A stretch of 33,989 nt of DNA from a virus. The stretch spans positions 1 through 33,989 of the IMG/VR virus record IMGVR_UViG_3300021197_001126. One strand, written 5' to 3'. The translations under genes and the position numbers were made by a program. A model generated the notes under the pieces. That model did not search any database, had not been told where the DNA came from, and saw only the letters and a program-made list of their open reading frames with translations. The stretch's first letter is position 1; each line of letters begins with the position of its first letter. Below are positions 1 through 33,989 of this stretch, piece by piece.

Positions 1-246
1 CAGAAAGTAGTACCTACGGCCAATACCCCTCTCAGGGCCTCGTTAGCCTATCTCAGCCCCCCAGAACTTCGGATTCTGAGCCAGTAGGCTAAATCATGCC
101 CCAAAATGGGAACCCGCCTTAGACGGGCTTGTGGGAGCTACCTCTCAGGAGGGTATTTGACCCCCTTTTCGTCATCCTGACCCCTCCTTCGTGAGAAGTC
201 AAGGGGGAATCAGGGGTCGAATAGTCTGCGGGCTGCGGGTCTGAGG
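1..246 (-). other. Non-coding 3' region after the last fibre gene, several hairpins
   Basis: No supported gene. Inverted repeats seen: GACCCCT at 179-185 with AGGGGTC at 212-218; AGCCCG with CGGGTT around 112-129; CCCA-AAA-TGGG around 100-110; and TTAGCCTA at 43-50 with TAGGCTAA at 85-92, nested around CTCAG/CTGAG (52-56/76-80). Lying directly downstream of the last late gene, these probably end or protect the late transcript. There is no clean T-run, so this is not a canonical intrinsic terminator. Confidence 0.5.
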
Positions 247-876
247 TCAACTCGGGTCAATGTTCGCGTATGACATTGCAACGGAACAGAATCCGCGAGC
301 TAACGTACGAACAACTCCGCTTGGATCAACGTGACGAATGCCGTAGCGGTACACATCGCTTGGAATCTGACTCGTTTGTTCATGCGTAAGTTCAAGGTTG
401 ATCGTTGTTTGCGACGAATATGTTGGTGATGCGTTGAGCCATTCAACAAAACGATCATCAACCAACGTGAAGTACAACGTACCATCCATTGGCTCAAACT
501 TATCGGACTCCCAAGTGAGTGCGTTGACGCCGAGATAATCATCTCCCGCATTGAACGCGATGTCTTTCTGATATTCGGGCGTTAGCGGTGTTGTATCCAC
601 GTTTAATGTTCCTGTTCGTTCGATTCCTTGGGCACCGTAACCAACGCCATCGCGAACATCTGATGCTGCGGGCAATTCGATTGTTCCAATGCTTGTTCCC
701 GTTACTATTCCATCGCGAACATCATCGGCTGCGGGTACGTTTCCACCCCCGCCTGAACTGAATGTCCCGTTCAATACGTTCTGACTGTCACCATACGTTG
801 GTGCAGTATCTAACACGTCTGATTCAAGCGGGTAGTTCGCACCGTAGAACACTGCGAATGAGTTTATGATTGCCAT
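247..876 (-). CDS. Tail fibre/appendage-like protein with DVRDG modules
   Basis: A 209-residue protein of unknown function. Near residues 40-90 it has a Gly-rich linker (SSGGGG) followed by two similar modules of the form PAA-x-DVRDG...GT...L. From memory, such short repeats are common in fibre-like proteins of planctomycete phages. The C-terminal half (from about residue 105) looks globular, with alternating hydrophobic residues suggesting beta structure. It is the last gene of the late operon, 9 bases after the larger fibre gene, so a structural role at the tail tip or in host contact is inferred from position and composition only. Confidence 0.55.
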   Translation of the reverse strand: MAIINSFAVFYGANYPLESDVLDTAPTYGDSQNVLNGTFSSGGGGNVPAADDVRDGIVTGTSIGTIELPAASDVRDGVGYGAQGIERTGTLNVDTTPLTPEYQKDIAFNAGDDYLGVNALTWESDKFEPMDGTLYFTLVDDRFVEWLNASPTYSSQTTINLELTHEQTSQIPSDVYRYGIRHVDPSGVVRTLARGFCSVAMSYANIDPS

Positions 877-885
877 GCCTGTTGC

Positions 886-2616
886 CTATGTGATAGTAAC
901 GGTCATTGTGTCGCCGGATTGATTCGTGTGCGTGTATGCCGTCCCTGTTTTTGGCACAGATGACAACTCACTTGCGGTAGCCAGTCCGGTCTGGATCTCC
1001 GTTACTGCACTCGCATCAATCGTCGCAGCCGTTATCACATCGTCTTGAAGTTCGTGAATGTCCGCTGCGACATGATTGCTACCTGTGATTGCTACTTCGG
1101 CCTGTTGGCTTGTACTGCGAAGCAGTCGTTCGCCAAATGAACCTGATGCGTAGCTCCCAGAGGTCAATGCGTCCCAAAATTCTTGCACTGTAACGTCATT
1201 CAAATTGTTGATAGCGGTGAGGTTCGCTGCGATTGCTACTCCGTTCGCTGTTATCCCTGCGTTATCGGGTGCGACTGTGTTGAATCCGGTCGCTGTTGCC
1301 CAGTCTCCTTGATTCTGTTGCAGTTCATTCGTATCTGCGAGTATGGATGCGATGCTTGCGTTGTCGGGTGCGACAGTATTCGCACTATTTGTCCCTCGCA
1401 TGTCTGTGTTCGTCGTTGTAGTCGCAACGAGTGTGACATTGGCTACCGCATCAGAAGATGGGTCGAAGTCGTTTAGGTTCGATATTGCGTTGATGATCGT
1501 AGTTTGATTCGCCGCAGTAGCGTCTCCACCTCCTCCACCACCGCTCGGTGCGTTCTCAAGTGCGTTCACTGTGTACTGATAGACAGATCCGTCAAGAACA
1601 AGTGCGGTATCGAGTTTGTCGGTCGTAACTTTGATCGCGTCCACAACTGCATCGACGACTGCAATGGCGGAGGCATTGCCGGTCACTGCGGATCCAACTG
1701 CCGTAACTTCCGCTGACGTAGCAAGTCCTGAGACGTCAGCCTTAGAAGCGTTACGCGAAGCGATGTCGGTAGTTACCTCATCTGACGTGTGATCAAACGT
1801 ACTCAGTCCGCTTACGTCAGCCTTGAATTGATCTTCTCGACTCCCTGACACGAAGTACAAATAGATTGCTTCATTTGTTAGCTGGCTTGCAACGGCTCCG
1901 GTCGAGGCGTCGATGTCCATTGTATCCCAGTTTGAGGGGATCGAGTTCAGGATGTCGCTTACGTCCTGTGCGTTCGCAGTAGTGACCGCACTCGTCACCG
2001 TTGAAACAGTCGTAACGGTGCCTACAGTGTCGGTCGCAGGATCAAAGTCGTTCAATGCTGCGATAGCGTTACTGATTGCAGTTTGATTTGCTGCCGTAGC
2101 ATCGCCACCGCCGCCTCCTGAAACTGCGTTGCAATCAAGCTCGTTGGCAATCGTGAATACCATTTGATCGGTAACACTTTTGATTGCTGTGATGCTAGTG
2201 TTGTCCGGCGTTGTCGTATTCAAGGCAGAGAATCGCAGCCCGAACGTACCTGCACCAAGGTAGCTGCTTGTAGGTACATCCCAAACAGCAGTTGATACTT
2301 CCGGACTTGTGATCATTGGCTCGGTAACAACTACCGACCACGTGTTGTTGTAGGTCACGCTCGAAATGTCTAGTTCTTCCTCAAGGTGAAAGGTGTCCCC
2401 CTCTGCTTCGAGCGATGGATTCATAGAGCAGTCGTACAATCCTGTGCTTGAACCTCGCTTCGTTACCGTTACTGACTCTGCACTAGCGGCACCATTCTTT
2501 CGCACCGTAACACTTGGCGTACTGTCGGCATCAACGAGTACTCCCGATGAATCATAAACGCTCAGAACCCAGTACAGAGTTCCGTTCTTCAAAAGGGTAG
2601 TTGGTCGATTGCTCAT
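886..2616 (-). CDS. Putative tail fibre protein, repetitive
   Basis: A 576-residue Ala/Thr/Ser/Val-rich protein. The N-terminal ~115 residues look like a compact beta domain of the kind found at the start of tail appendage proteins. The rest repeats a loosely conserved unit: GGGGGDATAANQT, then AI..LNDFDP and Thr/Val runs appears twice (near residues 170 and 370), and TVAPDNA-type segments recur. Such Thr/Asp-rich repeats usually form trimeric fibre shafts. The start overlaps the stop of the LamG gene (ATGA), so the two are translationally coupled. Role in adsorption is inferred; no receptor-binding or enzymatic motif was recognised. Confidence 0.6.
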   Translation of the reverse strand: MSNRPTTLLKNGTLYWVLSVYDSSGVLVDADSTPSVTVRKNGAASAESVTVTKRGSSTGLYDCSMNPSLEAEGDTFHLEEELDISSVTYNNTWSVVVTEPMITSPEVSTAVWDVPTSSYLGAGTFGLRFSALNTTTPDNTSITAIKSVTDQMVFTIANELDCNAVSGGGGGDATAANQTAISNAIAALNDFDPATDTVGTVTTVSTVTSAVTTANAQDVSDILNSIPSNWDTMDIDASTGAVASQLTNEAIYLYFVSGSREDQFKADVSGLSTFDHTSDEVTTDIASRNASKADVSGLATSAEVTAVGSAVTGNASAIAVVDAVVDAIKVTTDKLDTALVLDGSVYQYTVNALENAPSGGGGGGDATAANQTTIINAISNLNDFDPSSDAVANVTLVATTTTNTDMRGTNSANTVAPDNASIASILADTNELQQNQGDWATATGFNTVAPDNAGITANGVAIAANLTAINNLNDVTVQEFWDALTSGSYASGSFGERLLRSTSQQAEVAITGSNHVAADIHELQDDVITAATIDASAVTEIQTGLATASELSSVPKTGTAYTHTNQSGDTMTVTIT

Positions 2617-3317
2617 CTGATGTGTCCTGCTGCTTCGTTGAAGTGTGAGTTTGTAAACGGATCGTAGAGCGATGTTGCTGCGGATTCATAGCCACGCTCG
2701 CTCGCAAGCAATGCAATTTCGGAGCTAGTAAGTACGCGATCAAAACATCGGAAGTCGTCAATCAAACCTTCGTACCCATACCTGCCAAGGTACAGCCAAG
2801 TGTTGCCATAGCTATTTGTACCAGCGTCCTTTGTGTCTGACTCCTTCGTACCATCAAGCCAAAGTTCGGTGTGACCGTTGTTGCTTCGATCGTAGGTGAA
2901 CAACACATGCTGCCACGTATCGTCTGCCATCTCACCAGTCTCAAGTAAATCGTCGGTCACGCCTACTTGGAACATGTCGTACACCGTTCCTTGACAATTC
3001 ATAAATCGCTGGCCGGAGGACTGCCCACCATAAAACATGATTTGGATTCCTCCGGTGTCTTGTGCCTTGATCCACATCGAACAGGTATACGAATCAGCAT
3101 TCGTTACACCGATGGAGGAAAACGAAACGTACTCGTTGTAGCTCCCAAAGTTCGGGAACGAAAACGCATAACTACCTCCTGATCCTGTAGACGAAACGAC
3201 ACTCACCGAACCTACCTTCGTTCCATTGTTCCCCTCGGACGAAAGATCATCGTATGGATTTGTTTGATCAAGAGTAGGGCAAAGCCAAACCGTTTCATCA
3301 CCAATCCCGTTTGCCAT
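2613..3317 (-). CDS. LamG/concanavalin A-like lectin domain protein
   Basis: 234 residues, essentially one laminin-G-like jelly-roll domain. Recognisable elements in order: SYTCSMWIKAQ (first beta strands), DTWQHVLFTYD (the W-H-V-x-x-T/V-Y-D signature), TELWLDGTKE, YLGRYG, and GLIDDFRCFDRVLTSSEI, the typical end of LamG_3 domains. Such domains bind glycans or proteins and are common in phage tail appendages. The start is supported by GGAG six bases upstream. It sits between small membrane proteins and two fibre-like genes, pointing to a host-surface-binding virion part, though it could also be a chaperone or decoration protein. Confidence 0.78.
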   Translation of the reverse strand: MANGIGDETVWLCPTLDQTNPYDDLSSEGNNGTKVGSVSVVSSTGSGGSYAFSFPNFGSYNEYVSFSSIGVTNADSYTCSMWIKAQDTGGIQIMFYGGQSSGQRFMNCQGTVYDMFQVGVTDDLLETGEMADDTWQHVLFTYDRSNNGHTELWLDGTKESDTKDAGTNSYGNTWLYLGRYGYEGLIDDFRCFDRVLTSSEIALLASERGYESAATSLYDPFTNSHFNEAAGHIR

Positions 3318-3319
3318 TG

Positions 3320-3502
3320 CTACTCCTTGTTGCGTCCAATTCTTGCCCCAACATATGCCGAGATGATTCCGATCATTCCTGCAAGAACACGCTCGGCTAC
3401 TCCTGTGTCCTTCACATCAATCATTGCCGCGAGACAAATCCCTGTGCCGTAAACAATGAGTAACCCAGAAACGATTATGTCAACTGGTTCCCACCGATTC
3501 AT
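3320..3502 (-). CDS. Small two-TM protein, holin candidate
   Basis: A 60-residue protein with two hydrophobic segments (about residues 8-27 and 39-53) separated by a short charged turn, ending in basic residues (ARIGRNKE). Size, topology and location two genes after a papain-like peptidase fit a small holin or antiholin. Its start overlaps the stop of the preceding gene (ATGA). No family was recognised; holins are too divergent to assign by eye. Confidence 0.5.
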   Translation of the reverse strand: MNRWEPVDIIVSGLLIVYGTGICLAAMIDVKDTGVAERVLAGMIGIISAYVGARIGRNKE

Positions 3503-3720
3503 TCTTGTTCAATCTCACGCTTCAATTCCTTTACATCACGACCAGCTTGTTTTGCGATCACATGCCAAAGCGTTGCTCTATCATCTTCGCAATCGTCTAG
3601 CTTTGCACTCACTGCTGCGAAGTGACTCGTCGTGTTCTTCCAAAGCACGCCGATTACAGTTGCAAGAGTACCAAGACCCCCGAGCAAAACAGCAATGATT
3701 GTTGGATCTCCGTTAGCCAT
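3499..3720 (-). CDS. Small membrane-anchored protein with coiled-coil tail
   Basis: 73 residues: one N-terminal hydrophobic segment (about 8-26, Gly/Leu/Val-rich) followed by a charged, probably helical tail ending DVKELKREIEQE. This layout resembles small phage lysis-cassette proteins of the hemolysin XhlA/holin-associated type, but no diagnostic motif was seen. It overlaps the genes on both sides by a few bases, so it is translated with the peptidase upstream and the two-TM protein downstream. A role in membrane disruption is inferred from context. Confidence 0.5.
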   Translation of the reverse strand: MANGDPTIIAVLLGGLGTLATVIGVLWKNTTSHFAAVSAKLDDCEDDRATLWHVIAKQAGRDVKELKREIEQE

Positions 3721-4465
3721 TTTGTTTAACCTTCACTGACTTAATCACGATGTGTTCTTGACCGATCATTGTGTCGCCCACGACAGTTCCGTAACCCTGT
3801 TGACCGTGCTTGTAACCGTATGAGTTCACAAAGTCCAACCTGTAGCTCCCCAAACTTCTCGGTCGTCGCGGATTCTTGCAGTACAAACGCAGCCCAAGCA
3901 CAGCATGACGCCATGACGGTATCGCGAACGCTACAGGTAAGTTTGAAGTCAGCATTGCAGAGACAGCAGAAACAAAATCGGACCCGCAATCTTCATACTC
4001 GACGATGTTCGTTTGTTTCGCAGAGTATTGGACATCGTCGTCGTTCGCATACGCTCTGTCCTTCGTGTTGTTCGGCCAATATTTTGCTTCTGGGATGCCG
4101 TACTTTTCGGCATAGGCAACGGCTTGCGAACAATGACCTCCCACGTTGCGATAGTTTTTGCCTTGGGCTGCGACTGCGGTAGCGGACAACTCATCGACGG
4201 GGTTGTTCAGTCCTTGAAATGCGTACCGATTCATCACTCCTGCGACAACAGCGTATGCCCAACAGTATTTGAACCTTCTCTGATTGAGAACAGGCACGCG
4301 ATTGTATTTGTGTACGTGCCATGCCGAGCATACGTTACGCGATTGGTAGTCGATCAAGTCGGGCCAATCATCCATGCTGACTTTTCGTCCTGAGTACGGA
4401 GCCGCACACGAACCTACAGGCTCTTCGTCGTAGTCTCTCGGTATCCATCCCGATTCATAAGTCAT
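3713..4465 (-). CDS. Papain-like (C1-type) cysteine peptidase, lysin candidate
   Basis: 250 residues with the papain-fold catalytic set visible in order: oxyanion Gln62 and nucleophile Cys68 in LNQRRFKYCWAY, His187 in WRHAVLGL, and Asn214 in DFVNSYGY. Spacing is normal for a C1 domain without a propeptide or signal peptide. Standard phage endolysins are muramidases, amidases or endopeptidases of other folds, and none is present in the window, while this gene is flanked by small membrane proteins. I infer it acts in lysis or in cleaving the protein-rich planctomycete envelope. A maturation protease is an alternative, though the head protease is elsewhere. Confidence 0.82.
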   Translation of the reverse strand: MTYESGWIPRDYDEEPVGSCAAPYSGRKVSMDDWPDLIDYQSRNVCSAWHVHKYNRVPVLNQRRFKYCWAYAVVAGVMNRYAFQGLNNPVDELSATAVAAQGKNYRNVGGHCSQAVAYAEKYGIPEAKYWPNNTKDRAYANDDDVQYSAKQTNIVEYEDCGSDFVSAVSAMLTSNLPVAFAIPSWRHAVLGLRLYCKNPRRPRSLGSYRLDFVNSYGYKHGQQGYGTVVGDTMIGQEHIVIKSVKVKQNG

Positions 4466-4836
4466 TTCAACGCATCCAATCGGCCAAGGAGTGACTCATC
4501 AAGTGGCAGGATCTCAATGCGACCATTCAAATCCGTAATGGCACAAGGACGATTCCCCTTCGTAAGTTCAAACAACTCTCGAACTTCTGGCTCGGCCTTG
4601 GTTACGTCTGCGTCCTCGCGGTAGCGACGAATTTCGACGTTGTTTTTCGCAGCCCACTCATCGAGTTTCATGCTTGCACCGAACCCGACCGGAGGAACAA
4701 TGACGACTGTAGCTCCCGCAGTAGGTTTGGGAGGCGTAGGTTTGTCGTCTGCTCTGCGTGCGAGAACAAAGTAGCCAATGACTGCTGCAATGATCAACAG
4801 CAAAACAGGATTGATCTTCTGCTGCTGTTCAGGCAT
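4462..4836 (-). CDS. Single-TM membrane protein, lysis-region unknown
   Basis: 124 residues from the chosen ATG at 4836. It has a short polar N-terminus, one strong transmembrane segment (about 10-26) ending in a positive ARR, a Pro/Lys-rich linker (DDKPTPPKPT), then a ~75-residue soluble domain. The N-in, C-out topology resembles spanin-like or envelope-anchored lysis accessory proteins, but no such family was recognised. The soluble part has an EIRRYREDADV...FELTKGNRPCAI-type pattern reminiscent of thioredoxin-like or adaptor folds, a weak impression only. It overlaps the peptidase start by four bases, so coupling is likely. Confidence 0.5.
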   Translation of the reverse strand: MPEQQQKINPVLLLIIAAVIGYFVLARRADDKPTPPKPTAGATVVIVPPVGFGASMKLDEWAAKNNVEIRRYREDADVTKAEPEVRELFELTKGNRPCAITDLNGRIEILPLDESLLGRLDALK

Positions 4837-5182
4837 CTGTTTTCTCGTTTGCTGCTTCGAGGTCAGCGATTCGTTTGAGAAGTTCCTGAACAGTGTCATC
4901 AGGCTTGCTCTGACTTGGGGATAACATACCGATGACGCCATCCATCAGGCTTGTAACCAATGGTTGAAGTCCAGCAACGATCCCGATAGCGATCAGGCCA
5001 ACCATTTGCACTGCTGAAACCGCAGCCGTAATGAACATCGCGACGAGGTCGAGCGATTCAACACCTTCTTCGTTGCTGCGTTGTTCAAACAGTGATGCGA
5101 ACCATTGCTCTTGGTACAACCGAAACGCGAGAAACAAGACAAACGCACCCACGCAAAACTGAAACGCTTTGTTCTGACGCAT
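4829..5182 (-). CDS. Two-TM protein with C-terminal coiled coil, holin candidate
   Basis: 117 residues. A hydrophobic segment near residues 8-21 (FCVGAFVLFLAF) and a longer one near 46-70 (MFITAAVSAVQMVGLIAIGIVAGL) flank an acidic stretch; the end (TVQELLKRIADLEAANEKTDA) is a predicted coiled coil. The ATG at 5182 overlaps the upstream stop (TGATG); a GTG three bases earlier is also possible. Its size, membrane segments and neighbourhood make it a reasonable holin candidate, one of two or three in this cluster. No named family was recognised. Confidence 0.5.
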   Translation of the reverse strand: MRQNKAFQFCVGAFVLFLAFRLYQEQWFASLFEQRSNEEGVESLDLVAMFITAAVSAVQMVGLIAIGIVAGLQPLVTSLMDGVIGMLSPSQSKPDDTVQELLKRIADLEAANEKTDA

Positions 5183-5595
5183 CACCTACCCCAAATTCGT
5201 ACTCTGAAAGTTCCGTAGCGGCTGCGACTTACAGCATCGCCTAACAATTTTCGACTGTTGTCGTCGTGACTACCTGATCGTCCGCTTGGGCGACAAGTGC
5301 CGACTCTGTTTTGATCGCGAGTCGGGGAGCTATTCCAGCCTACGCCTTCAAAGTTCGCACCTTTGACCGACCATTGATTGCCGGCTGACTTCGGTGGATG
5401 TCCTTTGTAGTTGTACGCAGCCATATAGTCTGCCCGACTCTGTGCGATTGCCTGTCCTCGCAGTACTGATCGTTCCTGCTGCTCGACGACATACAGTACA
5501 CGCCGAGTTTCGGTCGGAGCATCCGCGACTGTACGATCTTCGAGAGCAATAGCAGCGAGAAACAATGCCGCTGCGAGGACGAACAAGCTACGCAT
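5182..5595 (-). CDS. Secreted small protein ending FRVRIWGR
   Basis: 137 residues. The start at 5595 gives a clean signal peptide (MRSLFVLAAALFLAAIA, cleavage near residue 20), so the product is exported. The mature part has a helix-forming stretch around YMAAYNYKGHPP, then FEGVGWNSSP, a lone Cys in VGTCRPSG, and a terminal GTFRVRIWGR. From memory, EGVG..SS...TC...FRVR endings occur in small exported planctomycete proteins, possibly related to CAP-like folds. The start overlaps the preceding stop (TGATG). Function unknown; presence in a phage lysis region suggests an envelope role. Confidence 0.5.
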   Translation of the reverse strand: MRSLFVLAAALFLAAIALEDRTVADAPTETRRVLYVVEQQERSVLRGQAIAQSRADYMAAYNYKGHPPKSAGNQWSVKGANFEGVGWNSSPTRDQNRVGTCRPSGRSGSHDDNSRKLLGDAVSRSRYGTFRVRIWGR

Positions 5596-5942
5596 CAGCG
5601 ACAACATCCACGCGAGACTGAAACAGATCTTCGTGAGCTACGATTGAACAGTCTGCTGAACAGTCCACCTCGTTGTCGTGGTTGACTTACACGCTCAGAG
5701 ATCCTTGATCGAACTGTGCCGCATCCGTTTGGCCCGCATTGTGCAAGCTCCGGTGCCGCAGTTTCGTTCACCTCGACGTTGACTGTTCTCGTTCGTGATC
5801 TTTGAAACAGCGGAGGAGCTACAGCAGTTTGTTTTGCTTGCTCAACGTCACCTTCGCGAACATCCCCTGCATCTGACGAGCTACTCAAGCTCAATCCAAT
5901 AATGCAAGCCGCGATCAAAAGACACAGTGTTGTAAAACGCAT
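5595..5942 (-). CDS. Exported small protein, unknown
   Basis: 115 residues from the ATG at 5942, preceded by GAGG eight bases upstream. It has an N-terminal signal peptide (RFTTLCLLIAACIIGLSLSSSSDA), with cleavage likely after the Ser/Ala cluster. The mature part is low-complexity, rich in Arg, Ser, Val and Gln, with one CGPNGCG motif around residue 70 and a CC pair at the end; the Cys residues may pair in the exported protein. First gene after a strong terminator, so it opens the lysis/late-left transcription unit. No known family. Confidence 0.48.
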   Translation of the reverse strand: MRFTTLCLLIAACIIGLSLSSSSDAGDVREGDVEQAKQTAVAPPLFQRSRTRTVNVEVNETAAPELAQCGPNGCGTVRSRISERVSQPRQRGGLFSRLFNRSSRRSVSVSRGCCR

Positions 5943-6103
5943 CGTTCCCTCGTTGGTTTTGAAGCAGGACGGAAGCAACGAAGTGGGGCGACTTGAAATC
6001 ACAACCGTCCTGCCGGATATTTCGACCCCACAAGCTCATGATTGTGACATTCAAAACCGCGAGACACAAGTTTGGGGGTCCGTCCTGCGGAATTATGTAG
6101 ACG

Positions 6104-6138
6104 AAAAAAAACGCCCCCGCAGCGTATGCTACGGGGGC
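6104..6138 (-). terminator. Strong intrinsic terminator
   Basis: On the minus strand, an 11-bp stem (GCCCCCGTAGC with GCTGCGGGGGC, one G-U pair) and a 4-base loop are followed directly by eight T residues (6111 to 6104). This is a textbook Rho-independent terminator just past the stop of the RusA-like gene, ending the 8.0-6.1 kb operon and separating it from the exported-protein/lysis genes. Confidence 0.93.
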
Positions 6139-6142
6139 TGTT

Positions 6143-6541
6143 CTAATTAAATGTTGCGAATGTTGACCACATTACGATAGTCGTACTCGCAGGCAATCGT
6201 TTGTCTTTGTCATCGAACAGGATCTGTTGTCTGCCGACGACCTGCTGCAAATATGCAGGACTGTCATCCTTGAACCAACCGCAAGCAACAAGTGAGTCGA
6301 TCAATTGCTTCGCGGTACCACGGAGGATGCTATCGTTGTCCCAGAACCTTTGCTTCGGGCCAAGATTGCGTATGATCTCAAGTGAGATTGGACGCTCGAT
6401 AGGTTTGCGAATATGACCTTCCAATCGCAACTGCTTTTCGCATCGCTTGCGTTCTGCTGCTGCGATCTGCCATGCTCGCTGTTGTCCTGCGTTATGGTTT
6501 TTGAGGACGTACGGTATTGTCACCTCGTATAGTTTTGGCAT
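6143..6541 (-). CDS. RusA-like Holliday junction resolvase
   Basis: 132 residues. The central segment FWDNDSILRGTAKQLIDSL...GWFKDDSP matches the RusA signature: metal-binding acidic residues (Asp68, Asp70, Asp92/Asp93 here), a conserved Lys78 and Asp82, and the DDSP turn. RusA proteins are dimeric, metal-dependent resolvases that nick Holliday junctions, used by phages to debranch DNA before packaging. Length fits the family (about 120-140). The N-terminus is slightly unusual (PYVLKNHNAGQQRAW instead of a clear P..N..W), but identification is fairly secure. It overlaps the gene upstream by 50 bases and ends just before the terminator. Confidence 0.75.
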   Translation of the reverse strand: MPKLYEVTIPYVLKNHNAGQQRAWQIAAAERKRCEKQLRLEGHIRKPIERPISLEIIRNLGPKQRFWDNDSILRGTAKQLIDSLVACGWFKDDSPAYLQQVVGRQQILFDDKDKRLPASTTIVMWSTFATFN

Positions 6542-7040
6542 TGTTTACCCAATCCGGTAACGGACCACCTTCCATGTCATACGCACGCACCTCCTTGAAC
6601 CTTTTGTCGTGTTCCTCCTTGGTCAACTTGCCATCGCGTAACATGCGACCGAGTTCAATACCCCACCATCCGTAGACGCCATCGGCTCGAACTGCTGCCA
6701 TCGATCCTGTGTCACGCTTCTTGTCGTGATACTTCTGAAACTGATTCAATCGTTTCGTTTCTGAGTACATCCTGTCGCGAACTTCAACGATGATGTCTCG
6801 GCATAGTCGATCAGATGGGTCTGGCATGTCAACCTCGCCTGATGCGTACTCGTCGCAGACATTTACGAAATGATCAATAGCTAGGTTTGCTTCCGTTAGC
6901 TTCGTCGCCCAAACAGTGCCGAACCTTTCGGTACCTCCTGCCTTGCACGACTTGACTAACAAGCCTGCGAGCGTGGGATAGAATTTCGCTATCTGAAACA
7001 ATTCCCTGCGGGCTATGTCGTTTGTTACTCGGTTGGACAT
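6492..7040 (-). CDS. Hypothetical soluble protein (182 aa)
   Basis: Start at 7040 chosen because AGGAGG lies eight bases upstream, the best Shine-Dalgarno of this operon. 182 residues, mixed charge, mainly helical by inspection: an N-terminal helical half (DIARRELFQIAKFYPTLAG) and a C-terminal part with KLTKEEHDKRFKEV, typical of short DNA-associated proteins. No catalytic or metal motif and no family recognised. It overlaps the RusA-like gene in another frame by 50 bases. A role in DNA metabolism is guessed from context only. Confidence 0.55.
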   Translation of the reverse strand: MSNRVTNDIARRELFQIAKFYPTLAGLLVKSCKAGGTERFGTVWATKLTEANLAIDHFVNVCDEYASGEVDMPDPSDRLCRDIIVEVRDRMYSETKRLNQFQKYHDKKRDTGSMAAVRADGVYGWWGIELGRMLRDGKLTKEEHDKRFKEVRAYDMEGGPLPDWVNNAKTIRGDNTVRPQKP

Positions 7041-7228
7041 AGTACTGCCTCCTTGACCGTGAACCCTGTGGTCATGTTGACCAACTTGATGTGCGTAGCT
7101 ACCCCATCTTCGAGCAGCTTGAGCCACACGTTGTACGCTGCGTTCGCGTAGCAAGCACGCTTGAAAAAACGTTCGTGCTTACTGGTGCTGTCGTCCATTC
7201 CGTATACTTCGAGCCTATAGTTCATCAT
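7025..7228 (-). CDS. Small hypothetical protein (67 aa)
   Basis: Start at 7228 is set by a CACCGGAGA leader motif a few bases upstream (7232-7240 on the complementary strand), shared with three other genes here. The protein begins MMNYRLEVYG and has a compact alpha/beta pattern (charged helix around HERFFKRACYANAAYNVWLKLL, then THIKLVNMTTGFTV). No known domain. Probably an early/middle accessory protein of this operon. Confidence 0.55.
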   Translation of the reverse strand: MMNYRLEVYGMDDSTSKHERFFKRACYANAAYNVWLKLLEDGVATHIKLVNMTTGFTVKEAVLCPTE

Positions 7229-7418
7229 TGTTCTCCGGTGTAAAAGTATCAAAGCAACAGGAACTTACCCACTGCCAATCTTCGTGCGAGGTTACATAGC
7301 CCCACGCTTCTGTAGTACCGAACCCGCAATCCTCGTACACAAGATCGCAACTTTCGTTGCACGTATCGCAACAGAAGTTGCCTGCGGGCTTGTCATCATC
7401 AGTTCTGTCCTGCGTCAT
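7215..7418 (-). CDS. Small Cys-rich, probably zinc-binding protein
   Basis: 67 residues with FCCDTCNESC near the N-terminus, a further Cys around residue 31 and a CC pair near residue 54. The CxxCxxxC spacing suggests one zinc knuckle, the rest acidic (pI low). It overlaps the upstream gene by 4 bases (ATGC region) and the next gene by a few bases. Such minute zinc proteins are common in phage early regions, where they often bind host proteins. Function unknown. Confidence 0.52.
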   Translation of the reverse strand: MTQDRTDDDKPAGNFCCDTCNESCDLVYEDCGFGTTEAWGYVTSHEDWQWVSSCCFDTFTPENNDEL

Positions 7419-7687
7419 GCTTGCACCTCTCGCTTCGGAGCCACTACACCGTTGTTCGGATAGTCAACCCAGTACTCTGGTTTCGTCCAAGGGTACGGGT
7501 AGCCGTTGACCTTCGTGTTACTCTTGCGAGCTTGCAGCATCAACGCGAGAGATACCCAACCAATCTGCATCGCAAATTCGTACTTCGCTCTGTTGTTTAC
7601 GTCGGTTGGATTCTTGCTCTTTGGATTCTTGGCGAACCAGCGGCAGTACAACCTCTGTGCTTTTCGTTGTTCTTCAAACGTTAGCAT
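7415..7687 (-). CDS. Small hypothetical protein (90 aa)
   Basis: 90 residues, basic, aromatic-rich (AQRLYCRWFAKNP; YPYPWTKPEYWVDYP). The start at 7687 overlaps the previous stop and is preceded by the CACCGGAGA leader motif at 7694-7702. No recognised domain. Part of the 8.0-6.1 kb operon. Confidence 0.55.
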   Translation of the reverse strand: MLTFEEQRKAQRLYCRWFAKNPKSKNPTDVNNRAKYEFAMQIGWVSLALMLQARKSNTKVNGYPYPWTKPEYWVDYPNNGVVAPKREVQA

Positions 7688-8034
7688 GATTTGTCTCCGG
7701 TGTAGTGTCTATCAACCTTCTTGATCATCTCGCCTTGCTCAAACGTCCAAGATGTTTTGTTATCCATCGAGAGGATACGAATCGGGCAGTCAGGGCAAGT
7801 TGACTTCTGCATAATCGCATCAGCGAATTGCTCTGCTGCATGATCGAGTGAGCTTGCGTTGACTGTCACGGCATCGGTCATCGGCAGTCCAAACAGACGC
7901 AACCTGTATGGCATAGCTTGCCCGAGATTCGTAACCTCACTCGCAATCTTGTCACGCGACTTCTTGAACAAGTCTTTCGTGCTGCGTAGCTCCCCATAGA
8001 GCCACTCTCGTTTGTTCTTCTGTTTTTGTCTCAT
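7681..8034 (-). CDS. Hypothetical protein with CPDC motif (117 aa)
   Basis: First gene of the 8.0-6.1 kb operon. Start at 8034 preferred over 8046 because GAGG lies six bases upstream of it. 117 residues: very basic N-terminus (RQKQKNKREWL), a central alpha/beta stretch, and CPDC at about residue 80, which could bind metal with another Cys near the end. Its leader carries a strong hairpin at 8063-8088. No family recognised. Confidence 0.52.
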   Translation of the reverse strand: MRQKQKNKREWLYGELRSTKDLFKKSRDKIASEVTNLGQAMPYRLRLFGLPMTDAVTVNASSLDHAAEQFADAIMQKSTCPDCPIRILSMDNKTSWTFEQGEMIKKVDRHYTGDKSC

Positions 8035-8062
8035 CAGAAACCTCATAAAGAAACAACCCTTC

Positions 8063-8088
8063 CCCCCTCGAACACATGCTCAAGGGGG
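8063..8088 (-). promoter_or_regulatory. Leader hairpin before the 8034 operon
   Basis: On the minus strand CCCCCTTGA (8088-8080) pairs with TCGAGGGGG (8071-8063), nine pairs with one G-T wobble that exists only on this strand; a T-rich tract (TTGTTTCTTT) follows after AAGGG. It could be a weak terminator or a translational leader element for the gene starting at 8034. Confidence 0.5.
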
Positions 8089-8249
8089 AGGGGGTTAGAT
8101 TTGATTTGTTTTTCAGGGCGGTAGGTGTGTAACAATTCCCTACTGGCCAGCTTGCTATTTGAAAGAGTCAAACAGCGGGTCACACTCGAAAGTCCACTCC
8201 CACAGATCATGTCTGATTGGTGTAGCTATTCTTTGGCGAGAAGATACGG

Positions 8250-8342
8250 GACAGGGCGACCTGTCGCGGCTGGGCGGCTATCAAACGCCCGCAGGTGATG
8301 CTGTTGAAGTCGGCATCTGAGACTGTCATCCAAAATACAGTC
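8250..8342. ncRNA. Chain of four stem-loops, candidate structured RNA
   Basis: Four adjacent perfect inverted repeats: GACAGG-GCGA-CCTGTC (8250-8265, a GNRA tetraloop if read on the plus strand), GGGCG/CGCCC (8272-8290), GATGC/GCATC (8297-8317) and GACTGT/ACAGTC (8321-8342). Such density in a non-coding region suggests a small structured RNA or leader. The strand is uncertain: surrounding transcription is minus, but the GNRA loop favours plus. Function unknown. Confidence 0.4.
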
Positions 8343-8361
8343 ATCCTTGAGCTTGTCTACT

Positions 8362-8434
8362 GGGGTCAGATTAAAAAACGAAGGTCACGACGAATATACT
8401 CCTGCTCGTCGTGGATCTCGTTTATCCTGACCCC
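8362..8434. repeat. Nested imperfect palindrome, REP-like
   Basis: Three co-axial inverted repeats: GGGGTCAG (8362-8369) with CTGACCCC (8427-8434), AAACGA (8376-8381) with TCGTTT (8418-8423), and CACGACGA (8386-8393) with TCGTCGTG (8406-8413) around a 12-base loop; 22 paired positions in all. A GGGGTCAG foot with an internal hairpin is reminiscent of REP/RAYT palindromes. No transposase is nearby, so it would be a non-autonomous copy or a phage regulatory cruciform. Confidence 0.6.
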
Positions 8435-8587
8435 TGATTAGAATCTTGACCCCCTGTTTCCTGCCTGTCCTGCGGGCCCTGTCGCTCGGGAAGGCAAAAG
8501 GAGGGATAACCAAGGATCTCAGAACTCAACTAGGCTATAGCGGCCTGTGAGATAGGTCACGGGAGCTATCTGCCCCCCCTAAACGAA

Positions 8588-8623
8588 TCCAGCCCCCTAA
8601 CTGATAGCTGCTAGGGGGCTGGA
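8588..8623 (-). terminator. Terminator hairpin after recT
   Basis: Perfect 12-bp inverted repeat (TCCAGCCCCCTA with TAGGGGGCTGGA) with a 12-base loop, starting 22 bases past the recT stop. On the minus strand it is followed by ATTCGTTT, a poor T-tract, so termination may be partial or the hairpin may protect the 3' end. It marks the end of the early operon. Confidence 0.75.
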
Positions 8624-8644
8624 ACGCAACAGGATCGGTTCGAG

Positions 8645-9430
8645 CTACTCGTCGTGTGTCACCGGAGAAGCGTTCAACTTTGACTCGTCCGTCTGATGAG
8701 ACACATCCAACATAGCCTTGAACTCTGCAACGTCAACAGTCTTTGACCGCTGCGAGCTCAAAGATTCTGGAACATCGTCATCACCTTTCAGGATCGCGGT
8801 CGCAGTCACAGGCTCGAAGGGGATGTACTTCGCGGCTCGACGGAATACCGTTTTCTTGCCCATCTCAATATAGTGATCTCGCCAAGGACCGGATGAACCT
8901 CCGCGACTTGATGCACGCACCTTGTCTACCTCGTCCTTCGACATGAACTCAATGCGTCTGTCGCTCTCTGAGGTCACAAGGCAGTAGAACGCAAGCACGT
9001 CACCGTTGTCCTTGCCGAGTAGGTAAGCGGGAATGTGTCTGGACACCTCAAACCCGTCATACTCAAGCTCATCATTTTCGTGAACTACTCTTGCCTGAAC
9101 TGTGTAACCGGCTCGGCTAGCTAACAGCACAAGACCTTTGTAATCGACGATCAACTGTACCTCTCGGCACTGTCGCTTCGAGTTGAAGAACGGAATCAAG
9201 TGTGCATGAGTACCGTTAGGTTCAAGGCCAATCTCGCTCAGGGTCATCATCGACTTGAAGAACGATGCCTGATCAATGTCTGACCCTGCAAGTGCGGGGG
9301 TCCGACTCAGTGCAGTCAGTGTGACTGCGACCATCCTTTCAGGCGTGATGTGTGCCGGAAGCACACTTGCGAGTCGTTCTTTGAAAGCATCGCCCTGTAG
9401 GTTCTGTCGTAGTGATAGTTGCGTAGTCAT
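8645..9430 (-). CDS. recT: RecT-family single-strand annealing protein
   Basis: 261 residues, matching RecT throughout: N-terminal ITPERMVAVTLTALSRTPAL, the family hallmark LSEIGLEPNG-x-HAHLIPF (about residues 70-90), VQLIVDYKGLVLLASRAGY, then GPWRDHYIEMGKKTVFRRAAKYIPF. RecT promotes annealing of complementary single strands produced by its partner exonuclease, encoded immediately upstream with overlapping ends. Start at 9430 (ATG, GAGG seven bases upstream) preferred over a TTG two codons earlier. Last gene of the early operon. This pair would serve recombination-dependent replication, concatemer formation or repair. Confidence 0.95.
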   Translation of the reverse strand: MTTQLSLRQNLQGDAFKERLASVLPAHITPERMVAVTLTALSRTPALAGSDIDQASFFKSMMTLSEIGLEPNGTHAHLIPFFNSKRQCREVQLIVDYKGLVLLASRAGYTVQARVVHENDELEYDGFEVSRHIPAYLLGKDNGDVLAFYCLVTSESDRRIEFMSKDEVDKVRASSRGGSSGPWRDHYIEMGKKTVFRRAAKYIPFEPVTATAILKGDDDVPESLSSQRSKTVDVAEFKAMLDVSHQTDESKLNASPVTHDE

Positions 9431-9432
9431 AT

Positions 9433-10239
9433 TCAAACCTCGATCTCTTGTAGTTGCGTGTAAAAATCAGTTTCGGTCCATTCATCAAGTCGCAGTCGGC
9501 GATCAAGCTCGCATAGGTGCTGCTCCCACAATTCAATCTTGCCGTACAAGCTATCTGGCAGGACTTGAAGGCAGCAGCATCGAAACGGTGCGGAGGTTTC
9601 AACAAACACAAAGTAAAACGAGAAACGTTCTGTACCTCCGCATACTGTTTCTGCTCCGACTGTGTAGTGTGCTGCCTGTAGCCCGTACTTGTACTTGCGT
9701 ACCGAACGCAGGATTTCAGGCAGCGTACATTCGCTGATAGTTTTGAGATCAACGACGATCTTGCGTTCTGCAATGAGCTTGTCAGGCCGAAACTTGCATT
9801 GGATACTGCGATGCTTGAACCTGTAGCTCGCTTCGACTGTACCGTTCGTCGTAAACAATGCTGACGCAAACGGGTTGTCGTAGACAGCATCGCTGCAAGC
9901 GTTAGCTGTGTCCCACTCCTTGGCACTGATGATCGTTCGCGGGTCGCCTTCGTGCTGCTTCGCCCACTCCTTGAACACCTTTGTTCTGCGATCATGATTC
10001 GGTGCAGCAATGTATCGCTCCTGAACCTTGTCGGGTTCGAGAACCATGCAGTGAACTAACGATCCAAGAGCAAATGCCTTGCTGTACGACTGCTTGTATC
10101 CGTCAACGTATCGCATCTTGTAGATACTGGGTCCGCTTGCGAACGCCTTGACTTGCGAGGATGAGATCCACTGCTTGTCAGCGTGGTAATCTTCGTTGCT
10201 TTCGTCGTAACGAATAGAGTGTTCAATTGAACTTTTCAT
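9433..10239 (-). CDS. RecE-like PDDEXK exonuclease (DUF3799 type)
   Basis: 268 residues from the ATG at 10239, chosen for the CACCGGAGA leader motif at 10246-10254 and the ATGA overlap with the GNAT gene; upstream in-frame codons are not convincing. Motifs follow the RecE C-terminal/DUF3799 pattern: YHADKQWISSSQVKAF, the helix with His63 in GSLVHCMVLEPD, Asp153 in FRPDKL, Asp164 and Lys166 in VVDLKT (the D-x-E/D-x-K core), and QAAHYTVG. These are metal-dependent 5'-3' dsDNA exonucleases that expose ssDNA for the RecT partner encoded next. Length is normal for the catalytic domain alone. Confidence 0.88.
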   Translation of the reverse strand: MKSSIEHSIRYDESNEDYHADKQWISSSQVKAFASGPSIYKMRYVDGYKQSYSKAFALGSLVHCMVLEPDKVQERYIAAPNHDRRTKVFKEWAKQHEGDPRTIISAKEWDTANACSDAVYDNPFASALFTTNGTVEASYRFKHRSIQCKFRPDKLIAERKIVVDLKTISECTLPEILRSVRKYKYGLQAAHYTVGAETVCGGTERFSFYFVFVETSAPFRCCCLQVLPDSLYGKIELWEQHLCELDRRLRLDEWTETDFYTQLQEIEV

Positions 10240-10676
10240 TCTGTGTCTCCGGTGAATGAATATAGTGAAACGATACCAGCTTTGCGTTCTAACTTGAACC
10301 CAAGACTGCGTAAGAAAAACGGGAACTTCATCACGGCTTGATCGGTGATGCAAACGAAGTCGCAGTCGTTGCCGCACTTCTCTGCGTCCTTAATGATCGA
10401 GCCGATCAGCATTTTGCCAACTCCGCGATTCCAGCACGAAGGATGAACAAGCAAGCGTGAGATCACATGCGTGTTGTCTACGTCCTGCCACATTGTGTAG
10501 CCAAGGATCTCATCGTTGTCATCAATCTGAACTGTGCATACCCAAACTCTGTAGTTCGAGTTGTCCATAATCAACGAGACAGTTTCAACAGGCAACGCCT
10601 CCTTGATTGCTAGGTGTTCGATCTCCATGATGCAAGGTAGATCGTTGACTGTAGCTCTGCGTACTGCGTAAGTCAT
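10236..10676 (-). CDS. GNAT-family N-acetyltransferase
   Basis: 146 residues. The start (YAVRRATVNDLPCIMEIE) is the usual GNAT beta1-alpha1; motif A is clear in RLLVHPSCWNRGVGKML (CoA pyrophosphate loop around residues 83-89), and the end (FFLRSLGFKLER) is the C-terminal GNAT strand-helix. It would transfer an acetyl group from acetyl-CoA to an unknown amine: a host protein, a phage protein or a small molecule. It sits between an RHH regulator and the exonuclease with overlapping ends, so it is expressed with the recombination genes. RHH-GNAT pairs resemble TacAT-type toxin-antitoxin modules, but the GNAT is not diagnostic. Confidence 0.82.
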   Translation of the reverse strand: MTYAVRRATVNDLPCIMEIEHLAIKEALPVETVSLIMDNSNYRVWVCTVQIDDNDEILGYTMWQDVDNTHVISRLLVHPSCWNRGVGKMLIGSIIKDAEKCGNDCDFVCITDQAVMKFPFFLRSLGFKLERKAGIVSLYSFTGDTE

Positions 10677-10876
10677 TCTGGTTCATCCTGTTTGTGTACT
10701 TGAGGTCGGCCAACTCGAATAACATCGTTCTTGTAATGCTTGCGATCAGGCCCGATTAGTTCGTTAGATAACACGCTGCGAATGAACCCACTCACAGTCA
10801 TGTCTTGTGCTTTGCTTTGCCTGCGTAGCTCATCGAGCATTGCCTGCGTCATTGTGATCTTGACTCTCGTTGTCAT
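10673..10876 (-). CDS. Ribbon-helix-helix DNA-binding protein
   Basis: 67 residues. It begins TRVKITMTQAMLDELRRQSKAQDMTVSGFIRSVLSNEL in pieces that fit an RHH fold: a beta strand (TRVKITM), helix A (QAMLDELRRQSK) and helix B after MTVSGFIR. RHH proteins bind operators as dimers through the strand. The ATG at 10876 is two bases after the upstream stop; the longer upstream extension is a shadow. Overlap with the GNAT gene (ATGA) makes an RHH-GNAT pair. Candidate early repressor or antitoxin. Confidence 0.7.
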   Translation of the reverse strand: MTTRVKITMTQAMLDELRRQSKAQDMTVSGFIRSVLSNELIGPDRKHYKNDVIRVGRPQVHKQDEPE

Positions 10877-10878
10877 AG

Positions 10879-11184
10879 CTATACTTTCGTTAGGGGTTCT
10901 GTCTTGTTGCGAGCATTCAGTTCTTCGCGATGCGTGTCGATCAACAACTGAACGACTGCGATTTGCCTGTGCCAAAAAACATCCCCGCTCGCGATTCTGT
11001 CAGCAGTCTGCGAGATCATTGCTTCAAGGCGTTCGATCTCCGATTGTAAATAGACTGCATCTGACTCAGTGTCTGCATACCCTGCGATCTCGGTCTGCTT
11101 CCAAGAACACGCAGCCAACGCGAACACTACTCGCTTGAGAGATTGCTTTTCAGTGTCTGTGAAGTCGCTTGTAACTCGTTTCAT
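10879..11184 (-). CDS. Hypothetical early protein downstream of a hammerhead
   Basis: 101 residues from the ATG at 11184, set by AGGA eight bases upstream; everything upstream in frame belongs to a hammerhead ribozyme and intergenic sequence. The protein is helical: TEKQSLKRVVFALAACSWKQ then a long amphipathic coiled-coil-like region (LQSEIERLEAMISQTADRI). No motif or family recognised. Its mRNA 5' end would be generated by ribozyme cleavage at 11237/11236, giving a leader of about 52 bases. Confidence 0.58.
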   Translation of the reverse strand: MKRVTSDFTDTEKQSLKRVVFALAACSWKQTEIAGYADTESDAVYLQSEIERLEAMISQTADRIASGDVFWHRQIAVVQLLIDTHREELNARNKTEPLTKV

Positions 11185-11199
11185 GTCTCTATCCTGTTG

Positions 11200-11270
11200 G
11201 TAATTCTCATCAGTATTGCGAAACCACTTCGCAACAGACGGCACGCAGCCAACGTGCCGTTTCGATTCAC
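11200..11270 (-). ncRNA. Hammerhead ribozyme, type II (HHR3)
   Basis: Reading the minus strand: stem II 5' arm GUGAAUC (11270-11264), GAA plus A15.1 (11263-11260), stem III CGGCACG/CGUGCCG with a 7-base loop (11259-11239), U16.1 and cleavage-site C17 (11238, 11237; GUC), stem I UGUUGCGAA with UUCGCAAUA (about 9 pairs, 11236-11214), invariant CUGAUGA (11213-11207), and stem II 3' arm GAAUUAC (11206-11200). All core nucleotides match the consensus. Stem II has six pairs and one A-A mismatch. It lies in the 95-base gap before the 11184 gene. Confidence 0.93.
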
Positions 11271-11279
11271 AGGTTGATG

Positions 11280-12221
11280 CTACGCCGCAGCGAACGGTAC
11301 TGCATCGAAAGCGTAATCCCAAGCCTTGTCACACTCCTTGTCGGCAACACCGAGGAACGACTTCGTAACAGCGTCTAGTTTCTTGCCGTCACGAGTCTTG
11401 CGTTTGTCGTGCTGCACGAATCCTGTCACGCTGTTGACTAGCTCCCAGAGGTTGCACTTCACAACGTCCGCTGATGTGTTGCCAATCTTGTTTCGCTCCT
11501 TGAGCAAACGCGTCATCATTGACTGCAACTTCTCTTTGTGCCGCCTGTGCTTTGCAGCAGTATCAGCCGCACTCGGCTCAGGGTACAAGCTGTTATAGAA
11601 ATCGGCAGCACGAATCTCTGTCTCTCGGAAGTGATTAGCGGCTTCAACGATGCTGTCGAACCTCGCGGACAATGACTGCCACTGTTGTACTGTCTCATCG
11701 AAGTTGTCGCGGAAGTTACCGACATGCCTCAAGCTAACAGTCGTGTGTTCTACCCTTCGCATCATCTGCATGTTGGAACACGCATCTCGGTACATGCCGC
11801 ACTGTGCGGTGAATGAACCTCCGTAGTTCGCGTTGATGATGAACTTCGGCCAAAGGGTATCAAGCGGACTCGCAGACAACGCCTTGCGGTATCCGATAGT
11901 CGGCTGGACTGCAACACGATGCCCTGTATTCGGCTTGAAGAATGCACTGATCTTGACCTGATCGAGTTCGAGATCCAGACCGGCAGCTACAGTCTCGGAC
12001 AGCACTGCTACGTCCTCGCGGGTATGCGGAATGTAACCTTGCTTGACTGTGCATCGCATCCAATCCTTCCTGTCCTCTGCATCATCGAAGCACAAGCCGT
12101 AGTGTGGACTCGGAAGGTTATCAGGACCGGACAACGGCACCTTGATAACCTCGCGTGTGAACTCTTTGGCAAGGTGATCGCGAACAGCCTGCTGTACTGA
12201 GTTCAATGCTGTAGTATTCAT
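11280..12221 (-). CDS. DUF932 phage/plasmid-like protein
   Basis: 313 residues from the ATG at 12221 (AAGGA ten bases upstream). It carries the DUF932 hallmarks: FIINANYGGSFTAQ, then GMYRDACSN (Cys148) and SLRHVGNF (Arg165-His166), followed by a long helical region and NLWELVNSVTGFVQHDKR near the C-terminus (the usual N.W...N.vT...H). DUF932 proteins are widespread in phages and plasmids next to recombination genes; their biochemical function is unsettled. A near-palindrome GATCTTTAAGGATC covers the ribosome-binding site, and a hammerhead lies just upstream. Confidence 0.8.
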   Translation of the reverse strand: MNTTALNSVQQAVRDHLAKEFTREVIKVPLSGPDNLPSPHYGLCFDDAEDRKDWMRCTVKQGYIPHTREDVAVLSETVAAGLDLELDQVKISAFFKPNTGHRVAVQPTIGYRKALSASPLDTLWPKFIINANYGGSFTAQCGMYRDACSNMQMMRRVEHTTVSLRHVGNFRDNFDETVQQWQSLSARFDSIVEAANHFRETEIRAADFYNSLYPEPSAADTAAKHRRHKEKLQSMMTRLLKERNKIGNTSADVVKCNLWELVNSVTGFVQHDKRKTRDGKKLDAVTKSFLGVADKECDKAWDYAFDAVPFAAA

Positions 12222-12227
12222 AGAGTT

Positions 12228-12241
12228 GATCCTTAAAGATC
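12228..12241 (-). promoter_or_regulatory. Near-palindrome over the ribosome-binding site of the DUF932 gene
   Basis: GATC-TTTAAG-GATC on the minus strand, containing the AAGGA that serves the ATG at 12221. It could be a protein operator or a small RNA hairpin gating translation after ribozyme cleavage upstream. Only the symmetry is seen; the function is inferred. Confidence 0.35.
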
Positions 12242-12256
12242 GAGTAGTTGTGTCCT

Positions 12257-12311
12257 GTCTCATCAGTGCGGGTCGGACGTTAGCCCCGCAGACGCCCGAA
12301 GGCGTTTCGAC
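12257..12311 (-). ncRNA. Hammerhead ribozyme, type II (HHR1)
   Basis: Minus strand: stem II 5' arm GUC (12311-12309), GAA plus A15.1 (12308-12305), stem III CGCC-UUCG-GGCG (12304-12293, closed by a stable UUCG tetraloop), U16.1 (12292), C17 (12291; cleavage site GUC), stem I UGCGGG (12290-12285) with CCCGCA (12272-12267) around a 12-base loop, CUGAUGA (12266-12260), stem II 3' arm GAC (12259-12257). All invariant nucleotides are present and every stem is perfectly paired. It fills the gap between the 12315 stop and the DUF932 gene. Confidence 0.95.
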
Positions 12312-12314
12312 TCA

Positions 12315-12779
12315 CTAGCTCCCCTGCGGGACACGCCTGTGGATCTGACCGCAATGTATCCACTGCGGTTGGTACTCAGTGCCACGTTCTCGAACCTTGA
12401 ACATGCCTGTGTCATCACGAACTTCAACGATCTCCCACTCTGTTGCGTCCGGCAGACCGTTCAGCACTACGATCTGACCGATGTGATTCGACCTACGACC
12501 TTGATCTTCTGCAACAAGGGATTCAATGGTATCGAAGTGCGTGTCTTTGAGCATCAGCCTGCGACCTCCGTGCCTTACAAAGTGTGATGATGCGTTACTG
12601 AACTGCAAAGCGTATACCCGCAGCCATCTTTTCCTGCCCTCGACCTGAACGCGATACCTCGTCGGGCTACCTGTCGGTGAGGTGTACCCGAACTGATCGA
12701 GCTTGGGACGTGGTGGTGTACCCTTCGTCGTTGCCTTGACGATAGGTAAGTCGAGGTAGGTTACTGCTACATTACTCAT
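12315..12779 (-). CDS. Hypothetical early protein (154 aa)
   Basis: Start at 12779 (MSNVAV) preferred over 12791. 154 residues, basic, beta-rich by inspection: a Lys/Pro-rich N-terminus, then FGYTSPTGSPTRYRVQVEGRKRW in two strands, a central FVRHGGRRLML and a C-terminal small-barrel-like part (HIGQIVVLNG, EWEIVEVRDDTG). No family recognised; it might bind nucleic acid. The stop codon lies three bases before hammerhead HHR1, so the ribozyme cuts immediately behind this gene. Confidence 0.55.
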   Translation of the reverse strand: MSNVAVTYLDLPIVKATTKGTPPRPKLDQFGYTSPTGSPTRYRVQVEGRKRWLRVYALQFSNASSHFVRHGGRRLMLKDTHFDTIESLVAEDQGRRSNHIGQIVVLNGLPDATEWEIVEVRDDTGMFKVRERGTEYQPQWIHCGQIHRRVPQGS

Positions 12780-12827
12780 AGTTTGTCTCATCTGTAAAAG
12801 GTTGTAGTGAAAGTATCAACGTCTGTT

Positions 12828-13598
12828 CTACTCTTGCGACTTCTCAACTTCGTTCAGGATCTCAAGGATTGGATCGTTGTTCGCATTGGACACTACTTCG
12901 TTGATGTCCTCTGCTTCCTCGCACTCGACTACTGTCTGCTCTGCATCAGATACTTCGGTGAACGACTCGCTGCTGAAAAACATCTTGCTTGATAGCTCTG
13001 CGAATCGCTTGCTGAGTTCCTGTCGCGTGATGCAGTCTGCGATCTTTCGATCAATCTGCGACTCGATTCTGCCTCCCATGTCGTTATCGTCCATGACTTG
13101 CTCGATGATCTCTGAAATCTCATCAGTCATGTCGGAGGGGTCAACATGCTCGCTGATCTTCTCTTGCCAATCAACGTGATCGTCAATGTCGAACTCATCA
13201 AGTCGATCAGTAATCATGTCACTGACACCTGAGTCGTAGTTCAGCCAATGATCGAGGTCGATGTAGTCCGACATGTCGATAACCTCAAGCACGTTAGTAA
13301 CCTGATCGCACATGTCGTAGTTTTGAAGAACGTCCTCGACGATACTCGTAAAGTCATAGTCGTTCACAGCGTCCTCAATGTCCTGCGATATGTCATAACT
13401 ATCCATCGCGGAGGTAACAGCAGTGTCGATATGCTCTGGCATGTCATCGAGCCTGTGACCGAAACCTTCAATGTCGTCCTCCTGTCGTAGCTGTGTTCTC
13501 TCGATCTGCTTGAGCAGCTTGTGTTGCTTCTGCATGTCAACGGTGCAAAGGAAACGGATGTTGCTTGCGAGAGTCTTGATGCTTGATACGATCTTCAT
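12828..13598 (-). CDS. Acidic repetitive early protein (256 aa)
   Basis: 256 residues, strikingly acidic. It repeats a unit of about 20-30 residues with DMSD/DDYD-type cores, for example DISQDIEDAVNDYD, SIVEDVLQNYDM and DMSDYIDLDHW, between residues 60 and 160. The N-terminus is basic and helical (KIVSSIKTLASNIRFL); the tail is Glu-rich. Such acidic repeat proteins can mimic DNA or act as scaffolds, but nothing specific is recognised. SD CAGGAAA precedes the ATG at 13598. Hammerhead HHR2 lies in its 5' leader. Confidence 0.6.
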   Translation of the reverse strand: MKIVSSIKTLASNIRFLCTVDMQKQHKLLKQIERTQLRQEDDIEGFGHRLDDMPEHIDTAVTSAMDSYDISQDIEDAVNDYDFTSIVEDVLQNYDMCDQVTNVLEVIDMSDYIDLDHWLNYDSGVSDMITDRLDEFDIDDHVDWQEKISEHVDPSDMTDEISEIIEQVMDDNDMGGRIESQIDRKIADCITRQELSKRFAELSSKMFFSSESFTEVSDAEQTVVECEEAEDINEVVSNANNDPILEILNEVEKSQE

Positions 13599-13632
13599 TG
13601 TGTTTTCCTGTTGGAAGAATTGTTATTGGCTT

Positions 13633-13686
13633 GTCTCATCAGAGGACAGGTAGCCAACCTGCCCTGACGCCCGCAGGCGTTTCGAC
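13633..13686 (-). ncRNA. Hammerhead ribozyme, type II (HHR2)
   Basis: Minus strand: stem II 5' arm GUC (13686-13684), GAA plus A15.1 (13683-13680), stem III CGCC-UGCG-GGCG (13679-13668), U16.1 (13667), C17 (13666; GUC site), stem I AGGGCAGG (13665-13658) with CCUGUCCU (13650-13643), eight pairs with one G-U, loop UUGGCUA, CUGAUGA (13642-13636), stem II 3' arm GAC (13635-13633). The ribozyme begins on the base after the upstream stop codon (TAG, 13689-13687). Stem I differs in sequence from HHR1 but keeps pairing. Confidence 0.95.
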
Positions 13687-13923
13687 CTAGCATCCGAACG
13701 AGTACTCTTTCGTCTGCTGCACAATCAAATACTCTTTCGGGTCAAAGTCGTACATGCTCTTGTCGGATGACAGGCACAGGTACTTGACCTTGAGATCCAT
13801 TTGCTCTGCGAACTGTCTTGCGAACTGCATTGCCTCCTGCCGTTTGCCTCGTATGTGGAACCACTCGAACTGTGGGTGTGAGGTCCATCTGCTGTCGCCT
13901 GCGTAGTGAATCATATAGAACAT
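13687..13923 (-). CDS. Small hypothetical early protein (78 aa)
   Basis: 78 residues from the ATG at 13923, identified by the CACCGGAGA leader motif at 13932-13940. It starts MFYMIHYAGDSRW and has one helix (KRQEAMQFARQFAEQM) between strands: a small alpha/beta protein with aromatic residues. No domain recognised. The stop codon abuts hammerhead HHR2 directly, so cleavage leaves this mRNA with a short structured 3' end. Confidence 0.55.
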   Translation of the reverse strand: MFYMIHYAGDSRWTSHPQFEWFHIRGKRQEAMQFARQFAEQMDLKVKYLCLSSDKSMYDFDPKEYLIVQQTKEYSFGC

Positions 13924-13972
13924 TGTGTTTTTCTCCGGTGTAAGTAGTGAAAGTGAAAGTGTGCTGCGTGTC

Positions 13973-14266
13973 CTACAGGTCAGCAGGTTCTTCGGCTGCG
14001 TAGAATGTGTCGTCAAGTTCAATAGCCTTGTCGCCGAGTAGGTCACCGAGTGTGTCGATGAACTCCAACTGCTTGCACTCACGACTGTCACCGTAGTGAT
14101 GAAGCATCGACTCTTCGAACTCTTCGTGCTTGTCCATCGCTGCGTCGAGCAGGATGTTGCTGATCTTCTGTAGCTGCTGTCGTGCGTGTTCTGTATCGCC
14201 TTGTGCTGCGAGGCAAGTTGCGATTGCGTTTGCGACGCCTGTTGCTGTGTATCGTGTGTTAGCCAT
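13973..14266 (-). CDS. Small hypothetical early protein (97 aa)
   Basis: First gene of the early operon. Start at 14266 (MANTRYTATG) chosen for AGGA eight bases upstream; the longer in-frame extension runs through hammerhead HHR4 and is not credible. 97 residues, helical, acidic C-terminal half (KHEEFEESML, FIDTLGDLLGDKAIELDD). No motif or family recognised. After ribozyme cleavage at 14327/14326 its leader would be about 60 bases. Confidence 0.55.
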   Translation of the reverse strand: MANTRYTATGVANAIATCLAAQGDTEHARQQLQKISNILLDAAMDKHEEFEESMLHHYGDSRECKQLEFIDTLGDLLGDKAIELDDTFYAAEEPADL

Positions 14267-14281
14267 GTCTCTGTTCCTGTT

Positions 14282-14333
14282 ATCGGTTTCGAAGTTACTC
14301 ATCAGGCATGACTACTAATGTCATGCGACCGAC
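14282..14333 (-). ncRNA. Hammerhead ribozyme, type III (HHR4)
   Basis: Minus strand: stem III 5' arm UCGGU (14332-14328), C17 (14327; site GUC), stem I GCAUGAC (14326-14320) perfectly paired with GUCAUGC (14312-14306) around AUUAGUA, CUGAUGA (14305-14299), a very short stem II region GUAACUUC (14298-14291), GAAA (14290-14287), and stem III 3' arm CCGA (14286-14283), extended by a U-G pair. The order of parts is permuted relative to the other three (stem III open). All core bases are present; stem II has only its G-C closing pair, a weakness. Confidence 0.85.
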
Positions 14334-14590
14334 CGCGTTCACTCACACAGGGACTTGTCCTGTGAAAGTTACTTACTAGGTCAGGTGTGTTGCGTCTCGG
14401 CTCGACTGACTTGCGGTCAGCCTGCGTCGTTGGCTCTATCTGAACGATCTCTTCGTAGCTATCAGGTTCCTTCGTGATTCTCTGACTCGTTCTAGGAACA
14501 GCTAAGCGGCTATGCGGCTTGTGTTCTTCGTTCGTAGCTCAGAGGGGTCAACACTGAAAGTACTGTCCTTGAGATCCCGCCTCGTCCGGC

Positions 14591-14617
14591 GGTAGGTCGG
14601 GGTTCGAAAGACTTACC
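14591..14617. repeat. Hairpin with T-loop-like apex
   Basis: GGTAGGTC at 14591-14598 pairs with GACTTACC at 14610-14617 (eight pairs, one G-T); the 11-base loop contains GGTTCGAAA, like a tRNA T-loop. A plausible element of a structured RNA in the 14.3-15.1 kb gap. No full tRNA can be drawn around it. Confidence 0.5.
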
Positions 14618-14862
14618 CGCAACACTCATACGATGTTTGTGTTCCCCGCTCCGCATCGACTAGGTTCCAGCTTGCGACTTGGTTGTGTCTCGCAGGGGGG
14701 TTCGCTGAATGACTCTGATTGAATTTGAAACTGAAAGGCTGTGCGTTTCGTTTCGAACTCGCTCTCGTAGTTCAGAAAGTTAATGACCCCCGCGATAGGG
14801 GAACTCCGGACGACTCAGATCACTGCCGGATGCGTAAAACCAAATTGAGAAAGATCAGTGTT

Positions 14863-14881
14863 GTGAGGTAGCTAACCTCAC
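14863..14881. repeat. Short perfect hairpin
   Basis: GTGAGGT/ACCTCAC with a five-base AGCTA loop. Next to it lie two copies of CAATTAGCCCCC (14897-14908 and 14921-14932) 24 bases apart. Candidate operator or iteron-like signals upstream of the early operon. Confidence 0.45.
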
Positions 14882-15094
14882 TAACTGAATTAGAAACAAT
14901 TAGCCCCCCCCTTACCACAGCAATTAGCCCCCTAGTTCGATTTTGTTTCCCCCTCGCGGTACAGCACCATTGTGGGGCGGGAATTATTTTTAGAAATCGA
15001 AAGATTTATTTTCCGGCTACCCTAAAACGAGCCTATTTTCGTAAGCGACGAGGGGCCGAGGGGGGAACGCAGACTGCGTTCAAGAAGGTTACTT

Positions 15095-15418
15095 TCAGCG
15101 ACGACGATTCGGTTTTGTTGCTGCGTCTTGAACCGCTGTTTGTTTCGAAGCGTTCCTAACTTTGTTGCAAGCTCGTTGAATCAACAACTTGACCCAAGCT
15201 CTGCAAGCCGCTTCCGGTATTGTCTGCAACGACTTGTGAAGGTATCTGCGTTGAACCATAAAGTGTTGCACGAATCGTTCCATGTCTTGTTCTACACCGT
15301 CCGGTCCAAGGTCATCCATTTCAGCACGCAGTTTTTCACAACCACATGCAGAACGCTTTTCGACTTTGATCCATTCAGGAATCCAAGATTTCAAAAGTGT
15401 TCCAACGCCGTTGTTCAT
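15095..15418 (-). CDS. Small hypothetical protein after the tail genes (107 aa)
   Basis: 107 residues from the ATG at 15418, which overlaps the stop of the large tail protein (TGATG). It has CGCEKLRAEMDDLGPDGVEQ near residue 25, then a helical body (CRAWVKLLIQRACNKVRNASKQ) and a basic tail. The CxC...M...G pattern looks familiar from small proteins following tail genes in planctomycete phages, where it may bind metal; function unknown. It is the last gene of the structural operon. Confidence 0.58.
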   Translation of the reverse strand: MNNGVGTLLKSWIPEWIKVEKRSACGCEKLRAEMDDLGPDGVEQDMERFVQHFMVQRRYLHKSLQTIPEAACRAWVKLLIQRACNKVRNASKQTAVQDAATKPNRRR

Positions 15419-17979
15419 CAAGGAGTTCCCCCGATGAAACAACAAGTCGCATCGACGTTGCACTCATCCCAAATTTCAGTTGCGGGATCTTGACCATTCA
15501 AAGGTTCAACTCCTTGACCTAATGAACTACCGAAGGATTCATCGCAACAGTTCGTCATGCCGGACGATAATAGCTTCCAACCACTAACTTCAAATCCATT
15601 GACAGTCGCCGGACTTGCAGTTTGCTCAATGTAACATTCCCCTTCTGCGTCCTGCTTCAATTCCCAAGTCACTGTTCCTGCGACATCCGGCAGTCCGGGC
15701 GAAGTCCAAACACCAGTGCAAGTCACTTGGCAGTTCGCAGACATTTCACAATCGTCACTTACGAATAACGATTCAGCAAAGTTCGGGTCTGCTCCCTGTC
15801 CAGTTTTGATCGTTGATGGAGTCAAGATAACGCCATCGCAATTCTCACAGATGTCACATGCAACACACGGGTCGGGACAAGCAGAACCATCACCAAGGTA
15901 TGTGCCTCCTGCTCCCTCGCAATCTGCTTGAGTTTGATCTGGCGTGTATGTGCCATCATAGTTTTCGCAGCAACCCGTTAACGGAGGTGGATCATGGCAC
16001 GGAGTACAAACATCGATGCACGGTTCGTTCTGACCGGGTGCTGTCCCGCAAACATAAACGACTGCTGTTGTCGGGCAATACAAATATGGATGCTCTGGAT
16101 CGTAAGTGAATCCCGTTACTACGTTGACCGCTTGTGTACCAATTGAAATTGAGTTGTCAATGATCTCCGGTGAACAATCTGGGTCAGCCCCCTCCTTGAT
16201 ACCGAACGCTGAAAACGTTTGAAGTTCTTTGTATGTGATCGTGCAGCCAGACGCAGACAATAGATTGTCAGCCATTTCAGTTGATGCCACAGCCTTGACT
16301 TCAACCGCAGTACCGTACAGCGACGAGTTCGTTGAGATCACGTTATACATTTGCTCGTTCGGATCCCAGAACGCCCAACCCGGTTCTCCTTGCGTTAGAC
16401 AACCCGTAGACAAATTCGGTGCAGTGCGGATTCTATCTTGCAGTTCTACGCCATCTGGGAAGTATGCAAAGCTCGGATCTTCACCTTCTGCATACTCTGA
16501 TCCGTAGTTCCACTTGTCTGCCCCTCCTTCTGACGTCTCAAACGTGACTGCGATCCAGCGAGCCAACGGCAGTTCGACCTCCGAGATCACCCACTGCGGT
16601 GGAGCATCCCCTGCACCGAAGTACGGAGTCACATCGTTGCAGGCATCTTCCGGTCGCTGTGGTGTGGTGTTCTTTTCGATGATGCACCACGAACCACGCT
16701 TGGCCGAAAACCTATGGGGGTTCGTAGCAAACACTTTGTACTTGTAGATCGAAGCGATCTCTGGATCAGTAACGTCCTCCCAGCTTTCGCAGTAGTCCGT
16801 GTTCGGCCAACGTGATGCGAACGAGGTAGCGTCATTGAAGTACAACCAGCAACCGTCATCGCCTGTTGGCATCTGTCCTGTTGGTCTGCTCTTCGCAGAA
16901 CCGCTACCGCTCGCTCCTGATTCGTAGACGTAGACCTTCATACGTTCTACCGTCTGCGTACATTGCTCGACTTCGTATCGAGGGTAGTCTCCTGTTGATG
17001 GCGGGTCTGTGTTTGGATCCTCGGTCCAGATTGCATACCCAATGGAACCTCCGCATGGGAAGTCACTCACAGCAGCAGGAGTGAAGTTCATATTCGTGTA
17101 GCCGATCGCGTGAGCGAATAGCTTACGTGGATCATTGACAACTACTTGATCCCCGCGAGTCAGTCCTGTGTTGCCGAAGGTATCAAGAACATTTGCGAGG
17201 GCCTGTCCTGTGTCGTTGAATTTGTTTTCAAGAACGAAGCGAACTCGTTTAGCTTGACCACCTCCCCCTCCGGTAGCACAGTTGTCGATTGCCCAGAACG
17301 CACCGTCAGCAAACATGCAGTAGCCAGTATGCCCAACAGCTAACGACTCAGGCTTGCAGTCCATCTCGAAGTTAATCGTTGTTGGACTACTGCTGAACTG
17401 TGCATCGTACAGAGTGTGAATGTGTCCTGTGCCTACCGAACCTCCGGTGTAGGTTTCCGTTAGCTTGTACAGCCACAGTTGTTGTACGTCACCGAGATGA
17501 ACTACAGCCTTGTCGGTACCTACAAGATTCAAGATCCTGTAGCCCGAACTGCCACGCTTCATCCCCTGCGGGTAGTCAGGATCTGGAAACGCATAGTCAC
17601 CTACTCCGTCTGCGAGTTCGACTATCGCACCACCGTTGTAAGCGAACGGACCTATCTCGTTTTGCAAAACAGGTCGCTCTGCAACGACTAGCTTGTGACA
17701 TAGCTCAGGCCAAACTACTTCCGTAACACTCAGGACGTGACTCGGTGCGATCTCGTACAGGTCATCATCGCCAAGGAACGCATCGACTGCCCAGACTTCC
17801 ATCGTGTCAATGTCTTGATGTGCCTTGCACTGCACAACGACCTTGTTGATCAGCGACACACTTGTCCCTGCTCCTGCATCGTTGTTCGGCAGTCGATCAA
17901 TAACACGATTCCACAGTTCAGCTTTCAGCGGCTGACCTGATACCACCTTGAGATTTGAATTGTCCTTTGCGTTCTTCAT
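15418..17979 (-). CDS. Large tail/baseplate-type structural protein with Cys-rich module
   Basis: 853 residues. The N-terminal ~350 residues look like a beta-rich tail-tip protein. The region from about residue 630 is Cys-rich, with CxxC-type clusters (CIDVCTPCHDPPP, CCENYDGTYT, DICENCDG) and a unit TPDQTQADCEGAGGTYLGDGSAC, typical in style of disulfide-knotted repeats in planctomycete surface proteins. The last ~110 residues are again beta-like. It follows the tape measure and one further tail gene, so hub, tip or fibre is the likely role. The Cys module may mediate host contact or rigidity outside the cell. No known family. Confidence 0.65.
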   Translation of the reverse strand: MKNAKDNSNLKVVSGQPLKAELWNRVIDRLPNNDAGAGTSVSLINKVVVQCKAHQDIDTMEVWAVDAFLGDDDLYEIAPSHVLSVTEVVWPELCHKLVVAERPVLQNEIGPFAYNGGAIVELADGVGDYAFPDPDYPQGMKRGSSGYRILNLVGTDKAVVHLGDVQQLWLYKLTETYTGGSVGTGHIHTLYDAQFSSSPTTINFEMDCKPESLAVGHTGYCMFADGAFWAIDNCATGGGGGQAKRVRFVLENKFNDTGQALANVLDTFGNTGLTRGDQVVVNDPRKLFAHAIGYTNMNFTPAAVSDFPCGGSIGYAIWTEDPNTDPPSTGDYPRYEVEQCTQTVERMKVYVYESGASGSGSAKSRPTGQMPTGDDGCWLYFNDATSFASRWPNTDYCESWEDVTDPEIASIYKYKVFATNPHRFSAKRGSWCIIEKNTTPQRPEDACNDVTPYFGAGDAPPQWVISEVELPLARWIAVTFETSEGGADKWNYGSEYAEGEDPSFAYFPDGVELQDRIRTAPNLSTGCLTQGEPGWAFWDPNEQMYNVISTNSSLYGTAVEVKAVASTEMADNLLSASGCTITYKELQTFSAFGIKEGADPDCSPEIIDNSISIGTQAVNVVTGFTYDPEHPYLYCPTTAVVYVCGTAPGQNEPCIDVCTPCHDPPPLTGCCENYDGTYTPDQTQADCEGAGGTYLGDGSACPDPCVACDICENCDGVILTPSTIKTGQGADPNFAESLFVSDDCEMSANCQVTCTGVWTSPGLPDVAGTVTWELKQDAEGECYIEQTASPATVNGFEVSGWKLLSSGMTNCCDESFGSSLGQGVEPLNGQDPATEIWDECNVDATCCFIGGTP

Positions 17980-17985
17980 CGTGAC

Positions 17986-18849
17986 CTACGGTGGTGGTGG
18001 TGTCGGTGCGGCACAGATTTTCATAGAACCAAAGTCCGCTTCTTCATATACCTTCGCAACATACGCTGCTCTCGGTTTCGTTACCTTGAGGTTTGTCGCT
18101 GAGTCTTGTTCCTGCTTGAAGTTGAACCAGATGTAGTCGTGACCATCCTTGTTGATGCCGCTTACGTCACCGATAGTCATACCTGTTTCGTTTGGACTGA
18201 TCTCAAACGAGAAGTTGAGTACAGGATCTTCCGCAACCAGTTCCCCTGTAGCTCCGAGGAACAATACCTCTCCGGCTGCGAAGCACAAGAACTCCGCATC
18301 ATTAACCTTGCCGGTGCAGGCGTACAAAAGTTGAGCGTAAGCACACGGGCTTGTCACATACTCGGCTGCGATCTTTGCTTTGACCGTGATCTTCATCGAC
18401 GGTATGACCTTCGCTACACCCGCAGGGTTACCGTCAGCATCAACGTTGATCGAGTTCCCGTAGTCAGGTGCAACTTCTCCCGATGCAGGGTACTTGGTTT
18501 GACTGAAAGCCGAAGTAGTGTTCACAGTGCCGCCGCCTGTGTCTACCGAGATCGTGCAACCACCTACCTCGGGAGTGTAGTCGTAGTTGGCTTGGAACTC
18601 CCACGCATCAGGGCCACCGTCTGCGTACAAAGCCCAGTCCATGTCCTTGAGTCCGAGCCCGTCATACGAGTACAGACTTATGTTCGCTGCGTAGGCAATG
18701 AACACAGTGCGACAAGCTATCGGGTCCGCACTCCCTCGTACAAGCCAACGCCTGTTCGCTGTGTTGTTATCGGCTGAGTCCATTCCGCTGCGACCTGATA
18801 GCTCGCGGATTGAAATACCAGTAGCAGCGTCAATGATTATGTCGGGCAT
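17986..18849 (-). CDS. Tail protein of unknown type (287 aa)
   Basis: 287 residues, beta-rich, Gly/Ala/Asp-rich, with no export signal. Features: SADPIACRTVFIAYAANI near residue 40, a central beta domain, GMTIGDVSGINKDGHDYIWFNFK around residue 235, and a Pro-rich end (PTPPPP). Located directly after the tape measure, where distal tail proteins normally lie, it is probably a distal tail or tip protein. No motif allows a firmer name. Confidence 0.55.
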   Translation of the reverse strand: MPDIIIDAATGISIRELSGRSGMDSADNNTANRRWLVRGSADPIACRTVFIAYAANISLYSYDGLGLKDMDWALYADGGPDAWEFQANYDYTPEVGGCTISVDTGGGTVNTTSAFSQTKYPASGEVAPDYGNSINVDADGNPAGVAKVIPSMKITVKAKIAAEYVTSPCAYAQLLYACTGKVNDAEFLCFAAGEVLFLGATGELVAEDPVLNFSFEISPNETGMTIGDVSGINKDGHDYIWFNFKQEQDSATNLKVTKPRAAYVAKVYEEADFGSMKICAAPTPPPP

Positions 18850-18861
18850 CTGTTGTCCTTG

Positions 18862-20664
18862 TTAGGCGAATACCATTCCGTTGGGAATGTCTTTCGTGTT
18901 CTCGGCAATGATCTTCGTGTTCTTCTGATTGTCCTTAGCGGCTTTCAGTTGTTGCTCTTGTATCGTCCCGCCTCCCATGCCGATTGCTCTCGCAGCGGCA
19001 GACGAGAATGTACCACGAACCTTGCCAGCATTTGTTGCTGCCTGATCTCCTGAGTCCATCTCCAATCCCTTGAGCTTGTCTAGCTCCGCTTGTCGTTGCT
19101 TCTTGGCATCGCGGGCTGCGTCCCCTTGCTGTTTAGCGTCCTCACGAATCTGTGCGAGTCTCGCCTGCCTGTCCTTCTCACGTTGTGCTACGTCAACTTG
19201 ATTGTTCTTTCGATACTGCTCTGCACTGTCTTTCATCGTGCTGCCGAAGTCCATCAGAGTGTCGCCAGCTTGCAATACAAAATCGCCGCTACTGCCGAAC
19301 GCATCGACGGGTCCACCTATCGTTCGTACTCCCGATAGCTCACCGATCATTTCGGTGACGTTGTTGTAGACTTCGTTGTAGTACGCCTTGTATCCGTTCA
19401 GCATTGTTTTCATCCACTCGCCAAGCTGACTGATGATCCCTCCGATAGCTTTCGCCATTCCCGCAGTCGCATCGACAAGGACATTCATAGCTGTGTCCCA
19501 GTATGCACCGATGCCGGAGGTCAGATCAAGGAACGTACCTTCAAGTCCTTGCATCACCAACTCCCACGCTCCTTGAAGATCGCCCTGCGTTAACGCTTCG
19601 ACGATTGCTGCGATGCTGTCCTGCCACATACTCACAAGCGGGCCGAATCGTTCTATCACGAAGTCAATCGCTTTGCTTATGAATCCGAAGTAGTGTTCTG
19701 CTGCGAACCCTAGTGCCGCGATGCCAGCAATCACAGCACCGATTGGACTAACGAGGAACCCAAGAGTCGAAGCAACAGCAGACAGTGCTGCACCGATACC
19801 GATGAATGCAAAGCCAGCAGCGGTGATCGCTCCACCAAGACCAATCACCGCTGCCGCTACTCCCGCAACCATCTTGATTGTTCCTCTGTTCTCCTTGACA
19901 AACGTGACAACGTGCTTCGCCATGTTCGCGAACTTCGTTGCTATGTCCGCAAGAGCAGGAGCGAGTGCAGCACCGACTTGTTGTTTGATTCCCTTGTACA
20001 CACTGACTACTCGATTCATCGCGTCCGTGTACTCAGCAGCGGCGTCAGCATCCTCGCCGGTCATACCTCGACCGAGGTCGCGTGCTTCTTGTCGTAACGC
20101 AGCCATACCCGCAGCCCCTTCCGATAACATCGGGAGCATCTGCCTACCGGCTCGACCAAACAACTTCTGTGCGACTGCGGCACGCACTGACACATCCTCG
20201 ATTCCAGCGAGTCCATCCGCTACCTTGTTCATCTGTTCTTCGGGGTTCAGTCCATCCAGTTCCTCGAACGTCAACCCGATTGCAGACAATGCCTCCTTCG
20301 GCATCTTGCTTCCCTGTGCTGCGTCGAACATCGCTCGCGACAAACCGAAGAACGCTTTCTCAACATCCTGAACGCTGCCTCCCGACTGCTCGGCTGCGAA
20401 CGCAAGTTCAGATAGCGTTGACTTCGCTACTCCTGTTCTCGCGGACATCTTGTGGATCTCATCGCCCATCGCTGCGAAGTCTGACGTGGCTTTTAACAAC
20501 GGTCCAAGGACAGCAGCACCGGCAGCACCGATCGCCGCACCTCCGACTGCGAGACTGCGACCCATCGCTTTCATTTGTTTCGATGCAGATTGCAAACCCT
20601 TCTTCATATTTGGCTTCAAGCCAAGGGACACAAACGCCTTACCTGCTTCGACTGCCTTTGCCAT
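18862..20664 (-). CDS. Tail tape measure protein
   Basis: 600 residues, the usual mark of a siphophage. An N-terminal helical part (MAKAVEAGKAFVSL) leads to Ala/Gly-rich hydrophobic segments (for example AVGGAAIGAAGAAVLGPL, about residues 40-60), a TMP core motif region (GDEIHKMSARTGVAKSTLSELAFAAEQSGGS), membrane-like segments around residues 250-320, and a charged coiled coil near the C-terminus (REKDRQARLAQIREDAK). Start at 20664 has GGAG seven bases upstream and overlaps the preceding stop (TGATG). At ~0.15 nm per residue a tail near 90 nm would be expected. Confidence 0.92.
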   Translation of the reverse strand: MAKAVEAGKAFVSLGLKPNMKKGLQSASKQMKAMGRSLAVGGAAIGAAGAAVLGPLLKATSDFAAMGDEIHKMSARTGVAKSTLSELAFAAEQSGGSVQDVEKAFFGLSRAMFDAAQGSKMPKEALSAIGLTFEELDGLNPEEQMNKVADGLAGIEDVSVRAAVAQKLFGRAGRQMLPMLSEGAAGMAALRQEARDLGRGMTGEDADAAAEYTDAMNRVVSVYKGIKQQVGAALAPALADIATKFANMAKHVVTFVKENRGTIKMVAGVAAAVIGLGGAITAAGFAFIGIGAALSAVASTLGFLVSPIGAVIAGIAALGFAAEHYFGFISKAIDFVIERFGPLVSMWQDSIAAIVEALTQGDLQGAWELVMQGLEGTFLDLTSGIGAYWDTAMNVLVDATAGMAKAIGGIISQLGEWMKTMLNGYKAYYNEVYNNVTEMIGELSGVRTIGGPVDAFGSSGDFVLQAGDTLMDFGSTMKDSAEQYRKNNQVDVAQREKDRQARLAQIREDAKQQGDAARDAKKQRQAELDKLKGLEMDSGDQAATNAGKVRGTFSSAAARAIGMGGGTIQEQQLKAAKDNQKNTKIIAENTKDIPNGMVFA

Positions 20665-21233
20665 CACACGCTCCACTTGTCTTTGAATGAGTTGTTCACG
20701 TTACCGTTTGCGATCTCATGTTCGAGTGCACGTTTCATAAACGGTCGAGGCTGAATCGTGATCTTTCGTTTTCGCCTGCGAGACTTCTTCGCTTCACCGG
20801 AGGTGAGTTTTGTAGTACGAACCCAACGCCCCTCCTTGCCGAATCCAAACTGCTGCCAGTGTTCTTTAATCGTGTACTGACCTCCGTACTCTAAAGCATT
20901 CGGAGCCGTGACAGCATTGCGTACGAATGGATCACGATCAGGAATCTTGACCGGACCAGCTACGCCTGTGAGATCCTTGTAGCTGTAGTTAAAAGCCATC
21001 CGCGACAACGCCCGCCTCGTATGAACTACCGGACGACCGCCCGGTTTGCTCACTGCGTTTTTCTTACGGATCAACTCCTTCGTTCTCGCTTGGGTCACGA
21101 TCCACCTCAGACTGTCCTTCACTCCCTTTGCTGCGAGGTAGTGATTGCGGCGTTTGATCTTCGCCGTTTCCCACTTGACCTTGCTGACCTTTGCTTCGAT
21201 TCCTTTTGCCAGTGCTGTTGCTACGGGATTCAT
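20664..21233 (-). CDS. HK97 gp10-like/tail completion protein
   Basis: 189 residues, very basic. The N-terminal region (ATALAKGIEAKVSKVKWETAKIKRRNHYLAAKG) is helical; the C-terminal part has RPFMKRALEHEI, resembling the RPFM..AL signature seen in HK97-gp10-like and minor-tail Z-type proteins. Such proteins join head and tail or cap the tube. Its position, after the chaperone pair and before the tape measure, is slightly unusual for gp10. The start overlaps the T-frame of the chaperone by about 170 bases. Confidence 0.55.
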   Translation of the reverse strand: MNPVATALAKGIEAKVSKVKWETAKIKRRNHYLAAKGVKDSLRWIVTQARTKELIRKKNAVSKPGGRPVVHTRRALSRMAFNYSYKDLTGVAGPVKIPDRDPFVRNAVTAPNALEYGGQYTIKEHWQQFGFGKEGRWVRTTKLTSGEAKKSRRRKRKITIQPRPFMKRALEHEIANGNVNNSFKDKWSV

Positions 21234-21609
21234 TGATCAGCCTGTGATACTCGGCAGCCGGATCGTCGTAGGTCGTCGTCTGTCGATAGGGATTGAGAGT
21301 CGATGGTTGAATTGGAGTCTTGACCCAGCACGACATGATGTGACTCGAAAGGTGTGTCGTGTGATCCCATTGTTCTACCCTGCGACTTCGTGTTACGACT
21401 CCCAGTTCATGGAACGAAAGCGGTTTCCAATCAACCCCTACGATGCTTGCGGCGTGGAAGATGTTACACCACTGAGCGTCTGCTTCAACAAGTCCTCGAA
21501 CTCGCTCGTCCCGAACTTGATTCTCTCGGCCTGAGTCCCTGTCAAGTATGCTTTCGTCAGCTTCTGTAATTTGACTTGGCTCAGGCCCTCGTAAAAAACA
21601 ATCAGTTCC
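21064..21609 (-). CDS. Tail assembly chaperone T extension (-1 frame)
   Basis: An open reading frame in the -1 frame of the chaperone G gene, running from 21609 (just after a TGA) to a stop at 21064, with no ATG/GTG/TTG start upstream of the conserved part. Past the G stop (21438) it encodes WKPLSFHELGVV..., then EQWDHTTHL and, after PSTL, NPYR. This is the E-W-x-H-T-A...P motif of T domains made as a G-T fusion by -1 frameshifting in phages. Slippage must occur between 21609 and 21441. I found no textbook XXXYYYZ heptamer, so the exact site is open. Confidence 0.75.
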   Translation of the reverse strand, partial: GTDCFLRGPEPSQITEADESILDRDSGRENQVRDERVRGLVEADAQWCNIFHAASIVGVDWKPLSFHELGVVTRSRRVEQWDHTTHLSSHIMSCWVKTPIQPSTLNPYRQTTTYDDPAAEYHRLINESRSNSTGKRNRSKGQQGQVGNGEDQTPQSLPRSKGSEGQSEVDRDPSENEGVDP

Positions 21610-21878
21610 TCAAGCCAAGCATCCGATGCGAGGTTCGCTGCGTCACCAGAACACAATGCTCGATCGAACGCATCAATGTCATAGCCGTATGCTTCGGCCT
21701 GTTCCTTGCACAACCACCAAACATAGGTAAGGCGATCAAGCAAACTACTCATCAACTGCGTCCAGTCGCTTTCGTTAAACAAGTCCAAGGCAAGTTTGCC
21801 TCGCACCATCCTGACCGAACCTAGCGTAAGTTCGATCGTAAACTGTTTCCCGTTTCCGTCTTTGAAAGTATGTGGCAT
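21438..21878 (-). CDS. Tail assembly chaperone G
   Basis: 146 residues between the tail tube and tape measure genes, the expected place for the chaperone that wraps the tape measure during tail assembly. Mixed alpha/beta (FTIELTLGSVRMVRGKLALDLF, then helices through VWWLCKEQAEAYGYDIDAF and WLEELIVFYEGLSQ). Many such proteins are made in two forms, the longer by frameshift; the -1 frame downstream is open and carries a T-type motif. The gene ends in low-complexity STPQAS. Confidence 0.78.
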   Translation of the reverse strand: MPHTFKDGNGKQFTIELTLGSVRMVRGKLALDLFNESDWTQLMSSLLDRLTYVWWLCKEQAEAYGYDIDAFDRALCSGDAANLASDAWLEELIVFYEGLSQVKLQKLTKAYLTGTQAERIKFGTSEFEDLLKQTLSGVTSSTPQAS

Positions 21879-21896
21879 GTCATCCCCAATTTGCCT

Positions 21897-21924
21897 GCGG
21901 TATGCGGCAGCACTGTGCTACCGC
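21897..21924 (-). promoter_or_regulatory. Hairpin between tail tube and chaperone genes
   Basis: Inverted repeat GCGGTA/TACCGC with an inner GCAC/GTGC, all in the 64-base gap. Without a T-tract it is more likely an RNA-stability or translation element separating the abundant tube protein from the rare chaperone than a terminator. Confidence 0.45.
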
Positions 21925-21942
21925 TTCACATGTTACACACTG

Positions 21943-22461
21943 CTACGGTGCAGGGTAAGGTTCCTTGGCAATCTGATTGTTCGACGAATCATACGCATCG
22001 GCCAGACTGCACGGGATACTTGCGACCACCGGATCGCCTCCGTTAGCTGTCTCTGCGAATTGACCAAGGATGATCGGAGCCCGCCATCCAATCGCGTCAG
22101 GGTTGGTCACAGCAGGGTTGCCCGTTTCGTATGCTTGATTCAAGTGCATCATGTCGAGGATGTAACCATTCTCGGATGCGGCTTTGAGATCGTCGTACAC
22201 TTCATCGGGTACTGATGCGGTTGTTCTCCTGCGAACGTACTCGAAGGAACCGTTGAACGCAGAGTATCCCGGAATCTGACTTGTGTTTGACGAACCGTGG
22301 AACTCAACATCGGCAAGAGCCGGACCATCATTGATCGTGATGTTTCTTGCTCGCGGGATCTCAACCCAAGTAGGCGATGCGTAGGTCGCGGTGTTGTAGT
22401 ACAGGAATGTCTCCTTGCCAGAGTACGCACCTCGGCTCAGGTCGGTTGATAGTTGCGGCAT
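21943..22461 (-). CDS. Major tail tube protein
   Basis: 172 residues with the compact beta composition of siphophage tube subunits: TLYY.. region (AYSGKETFLYYNTA), ITINDGPALADVEFHGSSN, a SFEYVRRRT stretch and the C-terminal WRAPIILGQFAETANGGDPVVASIP pattern common in TP901-1-like tube proteins. It polymerises in hexameric rings around the tape measure. It follows the connector genes and precedes the chaperone, as expected, by a two-base gap from its neighbour. Confidence 0.8.
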   Translation of the reverse strand: MPQLSTDLSRGAYSGKETFLYYNTATYASPTWVEIPRARNITINDGPALADVEFHGSSNTSQIPGYSAFNGSFEYVRRRTTASVPDEVYDDLKAASENGYILDMMHLNQAYETGNPAVTNPDAIGWRAPIILGQFAETANGGDPVVASIPCSLADAYDSSNNQIAKEPYPAP

Positions 22462-22463
22462 CG

Positions 22464-22943
22464 TTATATGTCCTCGTCGTCGTAATCGTAAAATTCAAGA
22501 GTGATGTTTGTGAACCATACTCCGTTTTCGTAATAGGCCGGAATGTCGAATCCAACCTCCTGCGTAACCGAAGTCAATCTGTGTCCCGCAATCGGGCAGC
22601 GGGCGTAGTCTGTTAACGGAGTGAAGATTGCAAGGACGTTCTCGGCTACAAGATCGTAGGCATCACACGCTGTGACCTCCTGCTGCCTGTAGCTTGCTGT
22701 CGGTTCCGTTGCGAATCCCTCTGCCTTTGGCTTGCGTCCTAGCACACTGATCACAATCGTGACCACTCTGCTGTCTGCACCCATGTCAATCTGTACGACT
22801 CTGTCTCCGCTTTTGACTGCGATCACAGGGTCGTCTAGTTCTTCCGGTGTGAAGTTACTAACAACGCTCGTTACAACCGAAGTCGTTAGGTTCGCTGTCA
22901 GGTGTTCCGCTACTGCGTCACGAAGTTCACTAAGACGCGACAT
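22464..22943 (-). CDS. Putative tail terminator/neck protein
   Basis: 159 residues from the ATG at 22943 (MSRLSELRDAVAEHL), overlapping the upstream gene by 14 bases. An N-terminal helix is followed by a mainly beta domain (VVQIDMGADSRVVTIVISVLG; FTNITLEFYDYDDEDI). Length, fold impression and position between a head-closure candidate and the tube fit a gpU-like tail terminator. No definite motif, so the name rests on synteny. Confidence 0.55.
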   Translation of the reverse strand: MSRLSELRDAVAEHLTANLTTSVVTSVVSNFTPEELDDPVIAVKSGDRVVQIDMGADSRVVTIVISVLGRKPKAEGFATEPTASYRQQEVTACDAYDLVAENVLAIFTPLTDYARCPIAGHRLTSVTQEVGFDIPAYYENGVWFTNITLEFYDYDDEDI

Positions 22944-23295
22944 TGGCTCGACTCGTATGGATCCTGTAGAACGTCTTGAACCCATCCGACCATGACCAGA
23001 ACGTACCGTTACCAGTTTGAATCAAGTCATAGTCGTAACCTGCGTAGCGAATCATGTCACCGCGACTAGGTTCAACGAGGTTCCCTTCGATGGTTAGCTC
23101 GTTGGGTTTGAGGATGAAGTCAATCGACTTGATACCGAGGTATGTATCGCTTGTGTTTTCATCCTGCCAATTCGTTGAACCTAATACTGCATGCAGGCTG
23201 ATCTCGATCTGTCCTCGAAGGTACATAACTTCAACGCCGGCACTGTCAAAGAGCCGTGCGTTGTGTTTCTGTAATCCGTCGATGAACATTCCCAT
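22930..23295 (-). CDS. Putative head-tail connector (head closure) protein
   Basis: 121 residues, beta-rich, beginning right at the MCP stop (TAATG). It has a QIEISLHAVLGSTNW segment, a YLGIKSIDFILKPNEL stretch and EPSRGDMIRYAGYDYDLIQTG, recalling head-closure proteins that plug the portal. Positional assignment; no signature found. Confidence 0.55.
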   Translation of the reverse strand: MGMFIDGLQKHNARLFDSAGVEVMYLRGQIEISLHAVLGSTNWQDENTSDTYLGIKSIDFILKPNELTIEGNLVEPSRGDMIRYAGYDYDLIQTGNGTFWSWSDGFKTFYRIHTSRANVAS

Positions 23296-24230
23296 TAGAC
23301 TAAGGCAGACTCAGTGCTAGTGACCGCATCGCTTGTGATGATCGGAACATTCATTGAACTCTGCGGGAACGGTGCGGGTGCCCCCGTAGGGTTCGTCGCG
23401 GTTCGGCTTGCCTGTAGCTGCTGCAACGACCGACGATTCATAACGAGATGAGTCGGAGGACGAGAGGCTGGGAAGTTTGCAATCGCTTGGCTGATCAGAT
23501 CGTCAGTCAAACTGTTTGAACCGCCGTCAATGTTACAGATGCGACCGACCGAGTAGATTGAACCAATCTGCAAGCCAAGGTATGCACTCACAGGAGTCAC
23601 ATACGCATTGAAGATTCCGGTCGAGCTTCCGTCCATCATCTGTTGATAGGTGTCGCCAACAGCAATGTTGCCATCGTTGCCTGTGATCAAAGTCACATCA
23701 GTCAACGCATCCACGCTTCGCACAAGGTACACGCTTGACAACGCAGTTGAACCTCCTGCGTCTACGACCATTGGATCTGCTGCACCGTTGATAGTCGATG
23801 CGTCTGCCAAGCCTGTGAAGCCATCTGCGTCTGCACCTGTGCCGTAGATCAACTGCTGCTCTGCCTTGAAGAACCCAGCCTGCAATGCACGCTGCGACTC
23901 GCGAGCTAACCACGCCTCTGCACCGTAGCGGTACTCGTCGGCGTACATCTGATCGACGTGATAGCTGCAATCAAGGAGGGCCAAGTCGAGAGACACTTTC
24001 GTATCCTCACTGTGTCCTTGATCGCGTCCATCGTTGATAGCACGGAAGCCAACAACAGGTGCGGCTGTTTCTTTCAGGTACTTGTGCTGCGTACCGTTGC
24101 TTGCGAAGTCCGCAACCAGTGCATTGAGCAGAGGTGCGTCTTGCAACAGGTCAGAGATACCTTCGACATCTGAAAGGTTCTGATCGTTGATCTTGATCAA
24201 CTCGGACAGGGGTGCTGGGTTTTGAGCCAT
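23295..24230 (-). CDS. Major capsid protein, HK97-like
   Basis: 311 residues. Elements expected of HK97-fold capsid proteins are seen: an N-terminal arm, AWLARESQRALQAGFFKAEQQLIYGTGADADGFTGL (long spine helix then the loop common to MCPs), and a C-terminal A-domain with HLVMNRRSLQQLQ and PIITSDAV. No built-in scaffold; the upstream gene supplies it. Position directly after the protease is canonical. Stop and next start share a base. Confidence 0.88.
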   Translation of the reverse strand: MAQNPAPLSELIKINDQNLSDVEGISDLLQDAPLLNALVADFASNGTQHKYLKETAAPVVGFRAINDGRDQGHSEDTKVSLDLALLDCSYHVDQMYADEYRYGAEAWLARESQRALQAGFFKAEQQLIYGTGADADGFTGLADASTINGAADPMVVDAGGSTALSSVYLVRSVDALTDVTLITGNDGNIAVGDTYQQMMDGSSTGIFNAYVTPVSAYLGLQIGSIYSVGRICNIDGGSNSLTDDLISQAIANFPASRPPTHLVMNRRSLQQLQASRTATNPTGAPAPFPQSSMNVPIITSDAVTSTESALV

Positions 24231-24293
24231 GATTCTACTTCTGTATTCTTTGGGTGTTGATAGGTAACTGTTTGCCTGTTGCGTTTACGATTG

Positions 24294-25415
24294 CTAGTTC
24301 GACGACTGCTTGATCTTGAAGAACGATTTGTAATCAACTCGCTCAGGTTCGTCAGCACTGCCAACTACGTCGATAGGTTCTGCCTCACCGATCTCAACTG
24401 CTTTCAGTTTCGTCCGCAGTTCGTTGTTTTCCTCGGTAAGCATTTTCATATCTTCGCGAAGCAACTTTGCTTCCTGCTCGTATGCCTCCGAGAATGACAG
24501 GTTCTCTTGAAACCATTGCGTTCCATTCTCGATTCCAAATTCATCAGTGAACTTGGTCATCTCTTGCAGGACAGTCTCGCGGGTATCAACCGGAGCCTGA
24601 TCCTCGGTTTGCTCAGACGACATATCTGACTCCGTAGGGGTGTGTAACTCAACATTGTTTTCGCTCATCCACTTTTGGACGAACGCCGATGCTCGTTCAG
24701 GATCGATCCCGAATACCGAACTTGGCTTGTGAGTGGATAGTCCGAGCGAATAGCTCAGGATGCCACTGATTTGTTTTCGTAGGTCGTCGCGATGGAACAT
24801 ACCTGTTGGATTCGCTGCCGGTTCGTCAACAACATCTGCAGCCCGAAGGTTCGCAAGTCTGACATGCGTGTACTGCTTGACGTTGGCTGCGTCTGGACTG
24901 TCGAACTTCCCTGACTCTGTGTACTGACTAACAAACTGTTCTTGTTCTTCAAGATCTGCCTCGAACACAATGCTCAGTCCTGCTGCGGTCGAATCCTCTT
25001 CGACCAGCATCATGACATATTCGGCGAGATCACCTTCCGGTGTTGCGTGTGCAGACTCGAAGAAGTGAAGATCACCAATCACTTGATCGTTTGCTACACG
25101 AAAGTTGTTGACTCGTCCCAACGCACGACCTAGCCCATCGGAACACATTGTTGGATGCGTGAACCGCACCTTGATGCTGCCGCTTTCCTCGCCTAGCTCC
25201 GCGACTTGTTGCAGTGTCGTCTGATCAATCCACATTTCGTGACCGAGTGCTTCGCCCCTACTGATCAAGGACACATTCTCGATCATGCCAGCAGAGTACA
25301 TTCCGCTTTGCTCTGTAACGTCAGGCTTGATTTGTTCATCGACGATTGCTCGTTCGAACCGCATGTCAGCTACGTCATTCGTGGGCTGCGACTTCAAGCT
25401 ATGAATTGCTGTCAT
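24294..25415 (-). CDS. Putative prohead protease fused to scaffold
   Basis: 373 residues from the ATG at 25415 (16 bases inside the portal end). The N-terminal ~230 residues show HPTMCSDGLGRALGRV, GDLHFFESAHATPEGDLAEYV and GLSIVF, a layout like prohead serine proteases (candidate His in SAHAT, Ser in GLSIVF). From about residue 270 the protein is charged and ends in a long coiled coil (EQEAKLLREDMKMLTEENNELRTKL), as in scaffold segments. A protease-scaffold fusion would be self-processing during capsid maturation. Family (S49, S78 or other) cannot be settled by eye. Confidence 0.75.
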   Translation of the reverse strand: MTAIHSLKSQPTNDVADMRFERAIVDEQIKPDVTEQSGMYSAGMIENVSLISRGEALGHEMWIDQTTLQQVAELGEESGSIKVRFTHPTMCSDGLGRALGRVNNFRVANDQVIGDLHFFESAHATPEGDLAEYVMMLVEEDSTAAGLSIVFEADLEEQEQFVSQYTESGKFDSPDAANVKQYTHVRLANLRAADVVDEPAANPTGMFHRDDLRKQISGILSYSLGLSTHKPSSVFGIDPERASAFVQKWMSENNVELHTPTESDMSSEQTEDQAPVDTRETVLQEMTKFTDEFGIENGTQWFQENLSFSEAYEQEAKLLREDMKMLTEENNELRTKLKAVEIGEAEPIDVVGSADEPERVDYKSFFKIKQSSN

Positions 25416-27213
25416 CAGTGTTCTCGGTTTGAGTATCGTTAGGTCGTTCAGGATCACTAGGCGTAGGCACAACATCTGACTCTGGATCGCCGCTTGCGAT
25501 AGTCAACGGTCGCCTGTACCCTCCATCGTTCTGCCATGCTTCGATGACGCCTTCGTTCATCGGTGGTAGTTTCGCCTGCGAACGGAACTGTTCTTCATCA
25601 TCTTTCGAAGGTGTTATCGCACCGGAGCGAACTGCGACTCCATACGCATCGAAGGTTGGTTTCATAGTGCCGAGTCCAGCCGCAGGAGCAGCATCAGAAG
25701 CAGCGGGAGCTACAGGCTTTGTAGTCTTTGTGCTGATCTGCTTTGGCTTTGCATCCGTTGCCTTGTCGTCTTTCGGCTTATCGGTTTCTGTCTTGGCCAA
25801 TGCTGTGTTCTCTGCTGATGTGTCCGGCACTGCCCAGAGTGGAGCTACGCCTTTGCTTGCTGCGTACTCTGTTGCCTTTGCAATCTCGTCTACGTTGTCG
25901 AAGTAGTCAGTACCAGTAGCTCGACAGATTCGTTGCGGAGTATCAAGCCCAGACTGTATCGACTGCACTGCTCCGTTAATCTCCTTACTCGGATCCCACC
26001 AAGGCATCCCGCGAGGAACCCAGTCAAAGCGAATGTCCGACACATTCATGCCTGCGGGTAAAGTCAACCGATCGTTCAGAACCCACTGCTGTAGCTTCCA
26101 GATTGTGTAGTCTGATCGCATTTCAATCTGATCGTCACGCTTGTCCTTGCACGAACGCTCATAGTGCAACCACGCTGCACGACTCCCGAAGAAGTTGGTA
26201 TGCGATTCATCGTAGAACGAATATGGAATGTCGAGACACTTGATCGCGACTTGAATCACTAGCTGAGTGAAGTTCTGGAACTCACCGGATGGCGTTTTCG
26301 ATTCGATCACCTCGACCTTCTCGCCGGGGTCCATATCGACGTATCGTGTATCCGACTTCATAAACGCTTGAAAGCCGCGAGGGGCTGCGACATGATCGTA
26401 GTCTGTGTCAGCAGGACCGGACCCATCGTGCATGTCGTCAATCGCCAAGGGTGCTTCTTCGGCATCGCGATAAAACGCAAGAGCGAATAGCTGACTGACC
26501 TTTGCTTTGAGCAATGCGTAGTTGAAGTTCTCGTACACATCACGCAGAGGATTCAAGCCAGCGACCAGCGGCGAGATCCCTCGTACCTGATCCTGTGCAT
26601 ATCGGTCAAAGAATCCATAGTGAATCACGTTCTTCGCTTGGACAGGTCGAACAAACTTCGTGCCTGTGTACCCTGTCCTTGTACTGATGCCGTACCGGAT
26701 AGGTCGTCCGTACTGACTGATCTGAATCCCGTCGATCCAAGTTTGTTTCTGATTCATTGACGGAGGGTTCGAGATCAGGTCGGCCTGTAATCCCTGAATC
26801 CTGCCGTCCTGCATCTTGATCAATGCTGTGTCGCCATCAAGCACACGCCGCATTTCAGCAAGACGAAACATCTTCTCTCGGGTAAACTTCCCTGCAATGT
26901 CAAACCTTTGTCGCTGCGAATCGACGAGCATCAGTTTTTCGATCTGATCGTCTAGCTCCTTGCTTCCCGTGGTCGCTTTGAAGTTGAACTGCGAAACGTA
27001 GTCCAAGTGCCTGCGTACCATCCAGCTTGCAAGGCTCAGGTTCCGTGTGAGGTCCGCAGCGGTTGACTGTAGCCGGTCACGCTTGCTGCCCTTGACCCAG
27101 TAGTCTTCACGAAAGACGGAGCTAGTGGACTGCTTACGCTTGCCACCACCTTCCAGTGCATCGTACCCGAACTTCGTATCTGTGCGTCCCAGCAGTCGGT
27201 CGAGTAGTTTCAT
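25399..27213 (-). CDS. Portal protein, lambda gpB-like
   Basis: 604 residues. The N-terminal 450 fit the lambda-type portal: SLASWMVRRHLDYVSQFNF, the RGISPLVAGLNPLRDVYENF core near residue 215, then PYSFYDESHTNFFGSRAAW and the WDPSKEINGAVQSIQSGLDT helix. It forms the dodecameric DNA channel. The last ~130 residues are Pro/Ala/Lys/Asp-rich and low-complexity, an unusual disordered tail that may interact with the protease/scaffold. The start overlaps the gpW-like gene stop (ATGA). Confidence 0.9.
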   Translation of the reverse strand: MKLLDRLLGRTDTKFGYDALEGGGKRKQSTSSVFREDYWVKGSKRDRLQSTAADLTRNLSLASWMVRRHLDYVSQFNFKATTGSKELDDQIEKLMLVDSQRQRFDIAGKFTREKMFRLAEMRRVLDGDTALIKMQDGRIQGLQADLISNPPSMNQKQTWIDGIQISQYGRPIRYGISTRTGYTGTKFVRPVQAKNVIHYGFFDRYAQDQVRGISPLVAGLNPLRDVYENFNYALLKAKVSQLFALAFYRDAEEAPLAIDDMHDGSGPADTDYDHVAAPRGFQAFMKSDTRYVDMDPGEKVEVIESKTPSGEFQNFTQLVIQVAIKCLDIPYSFYDESHTNFFGSRAAWLHYERSCKDKRDDQIEMRSDYTIWKLQQWVLNDRLTLPAGMNVSDIRFDWVPRGMPWWDPSKEINGAVQSIQSGLDTPQRICRATGTDYFDNVDEIAKATEYAASKGVAPLWAVPDTSAENTALAKTETDKPKDDKATDAKPKQISTKTTKPVAPAASDAAPAAGLGTMKPTFDAYGVAVRSGAITPSKDDEEQFRSQAKLPPMNEGVIEAWQNDGGYRRPLTIASGDPESDVVPTPSDPERPNDTQTENTDDSNS

Positions 27214-27416
27214 GCGAGATAGATCGTTGCAGTTGTAGGTCGTCGCTTACGATACTGATCCAGCATCGTATTGAGTCGGTCACGTTCTTTGCGTAGCTCC
27301 GCGATTGAAATTGCTACAGTCGTACCATCGACGGAGGTCGAGGTTACACCTGACTCAATCTTTGCGTCTATCGCTACGATCTTTGCTTTCAGATCCTGCT
27401 GTGTGTACATGCTCAT
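27210..27416 (-). CDS. gpW-like head-tail joining protein
   Basis: 68 residues from the ATG at 27416, exactly the length of lambda gpW. Pattern TQQDLKAKIVAIDAKIESGV, then a short strand (DGTTVAIS), AELRKERDRLNTML and a basic end (QYRKRRP) follows gpW family style. Its position, after terminase and immediately before the portal, copies the lambda A-W-B order. No clear Shine-Dalgarno is seen, so it may depend on coupling with the overlapping zinc-ribbon gene. Confidence 0.75.
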   Translation of the reverse strand: MSMYTQQDLKAKIVAIDAKIESGVTSTSVDGTTVAISIAELRKERDRLNTMLDQYRKRRPTTATIYLA

Positions 27417-27678
27417 GCGAAGATGGTACTCGGTCTTGCCTATCGAGATCAACCTTCGGAGTCCGTCCTGCGGAACTACTTTTCGCATACAGCACACGCT
27501 CGACTCTGTTCTGTCCACACTGCACGCAGGAGGTCCGTCGAAACACGACCTCGGGATAGAACGTAGATCCGATCTTCACGTTCGTTAGTTTCTTCGTCCT
27601 GTGATACTTCGTGCGGCTTGTCGATCCACACTTCGGACATGACGGGGCAGTGACATCAACTTGTACGTATCGACCCAT
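27355..27678 (-). CDS. Small zinc-ribbon protein
   Basis: 107 residues. CPKCGST near residue 14 and CVQCGQN near residue 51 make a CxxC-x(33)-CxxC zinc ribbon; the rest is basic and ends in a disordered, highly charged tail (SKDRSDRRKD). It follows the terminase by two bases and overlaps the gpW-like gene by about 60. Zinc ribbons in this place might aid terminase or portal docking, or DNA binding; no known family. Confidence 0.6.
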   Translation of the reverse strand: MGRYVQVDVTAPSCPKCGSTSRTKYHRTKKLTNVKIGSTFYPEVVFRRTSCVQCGQNRVERVLYAKSSSAGRTPKVDLDRQDRVPSSHEHVHTAGSESKDRSDRRKD

Positions 27679-27680
27679 GA

Positions 27681-29921
27681 TTACATTCCTACAAAATTGC
27701 GTTGTCGTTTGTTGCGTTTGGGAGTTTGTGTCCGCACTGCTTCTGTCTTTACATCCAATCTGATTCCTTCAATCGAAGCTAGAACGCAGTTGCCTACGAG
27801 ACAATCCCAAAAGTCATTGTTCTGATTGCTGTCTTGCCTCCACTCGATTACTTCGTTGCCTGACTTACCTACGACCTGCACCGGAGTCTCGGCAATGCAA
27901 TGCTCGGCAAACATGCGGTGAACTGCGGGACTGTCCTCGAACAGGAGGATGCTTTGATCTGCTCCCTGTGTCGCGATGAGTCTTTCAGCAGCAAATGTTT
28001 TCCACCAGTTCGTATCGACCATTAGCTCGCGAACACCCTTCTCGGTTTTTGGCGGCGGTTGCATCCGGCAATGAACTCCCATGCGATGTGTCTTGTTGTG
28101 TGTCCATTGGTGCCACGGCTTGTTGTCCTTCCCGATATACAAACCGAACTGCGGGTGTACTCTGCCCATGTACTTTGTTTCGCGGCAGAACCTACGCACT
28201 GTTCGCGTGTGATACCCGTTCCTTGCGTCGATCCCTACTCGATCCAAAGACATATACGTGTCGTCGTCCCTGCGATACTTGCGTTCGAACAGTGTAGCTA
28301 ACAGGCTTTGCAGTCCGAGGTAGATTGCCTCGTTCAAGTTCTCTGTCCTGTGTACCTCTTGTAGCGTTCGTTGTATCTGCGACTTCGTGAAGTACAACCG
28401 CTGCTGATCAGGCCAAGTCCCGTAGTCGATAACGTGACCTCGCCCTTGCATCTCCCAAGCCATCTGGCAGTAGAACAAAACATTGTTCTGTACGTCGATG
28501 AATGTTGTGATGCGTTCGCACTCGGATGGAATGTTGCGACGAGTAACGCCGTTTGTCTTGCGGGCAATAAGTTCAGCAGTCAACTCGAAAGGTTTGTCTA
28601 CCTGTCCTGCCATCGGATCGTTTTGGTACTCGGCGTAGAACGCTGCTTCGTCCCTGAACCGCAGGTTGTATGCGTGTTGCAACGCTGAAACTTCTCCTGC
28701 TCCATAGCGATGCTCCCAACCAACACGACTACCTTCGTGCATGACTTCGCTGTTGTCCTCGACGTACTTGCGTGCGATGCTTCCGTTGCCATCAGCCCGC
28801 AGTTCATCCTCCCACACAGTTCGATACTCGTCCCAAATCTTTTCGTTCTTCGGCCATTCGTAAACGAGCTTGCACGTTTCGCCTTGCCAAACTGGTGACA
28901 GCTTGCGGTCGAGTAGCTGATCGGCCAAATCATTCTTGTAGATCACAGTGCAAGTACACAAAGCAGAGATCGAGGTGTGCGGTCCTGCCATGCCCAAGAC
29001 ATCGCCCATCATAATTTCGTGACGCTTCTGACACTGCGAAGGTGATGATGCTGACTCTTTCGTCTGCGGGTCGTCTAGCAACACAAGATCAGGGCGATGA
29101 ATCGTTCCGTCTACTCCTGTGACTTGCTGACCTCGTATGTTCCCTGTTAGCCCGCAGCACGAAAGGATCGACCCAGAGGTAGCTACCCCCTGCACGTACC
29201 CGAACGACATCTGACCTCCGAGCCACTGCACGTTCGTTTTCTTACCTTCGAACCTTTGCCCTATCGCTCGTTTCGCTTCTCCTTCAAGTGACTGCAAGCA
29301 GTGTAGCTCCTGCCGGTACAGACGAGTCAGCATCCCGTTCGTCAGGATCTCTGTCTTGACTCCGGTAAGTAGCTTCTGTGCGAACCCTTCTGTCGCTGCG
29401 ACTATCACCGCAAACTTGCGATGCCCAGCTAACAAAGCCCACAACGCAGCACGAACCACAATCGTTGTCTTGCCGCTACCTCGCGGCATTGCTATCGCTT
29501 TCAACTCTCCGGTGATGCAAGCGGATTGAATCTGCTCGATCAGTCGCAGATGATCGTCGCTGAATGGTAGGCTGAACGCATTTGGGTAACAGGTTTGAAG
29601 ATGAAACAGCAATGACTCTGACGCCTTGGATCTGATCTTCAATTCTTCAAGATCGTACTCATCAGGCAGTGGAGCAATATCTTGTAGTGCAAGGCGAGTT
29701 TTGCGAGCGTGCCTCGCTCTGGCTTGTGTTCCTGCGTCACGATTTCGATCCTTGTCTTTTCGTTTTTCAACGTCAGTCTTTTGACTCGATGCTTCCTGCA
29801 TCAACTGTGAGATGATCTGCTTCTGTTCCTTCTCCGGATAGTTGCTCAAGAGCCTTTGCAATTCCGAGTCCGGCAGCGACATCAAGAAAACGATTTCGTC
29901 CTTGCTGAGTATCCACTTCAT
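27681..29921 (-). CDS. terL: Terminase large subunit, gpA-like
   Basis: 746 residues. Walker A PRGSGKTT (146-153) and Walker B LVLLDDPQ (279-286) define the ATPase; a nuclease domain follows with FIDVQNNVLFYC and VGIDARNGYHT carrying the metal-binding acids. The N-terminal ~140 residues are a charged extension. It packages DNA into the prohead through the portal. SD AGGA lies eight bases upstream of the ATG. It overlaps the small gene before it by about 150 bases, more than usual. The ordering with gpW and portal resembles the lambda-type module. Confidence 0.95.
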   Translation of the reverse strand: MKWILSKDEIVFLMSLPDSELQRLLSNYPEKEQKQIISQLMQEASSQKTDVEKRKDKDRNRDAGTQARARHARKTRLALQDIAPLPDEYDLEELKIRSKASESLLFHLQTCYPNAFSLPFSDDHLRLIEQIQSACITGELKAIAMPRGSGKTTIVVRAALWALLAGHRKFAVIVAATEGFAQKLLTGVKTEILTNGMLTRLYRQELHCLQSLEGEAKRAIGQRFEGKKTNVQWLGGQMSFGYVQGVATSGSILSCCGLTGNIRGQQVTGVDGTIHRPDLVLLDDPQTKESASSPSQCQKRHEIMMGDVLGMAGPHTSISALCTCTVIYKNDLADQLLDRKLSPVWQGETCKLVYEWPKNEKIWDEYRTVWEDELRADGNGSIARKYVEDNSEVMHEGSRVGWEHRYGAGEVSALQHAYNLRFRDEAAFYAEYQNDPMAGQVDKPFELTAELIARKTNGVTRRNIPSECERITTFIDVQNNVLFYCQMAWEMQGRGHVIDYGTWPDQQRLYFTKSQIQRTLQEVHRTENLNEAIYLGLQSLLATLFERKYRRDDDTYMSLDRVGIDARNGYHTRTVRRFCRETKYMGRVHPQFGLYIGKDNKPWHQWTHNKTHRMGVHCRMQPPPKTEKGVRELMVDTNWWKTFAAERLIATQGADQSILLFEDSPAVHRMFAEHCIAETPVQVVGKSGNEVIEWRQDSNQNNDFWDCLVGNCVLASIEGIRLDVKTEAVRTQTPKRNKRQRNFVGM

Positions 29922-30123
29922 GTTGGTCGTCCTGCTGGTTCTGTTGCTCTGCTGCTATCAACACTCGACTCGCAGCGGTCACGTCTCTTGCTGAGCTTGA
30001 CGGATCAACTACTGTGCGAATCAATCTCTTGATCATTGCTTCGCGATATTCGTTTTTAATGTCCCAACGTTTGTTCATTGCAGTCTCAAACATTCGCATT
30101 TCGGAGCGTTTCAGTTTGTCCAT
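29773..30123 (-). CDS. Putative terminase small subunit
   Basis: 116 residues, helical: an N-terminal basic region (DKLKRSEMRMFETAMNKRW, REAMIKRLIRTVV), then AASRVLIAAEQQNQQDDQHEV and an acidic tail. Immediately upstream of terL in the same operon and of suitable size for a DNA-recognition subunit, but a clear HTH was not identified. Overlaps the sulfotransferase gene by 13 bases and terL by 149. Confidence 0.55.
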   Translation of the reverse strand: MDKLKRSEMRMFETAMNKRWDIKNEYREAMIKRLIRTVVDPSSSARDVTAASRVLIAAEQQNQQDDQHEVDTQQGRNRFLDVAAGLGIAKALEQLSGEGTEADHLTVDAGSIESKD

Positions 30124-30815
30124 ATTTTACGCAGGTTTCGCAAGATCACTTTGCTGCTGTATGGATCACGATCTTCAATAGCACTGTACCCGAAAGCGAT
30201 GCAATCATTCAAATACATTTCCCCGACCATCCTTTCGAGCCTCGGCGTGTAGTAGTCGGTGTAGCTCCTGCGGTCTTTGCCGTGATCTTTGTGCAAAGAT
30301 CGGTGTGCGTCTAACTTTACCTCGATCTCAATTACCTGTGAAACGTGGTGCCAATCGGATTGCAATCGTTCGTACGCTCCCACGTAGTTGAAGTCCGGCA
30401 GCACCCAACGCCACTGCTGCTGTACTGGATGAAATGTTCCTGATCCCTTTCGTACCTGATGCGTTCCGCGATGGTATATCTTCTCAACTAACGCTTCGAA
30501 GCTAGGTACGTTCTTTAAGTACTTGATGCTGTGTCGTTTGTTCGATGCAATACGCCACCAAGAGACAAGCCTGTCCCAAGGGTTTCGCACAAAAGCGAAC
30601 TTGTATCGTGCGTAGTACCAGTCATCCGGCAGTAGGTTCTCAAGACGCAATGCACGAACAGGGTAGTGATTTGTGCATAGACTCTTGTTTTGTATATCTG
30701 CTTTCTGCACATTGCGGAAGCTCGCAGCGTACAGATAGTTAGGGTCGTGCTTTTGTAGCGTTGCTTCCATAGAACGAGATGCTGTTCTTGGAACTTTGAC
30801 GAATAGATATTTCAT
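30111..30815 (-). CDS. Sulfotransferase family protein
   Basis: 234 residues. PAPS-binding signatures are intact: 5'-phosphosulfate loop VPRTASRS (8-15), 3'-phosphate motif FVRNPWDRLVSWW (75-87), then VGAYERLQSDWHHVSQVI and YTDYYTPRLERMV...FGY as in Sulfotransfer_2 enzymes. The product would transfer sulfate from PAPS to a sugar or other hydroxyl. In a phage this is unusual; the upstream gene overlap with the second glycosyltransferase (ATGA) suggests the acceptor is a glycan made by the cassette. Confidence 0.85.
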   Translation of the reverse strand: MKYLFVKVPRTASRSMEATLQKHDPNYLYAASFRNVQKADIQNKSLCTNHYPVRALRLENLLPDDWYYARYKFAFVRNPWDRLVSWWRIASNKRHSIKYLKNVPSFEALVEKIYHRGTHQVRKGSGTFHPVQQQWRWVLPDFNYVGAYERLQSDWHHVSQVIEIEVKLDAHRSLHKDHGKDRRSYTDYYTPRLERMVGEMYLNDCIAFGYSAIEDRDPYSSKVILRNLRKIWTN

Positions 30816-31561
30816 TTTTTCGGCATCTGTTTGAACTTACGCCAGATGTGTGCTGTCTTTGCTTTGGGCAAACCTACTCCCCTACGCATACCGATACCAA
30901 GCTCCCGCCAGTTTCGTTGCAAGCCACGGATCTTGTTTGTCCTTCCGTCACCAGCGTACATTGCCTCGGTGTTGCACCCGCCTGCCTCTGTCCCAGTCGT
31001 CGGTGCTGCGAACTGATAGTGTTTCATCAGCAGCGTGACGTATCCCTTCGTCAGCATTTGTAAACTGAAGTCTGTATCTTCGATGCAACCTGCCCGCCAC
31101 CAGCAATCAATCTCAGTGTTGATCAGAACAACTGTGTAAACCTGCTGATTCAAAAGGTAAGGTTTCGTTGGGAAGAACGCAGCGGACGCGATCCCTGCTC
31201 CCATGATGTTTGTGTAGCTATCGACAAACTTCTCTGTGCATAGCATTGCTTCGGAGGCAGTACACTTTTCGAGCTTCTTGTTCATGCCAACCTTCGTAAA
31301 CCTTTGAAGATCATCATCAAGCTGCCAATGAAAACTGTGCTTGTGCGATAGTGCGTCACGCTTGCAGAAGTTCCGAGCGTAGTGAATACCCTGATCGTTC
31401 TCCGGCATGACAGCTATTCTGCTATCGCCCCAAACCTTGATATAGCTAGCCGCATCCTGCGGTTCAACTACGACTTTGAAGGCAATGCCCTCGTCCGCTA
31501 GCAGTCTTGCTGTTCTGCATAGCGGTCTGCCCTTGGACGGGACATAGATCGGATACTTCAT
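30812..31561 (-). CDS. TAGT/GREB1-like GT-A glycosyltransferase (paralogue 2)
   Basis: 249 residues. Motifs parallel the gene at 32342-33250: PIYVPSKGR at the N-terminus, KVVVEPQD, NDQGIHYARNFCK, HWQLDDDLQRF with the metal-binding DDD at 82-84, and EDTDFSLQ at 161-168. These belong to the GREB1/TET-JBP-associated glycosyltransferase group known from base-modifying phages. The two copies probably act at successive steps or on different acceptors. It is coupled by ATGA to its neighbours. Confidence 0.72.
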   Translation of the reverse strand: MKYPIYVPSKGRPLCRTARLLADEGIAFKVVVEPQDAASYIKVWGDSRIAVMPENDQGIHYARNFCKRDALSHKHSFHWQLDDDLQRFTKVGMNKKLEKCTASEAMLCTEKFVDSYTNIMGAGIASAAFFPTKPYLLNQQVYTVVLINTEIDCWWRAGCIEDTDFSLQMLTKGYVTLLMKHYQFAAPTTGTEAGGCNTEAMYAGDGRTNKIRGLQRNWRELGIGMRRGVGLPKAKTAHIWRKFKQMPKK

Positions 31562-32349
31562 TTTGCTTTTCGATCAGGGAGTAGTTGTCGCAAGTCTTCA
31601 TAGCTTGTGTACTCCGTCGCTGCGATCTCACGCCACAGAGTATCGTTCTGCTCTGCGTACTTCGCTTCAATCTTGAGGTTCTTCCACACGTTGCTCTGAC
31701 GCGAGTGTCGGATCGTAGGACCGTTTAACGAGAAGCAGTACCCCCTGCGATACGCTTCACGCTGCCACAACCATCCCATCCAAATGTCGTCGTACCTCGG
31801 AACCTCGATCTGCTGGCACCAAGGATTCCATTCTTCGGGATAGAACGCAATGTTCATTCCGCACAATGGAAACCACTCACCGAAGATTGGGTCGTGCTTG
31901 AACTCCATATCAACGCCTTGATACGCAAGCTGTCGTGCAGCACAGTAGTCACCTATTTCGTGCCAGAATCCCATCGAGCAAGCTACGGGCATTTCCATGT
32001 AATGGTTGTCTGCCATGTACGGAGTACCCCGCGACACAGGAAACGTAACCTCCTTGAATCGCTTGACTCGCTGCGGTTTCATAGACTCCTTGTGTGCTTC
32101 GATCAGCAATTCAGGTGAATCAATACCGTCATGTGGGAAACAATCATCATCAAGAATGACTATGAACTCAGCTCCGTCAGCTAACGCATGTGCCATTCCC
32201 TTGTTCTTCGTTTGAGCACATCCCTCCTTGTGTCGATCGTACTGAAAGTGCATCAACGGATGCGACCAATCGACCTTCCAAGCATCGGCAAACTTCTGAG
32301 CTTGCTTGCTGTCTCCGTATGGAACGACGATCTTTGCTTTGCTACCCAT
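31558..32349 (-). CDS. GT75/reversibly glycosylated polypeptide homologue
   Basis: 263 residues. Key matches to RGP/UDP-arabinopyranose mutases: DDDC at 67-70, FPVSRG (103-108), the SMGFWHEIGDYCAARQ block (125-140, like SHGLWLNIPDYDAPTQ), FPLCGMNIAF (160-169), RYDDIWMGW (185-193), and NGPTIRHSRQSN (209-220). In plants these enzymes interconvert UDP-arabinose ring forms and self-glycosylate at an Arg. A phage copy suggests supply or transfer of an arabinose-like sugar, lying between the two TAGT-like genes. Confidence 0.85.
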   Translation of the reverse strand: MGSKAKIVVPYGDSKQAQKFADAWKVDWSHPLMHFQYDRHKEGCAQTKNKGMAHALADGAEFIVILDDDCFPHDGIDSPELLIEAHKESMKPQRVKRFKEVTFPVSRGTPYMADNHYMEMPVACSMGFWHEIGDYCAARQLAYQGVDMEFKHDPIFGEWFPLCGMNIAFYPEEWNPWCQQIEVPRYDDIWMGWLWQREAYRRGYCFSLNGPTIRHSRQSNVWKNLKIEAKYAEQNDTLWREIAATEYTSYEDLRQLLPDRKAK

Positions 32350-33250
32350 GTGATTCCTTGTAAGCGTCGAGAGTCTTTTGAACTTCTGGATGTTTGATCT
32401 TGTCTACGTCAGTCAGAGTCATACCAAGCTCGTCTATCGCAGGCATGTTTGCCCAGTCGATGTCTTTGCGGCGTATAAGTTTCGTATCAAACTTTGCCCA
32501 ATTCTTTGCGACCTTGTGCTGCGGTCTGCCGAATCTGCGAGAGGTTGTCACGATCCTCGGCCATTGTCGTTCAAGATCGCGAGACATTTTCAGACGTCCA
32601 TCATCCGCATAGACAGCTTGCTGACCTCCTTCGACCTTCGACTCCTTGCCTCCGTAGTTCGTATCACACGTCTGCATGAAGAACGCATTGAACATAATCG
32701 TGCAGTAGCCGGCAGCGATAACCTGCAAGGACATATCCGTATCCTCGTTGTACCGATACCTCCATGTATTCGGCAGCTTGTTCCACATGCAGAAGCACGT
32801 ATAGCAGCGAGTGTTCAAGTGGAACGGATCGCATTTTGCCATTGGCGGCAGGAACCCGATGTGATTGAAAGCACACAAGCCAACATTCTCGTAGCGTTGA
32901 ATGAACTGCTCGGCAGCTACGATAGCAATGTTGCTGTCACATTGAATCCTGTCGCGTCGATACATCCTGCCCATCTGCCGAATGTCATCGTCGAACTGCC
33001 AATGACGCTCGTGACCTTCGTCGATACTGTGCTGCTTGCAGAAGTTTCGGGCATATACCAAGCCTTGATCGTTCTTCGGCAGCACGACTAATCGTTCTTT
33101 GCCTACGACCTTTGCGTAGTTGTCTACCTCCTGCGGCTCGACTACAACGCGATACGGGGTGCCGTACCTATCAAACATTCGAGCCGTTTCACTGCGTCCG
33201 TAGCGACCTTTGCTCGGAATGTAGATCGGGAACTCAGGATGTTTTCTCAT
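32342..33250 (-). CDS. TAGT/GREB1-like GT-A glycosyltransferase (paralogue 1)
   Basis: 302 residues. IYIPSKGR, VVVEPQE, KNDQGLVYARNFCK, HWQFDDDIRQM (DDD 87-89) and EDTDMSLQ (169-176) give a GT-A core with metal-binding DxD, in the GREB1/TAGT group. Compared with the second copy it has an additional ~55-residue C-terminus (KLIRRKDIDWANMPAI onward). Overlaps the ParB-like gene stop (ATGA). Likely substrate: a nucleotide sugar; acceptor unknown (modified DNA base or virion protein). Confidence 0.75.
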   Translation of the reverse strand: MRKHPEFPIYIPSKGRYGRSETARMFDRYGTPYRVVVEPQEVDNYAKVVGKERLVVLPKNDQGLVYARNFCKQHSIDEGHERHWQFDDDIRQMGRMYRRDRIQCDSNIAIVAAEQFIQRYENVGLCAFNHIGFLPPMAKCDPFHLNTRCYTCFCMWNKLPNTWRYRYNEDTDMSLQVIAAGYCTIMFNAFFMQTCDTNYGGKESKVEGGQQAVYADDGRLKMSRDLERQWPRIVTTSRRFGRPQHKVAKNWAKFDTKLIRRKDIDWANMPAIDELGMTLTDVDKIKHPEVQKTLDAYKESHG

Positions 33251-33927
33251 GGTTTGTTTTCTACTGCCTTGTCGTTCTTGTCACGAAACTCAATAGACTT
33301 CATATCGCGAGGCGACTTTGGAGGATACCAGATCGCAACAGTATCGTTCTTGAACTCTGTCGCCTTGTCCGCTTCGCACTGCTTGAACAAGAACTTGTCG
33401 CGTAGCTCCTTGGTTTCAAACTTAATCAATAGCTTGAAGTTCTTTTGTGCTTCGCCGTCATACTCCGGCATCCCAACCCATTCGGCGGCTGCGTCAAAAT
33501 CTTCAACCTCGGTTCCAGTCCGCGTGACCATGACGAGATTGGCAAGCACCTGATCGTCAAATCCTGTGCCTAGCAATCCATGCTCGTCATCATCGCGAAT
33601 CTGCTTGAGCATATTGGTTAGCTCGCGGTCATCGACGATGCCAAGACTTGCGATCTCGTTATCACCTGTCAGGATCTTCAACGCCGCTGTCGATTCAGGA
33701 TCGAGGTCAACTTTCATCACAGGAACCTTCTTGATTCCAAGTTCGGTCGCAGCCTTGACCACTCCGTGTCCCGCGAGAATCACATTGCCCTTCGTCGCCA
33801 CGACATTGCGATAGAATCCAAACTGCGTCAGCGATTGCTTGATGTGTGCGAGTTGGTCTTCAGGATGTTCTCTGTAATTTCGAGGGTGACCCTGTAGCTT
33901 GCCGCATTCGATCATTGTCACTTGCAT
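33247..33927 (-). CDS. ParB/Srx-fold nuclease-like protein
   Basis: 226 residues from the ATG at 33927 (AAGGGG upstream; a TTG one codon earlier is possible). The N-terminal ~110 residues match ParB-like domains: HPRNYREHPEDQLAHIKQSL, VILAGHGVVKAATELG (GHG in place of the usual GHR/GERR), VPVMKVD. Phage versions are often linked to DNA modification genes, as here. First gene of the cassette; acts probably as a DNA-binding or NTP-binding partner, not a segregation protein. Confidence 0.78.
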   Translation of the reverse strand: MQVTMIECGKLQGHPRNYREHPEDQLAHIKQSLTQFGFYRNVVATKGNVILAGHGVVKAATELGIKKVPVMKVDLDPESTAALKILTGDNEIASLGIVDDRELTNMLKQIRDDDEHGLLGTGFDDQVLANLVMVTRTGTEVEDFDAAAEWVGMPEYDGEAQKNFKLLIKFETKELRDKFLFKQCEADKATEFKNDTVAIWYPPKSPRDMKSIEFRDKNDKAVENKP

Positions 33928-33943
33928 CAAATCGTCCCCTTAC

Positions 33944-33960
33944 CCCGCAGTTGAAGCGGG
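33944..33960. promoter_or_regulatory. Short hairpin upstream of the first gene
   Basis: CCCGC at 33944-33948 pairs with GCGGG at 33956-33960 around AGTTGAA. On the minus strand it lies 17 bases before the ATG of the ParB-like gene, partly overlapping its leader. No promoter could be recognised; the window ends shortly upstream. Confidence 0.35.
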
Positions 33961-33989
33961 AGTCTAGCGGTATCCAATCTCTGTAAAAC

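Follow-up and report, generated by a model that had tools for sequence, protein, structure and literature searches.

Hammerhead ribozymes along a phage operon, a structured leader RNA and the hairpins that precede hammerhead cut sites

The window (the whole stretch of DNA analyzed here, a single viral record of 33,989 bases) contains four hammerhead ribozymes on its minus strand, and hairpins are a regular feature of the RNA that precedes the cut sites of such ribozymes in viral contigs. We consider it probable, although well short of certain, that cleavage at these four sites splits one operon and that the hairpin-bearing 3' ends left on the upstream RNAs are the outcome under selection. One transcript would start upstream of a 555-nt structured RNA and run through the early genes, and four co-transcriptional cuts would divide it into the leader RNA, two two-gene units, a DUF932 mRNA and the rest (acetyltransferase, exonuclease and RecT). 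By hammerhead chemistry, the upstream piece of each cut would end in a 2',3'-cyclic phosphate and the downstream piece would start with a 5'-OH. The hairpin retained by the upstream RNA would be stem III at the three type II elements, and a separate, covarying hairpin (14341-14369) before the type III element. Each unit would gain a terminator-like, exonuclease-resistant end, and presumably stability, with the polymerase not being stopped; the downstream pieces would also begin with a stem I hairpin.

We scanned both strands of the window with a strict descriptor that required the full core, stems I and III of at least 4 bp and an NUH site, and that allowed all three topologies. Exactly four hammerheads were recovered in the 33,989 bases, all on the minus strand, against a chance expectation of 0.05 per window as estimated from 100 Markov-shuffled windows. 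The original prediction had placed four complete hammerheads on this strand, with cuts at 14327, 13666, 12291 and 11237; the descriptor returned these four and none besides, with the same cuts. Three adopt the type II topology (HH1, HH2 and HH3) and one the type III topology (HH4), as follows:

14282-14333, minus strand: HH4, type III, cut after C14327 (descriptor)
13633-13686, minus strand: HH3, type II, cut after 13666 (descriptor and RF02276, 27.1 bits)
12257-12311, minus strand: HH2, type II, cut after 12291 (descriptor and RF02276, 32.6 bits)
11205-11265 (Rfam span 11195-11267), minus strand: HH1, type II, cut after 11237 (descriptor and RF02276, 41.7 bits)

All four possess the invariant core (CUGANGA...GAAA), A15.1-U16.1 and an NUH cleavage site, with three helices arranged around the core (stems I and III of 5-10 bp, stem II of 1-3 bp, and only 1 bp in HH4). 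Each also displays a tertiary contact between stems I and II, formed by loop I-tail or loop I-loop II pairing: the loop I-tail pseudoknot is UUGGC/GCCAA in HH3 and GUCC/GGAC in HH2, while the loop I-loop II pairing of HH4 spans 3 bp, and 4 bp in the related phage G2 (see below). Weak stems II are documented in active hammerheads, and pseudoknots are likewise a known feature. The Rfam covariance search that had been proposed as a check recovered three of the four elements. The three type II elements matched RF02276 (E of 3e-6, 7e-4 and 0.02 on 4.7 kb for HH1, HH2 and HH3, respectively), with HH1 over the gathering score of 37 and HH2 and HH3 under it, and the type III element HH4 had no Rfam match.

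Every gene in the window lies on the minus strand, in the order ParB-like, glycosyltransferases, terminase, portal, capsid and tail, the leader, the hammerhead units, acetyltransferase, exonuclease and RecT. We infer the early status of the operon from its recombination genes. The genes that flank the four hammerheads are:

13973-14266, minus strand: 97-aa gene, first of unit 1 (ORF table; 63% and 41% identity in relatives)
13687-13923, minus strand: 78-aa gene, last of unit 1 (stop codon abuts HH3)
12828-13598, minus strand: 256-aa gene, first of unit 2 (ORF table; comparison with relatives)
12315-12779, minus strand: 154-aa gene, last of unit 2 (ORF table; comparison with relatives)
11280-12221, minus strand: DUF932 protein of 313 aa (Pfam PF06067, E 5e-14)
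10879-11184, minus strand: 101-aa gene, first of unit 4 (ORF table; no tblastn match in G2)

The 13687-13923 gene has its stop codon where HH3 begins, HH2 begins 3 nt past the stop at 12315 and HH1 begins 14 nt past the DUF932 stop. The DUF932 gene, which lies between HH2 and HH1, would become a single-gene mRNA. All four hammerheads had been described as occupying intergenic gaps. This holds for the three type II elements, but 14282-14333 is not between two genes and instead forms the end of a ~750-nt non-coding leader. No sigma-70 promoter-like site was found within 13900-15500.

Two phages, G1 of 33.1 kb and G2 of 34.2 kb, are related to this one: they share the gene order of the window and have capsid proteins 98% and 89% identical to its own, respectively. 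All four hammerheads are kept in G1, and three are intact in G2, before the same genes despite several extra ORFs between HH4 and HH3; in both relatives hammerheads precede the 256-aa and DUF932 genes while surrounding genes turn over. The G2 copy of HH1 (L127 17430-17497) carries a C3>U change in its core, and G2 lacks a match to the 101-aa gene that follows HH1 in the window, a coincidence that may reflect decay of a ribozyme that has lost its gene. Covariation in related phages had been named as a check by the original prediction, and stems and pseudoknots do covary across the three phages. According to the pair tables, compensatory changes affect stem I and the loop I-loop II contact of HH4, the loop I-tail pseudoknot of HH3 (a UA>UG>AU pair across relatives), and both stem I and the loop I-tail pseudoknot of HH2 (in G2). 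Moreover, the type III core of G2 recurs in the unrelated phages L426/L452 (97.6% over 42 bases), where stem III differs from that of G2 yet is complementary. Taken together, conservation, covariation and the recurring type III core confirm the four elements as real, functional-looking hammerheads, as judged from sequence. A search for further relatives by capsid and terminase yielded only two fragments, both with head/tail genes, one of which extends into a different early region that has an integrase but no hammerhead, and a host search turned up no genome contig with a relative of the capsid protein. Dulem virus 39 (L003; 9525-11780, 18320-19525), a gut phage, possesses three type II hammerheads, one of them 82% identical to HH3, together with a gene for an RtcB ligase that could join hammerhead-left ends.

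The four elements lie on the same strand at unit boundaries, and two relatives conserve them together with the genes downstream; the best reading of the array is therefore that a single polycistronic RNA is cut, in agreement with the original prediction. The further claim that serial use as operon punctuation was undescribed did not survive: Perreault et al. 2011 (PMC3088659) had described clustered phage hammerheads and proposed the same processing into short mRNAs. As in the clusters of that text, several hammerheads that share a strand border single genes or short blocks of genes in the window array, at least two of them lying between genes of one transcription unit, and the type II elements have loop I-tail pseudoknots and a stem II of 1-3 bp. 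In contrast to those clusters, it mixes a type III element at the leader with three type II elements, and its type III element would cut off a large conserved structured RNA. The hammerhead of haloviruses HF1/HF2, as presented in the same text, likewise occupies an early-gene position before the first gene of a polycistronic transcript, and a 5' end was mapped no more than 3 nt from its cut, but it is a single element 13 nt before a start codon and not part of an array. The searched text of this source contains no stop-codon spacing or 3'-hairpin rule, and a 2017 review (PMC6155905) counted the role of prokaryotic hammerheads among the field's open questions. Thus, hammerhead arrays were already known, and what goes beyond prior work is twofold: leader trimming and the survey of hairpins at the cuts. 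Synthetic insulators of the RiboJ type likewise use a hammerhead to define mRNA ends in an operon; they differ in that they are engineered and consist of one 5' element to which a hairpin has been added.

The gene-free ~750 nt upstream of HH4 contain the following features:

14327-14882, minus strand: structured leader RNA of ~555 nt (alignment, covariation and folding z; 5' end approximate)
14341-14369, minus strand: hairpin near the leader 3' end (compensatory pairs in the alignment fold)
14473-14642, minus strand: leader domain used for covariance model R1

The stretch from 14882 to the 14327 cut is conserved among the relatives (556, 555 and 555 nt), with counterparts at L127 11669-12223 and L125 18418-18972. 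The leader alignment folded with a z of -6.6 relative to column shuffles, compared to -1.6 to +0.9 for coding controls (nine pairs). Because the reverse complement scored similarly (z of -5.7), the strand of the leader was assigned by the hammerhead. Thirty-three pairs in the fold of the 964-column alignment displayed compensatory changes, including four consecutive pairs (columns 840-843/853-856) in the hairpin at 14341-14369, whose loop, ACAAGUC, is constant and whose stem changes from CACAGG/CCUGUG to CGAGAG/CUCUCG in G2. The leader regions of the three phages contain no shared ORF. As the leader is conserved, structured and ends at the HH4 cut, HH4 would make its 3' end, and trimming of a conserved structured leader is a putative function that the original prediction missed. 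The leader gave no real match in Rfam 15 up to E 10, GOLLD and ROOL included, and no relatives in phage records or, by blastn, in the fetched loci; model R1 found none in 81 sources beyond the three phages. GOLLD and ROOL, phage-linked large ornate RNAs (PMC12286853), resemble the leader in being large structured non-coding RNAs of phages and bacteria, and differ from it in that no Rfam match and no common motif connect them. We regard the hammerhead-trimmed leader as a candidate new large structured phage RNA.

Several other observations concern the leader region. Model R1 detected a second, weaker copy of the 3' domain upstream in G2 (11702-11850; E 9e-4 over 801 kb), such that the G2 leader holds two related domains, which suggests an internal duplication; in the window only a 25-nt fragment of the second copy is seen (14728-14752). 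Direct repeats GGGGGCTAATTG and GGGGGGGGCTAATTG, operator- or promoter-like in appearance, lie just upstream of the structured leader (~14895-14945, minus strand). Long non-coding leaders also occur before a type III hammerhead in L444/L363/L381/L216 and in L365/L389, and their alignments folded with z of -6.9 and -3.5, respectively; a partly coding comparison group (L157/L457/L188), however, also scored -3.7.

The leader might alternatively be a cis-acting antitermination or regulatory RNA instead of a free non-coding RNA, with HH4 merely removing it after it has acted. We regard this as a real possibility, albeit not the likelier one. Its position as the leader of the presumed early operon is suited to such a role, as are its near-repeat hairpin domains and the repeated GGGGGCTAATTG upstream, and nothing decisive speaks against it; a length of ~555 nt is nevertheless long for a put- or nut-type element.

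The reading that we prefer, in which the hairpin-ended upstream RNA is the selected product, draws on a survey of viral contigs. Pattern scans recovered 97 arrays in 70 independent clusters, the longest comprising nine hammerheads (L435; a type III followed by eight type II); given this abundance and the 2011 report, the window array belongs to a known kind. Both strands were used in only 2 of 62 loci with at least two hammerheads, and in 166 of 190 non-redundant cases the ribozyme and its downstream gene shared a strand. We measured spacing for 349 non-redundant viral hammerheads, with genes called by a simple longest-ORF rule. Types I and II start a median of 1-3 nt past the upstream stop (57-60% within 5 nt), as opposed to a median of 32 nt (3% within 5 nt) for type III. 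A rule that the type III element leads every mixed array was discarded: 6 of 7 arrays followed it in the discovery set (P 0.009), but only 5 of 9 did so in an independent set from which truncated contigs were excluded (P 0.22), leaving a trend only. In the type I arrays of L032, L036, L057, L069 and L056, stem I strands are near-identical among the hammerheads of one phage, such that cleavage or joining of fragments in trans is conceivable.

Which ends carry structure depends on topology. After a type II cut, the RNA upstream of it has stem III and the RNA downstream of it has stem I. A type I cut gives a stem III end upstream and a bare end downstream, whereas a type III cut places stem I on the downstream RNA and gives the upstream RNA no stem. 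Should a hairpin be required on the upstream RNA, one would be expected within the type III gap. All 25 gene-gene type III hammerheads of the non-redundant set had a separate hairpin ahead of the cut (median z of -4.0, versus +0.3 and -0.4 for controls; P below 1e-8), and perfect stems of at least 6 bp were present in 96% of gene-gene type III gaps compared to 45% of ordinary gaps. A GUGUC-GACAC stem recurs in about nine of these 25 viral hairpins, and those that have it may be homologous. Where type III elements lack a close upstream gene, the hairpin is mostly absent. What follows the hairpin in these 25 sequences is the stem III strand, usually with CUGUC at its end, and not a U-run; we therefore rejected intrinsic terminators as the identity of these hairpins. 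The last 45 nt before the cut had similar median energies in types I, II and III (-15.9, -14.0 and -14.4 kcal/mol, respectively), compared to -6.7 kcal/mol at ordinary stops, whereas type I elements create new 5' ends without structure (median, -4.2 kcal/mol), unlike those of types II and III, making the 3' hairpin the shared outcome. Because stem III is needed for catalysis in types I and II, only the type III hairpin constitutes independent evidence. Within the window, stem III provides HH3 and HH2 with short hairpins of 5 bp, and folding of the 45-nt 3' ends at these elements is not distinct from shuffles (z of 0.7 and 0.0, respectively). Stop-codon spacing and the extra type III hairpin nonetheless point to one selected product, the hairpin-ended upstream RNA. 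More tentatively, and with rather less confidence than we attach to the division of this operon, we suggest that phage hammerheads are in general 3'-end formers that may provide hairpin-capped ends without termination, the first one here maturing an undescribed 555-nt RNA.

The same unstructured type I ends bear on 5'-end control, according to which the new 5'-OH and the stem I hairpin would remove the leader, shield the RNA from RNase E or free the ribosome binding site. All four cuts in the window would place a stem I hairpin at the new 5' end, the hammerheads are followed within tens of bases by a ribosome binding site and a start codon, and the hammerhead-to-start distance is 23-28 nt in all types. 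However, type I is common in phage arrays, so that a 5' hairpin is no shared requirement, and we consider this explanation unlikely.

Rejoining or circularization of the fragments, by a reverse ribozyme reaction or an RtcB-type ligase, would produce spliced or circular RNAs. Hammerheads can ligate, the sharing of stem I sequence between elements is frequent in type I arrays, and Dulem virus 39, with its HH3-like element, encodes RtcB; but RtcB was found in just 1 of 25 hammerhead records and is absent from both relatives of the phage, leading us to reject RtcB-based religation, and Perreault et al. (PMC3088659) sought such products and detected none. We thus view rejoining as highly improbable. 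It is equally hard to credit that the elements have no function for the phage, whether as remnants or as selfish RNA cassettes that recombination has spread, for although a near-identical type III core occurs in unrelated phages, the stems differ among the four copies, stems and pseudoknots carry compensatory changes across three phages, and placement is fixed relative to stop and start codons.

We put the hairpin rule to a test on type III hammerheads of cellular genomes, for which we had set in advance a median z below -2 as support and above -1 as refutation. The outcome counts against 3'-end formation as the selected outcome: the median z was -0.77 (n=12), with no difference from control gaps (P = 0.28). 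A post hoc measure of perfect stems gave P = 0.02, with stems of at least 5 bp in 10 of 12 cases. In view of the failed preset z and the weak post hoc result, the hairpin rule has good support in viral contigs, but its validity beyond them is uncertain. The cellular-genome type III hammerheads were often from Patescibacteria assemblies (L471, L472, L475, L489, L545, L550 and others), and one of these, L545, carries three in succession.
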